Positions 1 to 64,000 of a stretch of DNA of 64,000 bases are shown here, in pieces. The stretch's first letter is position 1. Every line of letters starts with the position of its first letter. The position numbers and the translations under genes are program-made. The notes beneath the pieces are model-generated. The model was not told the DNA's origin, ran no database searches, and saw only the letters and a list, made by a program, of their open reading frames with translations. This DNA is from Perkinsus olseni (lineage: Eukaryota > Perkinsozoa > Perkinsida > Perkinsidae), in assembly GCA_013115135.1 (NCBI GenBank), contig JABANP010000069.1, forward strand, positions 62,001-126,000, read 5' to 3'.

Positions 1-3000
1 ACTTCCATGCTGAACGACCGTGGGACGGTGGAACGGTCGACAGCGAGTCGGTCGCGAAGTTGAGAGAACATTATTAAGTTGCACTCGAGTCCTTCAAGAG
101 CAATGTAATAGAGGTAAGATCAGCTGCGAAGGTGCATCACAGAGCATCAAGAAACAGCGACGTTCATCAAGATCGGCAGGCGACGCTTACAATAGCCATT
201 CCGACGGATAGTTTTCTCTTATTGCCACCACTGAGACTCCCAGCCCGCTTGTCCTTATATCTGCGATAAAAACGCTGCCCGCGGGATTCGAACCTGCGCC
301 TCTCACGGTTCCAATGAGAGCTGCTTCAAAGTACTCTCCACCGAAGCGTCAAGTAGGTGGCCCTTCAAACCCTTCAGGCGGCCATAGAGCTCCAGATGCT
401 CCTTTGTGGTCATTCGATCGAGAAGCGCATCGAACTGGGGACAGTAACCAAGATTCCTCCGGCACTTGGCCGTCTGAAAACCAACCAAACCTGCTGTACC
501 CACACGGACATCACCCCTCCCCGTGCCGTTTCCGCATAAAGTAGGAAATCGCTAAGGCAGCAAGATGATAAGGTTCGGCAGTTTTTTTGTTTGTCTTCGT
601 CTACGAATCTGTTGTGTCTCTAGCCTAGTATTCATTGCTGTATTACTACGTTACGGCCTGTCTCGTTCGTCTACTATCGTACTTCCCTATCACGGTTTCA
701 CTTTGGGTGTTTCGTTCACTCAATAAAGCCTGCGTGCCTTACATCAGCAGCAACGGTCGAGCCCGCTACCCACACCTCTCCCTCTGTTGGTGCATACAAG
801 CCGCACATCATCTTGAACCTAACAAAAACTAATTTAAAATAAGCATTGCCTAGTGTCCCACACCCCAGCACTCGGCGACTTCTCAAAGATCTACTTCCAC
901 ACTTAACTTCAAAGAAATTGATTTTCTCTCTTCGATCGAATGGAGGCGGGTACCCGATGGCGAATCAGTATTCCGCCAGCGTCAAATTTAGACTTCCACC
1001 GAACAAGCACGAACAAGCAGTAGACTTCAATCACCTACGTCGTAGTCTTGCCAGCACCGTTGATCCCCAACAGTCCGAATACTTGACCAGAGTCAGCAGC
1101 GAACGAGACGCCCTTCACTGCATGAACAGCCCTCGAAGGATCGGCAGTCAGAGATCCTCGGGGAAGGTAACTGCGCGAAAACTCGCGGTTAGCGCGGGAT
1201 ACAAGAGCACCGCAATGCACGAAAGTCGCGAAATGCCTTGGCAGTTGTGCTAGGCAAAGCTTCTAGGCGAGAGTAACTCCAGGTGATAATCATAGTCAAT
1301 CTACCGACCAGAACGGTTCCGGCCGCCAGGCAATGCAAGCCAGGGCCGGCAGCAATACTTAACAGACCTCAACTGTCTTCAGACCGTCGGTGACAGGATG
1401 GACTCGATGGAGGTTTATACGAACCAGCTGTTGAAGACAACCGATGTCCGACATCGAAAGGTGGTCAGACATGTGCTTCCGTTGCCGGAAAGAGTCGGAC
1501 AGAGTCCAAAATTGACCGTGCTTACCATTTTCGAACGTTGTCAACGGCCAGAATCTGCTTGCGCTTGTCCAGCCCCGCGACTCTCTCTTTCTCTACCGTA
1601 ACATCCGCATCTTCTGGCGCCAGCTGGTCCTCAGGGAATTGAACTAAAACGAGCAGGAACATCTCAGGTCCATTGAGGAAGAGCAAGATTGCAAGATGTT
1701 CATCAGACCACACCGTGTGGAATAAGAGCCTGATTCCAGCTGGTCTATCGCTTACCACTGCCTCTCCAGTTTGACTTTGTACGACAGCCAGTGGCCTGCG
1801 GTACCCAAATAGTCGAACCAAATACAGAGCGCGAGGAATGCAACGCTGGCGAATGCGAGGTAGACCAGGTCGTCGGCTACTCCCCCGTAGCACAGCTCTC
1901 GAGTGCCCAACACCTTTTCAGTGCATGTACCTAGAGGGAACCTGTGCGTGCAATGAACGCCTTAATGGTGCCCTCCGTATCAGATGCACAGAGCACGGTA
2001 CTCTTCCAACTACTAACGATAATCGTCTTGAATATGATAGCTGGGTTTACGATCGTTTACGCTGGTACAGACGAATTGTAACTTACCGAAAATTTCCGAC
2101 CCCCAAGGATCCACGCCCAAGAAGGAGACGTAGATGGCCATCCGGTAGAAACCGAACCCGAGGGCGAATGACGGGACAAATCGGAAGATCCACATGAGAA
2201 TATTGCCGGCAACCTGAACAGAAGCTTTTCGCGAATAATCGAGATGCTGTGTCGTATAGCGTCCCGGTTCCTCGTATCAGAGACCTTTCCTAATATACGT
2301 TTGAGGTTCAGAGTCGGGTTGCGTTCGCATCAGAACTGATGACACATTGTAGCGAATCTCTAAGCTTAATTTGTCCATTTTCAATAAGCCACTATTTTCA
2401 AAGGAGGCGAACCCTACCACGGTCGACAATCATCGAGAAAGATAATCGTGTAGCGAACAGTCCACATCTGAGTCGTCTCCCAGTTTGCGGCGGTTCTCTC
2501 TCACCAGGCAGTCCTCGCAGAACTCCTCGGGTATAGTCTGCAGCACCGATACGACGATGACGACGATCGTCCCGACGGCGATGTTCAGCACGATGGTAAC
2601 CGTCTGGGCTGAAAACTGCGTCTTGTACAGGAAGGAGATCAGATAGGCGTACCTGAACGAGCCATCGAGAGGTCCCGGGTTCGAATCCCGCTGGCAGCTT
2701 CTTACGTTGAGGCCGATGGGGCGAACAACAGCAGTAACATGATGGTTGGACCGATCTTATCGGACTCCGTAAATGCCTCCATATCAAAGGCATAGAACAC
2801 TGCTATGGCGACCGCTACGGTGAGGAGGTTGAATACCGTATCGAAGATGAAGTGGGCCAGCCAGTACGCGGTCATGGAGCACCTGAGAAGACCTCATTTT
2901 AGTCCCTATTCGTCTCGAAGTTCACTCTTGCAAGCCCTGATGGATGACGGGATTATCGTCTAAATTCTGCCGTGTTCATCATGAGCTATGAGCTATTCAC

Positions 3001-6000
3001 CCGTGCTTGCCGTAGAGTCTGTTGCCATACCACACCACAATGAACGGTGTTCGAAATATCACACGAGCACAGCTGCCCAGCAGACTTCTATGCTACAAAC
3101 AGCTAAATACTGCCATTGTGTCATCGCGAGAAGGCTGCCAGACTCGCTCGATCAAACCAGCCTACCCGGATATCGCCAGTTGTGCCTTCACGTCCTTTTC
3201 CTTTTCCATCACAATATAACTGCATATGCCCGCCGGGATGAAAGCGAAGGCCCAAATAACAGCCTGAGACGCGACGCAAGTGGTGGCTCCGTGACCACAC
3301 CGCGCAGCGATTTTTGGAATAGAGTATTGCCTTCATATATGAAGGGATTCTCCTGTGCAACATCTGAACATACTCACTGAGTTCTCTCTGCGAAATGAAA
3401 TTGTGGGAAAATGTGAAAAACCGATTTTCCAAGAACTCCTAGCTCCGCGACTATGCAAACAAGATCTTTGGGCAATCGTGCCGCACTTTTTCTGTACTGC
3501 AAAGGAGCTGCGGGATGGAGATTCCAGCGCACCATGAGCACAGCAGCTCCTTACTATTGTGGAGAGTATGCCAGATACCACCACTGAGATATTCTGCTCG
3601 AACAGAGTCTGAGGCATCGGGTGATTCACGACGGTAACCTGAGACAAGAAAATACTGAACACTCAATTGCTCAAATTCTGCAATAATGAATGATGAAGAC
3701 AATTTCCACTCGACTTAACGTTATTGAAGCATTGCCCTTCGCTGCAAAAAAAATTGAGCAACCCGTGGGATTCGAACCCGCGACCTGCTCACCTTGACGT
3801 CCGTTCCGTGAGCAGCAAACCATGCGTTGACATACGCGTTCAACGCGATAGCCGAGGACGCGGTTGCCGTGAGATTGTGCCAAAGCACCACTCGACTGGC
3901 TGGATCTTCCGCCTCCCTCTGGAGTTCAGTAGCGTTATTTAGGTGCGGGAGAAAGCGATGTAGGATGACGCCTAACAACAAGACGATGCATCGATGTGAC
4001 TAAATGCCGCAGCGCAGTCAGCACTCTCTACAACAGCGCGAATTTTCAAGTATCCTACTCGCGTCAGCAGGTCTGCCCAGTCAAAAAGTGAATACACAAC
4101 ACTTCCACGACACCGATTCGAATCCACAACGCTCATCCGAGGCCCATCAAGGATCGGTAGCGTAAGAAGCGACCTGTAGTGCAGCGTTCTTAATACGAGC
4201 AGCATGAGACTCCGCCCATCATAGATATATAAACAATTAAGAGTCTAACATGAAACGAGATGCGCGAATACGCCGGAGGGCATTCTCGAAGGATATCGCC
4301 CACTACGGCAGCACCATGAATCAGTCTTATCCTTCCTACTCCGCCTCACCTCATAGTCGTCCCGAGACTCTCGTAAGTGGGACTGCATAGCCAGCAGGTC
4401 ACTGCTCTGATTGGGCGGAGTCGCCACTGTCCGAAGCGTGTCGCAGTAATCATCGGCATCGTCGCACAGAGGTGACCAGAAAGGACCTGCGAGCCAGGCT
4501 CCTTGCAACCGATCATTCCCTGTCGCAAGACACCGTCCGAGTCTCCGAGCCCCAGAATACTACCAACATCCGAGTCGCCTCCCGCATGGATGATATGCCA
4601 GGGACGAGGAGAGCCAGCTTTCTGGAGCGGCTCGTTAAGATCGGCGATGCTTATCGCCAGCGGTGGAGCCACCTGATGTGAGAGACAAGCTCATACGTTT
4701 CCATGTTTACAGATGCTCTCAAGAGCCGTCCTGCTCCACTTCGAGTGACGACAATTCCGTGGAGAGTTCGCTACTCGGATTGTCAGCGATTCGTGGAAGA
4801 ACACGTAGGATAGTAGACGAGTATTCATATTGTTTCTATTGAGCTTACTCTTTCACTCGCTCCCTGTTTGACCAAAGCCAGGGCGCCCGCCAAGAGGATC
4901 AGTGGTAGCAGAAGCTGGCATATGAACATCTTCCTATCACGCAGGCCGAAGCGTATCCTGAGTACATGGATCATGAATGCACCTACTAAGTCGGGACGAT
5001 ATGACCTCCTCTGAATCAAGGCCATCGTTTGCTCTCTCGTTGTCGCCGGTTCAATGATCGGTTCATCTTCCTCCCCGATATGCACAACCGTCTCCTGGTA
5101 TCCTCGCGTCTTGGTCATCAGCCTGGTTGGCTGAATCATTATCGACCGAGTCCAGGGGAACTACGGCTCTGAGAGATGGATTCCTGAGGGACTCTAAATT
5201 GGTCCTGCCAAAAGCTGAGGTGTATAAATTCCGATGCCGGGACTCGAACCCGGGTCGTCTGGGTGAAAGCCAGATATCCTAACCAGCTAGACTACATCGG
5301 ACGATGCCCGAGATATTCTCTATCAGAGCCAAACACTCTCCGGCAATTCGTTACCCTGAACGGGCTGTAGCACCCTCCGATCTTTCCTCTGCACCTGGAT
5401 CTGCAACCCTTAAAAATACTTCTTCCAGGTTAGTCACCGACACGCCGTAGGCCACCAACTGAATGGAAATCACGGGTGGAAAACACGTTTCGCGGGAGCT
5501 AAGGAGAATCAGTGACTCCGGATTCCGCGGTGAGGCAAGCTGTACGAAGATACGCTCGGAAAATGCGATGAAAAATTGATAGAATTGATGGATAAAATTG
5601 GCTCATTGAACGATATCTCAGACACACCCTAGCTTACCAGACCCCTTCAAGGTGTCGCTCTTGTTAGCAATCTCGGCGTCGAGATCGTCCATAAGAGCTG
5701 GGAAGTCCTTAGCAGCGGCGAACGGCACTTGCACCAGCAGCTCCTGCCCCGCGGATGAGAGAACCTTAACCTGAGGTGACGCAACCCATTGCGATTTGGG
5801 CTGATTCACATCCGCACGAGAGCGAACCAGACTTCAGTGAGAATTGCGAAAGTGAAGTCCTGTGAGGACCATAGACACACAATCAAAGCTACGCTCAGAT
5901 TCTGATCTCGTCGTAGTTCAAAATGATCCGGAGCTATCAACGCGTTATTAGCGCAACGGAACGAGGTCGCACCGTTTTACCTGTCCGATGAGGCTCTTGT

Positions 6001-8720
6001 CGGTGATGCGGTCCTTGAGGAACTCGAGCACCGTAGAATCGCCGCGATCTACGTCTTGTTTCTTCACAAAACTCAGGACGTATCCGCATCCGTAACACTT
6101 CTTCAGGAAACTGGATGAGCCCAGGCACTTGAGCTCTCCACGACCCATTATAGCTATCCTGTCTCCCAGCACATCAGCCTCGTCCATGTAGTGCGTCGTG
6201 AGGCAGATGATCCGTCCCGGACGCCGTGCCTTCAGGAGATCCCAGGTGGTTCGACGAGCGTAAGGGTCCATGCCAGAAGTAGGCTCGTCGAGAATAACCA
6301 GTTTCGGGTCCCCGACGAAGGCGATTGCCACCGAAAGTTTCCGCTGCATACCGCCACTCAGGCTGTCAGATCGGAACTCCTTCCTCCCGCCGAGACCAAC
6401 TTCCAGCAAAAGGTGGTCGCAAGACTCTCTGAACGTCTTTGAGCTTCTGATTGAGACCCCGAATGCCTCCGAAACACTCGAGGTGTTCGAAAGCGGTGAG
6501 CTCGGGCCATAGGGCGTTGTGCTGGGGACAGACACCGGTGATGCGTCTAATCGCTGCCATGTCCTTCGGCACCCTCAGCCCATACACGCTCACCTTTCCC
6601 GAGGAGGGAGCGAGGAAGCCAGTGATGGCGCCCATAGTAGTTGTCTTGCCGGCGCCGTTGTGACCGAGGAGAGCAAAGATCTCGCCCTCATACATGGACA
6701 TGCTCACGCCTTTGACAGCGGCTACTGTCTCTCCAGAGGGTCCCTTAAAATTCTTGCAAAGCTTTGGAGATCTCAACGCATTTGCCAGCCTTTCCTCAAA
6801 GCCTCCTTGGAAGCATCCACCGCCTCTCTGGGAACGGCATTTGCCCTCGCCACCATCGGAGTCTTCTTTCTCATCATCGAGAAAATCGGCGTCTCGGTCA
6901 TCCCGAAAGCACTCGAGCCAGTAGCTCTTTTGGAAGGGAAAATAATAGGGTCGACGGAACCCGACTTGGAAGGGGTTCGTTTGATCCACATAGTAGTACA
7001 GAATCCACCAGAGAATGCTCGCCACAAAATTCATCGCCACTGCCTGGGCATAGGAATAGTTGCGATAATCGACAGATGTGGTATCAGACGTCAATCCGCC
7101 ATAAGTCTCCTCAAGGTAACCGACAACACTGAGGCCTTCGCGGAAGCCCACGATCGGTATCAAGGACATGAAGTTCTTAGTGGACGCCGCGGCGTAGTCG
7201 GGCACCGAGATGAAGAGACCAGCTAGGTAGACGAAGAAGCCGATCACAGCTCCAACTCTCTCCCGAGTGAAAATGGCTGCCATAAGGAAGGCAAAGGACA
7301 TGCTCGAGAGACCGAAGGATATGTTGAGCATGAAGATGAGGAACCAAGAAGAATGCTTGTACGTACCAACTTTCATAACCAGCGAAATCGCAAGGCAAAT
7401 GATGAGCCAAGTTAAGATTTGCGTGATGAGCCAGGATAGGTAGTAAGATACGTCCATGAGGCCCATCATTCTCATTATCTCACGGAGCCTCATCTCCTTC
7501 TCTCTGATCAGGCGGGAGATCTGCACACTAACAGACGCCGAGAAGGCGAACACCACCAGCCAGGTGAGGTCGCTGATCAGGTCAATGCCGTCAGACGACC
7601 AGTAGGGCTCCACCGGAAAAGGAACAGACCAAGTTCGCTTGAAAATTGTCTTCTCTTCGCTGCTGATATCGGCACCAGGGACCTCCGTAGTTCTCCTCGC
7701 CGCCTCAGTCACAGCCTCGTGCCGTGACGCTATAAAGCGTTGAACCATCAACTGTATCGCTAGAAAGCCATTGCGAATGTAGAAGTGTCGAGCCGAGTCC
7801 TCATCGACGTGTCGTTCGATCCCTCTAGGATCGTCCTCTAGTGAAGTCCGTGTTATCCAACGACTAATGCGACCGATCGTAGCGTTGAGGCGTATCTTAA
7901 ACTCGGGGTTACCATCCCGAAGGATATCATTCTCAAGAACGACGGCACCGCACAGCCTATCCCAGGCTGCCAGATCGGACCCACGCTCCTGGCCAGAAGT
8001 GGTCTCAATTGAGGACCCGTAGTCCTCGTCCTCAATGTACTCCTTCAACTTATCCTCGTCATCGAACACCCTGAAGAGAGTTCTGGTGTTCCACGATCCG
8101 CACTGGGCCCAGTTCGTGAGGAAGATCTCTCGGGCATCGCTGTCACCATATCCACCCTGAACAAAGCCTGGTTCGTAACGGTCGCCAAGGTCCCAATGAT
8201 AGGTAAAGTTGTGACCGGTGGCGTTCAGGACTTCCTCCTCGAGTCTTTGATACTCTCGCTCGAAGTATCCCTTCAACCCATTGGCAAGCTCTTCCCTTCT
8301 GACACCCTTCGCCACAATCGCCAGAGTCTTGCACCAGCACGACTGACCCGAGTCGGCCATCGGCTGTCGCCTGAAAATTCCCCAGCGCCTAGTGTCATCC
8401 AGAAAGTCGACGTCGAAGGCCTGCGCCCGAGGGTAGCCGTCCTGGCTGACCGGATCGGACTCGACGACCATTTTCCGCTCGAAGTCCAGACCGAGCAGGC
8501 CAGGAAGTTGAAAGATGAGCCAGGAGAGTATAATGGGCAAGAGTATTTCGCAGCAGCTGCACTTCCAACTTCGTATCTTGAGAATTGCGTTCTTCCTGAG
8601 TAAAGCTCCGACCTGACGGTGGACCATCCTCTTGGGGGCTTCCGATTGGGCCCCGGCCATTTCTATCAGCTCAGACGGTCTTGCCTCGCTGGCAGGCCGT
8701 AGCGCAGTTCCGTCTTCCAT
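1..8720 (-). CDS. ABCA-type full ABC transporter, multi-exon, 3' end off the window
   Basis: ABC subfamily A proteins are integral-membrane lipid transporters or flippases. The start at 8720 opens a long exon: a first membrane helix near residues 48-66, a large extracellular loop, a helix cluster near residues 395-620, then NBD1 with Walker [11 protein letters not shown] (about 6636-6664). NBD1 continues in another frame (5981-6435) with [11 protein letters not shown], Walker B LVILDEP and the H-loop. Later exons hold the regulatory segment (5618-5809; about 5354-5465, ending [11 protein letters not shown]), TMD2 (4825-5139, then pieces such as VVNHPMPQ at about 3640, AFAFIPAG at about 3230, YWLAHFIFD at about 2850, [14 protein letters not shown] at about 2180), NBD2 Walker [11 protein letters not shown] (1035-1100), the Q-loop exon (307-503) and the signature [11 protein letters not shown] (about 205-235). 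NBD2 Walker B must lie beyond base 1. The domain order is that of a full-length ABCA. One unexplained frame change lies at 6405-6440. Most exon edges are approximate. Confidence 0.9.
261..306 (-). other. 46-nt ABCA intron made largely of a tRNA 3'-end-like sequence
   Basis: Read on the minus strand the intron opens GTGAG at 306 and closes ATCGCAG at 261, joining the NBD2 Q-loop exon to the signature-motif exon. Between them lies a T-arm and acceptor-like stretch with the B-box core GGTTCGAATCC (294 to 284), then a run of five T as at a Pol III terminator. The tRNA-like sense matches the gene sense. Confidence 0.75.
2653..2705 (-). other. 53-nt ABCA intron with an antisense tRNA 3'-end-like sequence
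   Basis: The splice from ..SAST to [13 protein letters not shown] in TMD2 requires removal of 2653-2705 (GTAAGAAG..GTTCAG). The intron carries a T-arm core GGTTCGAATCC on the plus strand at 2678-2688, so the tRNA-like part is antisense to the gene. Joining restores an open frame across a membrane helix. Confidence 0.7.
3639..3792 (-). other. ABCA intron with a tRNA 3'-end-like segment next to its donor
   Basis: The exon ending ..AAHGTDVK joins [10 protein letters not shown], a recognisable ABCA stretch, when 3639-3792 is removed. The first 51 nt, GTGAGCAG to TTTGCAG at 3742, themselves look like a mini-intron: T-arm core GGTTCGAATCC at 3778-3768, acceptor-like sequence, then eight T. The B-box core starts 14 nt from the donor, against 12 nt in the 261-306 intron. 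Confidence 0.65.
5230..5301 (-). tRNA. tRNA-Glu (anticodon TTC), inside an ABCA intron
   Basis: A complete 72-nt cloverleaf reads on the minus strand: acceptor TCCGATG pairs with CATCGGA over 7 bp, the D-arm carries an A-box (TAGTCTAGCTGGTTAGGATA), the anticodon arm is TCTGG-CTTTCAC-CCAGA with anticodon TTC, and the T-arm is CCGGG-TTCGAGT-CCCGG. It lies between the ABCA exon ending near 5354 and the TMD2 exon at 4825-5139, in the same sense as the host gene. No run of four T follows the 3' end closely, so its terminator is unclear. Confidence 0.93.
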
Positions 8721-9352
8721 TAAAAGTTAGACTGAACTGAGCCCGTCCAAACATCAGTGTGAACAACGCAAGGAACCTGTCAGTTTTTGCACGGGTTGTA
8801 ACACGCTGCTCCTGAGTCAGGGAAGATCGATCGTGCCCCCTGGGAAGAACACTAGGGTTTTAGGAAGAATGTTGTGTAATAGAGTAGGGCTAGTAACGGA
8901 TATCGACGTTGTACTGGTTGTCGGAAGAGAGGACAGGCGAGACATCCCCAAAGGGGCTCCCAGCCGGTCGAGGGTTGATTTTTGAACAGGCAAGCTCACT
9001 TCAGCACCGCATCGAAGAGTACTGACGCAGTACTACTGAAGGATACGCTAACGAATGAGAGGGTATATGAAGTGTTGATCGGGTGCCGTAAAAGGGGTTA
9101 CCAGAAAGAGACGACCCGCTCGTTCCAAAGACATTCTGGGCGAGCGCTACAAATCGTGCGCGGTTCTCAGGCCGCCTGAGTCAGGCGACTTTGCTGAACA
9201 CAGTAGCCAGGACATTGAAGAGGTTAATCTTAACTATGTATCAACAGTTCACTGGAATCTTCATATCCGCCACTTAAGCGTAGCAGTATCTAACGTCACG
9301 GGATTTTGCTCGGCGAGCGACAGCCGACACGACAATGGCCTGTGATATACGG
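8721..9352. other. Region upstream of the ABCA gene, nothing recognised
   Basis: Presumably holds the ABCA promoter and 5' leader on the minus strand. I see no convincing coding exon, RNA gene or repeat. Confidence 0.4.
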
Positions 9353-9545
9353 GGTGTTCAGTAAACCTATTCCGAAATTCAGAATACATTCCAGCATTAG
9401 TTTTGGCGAAATCGTGTTCAGTAAACTGCATCCAGAACAGATTCTGGAATGGGTTCCAGAATCGGTTCCCAACATGTTCAGTGAACTCCGGAATCGGTTC
9501 TGAAACGCATTCCAGAATGGGTTATTTCGGAATAGGTAAAACCTA
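9353..9545. repeat. Palindromic MITE-like repeat (GTTCAGTAAAC family)
   Basis: The left end GTTCAGTAAACCTATTCC and right end GGAATAGGTAAAAC are inverted. Inside are several degenerate copies of GTTCAGTRAAC and ATTCCAGAATNGGTTCC. A related block lies in inverted orientation at 11500-11710, so the two bracket the Mutator-like element. Confidence 0.6.
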
Positions 9546-9625
9546 TGCTGGGAGTTTCGTGGCGCGTGACATCACAGCTGAGGACGGCCAATTTCGTGAT
9601 GCCCATCTGAAGTACAGAGGGAGTC

Positions 9626-9692
9626 GCTGGCGAGGATCGAACCTGGGCGGTACGAGTGGAGACACAGCCGTCTAACGCACTAGACTACTTGA
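9626..9692 (-). repeat. tRNA-like sequence (SINE head or pseudo-tRNA)
   Basis: The minus strand has a B-box-like CAGGTTCGATCCTCG and an A-box-like TAGTCTAGTGCGTTAG at tRNA-like spacing, but no convincing 7-bp acceptor stem. Probably a tRNA-derived repeat and not a functional tRNA. Confidence 0.5.
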
Positions 9693-10020
9693 ATGGATTT
9701 TGCCCGAGTTGTGTTATAACCCGGGGTAACCCAACTGATCCAGTATAATTTCGTCCAGTGGTCATCTGTTCCAGTGTAAAGTCGTCCACTATAATTTCGT
9801 CCGGTGCCATTCCATCCATCTCATTTCACCCATCAAAATCGCCCATAAAATAAAATCTCGGCCCATCCAGTCTCACTTCTTCCGTACATTCGCCCTGTTT
9901 TTTTCATCCATGTCTCATTTCGTCCACCGAACTTTTTAATTTGGCATCGCGAAGCCGCTTCGCGATGCCAAATTAAAGTTCAGCAGGCTCCGCCGCCGGA
10001 CTACCCTGACTTTCTCCTCC

Positions 10021-10095
10021 GGAGCCGACCCCAGGAATCGAACCTGGGTTGCCCGGTCAGCAGCAGTGGGACTTAACCACGCCACCACTCGTACC
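10021..10095 (-). repeat. tRNA-like sequence inside the Mutator-like element
   Basis: The minus strand shows an A-box-like TGGCGTGGTTAAGTCCC and a well paired T-arm CCCAGGTTCGATTCCTGGG. Acceptor strands do not pair and the anticodon arm is irregular, so this is a tRNA-derived fragment and not a working gene. Confidence 0.5.
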
Positions 10096-10573
10096 TTGAA
10101 GAACTTCGTTTGTGCTTCGGGTGCCCGCGTACCTTCCGTTTACTCGAAGCGCGCGCCCCTTTTTCCTTGTACTAACTTAGTACTACTAAGTGGAACCACG
10201 CCGGTTCTCTCACGGGAAACCCATAGACGCTGAGGTTGGGAGAGGCATACGCGAAACCAGAACCCGCAAAAGGGGACACCAGGTGTCCGACACCTCCTCG
10301 AGACCGGATTCGCGAATGCAGACCCGGGAGTAGCTAGGGTAAGGAGATTACGTCAAGACCATCAAACTCCAAAACCCCGAGCCACTCCGGGTCCCCCAAC
10401 GTCAAGGGAATGGGAGGGATGGGAAAGAGCTATAACACTTCTTTGCACATCCACCAACACCTCTATATATTACGCCACGACTTGCTCACTAGCCAGTCAT
10501 CGGGTGCCACAGCCCGCACAAACTTTCGCGCTCGCCCGGGCCGCCCACACAAGGGTGATCCTAATCACATGAT

Positions 10574-11065
10574 GTGATTCACATCAAACCACAGCTAGAG
10601 GTTTCCCCCACAAGAAATCGTTCCGCATTTCTCTACGATAGAACGTCCAATTTAGCTGAGGCGTATCACCATACTCTCAATAACACTCTGTCAATCCGTC
10701 ACCCTGGGTTCTATCATATTGCATTGGTCATCACTGACCAGTACGATGAGTATAATAGGCTCTTCCACCGGCTGCAATGCGGGGATAATTATCGTAAGCC
10801 TACTAGATGCCGTAAGGAGTGCGAGGAGACTTTGGCTCGATCATTTAATGCGAATTTTCCAGAGTATTGTGGGACTTCTTGGCATCCTAATCCTCAACGA
10901 CTGCCAGACGTTCAATACATCACTTATTTGAGGACCTGTAGCGAGGCTCTCATTCGAGCTAGGGGAAGTATACGCTCAGGACGTCCTGCTATTTATGAAA
11001 CGAATGATCTTGGTGCTATGCCCGTCCCCATGGGCGGGAGTACTCCATCAGTTGAGCACTTTTGA
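10574..11065 (+). pseudogene. Mutator-like transposase C-terminal fragment
   Basis: The 163-codon frame contains TSNLAEAYHHTLN, LSIRHPGFYHIALVI and DQYDEYNRL. This matches the pattern N-x-x-E-x-[WY]-H-x-x-[LF]-N followed by HP..[YF]..[IL] seen near the C-terminal end of MULE transposases. The catalytic D-D-E region and zinc finger are not visible upstream, so the gene appears truncated or decayed. It lies inside the inverted repeats at 9713-11440, which fits transposase identity. Family assignment is from remembered motifs. Confidence 0.55.
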
Positions 11066-11499
11066 TACTCATCATCATTTCTTTACTTCAACAATGATCC
11101 CAATGCCTCGCTCTGTATGAAGTTACTTTTCGTCCTTATGGCTGAATGCTATTATCCGATTTGATCCGATGACGATGATCGTGAAGTGATGTGTGTTTCG
11201 AGCAATTGCAACGAGTTCGTGTTCTGTTCACGCAAGGGTAATGCCTGGATGAAATGATACTGGATCAAATGAAAAATCCCATGGAAACGGTAGATGAAAC
11301 ATGGTCGAAACCGTCACGCTGGATGGAATTATACTGGACGAATTTATACTGGACGCACAGAGATGGACGAGTTGCACCTTTGGGTGAGATGACCACTGGA
11401 CGAATTTATACTGGATCAGTTGAGATACACCCGTTATAACCTAGCGAAATCTTTTCTCGAGCGGCGTGCGCATCGGATAAAACGGATCGCTGCTCTGGA

Positions 11500-11710
11500 T
11501 ATCGCTCAGTTGGCTGCCAGAATCTATTCTGAGAATCGATTCTCAGAATTGAGTTCTTTGAACACATCTCGGAACTGATTCCGGAACTCGTTCTGAAATA
11601 TTTGAGAATAGAGTTCGCTGAACAGGATTCGGGAATGCATTCTGAGAATTGATTCTGAGAACAAGTTCTGGAATAGGTTTTGCCAAAGTTTACTGAACAG
11701 CCCGATACTG
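11500..11710. repeat. Palindromic MITE-like repeat, inverted partner of 9353-9545
   Basis: The right end reads GTTTACTGAACAGCCC, the inverse of the GTTCAGTAAAC end at 9353. The interior is a series of TTCTGAGAATCGATTCTCAGAA-like imperfect palindromes. Confidence 0.55.
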
Positions 11711-12501
11711 TTGCTTCTCCGTTGTTGCTCATAGTCAACGCTGACGGGAAGGAGTGTAAAGGTTATCTACCTTTCCTTCTAAGCTTACTCTCTCGAGGGG
11801 AATAGTACGGCTATGCACGCATGCACTAGACGATCGGCGCATAACGCGTAACAGGTGGACACCGGTTATACGCTACGTGACGCGGTAGCGTATGCGTGCG
11901 CGCACTCGTGCCGTCGGCGCATCGTCGCTCGACCACTCGCTTTCAAAAATGTTCCTGAAGTACACGGAGCATCCCAAGACGCCTCCCGTCATTGAGTCTG
12001 CCCGATTATCACCGCACCCATGAGGGGAGCGGCCTGTTCCGCAATATGACTCTACCGTCCCGGGCCGGGACTCCTGGCGACCCACCGTCCGCACAATCCT
12101 GTGTGAACAGTTTGAGCCGGGCTCTGCGACAATCAGCCAAACAGAGTTCGCCTGTGGGTGGACTGTTACGCTCCGCTCGCGTGAAGACTAGTCTAGTAGC
12201 TATATCTCAAGATCCATATAACTTTGAGGGTGTGAAACTCACAGGCCGCCCTCTGGCCTCGTCTTCTGCATATGCGCAAGACAATTACAACATGAATGTG
12301 CAAGGAACGAGACTCTTCAAATGCGCTCCATCGGGAGTACAACGCGGATCATCCGAGGCACGCGCAATCATCCAAGTAAGAGCGGCGAGTGGATCTCCGA
12401 AGTTCGGGCTCGACGCGGTCCGACACAGTGGCGCGCCCGACGAGAGAGAGACGGGAGACGTGCTGGCAACCGACAGAGCGTCTCCGTAACATATTCCTAT
12501 C
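11705..12501 (+). other. Upstream part of duplicated segment, copy 1
   Basis: Stretches at 11705-11885 match 16425-16620 in order and orientation (TATCTACC, GGCTATGC, AGACGATCGGC). They belong to a segmental duplication carrying the secreted-protein gene that follows. Open frames in 11990-12490 look like chance. Confidence 0.5.
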
Positions 12502-14468
12502 ATGCTTCGAAGACTCGGCAAACTCGTCCTCCTCCAAGCGCTTCACACCGGCGACGCGATCCCAGGCTCTGACTCAGTCTCAGCCGAAATATACAGGAGC
12601 ATCGGTCCTATCGGCAACTTCTCGACAATCGTCTTGGCGCTCGATGACAATATGATGTCGTCCATCACCTTCTACCTGCCTGGTATGTCACGTCCGCTTT
12701 TCATTCGTCGGCACCAGCTGCAATCGGATGGAGCCGGTTGTTTGAGGTATTCGGCCGGGGCGCCTAGCGATACGGCGTTGGCTCACTCGAGCATAGAAGA
12801 TGTCAAGAAAAGGCTCGGCGACGGTTTCTCCCAGGAACTCGATTGGAGCGATATGAAAGTCTGCCCTGACACAGCCACGACTGCTCGTCTCATACTCAAT
12901 GGTCGGTCGCATGTGCTGCGCCGGGTCGATAAATTCATTCTTGCGGGCGCAAGGACTGGTCTCAGAGACTCCAACCGTCAAGAAAGTCATCACGAGGATA
13001 CAAGAGCGGTCGCTTCGAGCGCCACGGTCGCCATGAGACCGGAGGGTAACTCGGTCCGTGGAGTGCTCGAGAAAGGTTTAGCCAAGAAGTCTCCCTTGGT
13101 ATCTCTCACTAGGAAACAACAGCAGCTCGCTTCAGTCAGTCTGGGTGATGCGCATAGAGCGAGGCCTCCCACCATTGTCACCTACGAGAATACTGAGCCC
13201 GTACCTGGCTTGCGGAAGATGCGGTTGGCTTTACGGAACGACGTGCTCTGTTCTTTGGAATTCTATCGACAAGGGGCACCACTTCCGCTGATAATCGGTC
13301 CGTACAGGATGATCCCCAGTCTTCTCACGGGGTGCCTCAAGTATGACTTGAGCGACACTTCACTCTATCAGAAAGTTGCCGCCGATCTCAACCGTCTGAC
13401 CGAGTTGTGGGCTGGTGACCAAGCCGAGGACATACTGCCAACGGCTATAGCCATTCGTCGGCTGAATCATGGCCAAGTTGAATTAATTATCGGACCAGAA
13501 AGATACAACCTGACCTCGACGAGCACCCCAGTATTGGAGAAAAATCCTGAACATTCTTTATACTCGGTGACTACAGATGTAGCTGACTCGGAGACTCGTG
13601 GCCTCGCCTCCTCGTCTCGCGAGAGAAAGCGGACGAGGATCGAGGGAGTTCGAGGGCCTGCGAGTCTAGCCGCCACCCCAAGCGTAGGAGCACAGAGGTT
13701 TGACGAGGAGACGAGGCAAGAGTGCGGCGCCTCGAAGCCTTCCAAGCGTCCACGGCTCGAGCCCGCGGTCGCGACTCAGACCAGGCTGCATGCGGTGAGA
13801 TTGCTCCATGCTGGTGTATACGAAAGCGAGTTACCCATTCCCTACTTCGCCAAGGTCTTCATGAAGATCGAGGCCGAACTATCGTGCTCCTTGGCCTTCT
13901 TGTTTGGGGACAACACATCACAAGTCTCACTAGGGCCCTACAGAATGATGATTAGCCTACGGACAGGATGTCTAAAGTTCGACCTGGAGGATGTCTCGGT
14001 GCGCTCTCGAGTAGTCGGAGCCTTCAGAGCACTGTCGAAAAAGCTCAGTCTGGAGGGTCTCCCTAGGCTCTATGCTACTGAGGTTAGAGGTTTGCGGTTT
14101 CACTATCAGGGCAAGTGGAATTGTCTATTGCAAACACACGGTATCCGATGCAGCCGACTAAGGCTTCGATAGAAACAAGCCGTCCGTTAGAAACACAGGA
14201 CTCCCGAAGAGCCGTCAGTACCCCAGGAGGAGCCGCAGTAGAGCGCTTTCTTGGAGCCAAGGGCCACCAAGCCCACTGGCAGGGCATCTCCCTCAGCTTC
14301 CCTCCGATGCAGGCATTCCAGACCCCCAGGGTGGGGTTTGATGACGCCGACCTCTTCGAAGACCTCTGGGCACAGCTCACTCGCAGCCCTACCGAGCCTA
14401 GCCCTGGTGATTTGATACCCGATGCCCTGCTTGATTATCTCGACCCAGTGCATGAGGAGGTGATTTGA
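12502..14468 (+). CDS. Triple-repeat secreted-type protein, copy 1 (frame break near the 3' end)
   Basis: Function unknown. The main frame (12502-14172) begins MLRRLGKLVLLQA, a short possible signal peptide, followed by three diverged copies of a ~110-residue domain: near residues 30-145, 225-345 and 430-545. Each copy opens with Y(E/R), has a strand ending CSLxF or similar, then IGPYRM or an equivalent, TGCLKYDL, and a final strand such as GQVELIIGPERY. The paralogue at 17167 shares most residues. Relative to it there are two extra bases at 14080-14105, so the main frame ends early (..CLLQTHG). The conserved continuation (VELSIANTRYPMQP.. to DLFEDLWAQLTRSP..DALLDYLDP) runs in another frame to 14468. 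This could be a real mutation, an assembly error, or use of an unrecognised intron. Confidence 0.65.
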
Positions 14469-15309
14469 GACCAGTCCCCACCATTTTGTCATCACTCACC
14501 GACATTGTCATCGGCGGCAGTCTACTCCGGCGAGCTCTCTAATGTATGTGGCTTGATACTTCGATCAAGAGTCGGAGTCATCCTCCTTCTGTAGTTCAGC
14601 GTAAGTTCGACTCTCTATAAACTCTCTCATGTGGCTTAGGTGTATGGGGAGCTGATTGTGTTCAGTGTCACTTGACTAATGCAACTTCAATCTCCATCAA
14701 GTCCGTATGAATCACGATGCGATAGAGCCTTGTCGCGTTTACGGTTCGGATCTCGACGGCTCATCAAGGATCACAGCGTTAGCGGTCCACCGGTGTTAAT
14801 GACCAGGCAGTGTGACTACTAGTCACACGATGTTGTGCGCCCCAGTTGACTCTAACGCAAGCGTGCAGGGAAGGAGCAATGAAAGCCTCGTGTATTGCGT
14901 GCAACTGCGTAGGCACTACAGCTGGCCGCAAAATGCGCAACTATAGAGACAACGCAAAGTATACGCTCACGAGTAATCATCCACAAAACGACACAAGAAC
15001 GGACATGATAATGGGTAATATGGAACCATAACTCCTGTACTGCAGAAGCAGACTAACGCGGAGGTGAACATACATCCGATGTAGTCCAGAATAGTCAGTA
15101 CGAATCAGAAGTACATGGATTGGTCATGACTGTCCCGCTTGATTACAGAATAGAGACAAGTCTCGGAGCAAGGACCACGAGTAGTTTGAACGTAAATGGG
15201 CCCAGAACTCCAGAGACAAACCGTGGACCACCTTTACTCGACTTTCTCAAGAGCAAAGACCTTCGAACTGACGCCTGGACCGACTTCTATATACATCCTT
15301 GTCTCTGTA
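14469..15309. other. Intergenic, downstream duplicated flank
   Basis: 14469-14660 matches the 3' flank of copy 2 (ATCGGCGGCAGT, CTCTATAAACTCTCTCA). Nothing gene-like was recognised beyond that. Confidence 0.4.
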
Positions 15310-15938
15310 GCTGGTGTTACAACAAAGCCGATGGTGTCTGTCGGTAGGTCATGTACACACAAGTTGCCGCCAAAAATCTGAAATATGGTTCAACGAATGG
15401 ATCCAAGATAAGTCCTTCTAGTCCGGCTTCAATTTCGAATGTTCTTGACACTTCAGTGCCCTCAGTACAACTGACGGTCATCTTCAATGGCTTGTAAGCT
15501 CTACGGTCATCTTGAGGCCGTCATTCTCATAGACATATGCACCTTGTGGTAAAGGGAGAGCTTCTTTGATGAAAAGGAGGCCTTGGAGTTGTGTTCGAAT
15601 AGTGAAGTATCCAGGGCCATCGAATGTGATGACTGATAACTCAAAACCCAAGTTGTTAGCCAGGATCTGAGAGTCCGAAAGGTAGCCGCCGTCTATGGCT
15701 GCGAAGTCAACGATGTACTTCTCAGGACCTCCTCTGAGGGGATATCGAGCACTGGCCAGGGGCTGATTAGTGAATAGTCACTATTCAATAGTGAAGCCGG
15801 AATAGTATATTCAATACCAGCCTCATTTACATCGGCAGTTATATTGGCAGCTGGCGACACTAGTGAGAATTTACCAATGAACTGAGCACTAGTGTTCACC
15901 ATAGTGGCGATGAGCCAAGTCGTGAAGAATTTCATCAT
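15310..15938 (-). pseudogene. Small secreted protein gene, frame interrupted
   Basis: From ATG at 15938 the frame reads MMKFFTTWLIATMVNTSAQF, a clear signal peptide, then a beta-rich stretch (..SLVSPAANITADVNEAG..). That frame stops at 15693. Sequence in the next frame is also protein-like: ..RGGPEKYIVDFAAIDGGY.. and PQGAYVYENDGLKMTVEL, up to about 15483. A third frame (MTVSCTEGTEVSRTFEI..) continues to about 15315. A near-repeat of AAGATGACCGT about 29 nt apart (around 15490-15530) explains the second shift as a small tandem duplication. Either introns I could not place or mutations break the gene. No family recognised. Confidence 0.45.
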
Positions 15939-16164
15939 TGATGTAGTGGAGCAGTTCTATGAGAAGCGAATCCTGAAAATGGACGAACGGCGCTGAGCAG
16001 GACTCGCAGTTCGAGTTGAAGCCAACTTGAGCTCAACAGTGCGCACTATGAGTCGATTTAGTGTGAATTGTCAGCCCGTGGAACAGGCCTCATTCAAGTA
16101 TCCACATAAGCTCAGACATTAATAGCGTGATGGAAGATATCGATCCTGACACGCATGCGCTCAC

Positions 16165-16370
16165 GCATGCTCAGTGTCTCTCTGTGACACGACCACACCC
16201 ACAAGCATACACTGTGAAACAGGGCCTGTGTCCCTCGGTGATACCACCACCCCTACAAGCATGCCCAGTGTCTCTCTGCAATACCACAACACCTACAAGA
16301 ATTCCCTATGTCCCTCGGTGACACCACCACTCCTATACACATGCCCAGTGTCCCTCCTTGTCGCAGAGTC
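16165..16370. repeat. ~40-bp minisatellite, about 4-5 copies
   Basis: Units of the type GTGTCCCTCGGTGATACC followed by ACCACCCCTACAAGCATGCCCA repeat with substitutions from 16170 to 16368. They lie just before the second duplicated segment. Confidence 0.65.
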
Positions 16371-16424
16371 TGTGATACCACAGCCACACATTGTGGGCCA
16401 CAATTGTTACGCCCCGCCGTTGTT

Positions 16425-17166
16425 CACGCGTTGATGCTTCCCCGTTATTGCTCACAGTCAATGGAAGGCGGGAAGGAGGGTAGAGCTTATCTACCCAGTT
16501 TTATTCGGGGGGAGGGGTGGGAGTATTGGCTATGCTCGCTTCACAAGACGATCGGCACACAGTGAGCAACACGCGTGCAGAGTAGTGTGCACTATAGTGG
16601 CGCCTATAGTGTACGCTATGTTACAGCTACAGCCTGGTTCAGTACCACTCAGCTCTTAGTTTGCTGCTGAAACGTACCATTAGTATCAGATAACCATCTG
16701 ACCTTACTATGCGCCTTGCACTCGCGTGCATGAGTATACGTGCTACACCAAGCTTAGCTCAGTAAGCTGTAAGTCACATTATTGCTTAGCTTCCACCTAG
16801 TCCATTTTTACCTCTCTTTGAGCCCCGTCTCAAATAGCCACACTGTACGGAGTTATAGTGCAAGTGACCACTCTCTGCAATCCCCGTCTGACGGGGATTC
16901 GCCTATGGCCTACTGTAACTAATCTTTTCTCGCTCGCTTGAAACCCGAGGAAACTAGCGATTTCCTAAGAGTCGAGTCGACTCAGTCGACGATCCGAGTT
17001 GGAAAGATTAAAACCGTTACACAGTCCGCCGACTTCCACGGTGCTATCTCAACCGGCCCCGCCATGTCTCATTTTGTCTTGTCAGTCTGTGAGCTTGCCG
17101 CGCGCTCAATTAGAGACGGGAGCCGAAGTGACGAGGCACTGGCCGTCTCCGTTATAAATACGCAAC
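16425..17166 (+). other. Upstream part of duplicated segment, copy 2
   Basis: 16425-16620 is collinear with 11705-11885. The rest up to the ATG at 17167 has no recognised gene. Confidence 0.45.
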
Positions 17167-19249
17167 ATGCTCATGAGACTCGTCCGACTCGTCCTCCTTC
17201 AAGCGTTCCACATCAGCGGCACAATCCCAAGACCTAAGCCGGGCTCAGTAGAGATATATAGGAGTATCGGTCCTGTTGGCAACTTCTCGAAAATTGTCTT
17301 GGCGCTCGATGACAATATGATGTCGTCCATCACCTTCTACCTGCCTGGTATGTCACGGCCGCTTTTCGTCCGCCGGCACCAGTTGCAGTCGGATGGAGCC
17401 GGTTGTTTGAGGTATTCGGCCGGGGCGCCTAGCGATACGGCGTTGGCTCACTCGAGCATGGAAGATGTCAAGAAGAGGCTCGGCGACGGTTTCTCCCAGG
17501 AACTCGATTGGAGCGATATGAAAGTCTGTCCTGACACAGCGACGACTGCTCGTCTGATACTCAATGGTCGGTCGCATGTGCTGCGCCGCGTCAATAAATT
17601 CTTCCTTATCAAGAAGAGGAATGGTGGCAGGGACTCGAGCCACCGAACACGTCATCATGAGTTGGCAAGAGCAATCACTTCGAGCGCCACGGTCGCGAGG
17701 AGCCAAGAGAATAACCCGACGCATGAGCGACTTGAAACAAGTGTAGCGCGGCAGCCTCCCTCTTCCATTATCAGGAGAGTACACCTGCCCGCGGTAGTCC
17801 GCCAGAGTACTGTGCATGGAGCGAGGCTTCCCAAGACCGCTACCTATGTGAATACTGAGCCTATAACTGGCTTGCGGAAGATGAGGTTGACCATACAGGA
17901 CCAGTCGCTCTATTCTTTGGAGTTCCACACTCACGGGGCGCCAAGTCCGCTGACAATCGGTCCGTACAAGATGATTCCCAGTCTTCCTACAGGGTCCCTC
18001 AAGTATGACTTGAGCGACACTTCACTCTACCAAAGGGTTTCCGCCGACCTCAACCGTCTGACCGAATTGTGGGCTGGCGACCGAGCCAAGAACATACTGC
18101 CAACGACTATAGCCATTTGTCCGCTGGATGATGCACAAGTTGAATTAATTATCGGAACAGAGAGATACAAAATGACCTCCACGAGTATTCCGGTATTTGA
18201 TGAGAATCCTGGGCGTTCTTCATACCTGGCGACTACACTTGCAGCCGACCCGGAGATTCGTGGCCTCGCCTCCTTGTCTCACCAGGGGAAGCGACCAAGG
18301 ATTGAGGAAGTTCGAGGCACTGCGAGTTCTTCGAGCCCAGCACCCACTAGGAACGTGGCAGTGGTTCAGCGGTTTGATGAGGAGAAAAAACAGGAGGCAT
18401 TAGATGGCGCTGCCTCGGAGCCCCCAAAGCGTCAGCGACTCGACTCGCCAGTCGAGAGTCAGACCAGGCTGAATGCGGCGGTGCTGCCCCCTATTGGTGT
18501 CTACGAGAACGAGTTGCCCATTCTCAACTTCACTAAGGTCCATATGAGGATCGAAGTGGATGCCTCGTGCTCCTTCGTGTTCTGGTTGCCGGAAAGCACG
18601 TTACCAGCCTCACTCGGCCCTTTCAGAATGATTACTAGTCCGCTAACAGGATGCCTCGTGTTCGATCTGAGAGAAGTCTCGGAGCGCTCTCAGGTGGTCG
18701 CATTCTTCATGGGACTGTCAAAAAGGCTCAGTCGGAAAGGTTTCGGGAAGATCTATGCTACTGAGATCGAGGTCTGTGGTTCACCATCAGGACAAGTGGA
18801 ATTATCTATTGCAGACAGGCGATACCCAATGCAGCCAGCGGGCTTTTTAAAAACGCAGGGGCTACAGGGAGCCGCTGGCACTCCAGGAAAAGCTGCACTC
18901 CGACGCTTCCTCCGAGCCAAGGGTCATCAGCCCCCTCGCGGGGTGGCACTTGTAGTCTCCCCGAAGTCCCATACCGACGGAAAAGATGCACTCAAGCACT
19001 TCCTCAGAGCCAAGGGACATCAGCCCAGTCCTAAGGTAACGCCTGCACGCTCCTCAAAGAGGCCATGCGACCGGAGAGAGCGGGAACATTCTGGGGGTCG
19101 AGATTTCAAAGGAGAACTTGGTGGACGTCGACCTCTTCGAAGACCTCTGGGCACAGCTCACTCGCAGCCCTACCGAGCCTAGCCCTGGGAGTTTGAGACC
19201 CGATGCTCTGCTTGATTATCTCGACCCAGTGCATGATGATCCGATTTAA
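17167..19249 (+). CDS. Triple-repeat secreted-type protein, copy 2
   Basis: Function unknown. The start MLMRLVRLVLLQAF aligns with copy 1 at 12502 and may be a signal peptide. Three ~110-residue repeats follow, beginning near IYRSIGPVGNF, TYVNTEPITGLRK and VYENELPILNF. Linkers are rich in Ser, Arg and Pro. After the third repeat two FLRAKGHQ units precede a 76-nt intron that I infer at 19036-19111 (AAG|GTAACG .. CAAAG|GAG). Removing it joins SPK to ENLVDVDLFEDLWAQ and runs in frame to the stop at 19249, giving 668 residues. This tail is conserved in copy 1, which supports the splice. Without the splice the frame would end at 19182 in unrelated sequence. Confidence 0.75.
19036..19111 (+). other. 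Predicted 76-nt intron in triple-repeat gene copy 2
   Basis: Donor AAG|GTAACG and acceptor TTTCAAAG|GAG lie on codon boundaries. Splicing puts the conserved tail DLFEDLWAQLTRSP in frame. Confidence 0.6.
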
Positions 19250-20681
19250 GGACAGTCTTTATCTTTTTGCTCATCATCAACACCACCCGTTCGTCACTGA
19301 CGTTATCATCGGCGGCAGTATCCTCCTGTGAAATTTCTACGTGTTTTTCTGTGTGCGATCAGGGGTCATGCCTCGCACCGCGCGGGCCGCACGTTGCCAG
19401 ACTTACCGTTTTTCTGCTGTTCACTCTAAGGTCGGATCTCTATAAACTCTCTCAAGTGTCCTATTAGTGTATCATACATATGAGTGTCGGATTGTGTGCA
19501 GTAGCATGAATGTGTCACTTGAATGTCGCGACGTAACCATCGAGTCCTCTTGTGATCCAGGGATAAAAGCCAGGGTATTGGAGAGGTTAATCTCAATCGA
19601 TTATCCAATCTCAATAAATCATCCACAGTTGAATGGTAGATCACCCAAGCCTAGCAGTAGACAATGTCACAATACACTGCGTCAGGCAATTTGCGTGGAC
19701 AGCCACGCGATAACACATCTGATGCATTTGAGTTACAATGCAACTTCGCAACATCTCGAAACTCATACGAACCTCCTAGAAAGACTTGGGTCATATAGTG
19801 GCGGATAGCAGATGATACGACGGATGGCAGCACGTGAGATGAAGGGAGTCTATCAGAAGGACATTAGAAATCGGAGAGTATTGGAGAATTACTGCGAAAA
19901 CAAGGTATATGTCGTCCTACAGATCAACACTCGCATCACAGTCGCATCAAGCATCCACTGGACAGCTAGCTTAGGCAGCAAGAATCGATTGTTTCGCTCT
20001 AGCTTCGGTAATCGATCGTTGAGACTATTAACAACGTGTAGACAAGTAAACTCGGCAGTCAGTGCGCATCAATCCTCAATAGACGAAGGCGCCCTGCATA
20101 GAGTTCATGTCGATAATTCTGATTTTCTGACTGGTTCTCGGATTGTTTCTCGCGTCGGGCTCATTATGAGTAGCTCATAGTCCGCATCCCGACATCATAG
20201 CCGGAGCATCCCAGCCTCAGCATTCAGCACGACTCGCAGTACTCGGAGACTCCCATGGTTTGAGTCAGAATCAGATGTGAGTCACATCTGACTCCGACTC
20301 GGGAGTAGGTTGAATCACTGGGTTGAAGATAGAACCGCGGAAGAACTCGATCTTGTGTTGTTGGACTATTACTTCTCATGAGCTTATATAGTTACAAAGC
20401 GTGTCAAATATTCTGATGACTCCCATCAAGCGGGGTTAGATTCGATATCGTAGACACTGGTTGGCTTCCTAGTCGTAACGGCACAGCGCGTCGATCCTGG
20501 ATCAACAGAGTTGTATGAGCTAGCCACCGCAGCGTGCATCGTTGACGCGTTTGCGCATACTCACCGAGGATCTTTCGGTGAAAGAAACCGAAAAACAGCA
20601 ACGTTTTCGTCCCCGCCTCGGCTTCAACAATTCTATCACCACCACTGGGACCAACACAAAATCTATCAGGACAGAAACACA
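19250..20681. other. Intergenic, no gene recognised
   Basis: 19250-19480 matches the 3' flank of copy 1. A short perfect palindrome TCAGATGTGA-G-TCACATCTGA lies near 20270-20290. Open frames here show no recognisable domain. Confidence 0.4.
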
Positions 20682-23600
20682 TCAATCCAACCTCACAACC
20701 TGCATGAACGCTTCTGGTGGTACTTTTATCTTTCCCACTTGCTTCAGTTTCTTCTCTCGCTCTTTGGCTTCTTTAATCAATTTCATTTTCCGGGTCGGGT
20801 CACCGGCGACACTGTGGTCCTTCGCGATGGCGTTCTTTTTTTGTTTTCCAATTTTTTCCGACACCAAAACCTTGCCACCCACGCAACCTTGAAGATTGAT
20901 CTCAAACGCGTGCGGTGAAATGTGCTCCTTCAGTCTCCTCAGCATCTTCCCCGCTACTTCTCGCACCGCGTCATGACGGCAAATGAAACTCAGAGCCTCC
21001 GCAGGATCGCCGTTGATCTTGATTTCCACTTTCCTGAGATCAGTCTCCCGAGCTCCTCGATGCTCATAGACAAAGGACGGGTAGCCGTGCGAGAGTTGGA
21101 GGATCTTGTCGGCAAAGTCGACTATAATTTCCGACAGTGGCAGTTCGAACTTGAACATCGCCCGGGTCGGGTCAATCAGCTCATACGATAGCTGAGTGCC
21201 TCGACGACTGTAGCAAAGTTGAGTGATATCCGAGGCGTAGGCAACTGGTGAAACAAACGTGCCTGAATGAACAGCAATTTCGTGGCGCGCGAGAAATACA
21301 TGAGGCTACCTTCAACAGTGGGCTCTTTCCAGGTTCCCAGTGGATTCTTCGGCCATTCGTCAACAGAATCAACTACCTAGAAATACCCCTACTACAAACA
21401 CACACCACCTGAGGCACTCACGATTTCCTTCGTGGCGCCGTCAGAGCGTTGATTCAGCGGAGTAAATGTATAGGGGACAGTGGGGGTTGTGAGAATAACA
21501 TCAACATCGTGTTCGGCCTTCAACCGTTGCTTGACGACGTCCATGTGCAGCAAGCCAAGAAAGCCGCATCGGAAAGCCGGTGCCTGTCATATCGGCGGAG
21601 CTCGCGACGTACAGCAGCGAAGAGAACGATAAGGTCGCCATAAGGCTCGAAAACTTCTAAGACGCAGGGACTTGTACTAACAAGTCGACACACACTAAAC
21701 CACGCCAATGGTGATGCTCTGTATTCGCGAGTCTCCACGTTTCACCTTCTTCCATACAGCTTACCGAAAGAGCGAGGGAGTCTATCCACGAGGAATCGAG
21801 AGAAAGTTGGTACGCCGGCTGAACTTGAAACCCACAGTAGGCTCACCTAGTGCTTGGCTTATCACCTTCTTGTATTCTAGACTCGAGTCGCTCAGGGAGA
21901 GTCGATTGATCGCGGGATCCAGCCGTTCGCTATCGCCTGTGGTTACCGGGAATACACCTTCAAAGGGACCAAGGTGCTTCACGTATGGCAGAAAACAGCG
22001 TTACTCGAGCGAAAGCACTAACCCCCTCAACGGCGTACCAGCAAAGATATCACGAAAGCAAAAGCAATGCCATGTCCCCCTTTCTGGCAACTCACCAGCA
22101 TAAACCATGCTCCTTGCCGGTTCAAAGCCGGGGAACACTTCAACTGCCTCGCCAATTCTACTTATCGTGTCGCCAACTCGGAAGCCCTCGAATATCTTGA
22201 TTTCGATTGCAGGAGATGTAACCCAGCTGAGCACGTTCCCAATCACAGAAAACAAGATACGCTAAACTCTCACCTGTCCCGCGATGAAGGAACTCGGTGG
22301 GCGTGAGATTCGGGTGCATCACCCCGATATCAGATGCCGTCATCTTTCGCTCCGCGTGCTTCAGTTCGAGCGATTCGCCCTTCTTCAGACGGCCGCTCGT
22401 CAGATATACCAAAAGGATTGCGCCTGGAAGGAGCGCCGTGGTGAAGTACGATGAGCCAGAACGAATCAAACGAACTGCCGACATCGAGTCGATGTCATCG
22501 ACCCTAGTCACACCGCGGGTCCTAGTTTTCGAGGGACTCCAGTGCGAGGTCGGGGCAAGGCGAGTGCAACGAGGTTCAAGCGCCATACCAAATTTTCTGT
22601 GTCGCCGAAAATCGCTGAATATGGGGCTGATGACTGTACTAGAGCTGATGAACCACACCTTTCCATACTAAACGGGCGCCCGAAAAAGCGTGTTTCCCTT
22701 CACTACTATGAAGTTCCGGTTGCTCCCAGCCGCCTAGGGAGCAGCTCGGTAATGAATTTACATAATGCTACACAATTCTTCCACCACGACAGCCCGACTG
22801 CGCGCGTCAGAGCAAGCTATTGCCGAAAATATCATACCCCTCTGGTTCGACTAATCGATGAATTAGTCTGGAGAAATTCTCGAAGATGAAACGCTTTTCT
22901 ATGATGTTCGATACCGGCGGAAAACCTCGAGAAGCAGTCAGCGGTACGATGAGAAGCGTGCTCTCCTCATTGCGTGCCCTTCTCTTGTCTTATCAACATC
23001 ATTCGTGATGAAGCTCACCTCTGTTCCGGTCGAACCACATGTCCAGCAACAACGCGCGAAGGGGTGGTCTCCCGGACGGCGGGGCCGAAGTCGCATCCGG
23101 TCTCGGCGGCGGAATGCGTTCAATGATAGCCTGGAAATCGAACTTCCTCGCTGGGAAGTCCCGCGAGTTGAGCAGAACAATGCAACAAGAATGCTCATGT
23201 GCTTCACCAGGGAAATACACGTAGGCGACAGTGTGGCAACAGCGCCCGTCAGTAGGCAGTCTACTATTCCGTCGAACGAGGACTGCACGAAGACAGGGTA
23301 AGCGACAGGCCACCCTGCAGGTAGAGAGTACCGGCAAAATCCAGTATAATTTCCGACAGGCGCGGTTCTAATTTGAACAGGAGATCAGCGAATCACCGGC
23401 ACGAGCTACCTCCTACCTCAACGGGCTATTGTGTAACGACCACTACAGGCACTATCATGCGAGGGGGGACAGCTGACGGGTCATCCCCCATGGAGCGAGG
23501 AGCCGAAGGCAGAGCGACTCACCGTCAGCAGATGGTCAACATTTTTCCCCGTCTTTGCCGACACTCCTAAGATCGCAGATTCATCCACGTCCATCAAACT

Positions 23601-25361
23601 GGCCAGTTGAGAACGACTGCTCGAAAGATCTACCTGCGCACAGCGAAGATTCCATGGATACAAGATGCGCATAATACCCAAGCAGGCTGACACTTCAAAG
23701 CCGCATTTTTAATTCACGTCAACGGCAGATTAGAAGATACCCGAGTCGAGGATAGTACGGTCATTCAGCCGCATAGAAGACGGTCGAATTCCCCAGTAGA
23801 ATTGCGAATGATCAGCGAGGCACCCACCTTACATGCTCAACGTCAATTTTGTTAAGGGCGCCGATGACTTCTAATCCCTGCTGCATGAATGCCAGATAAA
23901 AATTCGCAACCGTTTGCGCCTGGACACCTATGGCGAGGATCGCTGTGGCAGCAGCAGCGGCAGCAGCAGCACTCGGCTTGGCGTTACTAACACCGATAGC
24001 CCCAAGAAGTTCTCGTCAAGAAGGCCCCGACAGCAGCAGAACGGGATGATGGCAAAAAATGAATCAGAAAAGACCGACTCGAGTCCATACTAAGACAGCC
24101 ACTTCAGTCGGAGGGTTCCATTCTCAACCTTCATTCACTCCGCGAGTATAATTCAGTTGGCCCCTCGCTTCAGCCATACGAAGATTACTCGGTCGTAAAG
24201 ACGATAGCATGAGGATGAGCGATGAGAAGAGCCTTCGATCATTGACTCACCTTGTATGGCGTCCACCAGTAGTATCGCGCCCTGACACGCTGAGAGCGAA
24301 CGCGCCACTTCGTATTGGAAGTCGGTGTGGCCTACAATCACAAGTCAGAGAGGATATCAATGGAAAACGGCGGCCAGGCTTCTTGAAATTCTTGAGGCCA
24401 CTACGGCGGGTGGGAGATTTCATGAGATCCCAGTAGGAAAGGCTAGCAACACAATTCGTGCGACGAATTTCGAAAATCCGGGAGAAACAGAACAGGTTCA
24501 GTTACAATGAAGACCTGGGAGGATGCAACTACACGAACTACAGCCCTCCAAATAATTTTGGAATATCGAGATTTTCTCGCCGCTAGCTCCAACGGGGACG
24601 AGTTACGAGACAAAACGTCTCGGAATACCTTGTAGTACCCTGCTGGATATGACCCCAAAGTTTCAGGCCACAACCCCTGATGATGGGATAGTTCATGTAT
24701 TCTCTCTCCGGATACCTCACCTGGTGTGTCGATGAGGTTGAGCAGGTACGTTAGACCATCCTTAGGATTGTCGTAAAGTATGCTGCAACTTTGTGCCTTT
24801 ATAGTAATACCCTGACCGAGAGAGAACGGCGATATATATTGGCGGAGCAGGAGCAGGAGCATTGCTATTGTTATTGTTTGCTAGAGGGAAACGTGCCTTG
24901 CCGCGAGAACTTGCTCACGGAGGTGACAAGCGACCCTCATCCACGCTGCGACTCACTCGCTCTCGCTCGACCTCCAAAGTATCGAGGTACTGCGCTCCTT
25001 TGGTCTCAATGCCGGTCATGTTCAATAGACGATCGCACAGAGTGGACTTGCCGTGATCGACATGCGCGATCACGGAGAAGTTACGTATCCGGTCCACGGG
25101 AACTCCCTCGGGGAAGGACGCTAGGAAACTGAGGGAGGACTCGCGTGCCCCGGGTTCTGGCCGAGGGCAATCAGCAAGCAAGCCACAGACAGCACACGCG
25201 AGATCGGTCCCGCTCAGGTGTCGAGCTTTTGCCACAGAATAATATAACTTCACGCAAATTTTTACCAGGGGAAGGGCAGATGGTCGAATGAGGCGCTGAT
25301 TCGAATTGAAGGGCGACTCGAAACCCAAAAATCTATCGATCCGGGCGAGTAAAGAGGGCAA
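20682..25361 (-). CDS. GUF1: GUF1/LepA (elongation factor 4) GTPase, multi-exon
   Basis: LepA/EF4 is a ribosome-associated translational GTPase that back-translocates stalled ribosomes; the eukaryotic form GUF1 acts in mitochondria. The first exon has an Arg-rich N-terminus, possibly a mitochondrial presequence, then [16 protein letters not shown] (G1, about 25042-25070) and LEVERER. A 145-nt intron (24812-24956) joins it to GITIKAQ (G2) and NLIDTPG (G3). Later exons give [17 protein letters not shown] (about 24290), [16 protein letters not shown] (about 23840, G4), [13 protein letters not shown] (about 23550, G5), AIIERIPPP (about 23110), domain II, then [14 protein letters not shown] (about 21560) and EPTVEGTF. 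The last exon carries the LepA-specific C-terminal domain ([18 protein letters not shown](D)[28 protein letters not shown]). The order matches the whole family. The start is uncertain; some middle introns are placed only approximately. Confidence 0.93.
21263..21309 (-). other. 47-nt GUF1 intron carrying an antisense TTTCGTGGCGCG motif
   Basis: Removing GTAGCC..ATTCAG joins KEPTVE to [12 protein letters not shown], which follows the LepA alignment. The intron includes CGCGCGCCACGAAATTGC, the reverse complement of a motif found in an SLC13 intron (38186-38234) and elsewhere in the window. Confidence 0.65.
23300..23400 (-). repeat. Relic copy of a GUF1 3' exon segment inside a GUF1 intron
   Basis: The minus strand encodes [16 protein letters not shown], close to [16 protein letters not shown] in the true C-terminal exon (about 21115-21160). 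At DNA level TATAATTTCCGACAG is identical and the following 20 bases match at about 15. It lies between the exon ending near 23540 and the one starting near 23290. Confidence 0.5.
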
Positions 25362-26049
25362 TCAACATCTCAGGCGAAGATTTTCATTCGGAAAACCGAG
25401 GGATTGGCAACCTAAAAGACTCTCTACGCGTCACGAGCATCCCGCCGCTGGTTCAACAAAGAGATTCTGAAACTCAGATTCGATTCTGGAATTGATTTTT
25501 ACACGTAAAATGCGGTTCCAGAATCGGTTCTGAGTTCCAAATCCAGCTTATTGACGGAGATAATGACGCAAACGGGAACTGGGCGTTCGTAAACTCACTC
25601 CATGATTCTCTGTTGCGCTTTTGACCGTGTCTTTAGAGTGTGTCCCGTCGCCGAGCCATGTGCCCCTGCTGCGGCGACCCCGGGCGTAGCGGTGGTACAA
25701 AATAATCTTAACGATTTCAGCCATGTTGTGTTCATGAGAAAAAACTCTTTCACAAAAGAAGGAGTGCCGGTGTACCGAGAGGGACGTCAGGGGTCCAAAA
25801 CTCTCCTCGAAAACGTGTGAAAATAAGCATGTCTTGCTCCGATAGGAAGCCAAGCTAAGCAGTTGATAACAATAAAGAGGATTCCAGACAGCAAAACTTG
25901 GATGTTGTGTTCTCAATCAGTCGGTATTTGGACTCTCGCTTGAGATCGAAAATGAACTACAGGGCGTGCGCTATCTGTCAAAAAATTTTTCGATTTGAAA
26001 AATTATGGCAACGCACGCATACAATTACGAATTTTGTTAGTGTCCAAAC
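25362..26049. other. Upstream of GUF1; contains one MITE copy
   Basis: Apart from the MITE at 25451-25555 I see only an unrecognised minus-strand frame at 25548-25916, with no domain. Confidence 0.35.
25451..25555. repeat. ~105-bp MITE (ACACGTAAAATGCGG family), copy 1
   Basis: Starts GTTCAACAAAGAGATTCTGA, has the core ACACGTAAAATGCGGTTCC, and ends in an inverted TTCTGAGTTCCAAATCC..TTGAC-like arm. Confidence 0.55.
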
Positions 26050-26920
26050 GTGTCCAAATGCTATTCCAAAGCCATGTGCGACTGCGGTATAAAATGGGCC
26101 GACCCGGAGGGAAAGGTGACCAGTTTGCAAGTCGATTCCCGAATCGCTGTGTGAACTGAGCTCGATTTCGTCATGGAAAGAGCAAGATTTGCGCGCCACA
26201 TCGAAAAATTATGAACGGCTCGATTGAGGATTTTTCGATAGGAGACACTCCCGGTCGACGTCCTCGTCGTTGAACTATGCATATTGAGCGACGGTAACTG
26301 ACTTAGGCTACATCTGGCTGATTTATAGTGCCGGAGGCCGTTGAACTCAGTTGGGCTGATGTGCCTAGCAATGAGGCGCCGTACGCAGCCCCCCGATCAA
26401 CTAAGTGATTGTGAAGCTCAGAATCGATCACGGGATTGATTTTCAAACGCAAGATGCGGTTCTAGTCAGAATTGGTTTATCAAACGACCCCAGCGGCGAG
26501 AGGTGAATTGTCAGGAATACCCTTGGGGAAAAATAGAGTAAATCTGGGTCTGCTCAATCCCTCCGTAGGAAGAAAATTGATTTTCATAGTCGGTAAATAT
26601 CCGATCTTCAATTTTCATAGTTCTTACCGCAGGTTTGTACGAGCGTTGGTGGCTCGAGTGGAAGCCCTTCAAAGTGGTGCATCAAAAAGTCTGTGCAACG
26701 CGAGGCGGTCATGCGAATCCACACGAATGGCCAAAACGATACTGGCCGACTGGATTCTCGAAGAAGGTCGAAAGATACCCCATCAACGCACAGCGAAGGT
26801 TCTCTCTCAGATACGGATCGCCAACAGTGCTGAATATGCCTTCAATCGGTATGGGTTTGATTACAGAATACCCAAATGGGGCGGTTGACAGCTGAACGGC
26901 GCATGTGATTGTTTCTGTGA
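26050..26920. repeat. Dispersed repeat, inverted relative to 54420-55080
   Basis: 26585-26920 is nearly identical to the reverse complement of 54420-54760. A second block at 26060-26130 (CCGCAGTCGCACA.. reversed) matches 55000-55065, giving shared peptides FIPQSH and LIPQSH. Order and orientation agree, so these are two copies of one element in opposite orientation. All frames of the ~340-bp block are open, so the coding strand is uncertain; one reading gives IFSTVGDPYLRENLRCALMG. Confidence 0.55.
26395..26487. repeat. MITE (ACACGTAAAATGCGG family), copy 2
   Basis: GATCAACTAAGTGATTGTGA at the left, core AAACGCAAGATGCGGTTC, right arm TTGGTTTATCAAACG. More diverged than other copies. Confidence 0.45.
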
Positions 26921-26977
26921 GTAGCGCTGTTGGCGTTGGAAGTTCTGAGTATTCGTCAGTGAGCTTTTGTGATGACC

Positions 26978-27071
26978 GCACTACGGGCCCAGCCTCGTCA
27001 CGAGCCTGGGCCCGTAGTGCTGATCGCCATTCTTCTTCACGAGCCGCTCGTGAAGAAGAATGGCGATCAGC
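26978..27071. repeat. Two abutting long hairpins
   Basis: 26978-27020 is an inverted repeat with ~20-bp arms (GCACTACGGGCCCAG.. / ..CTGGGCCCGTAGTGC, one mismatch). 27019-27071 is a perfect 26-bp-arm palindrome with a single central C (GCTGATCGCCATTC.. / ..GAATGGCGATCAGC). They share the GC at 27019-27020. Confidence 0.9.
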
Positions 27072-27513
27072 TTCGACGACGGAAGAAGCTATTCTTGTTT
27101 TCACGGCTCTGGGTCTCACTGAGCTTAGATTAAGAACAGTAGATGGAGCGGTATGGAGCGTGACGTCCACTGCCTGCCGCAGAAAAGTCGATCGGCAAAA
27201 CCAAGGCCGCGTAGACGTAACGCCGTGCTGGAATTTGTGACTTACCCATTTAAGTTGAATCTCTTGAACTGGCTTCCCCCTCCTTCGTGGCTGTGACGTG
27301 GACGCGGCTGCTGTTGACGAACGGTGATGTGAATAAGACCGTATCGAACTTGACCTACCTTCGCTTCGGGATTCGTTTTGGCCGAAGATGATGCCACGCG
27401 CAAACAATTGAGTACAGGGATCGTCATGAAAACACTTTGTGTCGAACCCCAATTCATTATCCATCGGGAGCAATCGCCGCATAATGGGCGGCCGAACTCG
27501 AATAAGCAGGAGT

Positions 27514-27619
27514 GTTCAATAGACCTCTCCTGAATTTCTGGACCGCTCCGAGGATTGAATTTAACGTGTAAAATACGATCCTGGGAGCGTTATTGAAACT
27601 CTGGAGAGATCTATTCAAC
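27514..27619. repeat. 106-bp MITE, ACGTGTAAAAT-core copy with strong inverted ends
   Basis: Left end GTTCAATAGACCTCTCC and right end GGAGAGATCTATTCAAC are inverted with one mismatch. The core ACGTGTAAAATACG resembles the other family members. Confidence 0.7.
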
Positions 27620-28321
27620 ACGCGGAGCGCTCCCCGGTCAAATCGTGGTCTGACTTGCGACTAGAAAGTGATCTTTATAGTGGACCGTGGTTCTCGGACA
27701 CCTTGAACGAGGAGTTTGTTCCACCAGCCTCTACCATGATGCGCTTCACTCCGCTGTGCTCGAGACGAGACACTTCCTCCATGAAATACATGGCTTAATA
27801 TGGCTTAGCATACCATTTCCTGTGTGTTGCATCCTATGTCACCCGATACACCCGAGTGGCACAACAACCCCCTTCGTTCCACCTTCCTGTACCACTTTCG
27901 TTCCGCACACCGATAGGTTGTTACGCTCCGTCTATGTTTATGCATACAGAGTAGTCTGCGCAATAGCTCTTTCATAAGATCCATCTCACAAGCTCCCTTT
28001 GACCTTGCGTTACACGTATGAGTAAGAAGAATACAACATAGGTAGACAGAATCTGTGACCGCAGCACCGTCACACACACGCGTGTTCATAAGCGCACGCG
28101 TGCACCTTCAAGTGGCGGGGTTGGTCGTCCTCTAGTCCACAATTCAGGCCCTCTCGATGAACTTGCTCAGAGTTGGCTCTTGTCCGATTAGGTTGCCAGC
28201 TTGGGAGGGGATATCGGTGGCTAGTGCCGATTCTCGGCTCTATTGCGGGAGTCTCGCCCGCCTGGGAGTTCTTCGAGGAAAGACAACAAGCGCGTTCCCA
28301 CGAGTTCGGTTCGTTCCCGCC
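27620..28321. other. Upstream of mucin-like gene 1
   Basis: 28085-28115 resembles 31719-31745 upstream of the paralogue, so the duplication includes some 5' flank. No other gene was recognised. Confidence 0.35.
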
Positions 28322-29423
28322 ATGTTTCGTCTGTTGCTGCTTCTCGGTATCATCGGAGGTCTCACAAAAGCGATGTCCCCTCACAGGGGGCCAAGTTCTG
28401 GCAACGCCGCCCTCAGCCCGGAAGACGTGAGTGTTGATGAGTACCGTGCCGCCTTAGTCTGTCTCGCTCAGGAATATTGCCAATCCCTCTGTGGGTCACC
28501 CCCAACGTCCATATGTGGAGATAAGGGGTCGTACTGTAAACCATACGGTCCACCTGAGAATGGTGTTGGAGTCTGCCAGGGCTTGTAAGTGCATCCATCA
28601 ACATCCCTCCCGTACTGGATGGGACCCTCCGATGCGCCGATTCGTCGCTCCTCAGTTACTATCTACCGAATAACAGCATGTGCTACTTCGGACCATTCAC
28701 GACTTCCAGTGAGTGCTCCGAGCGTCATCCTGTCTACTGTAGAGGGAATGCGACCACTACACCCGGGCCTACCCCAACGCCCACAACCGGGCCTGCCCCG
28801 ACGACCACACCCGGGCCCACCCCAACGCCCACCACTGGGCCTGCCTCGACGACCACCCCTGGGACCGATACTACCCAACCCGGCCCGACGACGTCGCCGA
28901 CCAGTACCACTCCCACAACTTCCCCGGGTATTGAACGCTGTCGTCCGTTCCCCATGCAGTTGTCGTGTCACCAGCTTGCGTGTTCTCTCAGTTGCACATC
29001 CTACGGGCCTGTACGTCGACGGCGGGCACCAGAGAGGGACCTATTATAGAGTTTCCGTGTTCTTCAGCGGATCCAGTACCGTCCTCGACCATCTGTGAGC
29101 ATCGCCTGTCCGAAAGCTGTACTCATCGTTTCATCTGTGCTCGCAGGAACATCACTATTTTCGGATTCCCCCCTGCAATTGGTGAAGGTCTGCCTTACTC
29201 GATGGCGGGAAACAAGATCGTCATTCTCGATTACAACTCGATACCCGCAGCAGCTCGGCCACTCGCCAAACGTGAGCTTGTTTGGCACTCATTGATTTCA
29301 ACATTAATTCTGTTTTTTTCAGAGGTCACTTTGGAATATGACCGCGATGACGATAGCATCGCGTTTTCAATCCCTGGAGTGATCAGCATCACGCTGCACA
29401 GGCCGAGCCCAAGTCGCAGCTAG
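28322..29423 (+). CDS. Mucin-like secreted protein 1, six exons
   Basis: Unknown function; extracellular by signal peptide (MFRLLLLLGIIGGLTKA). Exons: 28322-28426, 28472-28584, 28677-28927, 28992-29094, 29147-29271, 29323-29423. They total 798 nt and close in frame as 265 residues. After the signal come a Cys-rich segment with eight Cys (EYCQSLCGSPPTSICG .. GVCQGFMCYFG .. SECSERHPVYCRGN), a Thr/Pro tract of about five PGPTPTPTT-like units that could be O-glycosylated, and a C-terminal beta-rich domain (HPTGLYVDGG .. STVLDHLNITIFGFPP .. AFSIPGVISITL). The paralogue at 31969 has the same exon phases, and three exons have identical lengths (113, 103, 125 nt). Intron 1 is 45 nt and open, so it could be retained without a frame change. 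Confidence 0.82.
28585..28676 (+). other. 92-nt intron, identical to the paralogue's intron
   Basis: GTAAGT..AACAG. It has no difference from 32254-32345 across 92 nt. Splicing joins VCQG to FMCYFGPF. Confidence 0.85.
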
Positions 29424-30092
29424 AAGCCCTGATCACACTCTCGCGTCCTCACGCAATTGTGCGGCGTGTTGCAGCAGCAAGGCCTGCCGACACCCCTCAC
29501 AGTCGGGGCCCGACTTAGTCGGTGTATATCACTTCCCCTGGTTTTTATTGACACTTTTTAACAAGCGTGGTTGACGTGGTATTTGATATATCACAGATTT
29601 CGTTCACGTGAACCTGCGTCGAATATAGATGAGGCGATCTGCTGTGCTGCACTTGAATATCCTCCAGTGGAGTGGCTCACGCTTAATGCTGACGATTTAT
29701 TCTTAACAGGTTGGCGTTAGTATTTTTCAAAAAAGAATGCCGTGTTGAGTCAGTTATGGGAAGGGGTATCAACTGAAACGTGTTCTTCACGATTGGACCG
29801 CGGAATTTTTTCTACATCTCCCCAGCCACTCAAAAATAATGGTAGTAGTCATGAGCCGGTTATGGAAAACGAGACGTGTCTCTTGAACACACCTCGTGTG
29901 AATTGAATCAGACATGTATACGGTGCAACTATGCCATCGACGGCGGTGGGTCCTAAACGTAACTGAGTCTTGCGAATGACTCATCCGTGAAACTCGGGTA
30001 TGCAACCGGAAAACTGGTGCGAACTGGTATATCATCCGTGATAAGCCATAACTGACGACGTACTGATATGCATTCCAAATGATCACTCTCGC
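29424..30092. other. Intergenic, no gene recognised
   Basis: Downstream of mucin-like gene 1; AT-richer sequence without recognisable coding exons or RNA genes. Confidence 0.35.
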
Positions 30093-30260
30093 TACGCCCT
30101 ACGAGGGTCGGTTTCTTGTGTGACGAAGACCGTCTTTCGACTCGCCACTTCTTTCAATTTCTCCTGTGCGAACGGCGCGAGCGGGTCCACGGTATTGCAC
30201 GTGACCCGCCCGTCGTCTGTGTAGGTGAAATCTAGCCTCAGCCCCCACCCTCAACCTAAA
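30093..30260 (-). CDS. Possible terminal exon of an unidentified protein
   Basis: One minus-strand frame reads LDFTYTDDGRVTCNTVDPL then APFAQEKLKEVASRKTVFV and TQETDPRRA before a stop near 30093. The composition is strongly protein-like, but the frame is closed upstream near 30248, so it would need an acceptor around 30245. A Ser/Thr-rich frame on the same strand at 30458-30928 ends in SIPGE followed by a GTGAGT donor and might belong to the same gene. No family recognised. Confidence 0.3.
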
Positions 30261-30659
30261 TCCGAGTCTGCGACTGAGTCGTGGCATCTCTGGTAGAGAA
30301 CCCAGGCTGGACGTGCCCAGGAGTGCCTGGGTGTCCGTTTTGTGCTCTTCCTCGGACCCGTTATTCTGGGTCAGAGCATTTATCCCGTGCCCTGTCTAGG
30401 TGCGCCATCACCGTACGTGAATTCATGTGCAAGTACAGTCAGGGACGTATGGTTCTCCTAGGGAAGCTGCGAGAGCACATAACTCACCTCTCCTGGGATG
30501 GAAAACTTGGCGCGTCGTTCAGGGGACCTGCCTTCAACCCTGTGACCCGGGTTGGCATTCCGACGAAAGCGGCGCAGGTACCTCCTCCGGGGAGGTAGCG
30601 CGATCTTCAGCCCAGCTGTACGAAGAAGTGGTGTACTAGCTGGAACAGTAGCAAAGCGA

Positions 30660-30890
30660 GACTGAAGTGTACGAGCTGAATTTATACTGGTTTGAGTTGT
30701 ATTCACTGAAACTGTATCCATTGAAGCTGGTCGAAGTGAAACCGTACTACTGACTACTGTACTGGTTGGCACTGTACGGACTGGGAGAAGCTCAATTGAG
30801 ACTGCACAAATTGCAACTGTATAACTGGAATCTGTTTCAGTTGAAACTGTACGGAAGAGGCTTGTACCAGTGTTCGCTTTATCGGCTGGC
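30660..30890. repeat. Degenerate GAAACTGTAC-type short repeats
   Basis: Words such as TTGAAACTGTAC, TGAAACCGTACT and TTGCAACTGTATAAC recur every ~15-18 bp. The minus strand reads as a Ser/Thr/Val-rich peptide. It may be a decayed minisatellite or a mucin-like coding tract. Confidence 0.45.
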
Positions 30891-30929
30891 ACTACCATGT
30901 GGTCCCCACTCGAGCTACGTCGTAGCATG

Positions 30930-31968
30930 GCATAGACTTCTGCATGGCTAGGCCTGTTTCAATCAGAAGTCTATTGGGCCTAGGGTGAGGTTGCTATGCC
31001 AGCGGTCGAGGATATCACATGCACGAGTAAAAACGGCAGTTTGGTGTTAGGGGGGGGCTCAATTACGAATGAGGCCATCAATTTCGTTATCCGCAAAAAT
31101 GCACTTCCTAGCAAGGAAGTCGGAATTTCCGCCGACCCACATACGAGCCCCCCGCTCGTTTTCCTTTAGTGCGTCCATTAGTCAATTCCGCCTATGCTCG
31201 CGAGCTTTCCTAGTCCCTTCTTTTCTAGTATCAATAGCGAGCTTCCAGCGTCTCAACGAGATTGTATGGGCGTCATGGGATTCCCCGACCGCCGCAACCG
31301 ACCGTAACCGCGGACGAGTTCGCTCTCGGTCACTCTCGAGCAGAGATGCACTTTCGAGCTCCGCGGGAGAAGTGGCAGGATGCAAGGCCGTTGCGAGAAG
31401 TGAAAATTGAGACCAGCGACTGTCTGAGCACTCGCCCGGGCGGTCAGTCTGAGCTCCGCGCTCTAACATCTTTGAACGACAACTCCTCGCAACGAGCGAG
31501 TCGCGCAATCGAAGAATCACGTGACTCCGAGACGGATTCTAACCAGGCTGTGGAACTCCAAGAAGATCCTCAGCGCATTTGAGGACTGAACCGACTGTCA
31601 GACGTACACGCAGTACACTACGCCACGAAAATTTCGTGACGAAATGCTCAGCCCGCGCGGCTTTAAAGACTTGCTCCACGCTCAGAGCGCCGTCCGAGAA
31701 CATCTGTCCCGTACGTATGAACACATGAGCACGCGTGCATCTTGTTGGTGGCCCCGTTGCTGGGCCCCAGTTCGTGCGTAAGCCTTTTTCGCTGTGGAAC
31801 ACGAGCCAAAACCTGCCTGCAATGAGCTCAAGGGCGCAAGGTGCTCCAACCAGCCCGAGGGGACCCTTACCGTTACCGGATGGATATGCGCGCGCCTCGG
31901 GGGGGTTTCAAAGCATCGCAGCACGCGCGTTCTAAGCCTTGCTGAAATTGGCTTCACGGTTCTCAAGC
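30930..31968. other. Upstream of mucin-like gene 2, nothing firmly identified
   Basis: A GC-rich stretch at 31069-31582 is open in several frames on both strands without a recognisable domain. 31719-31745 is similar to the upstream flank of gene 1. Confidence 0.3.
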
Positions 31969-33248
31969 ATGTACCGTCTACTAGTAGTCCTCGGCCTCAT
32001 CGAAGGTCTCGTTGAGGGGTTGTCTCCTAACAGGGGGTCTACCAATGCGACTACTGGAAGCGGGGCAAACGCCGGTCAGACCCCAGATGTGAGTCTCGAT
32101 GAGTCGCATGTCGCCTCAGATTGCAGTCTGTCTCGCTCAGGAATATTGCCAATCCCTCTGTGGGTCACCCCCAACCTCCATATGTGGAGATAAGGGGTCG
32201 TACTGTAAACCATACGGTCCACCTGAGAATGGTGTTGGAGTCTGCCAGGGCTTGTAAGTGCATCCATCAACATCCCTCCCGTACTGGATGGGACCCTCCG
32301 ATGCGCCGATTCGTCGCTCCTCAGTTACTATCTACCGAATAACAGCATGTGCTACTTCGGACCATTCACGACTTCCAGTGAGTGCTCCGAGCGTCATCCT
32401 GTCTTCTGTAGAGGGAATGCGACCACTACACCCGGGCCCACCCCAACGCCCACAACCGGGCCCACCCCAACGCCCACAACCGGGCCTGCCCCGACGACCA
32501 CCCCTGGGCCCACCCCGACGACCACCCCTGGGCCCACCCCGCCGACCACCCCTGGGCCCACCCCGCCGACCACCCCTGGGCCCACCCCGACGACCACCCC
32601 TGGGCCCACCCCGACGACCACCCCTGGGCCCACCCCGACGACCACCCCTAGTCCAACAACCACACCGGGCACCAGTACCACCCCCGGGCCTACTACTACT
32701 CCTACACCATCTCCGGGTAATAAGCGTTTTCTGCTAGTACCGGTTCAGCCACCTTCATTTCCGTGTTCGCTTAGCTCCCTATCCGACTGGCTTCTTCAAC
32801 GGTAGTGGAACAGTCGCTGGTGCCACCTTCAACATTTCTGCCTTATTCAGCGACAGCACTACCGTTCTCGAGGATATGTAAGGATCTACTGTTCCACTGT
32901 TGCTCGTGTCGCTTACCACGCGAGGGGTTTCCGGTTCTACGTCATTTTTTATTTCTGTAGGAATGTCACTGTCCCGGGCCTCCCTCCTATCCAGATCGAG
33001 CAACTCCCTTACACTATGATTGGTATTAGACTGAACATCACCGATTTCAGCGAAGTGCCCTCGGAGTTCCGGCAGTTCATCCAGAGTAAGGCCAGCCAGT
33101 ACTCGTTCTCTGTCCAATCACGTGTGGTTTTTTTTCAGTAGCGGAGATTGACTACTATTCTGGCAACCAGACGATCTTCTTTTCGATCCCCGGCGTGGTT
33201 AACGTGACACTCTCGCACCCATCTAGTAGCCGCAGACTGAAGCGTTAA
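31969..33248 (+). CDS. Mucin-like secreted protein 2, six exons
   Basis: Paralogue of the gene at 28322. Exons: 31969-32088, 32141-32253, 32346-32716, 32775-32877, 32961-33085, 33139-33248. They sum to 942 nt and close in frame as 313 residues. Signal peptide MYRLLVVLGLIEGLVEG; the ATG at 31939 is in frame, but 31969 aligns with the paralogue. The Cys-rich segment is almost identical to paralogue 1, while the Thr/Pro tract is expanded to about ten 24-nt units (PTPTTTPG or PTPPTTPG). The C-terminal domain keeps the fold pattern (YPTGFFNGSG .. STTVLEDMNVTVPGLPP .. IFFSIPGVVNVTL) but is strongly diverged. Intron 1 here is 52 nt, so its removal is required, which supports the matching 45-nt intron in paralogue 1. 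Confidence 0.82.
32430..32680 (+). repeat. 24-bp coding minisatellite (Pro/Thr units)
   Basis: Tandem CCCACCCCGACGACCACCCC-type units with third-position and single-codon variants. They lie inside exon 3 of mucin-like gene 2; the paralogue has about half as many. Confidence 0.9.
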
Positions 33249-34200
33249 TTACAACTTAGTGTACTTCAGTCGCTGCTCCTTTATATCTCCTACTTGATGA
33301 ACATATCCTCGGTATCAATATCAATCATTCGTGAAGTCATCTTAACCTGTCATCATCATTATAATAATGTAGGCTTTGCCTAGTGTGCAGAGCGCGAAGG
33401 TGGAGCGCTCTGCTTCGCTCCATCATGGTATATTCTCCTCTGGCAGTTTTCAGCAGTTTTGAACTGGTTGGCTTCACTACTCTACGGGATGTCGTGTTAC
33501 TTCAGTCCTGAGTACCTTCAGTACTTTCCATACACGTTGTCCTCATTCGCATTCCGCTGTGTGTGTGAATTTCAACTTGAGAGGGGCCGCAACCAGATCG
33601 ATTTTGCCACGGATGGCCCATAAAATCGAACACCGTAAGGGCCCTGTTACTATAGGGAGCATACTGCGATCCCTATCTCAAAGAGCCGCCCCTCGGCCTT
33701 GGTCGGGGGGGGAGGGTGGGGCGTCGAAACTCTCTTTCAAATGTTTCACCCTAGTTGCGGCATAGTTCCAAGCCCAACGCCGACAGTCAGGGGGGATTGG
33801 TTCAGCCTGTTGGATTGTTTACTTAGGACGGGGCGGAAATGGCAAAGCCCTCGCGGTACGAGTCGTCTAATGTGAAACTATCTGCCCTTGAAGTCAATTT
33901 GTTTGCTGTTGAACACACGCTGATAGTTTTTGTAAGATGCTCTGGTAACCGTCGAAAGTAGCTCGCCAACGCCTGGTGGGGGCACAGCGCCGTACAAAAA
34001 GAGTTTCCCTGACCACCATCAACTACTCAACAAAGTCACATATGATGAAACGCTGCATTACAGAGTGTACCAACAACTAGCGCCTCACGGGGTCGTCTGG
34101 TAGTCGGAGTAGTCGACACATGGATACCAACGATGACGCACCAGCAATCTCGTACGTGCTTTCCCCCTTGTTCTCAGATCCAGATACGTACAGCATTCGT
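33249..34200. other. Intergenic, no gene recognised
   Basis: Between the mucin-like gene and the convergent BRCT gene. No domain-bearing frame seen. Confidence 0.35.
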
Positions 34201-36170
34201 CAGCCCGGCGGCCGAGGTTCTATTCCGGTGTTAGCTAATCGAAAGGCGACCTCGTAAAGACTAACCAACTTCGCGGCGTCCGCTGCTGCCAGCGTCATTT
34301 TCGCTGCTTTCACCAGTAGCTCGGCTCGATCAAGGCGTCGATTGGCGATTAGGACCACCAGGGCGTCGGCCACGGCCTGGCATAAGCTCTGCTGCTCGAA
34401 GCCTCTCAGGAATGCAACCACAGCTAAGCAACTCTTCGGCCGACCGTCGCCTGTGAGCTCTCGCACGATCACCCCTGCAGGGTCGTCACCGTTGGCATGA
34501 TCATCATGCTGATCATCGGAGCTCAGCTCGTCGATATCTTCTACTGTTTTCAATGGCAGACTACGCTCGCCCTGGCCAACTCTGATGTAAACGGTGCAGC
34601 GGGTCACGTCGTGACTAAACCACTTCTGCACAACTTCCTCGACGCTGTTCGAACCTTCCAAGTTGTCAACGTCGACCACCTCAACCTCCAAATCCTTGCG
34701 CGTGCGCGCATATCTTTCAAGATGCCCTCGCAATCCAACGACCCTCACGTCAGCTCCCAGAGACCTCTCGATATTTTCCATCATTTTTGGGGCCGATTTC
34801 GCACGGAAAACAAACTGTTCATAAGATCCTCTCCCACTCCACGCCCATGACACCTCCACTTTTCTCGCGTCGCGCGCCACGAAATTAGTCTCGTTGTCTT
34901 TCGATCTTTTCTGTTGTTGTGCAAACATGTCCCCGATCCGCTCGCGCTCGCGTTTCCGTCGCTCGTCCCTCCTCAGTTCTTCTGCATATTTCTTTTCGAG
35001 TCCCACCGGCGGATACAAATGGACGTCCGGAAGCCTCGTGAATTTAACAGCATCAATCACCCACTGGGGAGTAACCACCACGTAACTGAACATGGAAAAC
35101 CATCAGGATTCTGACGCTGGAAGAAAGCGGCAGAGGTCAACATGTGCTCCCGAATCATAAGGATCTCACCTTCTCTCTCTACCGTTGAGATCAGTTAGCT
35201 TCCGCCAGATCTGATTCCCCAGAGCTATCGCGCTCGCCACAACATGCGTTACACTACGCATGCCATACTGATGATACTCTCCGCCGTGACTCGTCACCAG
35301 CCGTTGGATCTGGAGACAGATACGACCCCGAGCGAATCACAGGCTCGCGTTTTGGGGCGATGAGCAGCCAGCAATTCAACTCTCTGGCCCACCGATACTC
35401 CTCGCAAAACGAAAGCTACGGTGTAATCCACACTCAGTAGACATAGTTGGGCAACAGTGTCCCTCCGGCTAGCTGAAGAAGGCAGCCCAGCGCTTGCCTT
35501 CGAGAGCTGCGGAAATCCGAAGCAAAGATCCAAGAGCGACAACCTATGCCGTGCAGGGGTCTAGTCAGAGATAGTCATTGCCGCCCGAGACTATCACTTT
35601 AGAGCTTGCACGCATCAATCTAGTGCCATGGCCGAGACAGGACAACCGATTCAGCGAACAACGCGAATTCAGCTCAACAGCGGACCTCGAGTAACGAGTT
35701 CCGCTCCGTAATTAAGGACCTCAATATTATGATGAAGGAAAACAGTTTTGCTTTCGAGCGCGGAAAAGAGGGGCGCGTTCACCGGATGGACTTCTAAACG
35801 CAAAAAAGTACAAGGAAAGGTATGCTGAGCCATGCATGGTGAAAAGGTCACGTCTCGAGCACAGCGGAGCGAAGCGCCTCAAGAGTAAAAGCATTCAAAG
35901 GTCCTAAGGCTCGGCATAGATACTTGTCTCCTAGCATGGAATTTCTGACTAAGCCGGTTCTCGGCGTTGGACTTAAAACTCACACCCACGAGCAACCATC
36001 GCCCCCCTACCTCTTCCTCGCTAGACCCCTCCATTCTGCCAGTGAGCCAAAATGTGAGGCCTTTGAACAAGTCACTGCGCCCTGGAACCGCCGCCGGCTC
36101 TTTGCTCGAAGACGACGACGACGGAGGGCCGTAGCGCTCCTGGTACCTTACCGAAGAGCATCGCAACACG
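34201..36170 (-). CDS. BRCT-domain protein, multi-exon
   Basis: BRCT domains bind phosphopeptides or DNA ends in DNA-damage proteins. An upstream exon (about 36080-36130) encodes SDLFKGLTFWLTGRMEGSSEEE, the first strand and helix of a BRCT fold. The last exon (34200-35093) begins FSYVVVTPQWVIDAVKF, the diagnostic C-terminal W-x-x-[DE] helix of the same domain. It is followed by a charged coiled stretch (EKKYAEELRRDERRKRERERI) and about 200 residues I do not recognise. The N-terminal BRCT position resembles REV1, but no polymerase motifs are visible. The middle of the BRCT domain (35100-35870) could not be assembled. The final residues (TGIEPRPPG) come from a tRNA-like T-arm, so the stop may lie in repeat-derived sequence. 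Confidence 0.6.
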
Positions 36171-36229
36171 CAGAGCTTGTGTACTGTCGACGGCGGAAAA
36201 TATGGTAGGGCAAGGGAAAAAAAGAGAAA

Positions 36230-36600
36230 AAAAGGAAAAAAGAGGGAAAAAATAAATGAGCTGATTCGACCTACCGTAACAACAGCCGGTCTCTCTTCTC
36301 TCTAAGATATTCTCTTTCGCTCTGCCAGCCTCCCGAGGATGCCCTCGTCGATTGGCCAGCCGAGGTCGACTTGGCAGTTGGACGAACGGCTTCCCCACGC
36401 CTTCCCCCACCGGACATTTTTACTGCAAAAACTGTAAAATCAGTCCTTTCATGAGATTAACAAACTCGGATCGAGCAGGCGGTGAAATCTATGAATTCTA
36501 CGCAGTGCAGCCGCAGATGATACTTGACAGCAGCATGGCCGCGGAAGTTGAGGAAGAGCAAGGAAAAGCAAGTTTGCAAGATCAGTGTCCTTAACACTAG
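36230..36600. other. Intergenic spacer with A/G-rich runs
   Basis: A run of AAAAAAGAGAAAAAAAGG-type sequence lies at 36217-36255. No gene recognised; the 5' part of the BRCT gene may extend here. Confidence 0.3.
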
Positions 36601-36625
36601 TAACAGTATTTCAATACACAACGGG

Positions 36626-39600
36626 TCACCAGCCGAGAAACATAGCCCATGCATACCCGACAGTGCTGAGTATGATTAAAATCAGTAGGGCCACAGTGAA
36701 ACCTGACAAGTGAACATTTCACAACCGAAAGGTCCCCGGATCGATCCCGCCTTACCTGACTTTACGAAGTCCTTGGATTGTAACACTGGCGCAGGTGGCG
36801 CTCCCGGTAACGACAAATGGACCACTCCTGCCGCGTTGGCATTCGGGAAGGAACTGAACAATGATTTACACTCAGTACCGAGGGCAAATCGATCAGCCGA
36901 TCGATTCAACCTCAAGAGAAATTCATGGTCTCACACGTCCCTGCTCACCTAACCGGCAGGCCCATCGCCGCTGATGTCATCAACGCACATCCGACCGTAA
37001 ATAAGCGAGGATGACCAACGACTGCGCCGACCTGAGAAGGCGATGTAAATCTCGCTCGCCCTAAAATGTGAAGGAAACGCCTACCTTGGCAACTACGGGC
37101 AAGGCTACGATGGCACAGACGGTAGAGGAGAGGAAGTTGGCGACCAATCCCGTACAAACGAAAAAGCAAACCGCGCTCGCCCAGACACTCGAGCCTTCGA
37201 GGGACTTGGAGATCCCGTCGGCGAGAATACGTAGAAGGCCCGAGCTTTCCACTGCGTTGCCGAGAGCCACGCCGCCGCCGAGAAGTGTCAGGACCGACCA
37301 CTGAGAAAAGGAAAGCTGTTTTCAGGGAACCTCTCCCTGCTGTGGAGGAGACGACGCAATGCGATCCCTCTAAACATCTGACGAAACTTGGAATCTTGCT
37401 ACTCGTCAAGTTAGCAGCACGCACAAACAAACGAAGAAAAGGAAGAAGTCTCAATGCCGGCTCACGACGACTCGGACTTCTTCGGAATGGCAACTGTATG
37501 ATTCACACCAGCACTTACTCGACTTGGATTCCTCCAGAAATTCTGAATTTTCGGGCGAAATCGGGACAGTTTCCCTCCGAGAAGACAAACTTTGATTTTC
37601 GATCTCCCTTAATCCGATTCCAACGCCGTAACCAACCTGCATGCCGTGCCAATCCTCGGTCGTGAGGATGCCAAGACTATGGAAGGCCACCACCGCCATC
37701 AGCCCAACCATTCCCATACTGCCAAATACACTTTGAAGACCCGCAAGATCAAATATCATCCACAGGAATACCGTCGTGCAAACTATACCTAAAGCGAACG
37801 ACTGCCGCAGAAGGGGCCATGCATTGGAAGCCTTACCGATGATGGTCCAATCGGTGGAATTTAGTGGCGCGTGACGCAACTCCATCTCCGAGTCCTCAGA
37901 GTCTCTGTGCTCACCTACGCGCGCAATGACGGATTCCCCGTCTTGTTCCCGAGAACAGAAATCGATTGGCTGGGCGAGCGAAAAAGACAGTCTCAGAGAG
38001 TTTACCATTATTACCATCGCTGGAGCCCCGTCGCCTCTCGGTCAGTTCCAAAGGCTTTGCGTCGCTCCGTCGGCCGCCGTACATAAATTTCAAAACCGCA
38101 AAAACTGACGTCGCCGCCAGCGCGCAAATGGGGAAGGCGAAAACGATCCACTGCATGAAGGACAAATTGGAACCTCCGTTGGAACCTAGGGAACAGCATA
38201 GCGTCACGCGCCACGAAATTAGTTCTCCCAGCACTACGCAAGGCGACGAGGGCGATCACGTTCTGCGGCGATGCGACCGGCGTTATCATCCCACCGACGT
38301 TACCTAGGGAAAGGACACATGGAAAAGTCTCCAAGCTCTCCCCGGCATTCGAGCTGCACGTCGGGCGAGAAAATACACGAAAATTAATTTTTCTATTTTC
38401 CGGGGAATAGTCGAGGTGGTATGGCCGTCGTATACTGGTGGACCAGATACAGTTGTATCCTAGACGTGCAAAAATGATAGAGCGAGCAGCGCAAAAAAGC
38501 CGTCGGCAGGTTTCGAACCGAGGGTCTCCGGGTCTGGCGTGCCTAGAACAATCCGCTCGTCCTTCGAACAAAGCGTCCTGCCTCCACTTGGCAACACCAT
38601 TAGGGCGATCGACGAGTCATTGAGAGATCGCCGAGAGTCCGGATATGCAACGTGTTGATCAGAAAGCCGAGCGCATGCCTGTCCGTTCATTCAATAAAGC
38701 GCACGAGATTTACTCCTGAAGAAAATGACTCCGCCCGGGATTGAACGTGGGTCCCCATACTACAGCCAAACGCCACTTCCAAAATAGCTCTCTTCGCTTC
38801 CGAGTCGGAGAGCTCTCTAGCCACTGGTGCAACAACAGCCGTTAACAGAACTGCCGTCGCCACATTAGAGAGGGCCCCCGAGACGAAGAGACCCAAACAC
38901 AATATTACCTACAACAACCACGACGATCGGTCTACCCTCCGTGAGCGAGAAAAATGATGAACAAAAGGCGGAGCGAAGCGGAATGCTGCTATGCCGCAGT
39001 CTTGATTGATGAGTATCCACTGCCCAGTAGTCACCCACAAGGTTGAGAGTTTATATTTTTCTATGAATAAAATAAATTGATCTCACAATTTTGGTCTGTA
39101 GCAACTTCGTGCTTTCGGAAAAATTTCAAATTTTCCGATTTGTGTAACGAATTGGTTCACCCAGAATTTTTGCCGAGCGTTCAACAACCACTGCACGCAC
39201 GCACATGCGATGCGACTCTTACTCCAACACTTGGAGACCTACGGCTACCCGAATCATATTTCCCCTCAGTATTACAAGGGCGAGCCGATCGCCTCCTGTG
39301 GCCACTCGAGAAAGTAGTCTGGTTGCTAGCCGCTCCGTGATGTGAAACCTGGGTGACGAAGATACGCCAAATCGATCACGTGATCGATTATGGCAAGTAT
39401 ATTACTTCTCCAAAGCTTGTCCCATTGCGAATCCAGAAATAAAGAGGAATATAACAGGATCGAAGTATGCCGCAGAAACCACCACTGCTGCCGCAGACGG
39501 TGGAAGTGCTTCCGCTGAGGAGCAGGAGAAGGGCATCCAACCGCTATGTATCGAATCAGCGATTAAGAAAGTGATAATAAAACGGTAGCACGCAAGTCGT

Positions 39601-41587
39601 TGGAAGTGCTCTGGGCTGTGAGTCCGACAAGTCCAATAGTACCGAAGTCGAAGTAGAAAGACAGTGAAAGTGATAATCAAACTATCGGTAACTGTGCGAT
39701 CGACGAACTGGTTCATTCTATGGGCTCGACGAAAATATCACTACCTTCACCAATTTCACTCCCCACAATCCTGGCAGGCACCAATGCCATCGACGACGGA
39801 TCTGGAACCCGCATGACACGGAAGATAACCTGATCAATCCAATGCATTTAAAAATTCACTTATGGGTCGTCGTCGGCCATCCTCATGGTCATTTCATCAT
39901 AAATAAAGACAGGAAATTTACACGCTACAGCAGTAGCAAACTTCGAAAAACGAATTTCCGCTTTATTTTACTCGCGCGATTTTGCCCTGTCGTGAGATGC
40001 TCATGACCGGGCAAAATCGGGCGAATAAAATCGACGGTGATCCCCCCTACGCTTAGTAATGGATGCACCACTTTCCGTCAATACGCATGCGCTTAACTGA
40101 GACGAAAAATCGGGTTTATAAGTCACACTCCCAAAAAATTTCGAAGCCTGATATGCGTCCGTCAACCTGCCTGGTAGGAAGTCAAAATGAGGCTCTCTAC
40201 GGAGACAGAATCGAATGGCTATGAGATCTAAGTCTTTCGTGGCGCACTGCGAAACGCTCTCTCCCGCAACAACCCAAAGAGAAGGGACCCCTGGCCTTCA
40301 ACAGGCCGCTATAAATTCAGGGCGCCCGCGCGGTGACTCTCCCAGTATTACAATCAGCAATCCCAAACAAAGTGAGGTGACGTAAGGCGGCCAGGGTTCC
40401 AGAACCCACCAGATGCCAGCGGCAACCAGAATACCCAGACAACGCTGGGCTGCAGCATCCGAGGGTGAGAAGCCAAGCGGAAGGAGCTGAGGAAAAACCG
40501 AGAAAAGATCTCGAGAACCGAGGCTGGTGATTCAGTCATCATCATTTGCCCGGCCAAGATAGGTACCCAACTAAAGGACCACGATTCAGCTTCAAGTGGC
40601 TTCGAACTTTCTGTGCACTTCCACGAGAACATCTCTCCCCTAATAGCGATACAAGAAAGCGAAAATGCAAAATCCGAGGGTTTTTGACAACTGGAACCTC
40701 GGGGCCAATAAATTCCTGTCGTAGGAAGAACAACGTCGGGAATTCGCGTAAGGCTGTTAGCACGCATTCGACAGAGGCTCCGTGCGCCCTTTTTCGGGCC
40801 TGTCCGAGAATGGTATCAAAGTAAATTCCCCTGCGAATCGAATTCAATCTTCACTAAACCGATTGATGCCTCCCCCAAGTTGTTATTACCGCTGCGGCAA
40901 CTCCGACGACCAAGCCAATTCCCGCGGAAACGAACTGTTGCTTCGTCGGCCAGGAGAATTTCGACAGGTGCGGACTGAGAAGGGATTCACTATGTGAGCG
41001 AGGAGATATCTATTACCAAGTCTACCGATAAGAGTGAAAGATTCTTCGCCGACGACATGACGCTGTCTTCGACACGACGCCTTCGCAAAATCACGACGCT
41101 GCTCGTCGTCTTACTGTCCCAAATTCCTATCTCCCCAATCCCTATAAAACTACTCTCCCCAATCCCTATAAAACTACTCTCCCCAACCCCTATAAAACTA
41201 CTCTCCCCAATCCCTATAAAACTACTCTCCCCAACCCCTATAAAACTACTCTCCCCAATCCCTATAATTCCATTTTCTACCCGAGCTCTCTTAAATACTC
41301 TCTACAGTGATTCCCCTCGAGACTATCAGTTCTCACAGCAACCTCTTCGAGTGCTACAGCGGAACCATGCCCGCCGTCGCTCAGTACCTTCGTCCCTTCT
41401 TAGGAGGTCCCTTCTCGATGCCTTCGTCAATCCCCATATCCTCGATAAATCTACTGTTAATCTTCCGAGTGCGTGCAGCACTCCGGCCAGAATCTTCCCC
41501 ACCCGAAGACGATGAGGGTGAGTCGGCGATCCTCGTCGAGCTCGAGGAGTTGGTCACCGGCCGATAGCCTTTCGATCTGGCGGCCAT
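36626..41587 (-). CDS. SLC13/DASS-family anion transporter (PHO87/PHO90-like), about 13 exons
   Basis: Members are multi-helix symporters for phosphate, sulfate or di/tricarboxylates. A hydrophilic Ser-rich N-terminus starts at 41587 (MAARSKGYRPVTNSSSSTR). Later exons give FSWPTKQQFVSAGIGLVVG (helix, about 40940), RCLGILVAAGIWWVLEPWP and YVTSLCLGLLIVILGE (about 40330-40460), FDPVIFLFISGFAMGQALEK (about 39410), GALSNVATAVLLTAVVAPV (about 38860), AFGC then SNVGGMITPVASPQN across an intron (38304-38760), LSFMQWIVFAFPICALAA (about 38150), then FLWMIFDLAGL, LLGGGVALGNAVESSGLL, ANFLSSTVCAIVALPVVAK (about 37110), TVGCALMTSAAMGLPV (about 36980), SFPNANAAGV and, after a 53-nt intron, FTVALLILIILSTVG ending at 36626. 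The motifs and order match PHO90-type carriers; no SPX domain is seen. Substrate is not determinable from sequence. Confidence 0.88.
36703..36755 (-). other. 53-nt SLC13 intron with an antisense tRNA T-arm-like sequence
   Basis: Splicing GTAAGG..TGTCAG joins DFVKSG to FTVALLILIILSTVG, the last helix. Inside, the plus strand has GGTCCCCGGATCGATCCCGC (36731-36750), a T-arm with one change from the GGTTCGATCC consensus. Confidence 0.6.
38186..38234 (-). other. 49-nt SLC13 intron carrying the TTTCGTGGCGCG motif
   Basis: Removing GTGCTGGG..CCCTAG joins IALVALRS to SNGGSNLSFMQW. The intron contains CTAATTTCGTGGCGCGTGAC, related to sequence at 9550-9572 and, in reverse, to the GUF1 intron 21263-21309. 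Confidence 0.65.
38304..38760 (-). other. 457-nt SLC13 intron with a tRNA 3'-end-like segment at its donor
   Basis: Joining AFGC to SNVGGMITPVASPQN needs the intron 38304-38760. Its first ~45 nt (GTATGGGG .. TTCTTCAG) resemble a mini-intron with a T-arm-like core CGTTCAATCC starting 13 nt from the donor. A second tRNA-like T-arm (CTCGGTTCGAAACC), followed by six T, lies at about 38495-38520 on the same strand. Confidence 0.6.
39965..40031. repeat. Imperfect hairpin in an SLC13 intron
   Basis: 23-bp arms ATTTTACTCGCGCGATTTTG.. and ..CAAAATCGGGCGAATAAAAT pair with two mismatches around a 21-nt loop. Confidence 0.75.
41125..41272. repeat. 24-bp tandem repeat, about six copies
   Basis: CCCCAATCCCTATAAAACTA-type units occupy the first SLC13 intron region. 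Later units alternate AATC and AACC variants, suggesting a two-unit higher-order step. Confidence 0.9.
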
Positions 41588-41609
41588 AACAATCAACTTG
41601 AAGTGCACA

Positions 41610-43455
41610 ACTGATCAGGACAATTTAGGTCTTTCGAGGCTCAACAGGAATCGTGTTTGCCTGGAAAAAGAAAAGAAAGAATATAAGCTTAGCAGCAGCT
41701 GGAGCAAGCGTCCGAGGCCCGGCGACTGGGACGTTGACCGCGAGGATGGAGAAAGACGCAGAAGAAGTCGGTCGAAACCTTAGAGCAGGAAGACGTGAGA
41801 ATTAAGTCATGTATTGCTCGTTATTAAGGACAGTTTCAACCGGGAATCGTTTTTTATAAAGCTGGATTCATACCATGGCTCCCGTTATTTCTCCCCGGAC
41901 GTTCGTCGATGGGCAATAAAGCTTTCCTTATACATCGTGCTGTACATGGTACAATCGCCACGTCTCTCAGCGCCTGCTGCCACCACGACAGTAATTCCAA
42001 AGTTCGCCACCTCGGATCAGCAGACACCAAAACGTAGGCTGTCACACAAGGGTGAGTTTTAAGTAGTTTTGCGGACTAACAGTTTAATGCCCAAAATGAC
42101 AAAAAATTTTCGGGAGCGCAAAAATGTAGAGTGCGGGGATAGAACCTGGCTGTTTGCCATGTGAGAATTCTGAGTCGTAGGGTGTCGCGGTACTGCGAGC
42201 CACGAAAGTGTGGCTCGAGGACGTAGAGGACGGGGCAAACGCATGATGCGATGGACGCTGAGCTGGACATGACGAGAACAACAAAGAAGCGTTGTACACT
42301 CATTCAAGGTTCTCCATAACGATGGCACGCGGTTGAGCTCATCCACTTCAGCAATGGAATAGTCACGACGTTCACCTGCCACAGCGTAGACACCATTATC
42401 CCACTGTATCCCGTCCGGCAGGTCTTTCTTCGATTGATATCACGCCGGCTCCTGGTGTTATTCGCTAGGACAAGGGTGTTCGTCCCGGAGAGAACCGTGA
42501 TGTACCTACGGGTTTTTCTCCCTACGAGGCTTCGTTACTCAGACTCTCACACTGGAACCCTTTCCATGGAGCACATCTGCCGTCCCGAAAGTGCTGTTAC
42601 GTGCCTGTAATGGCTCCCAACCAAAGGGAACTGTGTAAGCGCGGTGTAGGAAACAGGCTGTTTCCTACTCGCTGTTTCAAACAGCGCCATATAATAACCG
42701 GAGTGTGGAATCCTCACTGAGCGAGAGGCTTGTACAGAACAACAGCACTATCAGCTGGCTTCCTTACTAAGCGATGTGAGAGGCTGAGAATGGCTATCCT
42801 CAGTGAGGATAGCCTCACACTGGTGCACCCACGACGACTATATACAAAGCCTAACGACTGAGTATGATAGTGCTGCGGTTTTGTACATGCGTGCTGTCAC
42901 CTTCGGCTCTGGTGGTAATATTTTCCGAGTTAAACCCCTTCTCGCCTTGCGTTGACTAAGAGCAACAACGGAGAAGCAGCAGTATCGCAGTTGTGAGTCA
43001 CAACTTGTGACAGCGGTGTTGAGTGACGAGCGGGTGGGGTTCTCCCTGAGGGCTGCCACGTTAACTAACCGCCGTCGGAAGAAGCAAATTGCCACGCAGT
43101 CCCAGAATTTCTGATCAACAGTGTATGAGTTCGCTTAGTTGGACTGCTACGGACGTACTCACTCCAATGGGCGACGGGGAAGAGTTGTGGCGACCTACCC
43201 TCAGAGTAGCCATGGTTAACACCCGTTGCTCGGCCTAGGGTGGAATGCTGTCAACTCTCGGCAATAACCCTGCCTGTAGTACTGGTCGAGCGCATTACAC
43301 AATTCGCCCAATACTCGTCAGAGACGGTCCAGAAAATCGACATCATCAGTCTGATGAGTAACCACTTGAATGGTCCCAACTCAGAGATTCTTTCACTGAC
43401 CATTTTGGTGAAGGCGGTAAAGAGCTTTAAAAACTCCGGTAAGGTGGTCTCACTG
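41610..43455. other. Intergenic, upstream of SLC13; small palindromes only
   Basis: A T-arm-like GGGGATAGAACC at about 42135 and an 11-bp-arm palindrome GGCTATCCTCA-G-TGAGGATAGCC near 42793-42815. The frame 43240-43506 is protein-like (..DIISLMSNHLNGPNSEILSL..) but runs into the MITE at 43456 and has no known domain. Confidence 0.35.
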
Positions 43456-43609
43456 GGCCTGTTTCATGGGAGCAAATTTGCTTCTCAGGTGCAAGTAGCG
43501 CCTTGAGTATTCCCGGTTGACCAGTTCACTCTTAAGTAACATCATTAGGGCGCCTTAAACTCAGGATGACTCAAGGTGCCTTAATTCAAGTGCCCTTGTC
43601 AAACAGGGC
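43456..43609. mobile_element. ~155-bp MITE with GGCCTGTTT inverted ends
   Basis: Left end GGGCCTGTTTCATGGGAGC; right end CCTTGTCAAACAGGGCC. ACT flanks both ends, a possible 3-bp target duplication. The interior carries CTTAAG- and GGCGCC-rich words shared with the larger element at 43805. Confidence 0.65.
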
Positions 43610-44101
43610 CACTAACGTGGTTGGGAGCTGTAAGTTGACTTACGAATGGTCATTCTTGAGAGGTTAGTGAAAGAGGCTCTCAAACACAACGCACGTAGGC
43701 GGGGGGATTTTCGAAGAATCTTCCCTGTGCGGACCTAGGGCGACGCAAAGATATGCTTCCATGCAAAGATACTCGAGAAGAGCAACACACTGGTTTTGAA
43801 GCTGAGGGCCTGTTTCATAGGAGCAAATTTGCTCCTTAAGTGCAAGTAGCGCCTTAAGTAAACCTCAAGGCGCCTTAAGTTTTTCTGGTAAACTGTTTCA
43901 CTACTTAAGTAACATCACTAAGGCGCCTTAAACTTAGAATTACTCAAGGCGCCTTAAGTTTTTACGGTGATACTTAAGTAACTTCATTACTTATTTCACA
44001 ACCTCACTACTTAAGGAGCAACTGAAGTACGCCTTAGGTTAAATTTAGGTTGAGGGTCACCTACCTAAACTCCTCCTTAAGTCGCATTTTTCGCGGATGA
44101 T

Positions 44102-44168
44102 GATGCTGCGATTCGAACCGGCAACCTCTCTCATAGCAGCAAGATGCTCTACCTACTGAGCTGAGCTG
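44102..44168 (-). repeat. tRNA-like sequence inside the transposon
   Basis: The minus strand shows a strong A-box CAGCTCAGTAGGTAGAGCA and a B-box CCGGTTCGAATCGC, but anticodon and acceptor stems do not pair well. Probably a pseudo-tRNA. Confidence 0.5.
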
Positions 44169-44339
44169 CAGAAAGTTCGCGAGAGGAAAGGTTTGAATTT
44201 GGGTGTGTCTGATGAATGCGAACGTGTTCTGGAGCAGCTCTCGTGGCGATATTCAGTGATCACAACTGGCTGACCTTAGTGCACAATGTGCACTAAGGAT
44301 GTGCACTGCACATCCTAAGTTAATTGCCACGGATTGCCC

Positions 44340-44651
44340 TCAATCGGAGAAGCGAGCCTCTTTGCACCTGTAGTACTCTAGCTTCCCTTGAGCGGCCAGG
44401 TATTTGGCCCGGGCTGCTTCCACGAGGACGTTATGAAGCTCTCTAGCTTCCGCTGCTCTTTTGATCTTGTCATCCTTCTCGATCTCTAGTACCTCCCTCT
44501 TCAATCTGAGATTCCCCGACAGCATTGCAGCAGAGTCCTCCGTCCCAATCTTGCTTGTCACCGACGAGACTGCGCGTAGGCCAAGAAGAATCAGGGCTCT
44601 ACCGGGGATCGAACCCGAGTCGACACGAGGTGGACATAGAGCCTTAACCAA
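44340..44651 (-). pseudogene. Coiled-coil ORF fragment within the transposon
   Basis: The C-terminal half reads LRLKREVLEIEKDDKIKRAA then EARELHNVLVEAARAKYLAA, a charged helix resembling tails of transposon-encoded Myb/SANT-type accessory proteins. The N-terminal third is a translation of the tRNA-like T-arm (VDSGSIPGRA), so the listed start is not meaningful. It may be the remnant of an element-encoded protein. Confidence 0.35.
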
Positions 44652-44668
44652 TCAGCCAACTCAGCTTC
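44596..44668 (-). repeat. tRNA-derived SINE-like head, copy 1
   Basis: The minus strand has the A-box-like TTGGCTGATTGGTTAAGG and T-arm CTCGGGTTCGATCCCCGG. The same module with the same downstream tail occurs at 61811-61881. Confidence 0.6.
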
Positions 44669-44889
44669 TCGACATGTTTGGCTCTGGTACACCTCGCGAG
44701 TTCGCCGATTTTGCTCCTTAAGTTGCAATTTCAGGTGTACTTGAGTACACCTTAAATTCAGGAACTCCTTAAGGTTCTCCTAAACCTTGTGAAACGAGTT
44801 AAGAACTTCTTAAGTGTTCCTCGAGTAACTCCTTAAGTTGCTCCTAAACTTAAGGCGCCTTAATTTAAGTATCCTTGTGAAACAGGCCC

Positions 44890-44970
44890 TGAGAATCCAG
44901 TCTGGAATCGCACTTAACGTGTACAAGTGAACTCCGCAATCGACTCCGAGTTTCAGAATTCATCTACTGA
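44890..44970. repeat. Diverged MITE (ACGTGTAAAAT-core family)
   Basis: Contains AACGTGTACAAGTG at the core and an inverted TCAGAATTCATCTACTGAAC right arm. It abuts the right end of the larger transposon. Confidence 0.35.
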
Positions 44971-45060
44971 ACTACAAGGAGGCCTCTTCAAGCCCTTTGT
45001 CCCATCTCGAAACTTGGCTTGGTGGCGTGGGCGTGCTAGTGATAACTTTCTCTTCAGTCC

Positions 45061-48000
45061 ATGTCAGTGACAGGCCATAACAGACTCGAGACACCTCGTC
45101 ACGGCGGCTTGTACTCAGCCAGCAAGCTACGACGTGGAGAGCCTCCTAAATGGCGGTCCCCGACGACTGGTGAAGGCAGCAGCCTTGTCACCCCGCTCAA
45201 GGCCAAGCACTACTCTCCGGCTACTCCCTGGACTGAGTCGACTATGATGGACGATCGGTCCTGGATTGAGTCCGTGGACACTCCCGTTCCCACAGAGAGG
45301 GTCTCGTTACTCACGATCACCCCGGTGGAAAGGTTCCACCCGGTGCCCCACGATGCTGCTACTGTTGCTTCCGACGAAGACGACTACCACTCACTTGTCA
45401 ACAGCCTCAGGCAACAATGCATCGGAGAAGAAGAACATGTGCCTTGCCCCCTCGATGGAAGCCACCGAAGACTCATGTGAGCTCTTCGACCCAGCACGCT
45501 CTCCTGCCATGTCCACCGATCATCGTGCTAACGTTATCGCGCGTATTCCCCCGTTCAGTAAGCTAATTCTGAACCTCAGACTCGATTTTCGTGTTGAGCT
45601 TTACACGTAAAATGCGGTCCCAAAACCGACCCTGATTTGCTTTATCGAAGCCTCCTTCTCACTGTGTGAATCGCACACGTTCTCGAGTTTATAGACCGAC
45701 GCCGGTCACGGCTTAGTTAGACCCTTGCCTGTGAGCTCAGTTTCACACATCATCGTGTGCTTTCGTCAGATACTGCGACTACACTGCATCCGGCCGGGCC
45801 CTCAGAAGCCTCGAAGACTTCATTTCTAATCAAGTTTGCCCAATGTAAGCTTTCTCCCGCCTCCCTCGACGACCGTGTCGCCCAAGGTACGCCAACACGC
45901 ACTCGGTGGCCTCAGCTACTGCTCGCCAGACTGCTCACTTTCGAGAGGAAGCTCGAGACCGCGTGAAGCAGTACTTCAATTGCTCCGAGGATGACTCAGG
46001 TGGTCCACTGCGGCAGCCATCGTCCTCACGACCTCGCGCCTTAGCCATTTTCTGTGGTGCTGGTGCCACCGGTGCTATTCGCAAGTTCGAAGATATGCTC
46101 ATCAAAAGCAGAGTTTTCGCTCCGGCCAAAGAGCGAGAGGAAACTCTGCAGAGCGGTAAGTACCACTTTTTCACCAAATTTAGTGTTGCCTGGTCCCAGT
46201 GAGCCACAGTTAGGGGTTCTAATCTGGGCTAGTTTTCTTACGCAGGTCGTCATCGTGGATCCCGTGGCGCATCATAGCTCACTGCTCCCCTTTCGAGAGA
46301 TGACCCGCCTGTACCCCCTTGGGAAGGGTGTGAAATCCCGAGCTGGTGAGAAGTGGGCGCACCTCTCTTTCCAGGACTTAGTGTGGGTCTAGTTTTAGCT
46401 ATGGAGATGCACTGCAATCGGTGCTCAGGGGAGTGTGTCTTATGTCATCAATTTCTCCCCGTTTGATGAACTAATTCTGAAGCTCAGAATCGATTTTGGG
46501 GTTGAGCTCAACACGTGAAATCCGCTCCCGAAATCGATTCTGAAAGTTCAGTTTCGGTTCATTGAACACCCTCTTCATCTGCAGTTACTGGATCGCACGT
46601 GGAGCTCGCCAAGACCCGAACGTCGCCCGAGGCCATCGAAGTTGAACTCGTGGTAACCAACGAACTTGAACTCCAAGCTCGCTCCAACACTCGGTCAGGT
46701 GCTCCCCCTCGACAGTACCAAAGGCATTGCGTCCGTCGAGGGTCTCCGGGAAGTTCTTGAGCAAGTGAGCAGATCTCCGGGCCTTCTGAGCGAACCGCTG
46801 CTGCCTTCCAGATAAGTATCTTCAATCGCCATCACGGTGCCGACTACGCGATCCCTGTTGTCATTCTATCTGCATGCAGCAATGTCACCGGGGCGTGCCA
46901 GGATGTGAGTGAACACTCGCCTGCCAGCAGCACCTCGGCCTCCTTCCGTTAGATGCCCAGTGTGTCGACGCTAGTGCATACCTTCCGCGGTATCATTGCA
47001 TGGGACTGTGCTGCTATAGCCGCTCACAGGAAGGTGGGACCCATCGCTGTGATCCCGATTAGACCGGTGGCGATTTCCATCGAAGCACAACTCCTCTCGC
47101 TTCCCAGTATTGATGTCAAGGCGCTTGCTTTCTGGTCTCGGATTATCATGTAAACCCTAGCTTGTCTTACGGCCTTCGAAGCGTATCGTACGCAACATCC
47201 GACTGCTGCTGCCCGGAACTCTCGACGCTACAACCGCATTTGGTAGCTTTCTTTCATACTTGCTTCGATGCCAGGTTGATATGAATCCGGCAACTCATCC
47301 TGAGGGCTACATCGACTTCGCCTTCATTTCGCCCCACAAGTTACTGGGCGGTCCAGGAACCAGTGGTATATTACTCTGCAAGAAAAAACGTCAAACTAAC
47401 TCGATACCGACGATTTGTGGCGGTGGCACGGTCGAGTTCGTCAGCAGCCGTGGGCACTATTACATTTCGGATTTGGAAGAGCGAGAGGAAGCTGGTGAGA
47501 AAATTCCTTCTGTCTGCCAGCGTCCGAGCTCAGAAGGAAGAAGCGCTATTAAGTACCCCTACTCAGTACCATGGTTAGTAGATGAATGCATTAGGCTCAT
47601 TAGTTCATAATACTATCATATGACGGTACAATCATAATTTAGCGGCAATTCTTCTCAGGTACTCCTGATATTCTCGGCTGCATCAGAGCAGGCGCCGTGT
47701 ATCACATCCACACGCTTCTCGGCATCGAATCAATCGCTGAGGAAGAGAGTCGGATGGCGTCTTATCTGGAAGAGAAACTCCGTGGTAACAGCAAGATCCA
47801 TATTTTGGGACCGAAAGTAAATCTTGCTCCGACGATCGCTTCGGCATCCGCAGATTCAGAGATTCCTCCCTCAGGATCGAGCACATTGCGCTGGTATAAT
47901 ATCTTTCAATATCCTTTACAATGAGAATAAGACCGGTCATCACCACCATGGCCTGTAAGTCGTCATCATCACCATCTCCTTCTCAGCGACCCAGCAGGTA

Positions 48001-49167
48001 CCTACACTATAATTTCGTCGGTTGTGTCCTCAACGATGTATTTGGCATTCAAGCCCGGGGTGGCTGTGCGTGTGCTGGACCGTACGGTGAGACGCTTCTC
48101 GGCCTCGGCGGCGTGAACGGGGAGCGCTTCGAACAGACAGCATGTGAGCGACGATCATCCAGCGGGCACGTTCGGATTTTGTTGGCGTTCAGTTTCTACC
48201 CGGGACATGATCTTCAAGCCCGGCTTCGTCCGCGTTGGTGTTCATTTCACCATGACGCAGGAAGAGCTGGAGTACCTCGCTGATGCCATTTTGTGGATAG
48301 CCGAGAAGGGGTGGAAGTTGATGCCGGCTTATAATTTCAAATTAAGCTCCGGGGAATGGAAGCATGCTCATAGGGACGAGGCGACCATTATGAAGTAAGG
48401 CCCTCACGCCAGTACAGAGCTTGGGCTTATTGAAGCAGGCAAGACTGCTTATGTCAGTCAGCTTCGCTTTCCTATCGTCAAGCTCGACCGTTTTTCTCGA
48501 AGAGTGTCCGTTGGCGATTTGCCCGTCTTCGTCTGCCGAAGCTTGAGCCGCAACTTACTCCTAGTTTTTCAGGAACATGGTCGATAGCCTGAGTCCGGCC
48601 ATGCTGCGCCTGCCCGAAGGCGAGCACTTCTGGATGGCGGATTCGCCCAAGGTTCAAACCGATCCAGTGTCTCGCAATCTCCTCAGCGCTCTGGCTACCC
48701 CACGCGGGAAGCAGTGCGCAAGTCCGGCGGTGCGAACTCGCGAACGCTCACCCGAACGACGACCGCTCAGCCGGGAAATCGAAAAAGCCAATGAGATCGC
48801 TGAACAGGTCGCCAAAGAGGTAAATGAGCGCACCATACTTGCTTGATGTTAGGATAATCGCTGTCGTCGTGGAATAAACGATACCCATCTCAACGTGGAG
48901 CTCATCGTTCGTTCTTCGCTTTCGAACTCAAGATGGGATCCATAACCCCGCGGGACTTAGGATGCTCAGGCGCTGACCAAGCCTCGTGACGATCCGCTCA
49001 TCCCGGCGCAGCTCTCCAGTGTGCTGTGGTTCGCTCTTCCCGTCGATACTATCTGGTCGCTTAAACGGGCTGGCAGGGTCGAGCGTTCGCAGCCGGAAGT
49101 TTGCACGGATCTAAACATGCCCATCTTCGCCAAGTCGAGCGCACAGACCGGCAGAATATCAAGGTAG
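45061..49167 (+). CDS. Class-V PLP aminotransferase (cysteine-desulfurase-like), multi-exon
   Basis: Fold-type I PLP enzymes of class V include cysteine desulfurases and related lyases; the exact reaction cannot be told here. The first exon has a long hydrophilic N-terminus (MSVTGHNRLETPRHGG..). Conserved exons follow: DYTASGRALRSLEDFI (about 45775-45844); after a 42-nt intron (45845-45886) YANTHSVASATARQTAHFRE; IFCGAGATGAI (about 46050); IVDPVAHHSSLLPFRE (about 46255); VILSACSNVTGACQD (about 46865); HTFRGIIAWDCAAIAAH (about 46980); the PLP-lysine exon FISPHKLLGGPGTSGILL (about 47320-47375); ICGGGTVEFVSSRGHYYIS; GTPDILGCIRAGAVYHIH (about 47660); LHYNFVGCVLNDVFGIQARG then GCACAGPYGE (about 48010-48090); and GWKLMPAYNFKLSSGEWKH. 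A last exon (about 48975) ends at 49167. The frame is consistent through the C-terminal SSVLWFALP motif. Some introns carry MITEs. Confidence 0.88.
45553..45650. repeat. MITE (ACACGTAAAATGCGG family), in an aminotransferase intron
   Basis: GTTCAGTAAGCTAATTCTGA at the left, core ACACGTAAAATGCGGTCCC, right arm CCTGATTTGCTTTATCGAA. Confidence 0.6.
46461..46569. repeat. MITE (ACACGTAAAATGCGG family), in an aminotransferase intron
   Basis: Left end GTTTGATGAACTAATTCTGA and right end GTTCAGTTTCGGTTCATTGA are inverted. The core is ACACGTGAAATCCGCTCCC. Confidence 0.65.
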
Positions 49168-50084
49168 CCGCCCAAGCCCTGGTCGCGCTGATCAAATTTG
49201 CGCTTTAGGAGAACAGAAAGTGTTCTCAACGCCCGCACTTGGTCCGATCGCGCGCCGTCACCTGTCGTGCCCCCGCCGGTGAGTCAGTTCGTGCATTGTG
49301 TCTTCTTCGATTTTCCTTCGTCAGCCGCCGCAAGTACGACCGAGTATCCCCCAAATGCTCAAGATGATGATAGGCCAGAAGGTCGCCTGCCACGCCGAGA
49401 AAAATCAGTAGCTGCTGAGCTCGATACGTTGTCTTTTTATCGTTGATTCGAAAAGAGTATTTGTTTTCTACCTTGCTATCGTCATTTTTCGTAGCTCTTC
49501 GTTAAGACTCTGAATCCATAAGGATTGATCGTCCATAAATTCCATAATTCATAGAAGTAACTTGGACATCTCATCGTCTACTAGAGTATCAATTATTCTT
49601 TTGCCTCCGAGTGTCAGCCAACTAGAGGAAGAACAGCAGTGCCCACAGTGCATGGATTCCTTTTCTCGTGAATCGCCAGCTTTGTGTTCATCCAGTCACC
49701 TCCAGCAAGCCAGTCTATTGACACAAGGCGTGTCTTCACTGTTAACGAGCTCATCGTGGCCGCAATATGCTAAACTCGAAACACACAATCGACCGCCAGT
49801 GTCCTTTTGCGTTTCCAGTTGGACATCGACGTAGCGGGCTCGCTCTGTGCATCCCTTAACTCTTGACGTGCGTAGCGAGGAGACGAGGCGCGCCCAGCGT
49901 TCTGTCGGAATTGGCCCCGTTCACAGGGTTTGTCTTCTCAAAGTTTGAGGTTGTCAATTCTATGGTAAAGGCAATATCACAACGCAATGACTTCCTTAAC
50001 GAAATGAAAAAGTCTCGAAAAGAAGTACACGCCACGGGGCGTGCCGAATGCGGTAGGAGATAGAGTGAGCGATGATCGCTCGAG
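49168..50084. other. Intergenic, no gene recognised
   Basis: Between the convergent aminotransferase and secreted-protein genes. 50000-50080 resembles the 3' flank of the paralogue at 59395-59515. Confidence 0.35.
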
Positions 50085-50841
50085 TCATGCTGGCACTACG
50101 CCTTTAGCGAGAGTAGCCGCAACGTTCACATCTGGGAGCTTCCCCTCGGTGTCCTGGATCTTCGCTTCGAAAAGAGATATCGAACTTCCAGCCTTCGTCC
50201 GTCTTATTTACGGACACTGTCTGCGAGGTGGAGATCCTGAGAGAGTGGCTCATGGTCGTCGTCGAGCCGAAGAGGTAAAAACCATTCGGGTTGAGATACC
50301 CCTTGATAGGATATTCTGGAGTTGTAATCTGCCAAGACGGCCATGGAGCGTCGGGATAGAAGATATTTAGCCAGCCAGGAAAATCAAAATAGGTAGCTAC
50401 AACATCTGGATCGAGCGTCTGCTTACGGTCAGTGACACGTCTACCCTCGGGAGCCATAATCGGGTAGAAGTAAATACCCTCATGAACGAACTTGAAAGAA
50501 GTCAAACCTGAGGCTCTTACTGCAACCTCTCGGATGTCACTCTTGCGGATTTGAAGATTAAACGCCACAAAGCCGTCGTTCCCGGGCTCAGTGCTGTTGA
50601 GACGAATCGTGATGAAATCACCGTCATATCCATCCGGGCGTCGATGACTTTTCCCAGTAAAGACGCAGGCGCCCTCTAACAGCTCTTCGATTTTCGTTCC
50701 TTCAGCGGGACCGAAACCAGGGAAAAAGCAACCCTCGGGATACGCCGAGGTGACCGTGAAAGCTTGCACGCCGTAGATGAAGAGCAAGAGGCAGCAACCT
50801 CGTGACCAAAGACTTTTGGAGCTCAGGCTGGTAGCTGGCAT
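50085..50841 (-). CDS. Secreted beta-rich protein, family A copy 1 (late frameshift)
   Basis: Unknown function. The start at 50841 leads into a hydrophobic segment GCCLLLFIYGVQAF (signal peptide or anchor, residues ~15-29), then a ~215-residue beta-rich region with two conserved Cys (CFFPGFGPAEGT and LLEGACVFTG) shared with the paralogue at 59499-60266. Shared motifs include ITIRLNS, HEGIY, TTPEYPIKGYLNPNGF and DEGWKFDISF. Immediately after SF one extra base (about 50165-50172) shifts the frame, which then ends at 50104. The conserved tail EGKLPDVNVAATLAKGVVPA runs in the other frame to a stop at 50085. A recent mutation or a sequencing error are both possible. Confidence 0.7.
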
Positions 50842-52627
50842 TGAAATTATGAAGTAGAGTGTTATTAACTGCTAGGCTTCAAAGTGAAGATCATCGACAT
50901 TGTAAGCTTGTCCAAGTTATCCGGACACACACAGGGGTCGTCCATACAGTGTGACCAATGTAGGCGAGAATCCGAATTCAAGCAAGTAGAGACGAGTTAT
51001 TCTGAATCACTAGAGCATAGCGTTTCTGGAAGTTGTACGCGGGCACAGGGACGCATGGGAGTCAGACTGGCTTACTAATTGTCGCCTGCCTCGAGAAGGA
51101 GTCAACGCCCTGCACTGGGATTGGATTGCATTCCCAAACGACCCTACACCGGCATCAGTCGCAGCAGCCCGGGAGGGCTGAGTGAACCGTAGTGCCTCCG
51201 CGATGCCGTTCGAGATCTGCTGTATATGAGACAGAGGTCGCAGAGTGTCTACGTCAGTCAGGGACAAGTTGGCAAAGGATTTGCACATGGCGCGGAATTC
51301 GCGTTGGTCGTCAAGCTCGATTGGGTCAAGTTTGAAGGTGCACCGGAACTCACAGTGAGCTTCTCACTGGTCTGCCATGAGTCCCTCCGTTTCAGGCGGT
51401 CAGCTAACCGAACTGAATGTCGGGTAGTATCCGACGGATGCTCTTGGCGCGCTCTGGCCACAAAATCACACCGGGCCGTGACACCTCCCGAGACCGCGCC
51501 ACCGCTACATTGGTGGTTCTTGTCCCAATCGTGTCCCTATTGCAATCTCCGCTTACGACACTTATACGCCTTTAGCCTTGATTGATCTCACGAGCGTCCA
51601 TTACCCTCGCTCATGTATCGAAATTCACGGCATCCATTCCGATGCGTCTTTCCTAGACTCCCAATGTCCAGGAACTGGCGGAAGATTTGACTAACTACAA
51701 GACTTCCGGGAGGCCGAAGGGAGTATCTCGGGGATTTCTCATTGTACTTTCTATTTCGCCGAGTTCTCGAGTGAATTGCACGTCTTTCAAGACCGTTCTG
51801 AGGGCGCTGGACCCATCGCAGTTGATGCACTAACAGCAGCAAACGCAACAACCCGCTGAAGTCATGTAGTAGACAGAACGCTGAACATGCACAATCAAAG
51901 ATGCGAAAAATCCATGAAGGAATCATGGCAAATTCTCGTACCTACGCACTTCACTCAGGGACATCATCACGAGCAGCCAGAACCCCTCACGTTCGAAGCC
52001 GTATTTGGGCTGATCGATGGGCCTCAGCCAACCGTACGTCTGGTTCGATCTCACTGGCCTTGTAGATTCCAAGCCTCGTTGGCGTCGACTGTGAACAGGA
52101 TTCATCGTATCCTTCGGGCACCTAGGATCAACCTAAGATACTCTGTTAACGAGCCGACGCCAGCCCACTTTGGATCAAATCCTTCGTCGCACTGAATCAT
52201 GTCGAGAGTGAATATCTTCTTGCAATCCGACGAAGTATCCGCGGAAGAATCTTGGACCTACGGCGACCTCCAGAAAATCTTCTCGGTGACCGACGGTTGA
52301 TTTACCATGTAAAATCCAAAATATCGATTCTCCCGGTAAAGATGGTCTCCAATCTCTGCCAAGGCTTGATCTTCTGCCGGCTTAGTGATACGGGATTCCT
52401 GATTGAAGACTCAGCCTCCCTGCCCATGGCGCGGCTCAGACCACCTTAGCGAGCTGCTGCTTCCACGCCTCCACTTCTTTCGTTGTGGCTAGACTTCCTT
52501 TCAATTTCAGACCGGCCGGTCCGCTCGTCGCTGGCGGCATAGGTTAATCTTACTCAGAAAGACTGAGCATATGGTGATACGGAAGTTCAACGAAATATCC
52601 TTCGTTCCAAGTTAAGGGGGAAAACAA
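50842..52627. other. Intergenic, no gene firmly identified
   Basis: Several open frames on both strands without recognisable domains. One short minus-strand stretch (about 52200-52100, MIQCDEGFDPKWAGVGSLTE) looks protein-like but closes after 32 codons and has no clear partner exon. Confidence 0.3.
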
Positions 52628-54211
52628 TCAGGGCCTCCGGCGCCTTCGACAGCACGACAATAACCATGACACAACTGAGCTCCCTTCCGCGGCGACGCCA
52701 AGGGGCGACTCATCAGTGAAGAGATCATCAAAATCAAGTTTTTCCGACCTTCGTTTCACGGCTTTGTCCGGGTAGATTTCCTCCGACTTCAGCATCTTAT
52801 TGCACAGTTTTCGTTCATCTCGTTGCTTTCGTTTGATGGCCCTCAGGTAACGACTGACGTCAGGCATCTCATGGGGTACTCTCTCGAGGTCGCTGCGAGC
52901 TCTGTCGTAGTCACCGAGCCGGTAGTATGCAATACCTCGCCTGACACAGTTCACTGTGAATCCACTTGGTGCAAGTCAAGTACGGGGTACACAGAGGGCC
53001 GAGTCCGTATCCGACTCTAGGAAGAAATATTCACGATGTTCTTTCGTGATGTGGAAAAAATACTCCCACCTGTATACCATCGGTAACGCACGAAAAGCCA
53101 GAGTAACCCAACGCCGTGGCCGCTGGGTAGGTGGGAAATATATCCCCATCTACTATCCCCGCGACAGGATTCGTCATTTACAGCGCGGTTCTGCGTGCGA
53201 CCAGAGATAGCATGGCTCATGCTGCATGAGTTCGGTCTTTCAACTATACAAGATGAGCAGCTCCACTGTGGAGCTGTGGATCTCCACACGAAAGCTAAGG
53301 AGGCGACAGGCGATATTCGAAGCCTCCGACTGTCAGCGGCTAAATGCCCGTTCAGCTCGCTGGCACGAATATGCGACCAACTACGCAGAGACGGTCCTTG
53401 AGACCATCGCGTTGAACGTGAGAATCCCCGATTGCCAAACGTCTCCAACGACATACGAGCTCGGAAACACCGAACACGCGACCCGCTGGAGACGAGGCGG
53501 CGAAGGCACTTGCCTCCTCAGAACTTGCTGTACCCCCTCTCCGCAGACATCCGGCGCACTACTTCCGACTGCTTCTATACATGTGGAACATAGCTTCACG
53601 CATTTGGCGTAGTGGCCAAGCTCGATCATGCAGGCTGCCAGGTTAGCCGAGATTGGCACCAGTATCTGACTATCGGCCACGGGTGAACTGTCAACTCTGA
53701 GAATGTTGGCTCAGAGGAATAACCGCGTAAAGAGGAGAAAGTCGTGTCCCGCGAAGAACGAGGAAGACCATCGCACCTTGCTTTTCATCTCGGGAGAACC
53801 GTCCATGGCCGATAGGCAATCGACGTACAGCTGCTGCGCCTCCTCAAGCTTGCCCTCGCGGTAAAGTTGATTCGCCCGACTCTTGGTGTCCAACGCCCAC
53901 GCAACCCGGGCACTTCTATCGACGCCTGAGAACTGAAATGAGAAATCCCATCCCGATCGACGCCGACCTTTGTGCGCCCGGGTCAAAGAGTGACGACGGT
54001 AAGCTGACGTGAGCTCTTGGCAGGCGTGATTTGGGTCGACTTCCCCAAGCATCCTGTTGCCGTCTGACACTCTGTGGAAGCTCGGGAGCGGTCCGCCTGG
54101 AGAATCCGCAATGACAGAGGACCCTGTGCGCAGCGGGTTCAATACCTTACCAGAGTCGCCCAAGATTGCCGTGACATCTGATTTACTGGTCGTCAAGGCA
54201 TCGTTATTCAT
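52628..54211 (-). CDS. TPR-repeat protein, multi-exon
   Basis: TPR helices mediate protein-protein contacts, often with Hsp90/Hsp70. The 5' exon (about 53775-54211) has a low-complexity N-terminus then SRANQLYREGKLEEAQQLYV, the first TPR. The next exon (about 53530-53680) gives ISANLAACMIELGHYAKCVK, the second. The last exon (about 52628-52985) gives RRGIAYYRLGDYDRARSDLE, the third, followed by a basic helix RAIKRKQRDERKLCNKML resembling the segment after the TPRs of FKBP-type immunophilins and related co-chaperones. No FKBP domain is visible. The exon between 53520 and 52985 is unassigned, and the ATG is uncertain. The spacing of the three TPRs supports one protein. Confidence 0.65.
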
Positions 54212-54419
54212 CTTACAAGCGAGAGGATACTGCTCAGCGATGACAATGGGTGAGGGAAGATAAGGAAAGGATTCCCTGCTCCAAGGCGAAGCCGGTGGAA
54301 CTTCGATGGTTGAGCCTCCAGTAGGGTCATCAGACGACTACGATACAGCAACCATGGACCGCTTCGTGAGTCATTCATTGTTCTGAACTTACAAAATGAT
54401 CAACGCGACTCGAGCAGGC

Positions 54420-55080
54420 ATCACAGAAACAATCACATGCGCCGTTCAGCTGTCAACCGCCCCATTTGGGTATTCTGTAATCAAACCCATACCGATTGAA
54501 AGCATATTCAGCACTGTTGGCGATCCGTATCTGAGAGAGAACCTTCGCTGTGCGCTGATGGGGTATCTTTCGACCTTCTTCGAGAATCCAGTCGGCCAGT
54601 ATCGTTTTGGCCATTCGTGTGGATTCGCATGACCGCCTCGCGTTGCACAGACTTTTTGGTGCACCACTTTGAAGGGCTTCCACTCGAGCCACCAACGCTC
54701 GTACAAACCTGCGGTCAAAACTATGAAAATTGAGAATCAATAATTGACTAATTTCCAAGATTGGGATTGATAGCTCGAGCAAGTCAGTCGCGGTTCACGA
54801 GCATGTGCTGTGGATTAGTCATGTAACTATTCTCTGGTGCATCACGAGAAAAGTTCCATCGACGAGAAGAGCGCCAGTCGGGCCTCCTTCCGGGAAGGAG
54901 CGGGGAAGGAGCTTCCCCGTAAATAGCGCTTCACGTTCTTCCCCGATGGGCACGCCGATTTTTGTCGAAGGCTCGAAGTACGCAGGAGGTACCTTTTCCG
55001 CCGGGCCGGCCCATCTTATACCGCAGTCGCACGCTGCTTTGAAAAAGCATTGGGAAGGATACAAACTCTGAACGAAGGCC
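54420..55080. repeat. Dispersed repeat, inverted copy of 26050-26920
   Basis: 54420-54760 is nearly identical to the reverse complement of 26585-26920, and 55000-55065 matches 26060-26130. Gaps between the blocks differ, as expected from internal deletions in one element family. Confidence 0.55.
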
Positions 55081-55279
55081 TCTGCGAATTATCGCCATAA
55101 TTTATCTATTCGAGAATTCGCTCGCTTGAAGCGCGCGCCTTGAAATCTTTGTGGATCTATGGTAGACGGTGAAAATCTAAGCGAGAGGGCGAAAATCCAA
55201 AGAAGGAGAAAAACTAAAGGAAAAAAGACCTAGTGGAGTACTGACCGTAACCCCCGTCAACCCGAAAGGCGACGGACGG

Positions 55280-55505
55280 AGGCGAGTTGGACTGGATTGA
55301 GACCCTAAGACAATCCTGTTGGATTGTGGCGCCGAAAGCCGACAGTTTTCAGTGGAGGTGACTTCCGACGGTCTGACTGCCCATCGAAGTTAGGATACCC
55401 AGTTTGTTTTCGGGTCGAGGCGAGGCGGGCGGCAGTCACCCCAGGAAGGCGGCAGCGCTCACCAGCCATCCATTTTTGGACCAGCATGGTCGGCAGCTTT
55501 TTCTT
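55280..55505. repeat. Direct repeat, copy 1 of 2
   Basis: GAGTTGGACTGGATTGAGAC to GACCAGCATGGTCGGCAG aligns with 62258-62475 at roughly 85 percent identity by eye. One frame reads TILLDCGAES; the equivalent in copy 2 is AVLLECGAES. Confidence 0.65.
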
Positions 55506-55842
55506 CACATTTCATCTCATTGAGTGCTGAGGTTACGAGAAGTGGGAAAAGCCAGAAAGGGACGGAGAGGCGCCCATATCAATGCCGTTGGAGCTGAAAA
55601 TCGGTAGCTCGTACTCGGGAGAGGGATGCCAGAACAACCAGCAGGGCAGTACTAATCCAGGGATTCTCGTCCGAGTTTCAGAACTTACGCCCATGAGGAA
55701 GCCTGCCTAACGGGAGCGTTGGATGTTACGTACGTACATTCTTAGGGGTTCCCGCCTTTTCTTGGAGGCTGTCGAAGATACCACATGAACGGCCGAATAT
55801 GTGCAATTTGATTGCGGACCGTCATCAAGGACGGCTTGGTGA

Positions 55843-56030
55843 CTTCTATCTCGTGTGTTGTGCTTGTCACAGTCATGTTTATGATGTGTGTCATGCTTGT
55901 CACAGTCATGTTTATCGTGTGTGTCATGTTTATCAGGTGTGTCATGCTTGTCACAGTCATGCTTATCGCGTGTGTCATGTTTATCAGGTGGGTCGTGCTT
56001 GTCACAGTGTGTTCATCTTTATCGTGTACG
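55843..56030. repeat. ~30-bp minisatellite (TGTGTCATGCTTGTCACAGT)
   Basis: Units of TGTGTCATGCTTGTCACAGT plus CATGTTTATCG repeat five to six times, alternating with shorter TGTCATGTTTATCAGG units. Open frames of repetitive Cys/His or Met/Thr are by-products. Confidence 0.85.
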
Positions 56031-56440
56031 TGTGATTGAGTGCTAGTGTTATATTGCTGCTCACGAGAAGTAGAGCTTCGAACGCGGCCATGAGCATACA
56101 GGGCTTCGTCTAGGTGAATAATGTAGATTTCAACTATTGATGTTGATACGCAATACGCTTCGGAGGGTTGTCGATTTCAATGGAATCGCGATTTCCGAAA
56201 TTTGAATTTCACAGTGAAACGTCGATGAAATTCGTAGGCATGGGGCACTGGAAGAAAGTGGTGAGACAAGACCTCGAGCGAGGGATTGTTCAAGCCACCA
56301 TGTGGTGAGTGCCAGGCACGTGGCTGCCACATACACTCGCGCTAGAGTCAGATCAGTATTACAATAGAGATGAGTGCCAAGACGGGTGCACTCCCCATAC
56401 CCTAGAATGCCTCTGGGAGGGAGGGAAACGGAAGCGAAAA

Positions 56441-58659
56441 CCTGCGGAGTTGTATGCCCGAATATTCGAGGTCAAAGTTGATCCCCGGAATTGATGTCCT
56501 TAACGGCGAAAGTGACTTCCTTAATCATGAAATTGTGTGCCTTATTCGCGGAATTGAATTCCTTATTTGAGGCCTGCCGCTAAAATGACTTCCTTATCCG
56601 CCAATTACATACCCTCACCTCGACCCTACCGCCAATTTGCTGATGTCTCAACAACAACAACAACAACAACAACAACTCGCTAATGTGATGATATCATCCT
56701 CGACCCCCATATAGGCTACGGCAACGGCCCTATCCGCCAATTTGCTGATGTCTCAACAACAACAACTCGCTAATGTGATGATATCATCCTCGACCCCCAT
56801 ATAGGCTACGGCTACGGCAACGGCCCTATCCGCCAATTTGCTGATGTCTCAACAACAACAACAACTCGCTAATGTGATGATATCATCCTCGACCCCCATA
56901 TAGGCTACGGCAACGGCAACCCTATCCGCCAATTTGCTGATGTCTCAACAACAACAACTCGCTAATGTGATGATATCATCCTCGACCCCCATATAGGCTA
57001 CGGCAACGGCCCTATCCGCCAATTTGCTGATGTCTCAACAACAACAACAACTCGCTAATGTGATGATATCATCCTCGACCCCCCATATAGGCTACGGCAA
57101 CGGCCCTATCCGCCAATTTGCTGATGTCTCAACAACAACAACAACTCGCTAATGTGATGATATCATCCTCGACCCCCATATAGGCTACGGCAACGGCCCT
57201 ATCCGCCAATTTGCTGATGTCTCAACAACAACAACTCGCTAATGTGATGATATCATCCTCGACCCCCATATAGGCTACGGCAACGGCCCTATCCGCCAAT
57301 TTGCTGATGTCTCAACAACAACAACAACAACTCGCTAATGTGATGATATCATCCTCGACCCCCCATATAGGCTACGGCAACGGCCCTATCCGCCAATTTG
57401 CTGATGTCTCAACAACAACAACAACAACAAATCGCTAATGTGATGATATCATCCTCGACCCCCATACAGGCTACGGCAACGGCCCTATCCGCCAATTTGC
57501 TGATGTCTCAACAACAACAACAACTCGCTAATGTGATGATATCATCCTCGACCCCCATATAGGCTACGGCAACGGCAACCCTATCCGCCAATTTGCTGAT
57601 GTCTCAACAACTCGCTAATGTGATGATATCATCCTCGACCCCCATATAGGCTACGGCAACGGCCCTATCCGCCAATTTGCTGATGTCTCAACAACAACAA
57701 CAACTCGCTAATGTGATGATATCATCCTCGACCCCCCATATAGGCTACGGCAACGGCAACCCTATCCGCCAATTTGCTGATGTCTCAACAACAACAACAA
57801 CTCGCTAATGTGATGATATCATCCTCGACCCCCATATAGGCTACGGCAACGGCAGCCCTATCCGCCAATTTGCTGATGTCTCAACAACAACAACAACTCG
57901 CTAATGTGATGATATCATCCTCGACCCCCATATAGGCTACGGCAACGGCCCTATCCGCCAATTTGCTGATGTCTCAACAACAACTCGCTAATGTGATGAT
58001 ATCATCCTCGACCCCCATATAGGCTACGGCAACGGCAACCCTATCCGCCAATTTGCTGATGTCTCAACAACAACAACAACAACAACAACTCGCTAATGTG
58101 ATGATATCATCCTCGACCCCCATATAGGCTACGGCAACGGCCCTATCCGCCAATTTGCTGATGTCTCAACAACAACAACAACAACAACTCGCTAATGTGA
58201 TGATATCATCCTCGACCCCCCATATAGGCTACGGCAACGGCAGCCCTATCCGCCAATTTGCTGATGTCTCAACAACAACAACAACAACAACTCGCTAATG
58301 TGATGATATCATCCTCGACCCCCATATAGGCTACGGCAACGGCAGCCCTATCCGCCAATTTGCTGATGTCTCAACAACAACAACAACTCGCTAATGTGAT
58401 GATATCATCCTCGACCCCCATATAGGCTACGGCAACGGCCCTATCCGCCAATTTGCTGATGTCCCAACAACAACAACTCGCTAATGTGATGATATCATCC
58501 TCGACCCCCATATAGGCTACGGCAACGGCAACGGCCCTATCCGCCAATTTGCTGATGTCTCAACAACAACAACTCGCTAATGTGATGATATCATCCTCGA
58601 CCCCCATATAGGCTACGGCAACGGCCCTATCCGCCAAATAGACTTCTGAATGGTATAGT
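56441..58659 (+). repeat. Left arm of a ~7.5-kb inverted-repeat segment
   Basis: From TGCGGAGTTGTATGCCCGAA to CAAATAGACTTCTGAATGGT this arm is the inverse of 63678-63954. The outer ~185 bp contain ~21-bp subrepeats of the type CGCGAAATTGANTTCCTTATT. The inner part is a minisatellite array absent from the other arm except for one unit. Confidence 0.85.
56630..58638 (+). repeat. Minisatellite, ~21 copies of an ~85-105 bp unit with an internal (CAA)n
   Basis: Each unit runs CCGCCAATTTGCTGATGTCT, CAACAA.., CTCGCTAATGTGATGATATC, ATCCTCGACCCCCATATAGG, CTACGGCAACGGC. Almost all length variation comes from the CAA run (about 1 to 8 triplets) and from GGCAAC duplications. Other positions are nearly invariant, pointing to recent amplification. 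Confidence 0.95.
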
Positions 58660-59498
58660 CACATTCGGAGCCGTTAGCGCTGCTAACTTAGCAGCGGCCC
58701 AGGCTCAACCTGGCCATTGAACGCCAAGAATCGGCCAGGCCTCTCTCGGCGACTACGAGTAGGATTTCTGAGCTCCGCCATTTCCCTCGCATTCACACGA
58801 TATAACATCGTGTAGATGTTGCGAGGTTGTCGTCGACAGCAATTGCGGATCTTTCCCTTGCAACACGTACTCGATTCCCTGCAGACCTTCTCTCACTGAT
58901 CCGCACTCTCCGATTGCATCACCATCGGCATTCTCATTGAGGATTTCTCAGCTTCTATCCAGCGCCGAATCGCCGAATTTATAATCTTAATCTCGGGTTC
59001 CCGTTACTGGCTTCACCCGCAGCTCAGACTCCTTTCCTGTTGCCTTCTCCTGACGGTCACGCGCGGTTTCCTGGATTCCGATCCTTCACACACAGCGTTG
59101 GGAGCTTCCTGATACCGAAATTCTGCTTCGGTGTCTCAGCAAACTAGGGAATGAAGTTCACTTAGTAACACCCAAGAAGTGAAGAACAGATCACCTCGTC
59201 TGACATCGCTGCATCTGAGTATCTCAGACCGAGATTAGAGGTAACGGAATAGAGGTATTTTGTCAATCAGCTTCCTTATTCGCTTTTCATAGAGAAGCTT
59301 CCAGTTAGACTTGTTTATTGATGATGTGTCCGGATGGCATCGCAACGTCATAGTTCGGAGTTCAGCAAGTCCCCCAACGCAATGACTTTCAGAAGGAAGG
59401 TAAAAAGTTCAGAAAAGAAGTACACATCTGATACGTGTAGACTATGGTCGAAACAGAGAAAATGATCTTCCTTCCATCAGACTGGGCCCATCTGCGAA
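58660..59498. other. Spacer inside the inverted-repeat segment
   Basis: 59395-59498 is the 3' flank conserved among family-A copies. The rest shows no gene. Confidence 0.35.
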
Positions 59499-60266
59499 TC
59501 ATGCTGGCATTACGCCTTTAGCGAGAGTTGCCGCGAAGTCCACATCTGGGAGCTTCCCCTCAGCGTCTCGGACCTGAGCTTGAAAAGAGATATCGAACTT
59601 CCAACCTTCTTCTGTCCTGAGCAGGAATAGTGTCTGAGAGGTCGTGACCATCACAGAGCCGCTCTGTGCCGCAGTTGACCCAGAGAGAGCAAACCCTCTG
59701 TTGTTGTACTGCCCCACGAAGCGATAGTCCGGAGTTGTAATAATCTTAATAGCCCCATCCGGCAATGGACCGTCGGCGAAGGAGATCTGTAGTCCGCCGT
59801 GCATATCAAGTTTGGCAGCATCATACGGCCCCGGGCCAGTCTCAGAAAAACCTAATTCGCCGTTACTTATGGCGGGCTGGATATAGATACCTTCATGAGT
59901 GAACCCGAAATCGGCCGAACGATCGGTGTATACTGAGAACTGTTCGTTGTCATCCTCGCGGAGAGCAAAGTAAAAGGTCACGTAGTCGTTGTTGTCGGGC
60001 TGATTACTATTGAGGCGAATCGCGATGAGGTCACTGCTATACTCCGCCAGAGTACGACCCTTGACGGTGAAGATGCAGGCACCCTCTAATAGTTCTACAA
60101 TGTTCGTTCCTTCAGCGGGGCCGATACCAGGCATGAAGCAATCCTCGGGATATTGCGAGGTGACCGTGAAAGCTTGCACGCCGTAGAGAAAGAACAAGAA
60201 GCAACAACCCCGGAACAAGTAAGAGCAGAGGCCAGTTGAGCCCAGGCTAGTAGGCGGCGGCGCCAT
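59499..60266 (-). CDS. Secreted beta-rich protein, family A copy 2 (intact)
   Basis: Unknown function. The 255-codon frame is uninterrupted: N-terminal ~18 polar residues, hydrophobic GCCFLFFLYGVQAF (signal peptide or anchor), then CFMPGIGPAEGTNIVELLEG and ACIFTV with two conserved Cys, IAIRLNS, HEGIYIQP, ITTPDYRFVGQYNNRGFALS, EEGWKFDISF, and the tail EGKLPDVDFAATLAKGVMPA. It lacks the extra base that breaks copy 1. It lies between the inverted arms at 56441 and 63954. Upstream (60331-60425) are two tandem copies of a 49-bp unit with a palindromic core that might be regulatory. No homology to a named family is claimed. Confidence 0.75.
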   Translation of the reverse strand: MAPPPTSLGSTGLCSYLFRGCCFLFFLYGVQAFTVTSQYPEDCFMPGIGPAEGTNIVELLEGACIFTVKGRTLAEYSSDLIAIRLNSNQPDNNDYVTFYFALREDDNEQFSVYTDRSADFGFTHEGIYIQPAISNGELGFSETGPGPYDAAKLDMHGGLQISFADGPLPDGAIKIITTPDYRFVGQYNNRGFALSGSTAAQSGSVMVTTSQTLFLLRTEEGWKFDISFQAQVRDAEGKLPDVDFAATLAKGVMPA

Positions 60267-60330
60267 TGAAAATTTAAAGGTACACCTTATAAATTGTCAG
60301 CTTGGAAGGCCGGAGCGATTTTCTACGAAA

Positions 60331-60425
60331 AGCACGTAGGGAAACGTTTCCTACGGTATAGCGTTGGTTCACTAAGAAGAGCACGCAGGGAAACGTTTCC
60401 TACGGTATAGCGTCAGTTCACCGGC
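60331..60425. promoter_or_regulatory. Two tandem 49-bp units with palindrome GGAAACGTTTCC
   Basis: AGCACG(T/C)AGGGAAACGTT.. occurs at 60331 and 60380; the 12-bp palindromes lie at 60340-60351 and 60389-60400. They are 74 and 123 bp upstream of the secreted-protein ATG (60266, minus strand). Phased palindromes are typical of dimeric factor sites; function is inferred. Confidence 0.4.
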
Positions 60426-61269
60426 ACGCAAGCACAGGTACGCAAACGGATGGCTGACAGTCTTACGGTTCCATTGGCTAACGCCCAGGACTCGGGGCTG
60501 AGCCCCGTATCCTCTCCTACAGACAGCTCTTGAAGTAGCTCAGAACTTGCAGGTCTACGTTCGATATTTCTACAGTGGGTGAATAGCTGAGGAAGAGAAT
60601 CTTCGCCCATTCCACTGCTGCGTCTTAGTCCTGTCGTGACTACAGTGTCGTCTAGGTGACGGAATTACATGGCGCTGCAGTGCTCCTCGACGGGAGCGCT
60701 GTCCCTATGCGAGGGTGCCTTCATTCAATGATAATATTTCTCTTCTGAGGTTGTCCTCCAGCGAGTTCTACTCATTTGTGTCTATGATACTGTAATCCAT
60801 GTCCTGTAACTGCATGTGTTCTCAACATATCTCCAAGCCCCAAAACGGCCGGAAGTTCGCAAAGCCACAAAATCTTCGGGGAGAGGAGCCTTATCTCAAA
60901 GATTACGTCTGATGCCTCGCGCGAGACGAGCCGAGGGGCTCGAAGGGATGCCCAGCAGGTCAAATGAGACGACTCGTCTGATACGACTCCAGCACTTCTA
61001 CCTTTGCTGCGGATGACTCGTCCGCGTTCGCAATCAAAACTGCACTACTTGTCGAGAATTTGCAAGCTAAGCACGTGGAGCACAGAAGCCTACTGCACTC
61101 CACGACGTGGAGTCCACGTGCTTGCTGCAAGCAGCTTGCAGCTCCTACTCTGAGTATGCCAACTTGAACATGATATCCGAAGTTTGATATTCGTCGTAAC
61201 GTTATTAACGTCGTTAATAGCGTCACGTTGTGCTTCTAAGACGAGGAAATCTCGCGACGGAATGCCCCT
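60426..61269. other. Spacer inside the inverted-repeat segment
   Basis: No recognised gene. Short inverted repeats lie near 61070-61140 (AAGCACGTGG / CCACGTGCTT). Confidence 0.35.
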
Positions 61270-61445
61270 CACAAGAAACGAAAGGGTTTTGAAGAGTAGT
61301 ACACGCCTGATATGTGTAGAAGGTGGTTGAAATAGAGAAAATGATCTTCCTGCCGTCAGACTGGGTCCATCTGCGAATCATACTGACACTACGCCTTCAG
61401 CGAGAGTAGCCGCGACGTTAACATCTGGGTACTTTCCAATATATG
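61270..61445 (-). pseudogene. 3' relic of a family-A secreted-protein gene
   Basis: The minus strand encodes GKYPDVNVAATLAEGVVSV then a stop, matching the family-A C-terminal tail. The downstream ~110 bp match the 3' flank of 59499-60266 (GAGAAAATGATCTTCC, CATCTGCGAATCAT). The rest of the gene is missing upstream of about 61440. Confidence 0.75.
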
Positions 61446-61779
61446 GGTTCATCCTCCATAATATGGCTACGGCGCTGAACCAGTCTTTGCAGGACGTCGA
61501 GGAAGCGCAGGCAGCCGCGTATGAGAATGAGGTAGTTGCAGTTGACGACGATGCTCCGGTGGATGGAATTGCCGGAGCTCTTAGAGAAGCCTACGTTAGA
61601 AGTTATTATCAGTAATAGCATGATATTTTCGTACTATAGACTGTAGTTCACAGTAGACTACTAAAAGTAGTGGTACTACGTGTATGGGTCTTGTGTTACA
61701 GTAGGCCCTACTGAGTAGGGTACGATCATTAGTTTTTGCCAACGTGAATTCTCGCTAACTCAAATGGCGATAGTTGTCA

Positions 61780-62079
61780 AAGGACCACACTTAGGCCAAG
61801 AAAATCAGGTCTCTCCCGGGGATCGAACCCCAGTCGGCGCGAGGCTAATATGGAGCCTTAGCCAAGCAGCCAACTCAACAACTCGGTTTGTTTGGCTCTG
61901 CGACACCTCGCGAGTTCGCCGATTTTGCTCCTTAAGTTGCAATTTCAGGTGTACTCGAGTACGCCTTAAATTTAGGAACTCCTTAAGGTTCTCCTAAACC
62001 TTGTGAAACGAGTTAAGAAATCCTTAAGTTGCTCCTAAACTTAAGGCGCCTTAATTTAAGTATCCTTGTGAAACAGGCT
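61780..62079. mobile_element. Truncated copy of the CTTAAG/GGCGCC transposon
   Basis: From TAGGCCAAGAA through the tRNA-like head to CCTTGTGAAACAGGCTC this matches 44571-44889 in order and orientation. Only the right end is present; no left inverted end was found. Confidence 0.7.
61811..61881 (-). repeat. tRNA-derived SINE-like head, copy 2
   Basis: The minus strand has a T-arm CTGGGGTTCGATCCCCGG and a 5-bp anticodon-like stem AGGCT-CCATATT-AGCCT, but no U33 equivalent. Homologous to 44596-44668. Confidence 0.6.
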
Positions 62080-62257
62080 CTATGACTTGGAAGCCGCTCG
62101 GGACTGTGAGAACGCCTTCCTTAAAGGTGAAGGAGCAACTCTTAGGGCCACTGGTGACGTCGGTACCGTGGCGACGAGTGGTAGCGATCAAGAGCTGAGG
62201 GCTGGGGAAATTACCAGCAGTTCCTTGGTGACCCTCGCCCTTCCGCAGAAAAAAAGG

Positions 62258-62475
62258 GAGGTGAGTTGGACTGGATTGAGACCCTAAGGCAGTCCTGTTG
62301 GAATGTGGCGCTGAAAGCCCACACTTTCCAGTGGAGGTGCCTTCCAACGGCCTAATTGCCCATCGAAATTAGGACACACATGTTTTCTGGTCGAGGCGAA
62401 GCGGACGGCAGCCACCCCAGGAAGGCGGCGGCGTTCACCAGCAATCCATTTTCGGACAGCATGGTCGGCAGAATT
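62258..62475. repeat. Direct repeat, copy 2 of 2
   Basis: Same orientation as 55280-55505. Shared words include CTGGATTGAGACCCTAAG, CACCCCAGGAAGGCGGC and ACAGCATGGTCGGCAG. Confidence 0.65.
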
Positions 62476-63677
62476 TTTCCCCTCTGAAGTGGGTGGAGGT
62501 TAGGGTGGAGTTTTAACTGAGACTAACACATTCCCCACTGGAGCGACGCCAACACGACAGTGTAATTATACATGGGAAAACCTTCAGCCCGTACGCTGGG
62601 AGCGTGGGGGAAGTCTAGCGATTGATTGCTAAATAGTCTCAGTCGGACGCACGGACCTGGGCTTGGCATACGAGGGTAGCAGAGACAGCCGATACAGCTG
62701 CCATGGCGCAGGCCGTGGACACGATGTCGAGAGATGGTGGAAGTGTGGTAGGAGCACAACCGCAGAGGGAGCCTATAGAGGCCAGGGCGGTGTGGGCGGG
62801 TGCGAAAAACAAATAATGGTAGAGAACTGCAGCCGTCTACATCATGCTGCGACAACGAGTGATGAAACGGCGCAAAAGATATGGGGGCGCTCCCGTGGCG
62901 TGCTAGTCACTTCGTGTGCGAACACACGCCGCGAATGTGCTACAATATGAGGCGAAGTCAGAGTAGCGCCGTGTTTACGAACAGGAATGAAGATATTGAA
63001 GCATCAGGAATGCCTTTGCAAGCGGCTGATGACCGCGAGACCTCACGACGCTCTGCTTCGCAATGGCACGCCAGTACAGCATCGGCAGTTGTCCTATCTG
63101 TGAAGGTTGAACACTCGTCAACTGGGAGACCCGAATCAAGGCAGGACGACGTCGCGATCTTCGGACAGCCAATCAGTCGTTAGAATCAGTCACTATGTAT
63201 CTCGTCACGAATCTGGAAGCGCTACCTCAACATACCAACATACTCAACGTACCTAGTAGGTACTACCTACTATACCAACCTCAACAGCTAAAATCCTTTC
63301 ACAGCCATATTACTGCGGGTCGAATCGAGACAGTCCGCAAGTACATGTATCATGTAACATGATACTTCTCATTTTCAGCATTTGTTTGTGGGGCCCCCCG
63401 CGTGTGGAGCTCATGTCCTTGAGAAAGCCGCGATCAAATGTATGCGGCGATTATCGATCATCGATCAGCTCAGGAATTGCTTGGTCGTTTACGTTGCCAT
63501 CCTGCAGTGAAGGTTACGAGATCCTGTCGGTGCCGAATCGGCACTGCCGATGTGTATTGTACGATGATCGTAAAGTTTACGACGTAAACTCACAGCCTGC
63601 TCAAACACCATCTTCGCATACTCAAGAGACTCAGCCCTGTTGTGTAAAAGGGAAGGTGAGGTAGGAATGTCAATCTA
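62476..63677. other. Spacer inside the inverted-repeat segment
   Basis: No recognised gene. A perfect palindrome GTATCATGT-A-ACATGATAC lies near 63347-63365. Confidence 0.35.
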
Positions 63678-63954
63678 CTATACCATTCAGAAGTCTATTT
63701 GGCGTGTAAGGCCGTATATATGGAGCTCGAGGATTTCACGTTGCCGGGTTGAGACAGCATATTGGCGGAAGGGTCGAGATGGGGGGATACAATTGGCGGA
63801 TAGGGAAGTCATTTTAGCGGCCGGCCTCAAGTAAGGAAACCAGTTTAGCGAATAAGGCCCTCAATTTTATCATTAAGGAAGTCGATTTCGCCGATAAGGA
63901 TATCAATTTCGCGGATCAACTTTGACCTGGAATCTTCGGACATGTAACTCCGCA
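63678..63954 (-). repeat. Right arm of the ~7.5-kb inverted-repeat segment
   Basis: Inverse of 56441-58659, but with only one diverged copy of the minisatellite unit (63690-63765, without a CAA run). Outer ~21-bp subrepeats are conserved. Confidence 0.85.
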
Positions 63955-64000
63955 CGACCCTTTTCCGACCACATGTCCTGGGAATTATCTTCATAGTTCA

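Follow-up and report, generated by a model that had tools for sequence, protein, structure and literature searches.

Where new spliceosomal introns come from is a long-standing question. The best-documented route of mass intron gain is that of introners, many of which bear the marks of DNA transposons. In a 64,000-nucleotide stretch of contig JABANP010000069.1 of the mollusc parasite Perkinsus olseni (hereafter the window), introns of an ABCA and an SLC13/CitMHS-type gene resemble the 3' end of a tRNA, and the original prediction was that an introner-like, tRNA-derived element is at work. Does such an element exist, and did it make the introns that contain it? We propose that a short, non-autonomous repeat originating in the 3' portion of a tRNA gene spread through the genome and that copies in coding sequence become introns in an introner-like manner, a reading to which we give a probability slightly above one half.

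Module-bearing introns of the window

Three ABCA introns carry the tRNA 3'-end module as had been foreseen: one consists of it almost entirely, one holds it in antisense, and one contains it in its donor-proximal part (3742-3792) (Table 1). The shortest runs from the donor GTGAG at 306 through a T-run to GCAG at 261. Left unspliced, its frame has stops, while the spliced product matches ABC_tran over residues 3-78 with 30.8 bits, above the cut-off of 25, the junction falling at residue 55. The annotated P. olseni protein P0003 reads ...FAPSAST/YAYLI..., matching the splice of the antisense-module intron exactly; in this intron the T-run of the module is TTCTTAC, which gives the donor GTAAG on the gene strand. 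Introns based on P0003 were accepted only where the spliced alignment and the tblastn exons agreed; others suggested by spliced alignment, such as 6806-6853 and 6429-6477, were rejected as implausible, having poor donors.

In the SLC13/CitMHS-type gene, the 457-nt intron does begin with the module, in decayed form. The antisense module intron proposed at 36703-36755 fared less well: splicing leaves an open frame, a Pfam search over the splice gave no match, and the profile hit there (36730-36764, + strand) reaches only 11.3 bits. The core GGTTCGAATCC is found in the window at 284-294(-), 2678-2688(+) and 3768-3778(-); with at most one mismatch it has 9 matches against 1.09 expected, a number reached by 0 of 100 shuffles.

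Table 1. Introns and module copies located in the window
Feature	Position	Strand	Support
46-nt ABCA-type intron, nearly all sense module	261..306	-	ABC_tran across spliced junction
tRNA 3' module, sense (tRNA-numbered positions 44-78)	268..302	-	profile 34.4 bits
53-nt ABCA intron with antisense module	2653..2705	-	P. olseni protein P0003
tRNA 3' module, antisense to gene	2670..2704	+	profile 40.5 bits, best of the window
154-nt ABCA intron, module at donor end	3639..3792	-	P0003 alignments
tRNA 3' module, sense	3752..3786	-	profile 36.5 bits
Possible 53-nt intron, SLC13/CitMHS-type gene, antisense module, core GGATCGATCCC	36703..36755	-	open frame when spliced
457-nt intron, same SLC13/CitMHS-type gene, begins with module	38304..38760	-	CitMHS 40 bits across junction
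Decayed module, donor end of 457-nt intron	38721..38755	-	profile 14.3 bits
Second module-like copy inside 457-nt intron	38493..38527	-	profile 29.9 bits

A dispersed module and its minimal introns

The module, about 39 nt long, corresponds to tRNA positions ~40-73 followed by TTTTT and is dispersed in the genome; one subfamily begins already at position ~35. It is far commoner than chance: AGGTCNNNGGTTCGANYCC occurs 881 times in the genome against 2 in the reversed control, and further motif counts gave 988 against 26 and 65 against 0. The window and loci, 323,913 bases together, gave 149 profile hits above 14 bits and their reversed control 0; many of these loci had been picked for the motif, and tRNA genes were excluded. 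An unselected sample of 157,742 bases yielded 22-29 profile hits; extrapolation from this small sample gives ~8,500-11,300 copies genome-wide, and the copies probably number in the thousands.

Twelve protein-supported introns of 46-65 nt consist mostly of the module. A Pfam domain above cut-off spans the junction in 11 of them, namely in nine sense introns (261-306 of the window, L024, L025, L008, L102, L101, L131, L149 and L157) and two antisense ones (L086 and L032), while the third antisense intron is the one backed by P0003 (2653-2705). Apart from two in one ABCA gene, they belong to unrelated domain families. Sixteen of the 19 peptides tested had been chosen by eye, so that the 12 supported introns out of 19 should not be read as a rate. 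These junction-spanning tests replaced codon- and ORF-based intron calling, which around modules gave no separation from random positions. By inspection, the splice sites at both ends fall 0 to ~25 nt beyond the module; the donors of L131 and L157 precede GTAATCG by 11 and 8 nt, respectively.

Splice signals are enriched beside the module in their strong forms. GTGAG stands 0-14 nt upstream of 46 of the 881 sites against 15 of 881 at 60-74 nt, both counts including identical copies of duplicated genes. Strong donors adjoin 29 of 101 copies (6.7% of shifted windows), and a T-rich YAG adjoins 44 of 101 (8.6%), an excess due in part to the module's own T-run. Among 113 copies, GTR of any kind was not enriched (67 against 64 expected) and plain YAG hardly so (62 against 53). 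Since strong splice sites adjoin only a minority of copies, the element is seemingly not confined to introns.

The proposed repeat would go back to the 3' portion of a tRNA gene, with its variable loop, T-arm, 3' acceptor strand, discriminator A and oligo-T terminator, and would be mobilised through a Pol III-type transcript with an oligo-U end. A copy within coding sequence could then be removed by splicing. In a sense copy the T-run may act as polypyrimidine tract, with the AG just past it and the donor at the module start or a few to ~20 nt upstream; in one subfamily a built-in GTAAT (tRNA positions 35-39) could itself serve as donor, as in L149. In an antisense copy an altered T-run can yield a donor such as the GTAAG of 2653-2705. 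Either way the copy would end up as most of a minimal intron. We infer that insertion created these introns, that the T-run is their polypyrimidine tract and that an oligo-U-ended transcript mobilised the repeat. If true, a tRNA-3'-derived repeat reusing the Pol III terminator would add a possibly RNA-linked route of intron gain, in a myzozoan parasite, and the estimated ten thousand copies would be material for testing such a route. The stronger version, a distinct intron-generating class in which oligo-U-trailed, pre-tRNA-like 3' pieces are written directly into the genome, the terminator serves as polypyrimidine tract and a considerable part of the short Perkinsus introns has this source, is doubtful.

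Target duplications at splice sites, proposed as a check, were looked for at 17 introns and did not appear: direct repeats at the junctions scored 2.76 against 2.67 in shuffled controls (sd 0.11), nothing beyond the consensus, in a set of which 5 had neither a domain above cut-off nor a protein spanning the junction. Of the idea of an introner-like element, abundance, the make-up of minimal introns at unrelated positions in unrelated genes and the occurrence in both orientations stood up; any insertion would have left no such trace at these junctions. Distant paralogs of the ABCA and SNF2 genes are uninterrupted at the sites of module introns; these paralogs are old, and intron loss in them could equally account for this. 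Near paralogs carry the element too, and when an empty site was sought in a paralogous gene pair (C26/C44), the elements were kept in both copies.

It is rather unlikely that tRNA-derived repeats entered existing introns, which later shrank to minimal size and kept the module since it still spliced well. The copies in long introns (3639-3792, 38304-38760), the many copies lacking adjacent strong splice sites and the donors several nucleotides outside the module (L131, L157) would all suit this history; against it, the 12 supported introns, at 46-65 nt, have scant non-module sequence, and repeated precise shrinkage around the module would have been needed.

Probable descent of the module from tRNA genes

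Among 57 copies lacking the exact seed core, pairwise identity averages 0.55 within the module and falls to 0.26 on each side of it; the similarity ends at both edges, and nothing is conserved past the T-run. Their consensus, CGAAAGGTCCCGGGTTCGATCCCCGGCCGCGGCATTTTT, comprises a perfect 5-bp T-stem, a 7-nt loop, 7 acceptor nucleotides, A73 and TTTTT. Column profiles and consensus place the variable loop, T-arm, acceptor strand, discriminator and terminator in register, with the T-run directly after position 73. The predicted tRNA 3'-end thus holds, its extent being corrected to positions ~40-73 plus five T, while its stem pairing is not kept: covariation was tested among copies in the T-stem columns and none was found. 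The consensus T-arm being perfect and its stem columns nevertheless without covariation, the copies appear to be decayed descendants and no working tRNAs; a collection of assorted working tRNAs was rejected on the same ground. Compared by eye, CGAAAGG and CATTTTT, the two termini of the consensus, show no complementarity. The loop seems to be 6 nt long in some copies of the unseeded set, lowering the apparent 49-65 pairing there (16 against 25.9 expected).

Once copies resembling each other in their flanks had been removed, leaving 124 of 131, 23 pairs of copies agreed at 18 or more of the 23 variable columns, where column-permuted sets gave 3.5; before removal the figures were 31 and 3.7. This excess of near-identical pairs argues for common descent beyond a mere shared motif. 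We therefore hold it improbable that the module is no repeat and instead a partly convergent motif kept by selection for its function, be it as a TFIIIC/B-box site plus terminator or in splicing: the T-stem columns do vary independently and the B-box core is best conserved, although the search profile favours that core, but 39 nt with sharp edges and a fixed T-run spacing, a perfect consensus T-stem, both orientations in introns and near-identical pairs in excess even without duplicated loci all speak against it.

A full-tRNA reading of the copies was likewise abandoned, both of its tests being negative. The A-box score is 5.0 in copies, 4.97 far upstream and 7.7 in tRNA genes; values of at least 6 are attained by 26% of 76 copies, by 29% of the controls from far upstream and by 91% of the set's tRNA genes; an acceptor partner was sought upstream of the 76 non-tRNA copies and was absent. 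These 76 are the exact-core sites, out of 98, that do not overlap an ARAGORN tRNA (22 do). In 16 loci, Rfam at E up to 1 identified a single tRNA, where a genuine tRNA-Leu lies, and otherwise matched different families weakly in two cases. That the copies are 5'-truncated or worn-out ordinary tRNA genes, or SINEs derived from tRNA, and bear no particular relation to introns is just as improbable: the window's longer tRNA-like repeats (44589, 61803), in which GGTTAAG or GGCTAAG was noted by eye as A-box-like, and a complete tRNA-Glu inside an ABCA intron would fit, against which stand these A-box and acceptor results, the T-run straight after position 73 and the ARAGORN outcome for the first 38 loci, of which only 5 yielded a tRNA.

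Relation to SINEs and known introners

tRNA-derived SINEs are dispersed, descend from tRNAs, contain a B box and lack coding capacity. The module shares all of these features, and differs in being only ~39 nt long, without A box, 5' half or conservation past the T-run, and in having no target site duplication (TSD) at the 17 introns. Nor do their splice junctions show the TSD expected of DNA-transposon introners or MITEs. A literature search by title, with subscription papers mostly outside its scope, found none announcing a tRNA-derived introner, and the words tRNA, SINE and Perkinsus are absent from the main text of PMC9860276. Judged by that text, module introns resemble introners in being many, sequence-similar, small, at unrelated positions and furnished with carried or recruited splice sites, and introner families without TSD or TIR are on record; the module differs in its tRNA descent, its terminal Pol III-type T-run and the strong divergence of its copies, of which a minority are shown to be introns. 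According to PMC7789003, Amoebophrya introners carry inverted and direct repeats and mostly non-canonical splice sites, whereas the module introns are GT-AG, with no direct repeat at 17 junctions; common to both are repeated introns in related myzozoan parasites.

Module introns in the window and in sampled loci

The three exact T-arm cores of the window lie where the original prediction had placed them, and cores with at most one mismatch number nine against 1.09 expected. For the introns proposed to carry the module, a ~39-nt tRNA 3'-end-like repeat, alignment of P0003, an annotated P. olseni protein, to the ABCA gene is spliced at exactly the bounds of intron 2653-2705, while splicing of 261-306 joins an ABC_tran domain and that of 38304-38760 a CitMHS domain across the junction. 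The stretch 3742-3792 does lie within an ABCA intron, the full extent of which is 3639-3792, with P0003 spliced across it. Removal of 36703-36755 leaves the frame open and yields a peptide with no Pfam match. Short introns with no recognisable module seem to exist too, such as the ABCA one that spliced alignment places at 4958-5005.

For the ABCA ORF 6366-8720(-), the match to one Perkinsus olseni protein covers 80% of the query at 95% identity, and that to a second covers 50% at 91%. A complete tRNA-Glu(TTC) gene (5229-5301(-), 67.7 bits) is located within the ABCA intron flanked by exons 5354-5458 and 5096-5167 and has the same orientation as the ABCA gene. Two pairs of related uncharacterised ORFs (12502-14172 and 17167-19182, (+); 50104-50841 and 59499-60266, (-)) are, judged by eye, apparently local duplicates.

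Nineteen spliced peptides were tested: 3 belong to the window, and 16 were chosen by eye, from lists of candidates, for their resemblance to known domains. In 12 the junction is spanned by a Pfam match that exceeds the curated cut-off; in two the spanning match falls below the cut-off (Ank in locus L038, GBP in L028), in three the match does not span the junction (L078, L103, L111), and two, L023 and window 36703-36755, gave no match. Eleven of the 12 supported junctions are minimal module introns (46-65 nt), the twelfth being the 457-nt transporter intron. With 2653-2705, 12 minimal introns have protein support. In at least a dozen minimal introns, then, the greater part of the body comes from a real, abundant tRNA-3'-derived repeat.

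Minimal module introns with protein support (L, genomic locus; orientation relative to the gene)
Location	Match	Length (nt)	Orientation	Remarks
Window 261-306	ABC_tran	46	sense	
Window 2653-2705	P0003		antisense	
L024	HATPase_c	53	sense	
L025	SNF2	47	sense	
L008	RING	46	sense	from GTGAG-selected search
L102	HEAT	49	sense	few matched residues upstream of junction
L101	FAT	47	sense	
L131	helicase	65	sense	splicing restores HRIGRTGRAG
L149	kinase	49	sense	splicing restores IVHRDIKP; near-identical paralog L159
L157	RCC1	53	sense	
L086	UCH	59	antisense	
L032	FAD_binding_8	55	antisense	

Composition and abundance of the repeat

In the genome searched (61.5 Mb, 968 contigs, the window being C656:62001-126000) GGTTCGAATCC has 988 matches against 26 in the reversed control, and AGGTCNNNGGTTCGANYCC 881 against 2. 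The first 100 of the 988 places of GGTTCGAATCC, in contig order, provided 30 loci; most of the others among these 100 were fetched afterwards, part of a tandem array on contig C25 being left out. ARAGORN tRNA genes overlap 22 of 98 non-redundant exact-core sites, a set that takes in the window and eight GTGAG-selected loci; the other 76 have no such overlap. A sample of 157,742 bases chosen without regard to the motif, from the flanks of 60 loci of which 30 have a tRNA gene at their centre, yielded 22 profile copies with a weight matrix (>18 bits) or 29 with nhmmer (E<0.1), which extrapolates, from 0.26% of the genome, to ~8,500-11,300 copies per genome.

When the 76 non-tRNA copies are aligned on the core (the columns of which are fixed by selection), conservation covers roughly tRNA positions 44-78 and is slight outside. 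Sixty-two copies lacking the exact core, found by a profile that still favours it, are conserved from about position 40 to 78. The consensus of 57 of these, CGAAAGGTCCCGGGTTCGATCCCCGGCCGCGGCATTTTT, comprises a variable loop AGGTC and a T-stem CCGGG/CCCGG (5/5 pairs), and continues with seven nucleotides of the acceptor strand, A73 and a run of five T. Identity between pairs of the 57 copies averages 0.55 within the module vs 0.26 in each flank. The module has no A box: the score is 5.0 close upstream and 4.97 farther off, vs 7.7 for tRNA genes. Nor does the acceptor strand have a partner upstream. AATCGAAAGGTC has 94 copies (control 5), 65 of which match exactly GTAATCGAAAGGTC, the start of one subfamily (control 0); upstream of GTAAT in 40 of these 65, duplicated genes included, no column exceeds a one-base frequency of 0.62.

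A 128-144-nt stretch of ~78% identity, in L018, L031 and L072, spans the module and runs past it. Longer tRNA-like repeats at window 10018-10052, 44589-44623 and 61803-61837, all (-), in which the B box is preceded by GGTTAAG or GGCTAAG, similar to an A box, are perhaps a separate SINE group. The C25 array (L073, C25:59511-64610) consists of ~1 kb units, several with B-box-like cores. One gene (L161, C26:97500-99900) has four module copies in ~1.1 kb, in both orientations, with counterparts in its paralog L160. tRNA genes are clustered on C778 and C823 (L039-L068). Among the loci retrieved, which include 3-kb loci half of which had been chosen for tRNA hits, ARAGORN predicted 105 tRNA-Arg genes in 35 variants; the commonest variant has 29 copies and, by eye, anticodon TCT.

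Splice signals and possible intron gain

Of the 881 copies, 46 have GTGAG 0-14 nt before AGGTC and 15 have it 60-74 nt before, both lists holding identical repeated strings from duplicated genes. Among 101 copies in loci, a set that excludes the window, the C25 array and the exact sites selected for GTGAG, a donor-like GTRAG, GTATG or GTAGG occurs at tRNA positions 26-43 in 29, vs 6.7% of shifted windows, and YAG after at least four T at positions 78-97 in 44, vs 8.6%, a figure helped by the module's own T-run. In 113 copies, unrestricted GTR shows no enrichment near the module (67 vs 64), and YAG barely any (62 vs 53). The share of copies that are themselves introns is put, as an estimate rather than a measurement, at perhaps one fifth to one third; the others may lie within longer introns or between genes.

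The minimal module introns hold so little sequence outside the module that an older surrounding intron is hard to accommodate, which favours their birth by insertion. Target duplications, which the original prediction proposed to look for at the splice sites, were not seen: 17 introns show no direct repeat beyond the splice-site consensus. ABCA paralogs on C65, C190 and C258 are uninterrupted across the site of intron 2653-2705, as is an SNF2 paralog on C113 across that of L025; at 27-41% identity these paralogs cannot separate gain from loss. The closer pair C26/C44 has its elements in common. The module repeat works like an introner, and is a candidate member of that class. PMC9860276 describes 548 introner families, in which 49 of 130 assessed have TSDs and 72 of 177 have TIRs, and its main text contains none of the words tRNA, SINE and Perkinsus. 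Introners of Amoebophrya are the subject of PMC7789003, and P. marinus introns measure 39-1622 bp, the majority <100 (PMC3101222). A literature search joining introner, tRNA-derived and intron gain returned no paper; one on intron gain, SINE, tRNA-derived and spliceosomal introns found a single paper, on Alu and human/mouse elements.

Decay and probable common descent of the copies

The module copies are decayed and their structure is not maintained, since T-stem columns in the 76 copies pair no more than independence predicts (39 seen vs 38.4 expected, 32 vs 35.4 and 39 vs 40.8). Pairs that agree in at least 18 of 23 columns number 31 vs 3.7 in column-permuted sets, five of the six most alike being duplicated loci. 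Once copies with similar flanks are dropped, which leaves 124 of 131, there are still 23 such pairs vs 3.5 permuted. In L134 and L135, neighbouring paralogous sites 5 kb apart on C64, similarity ends inside the module, as if it had served as a recombination joint.
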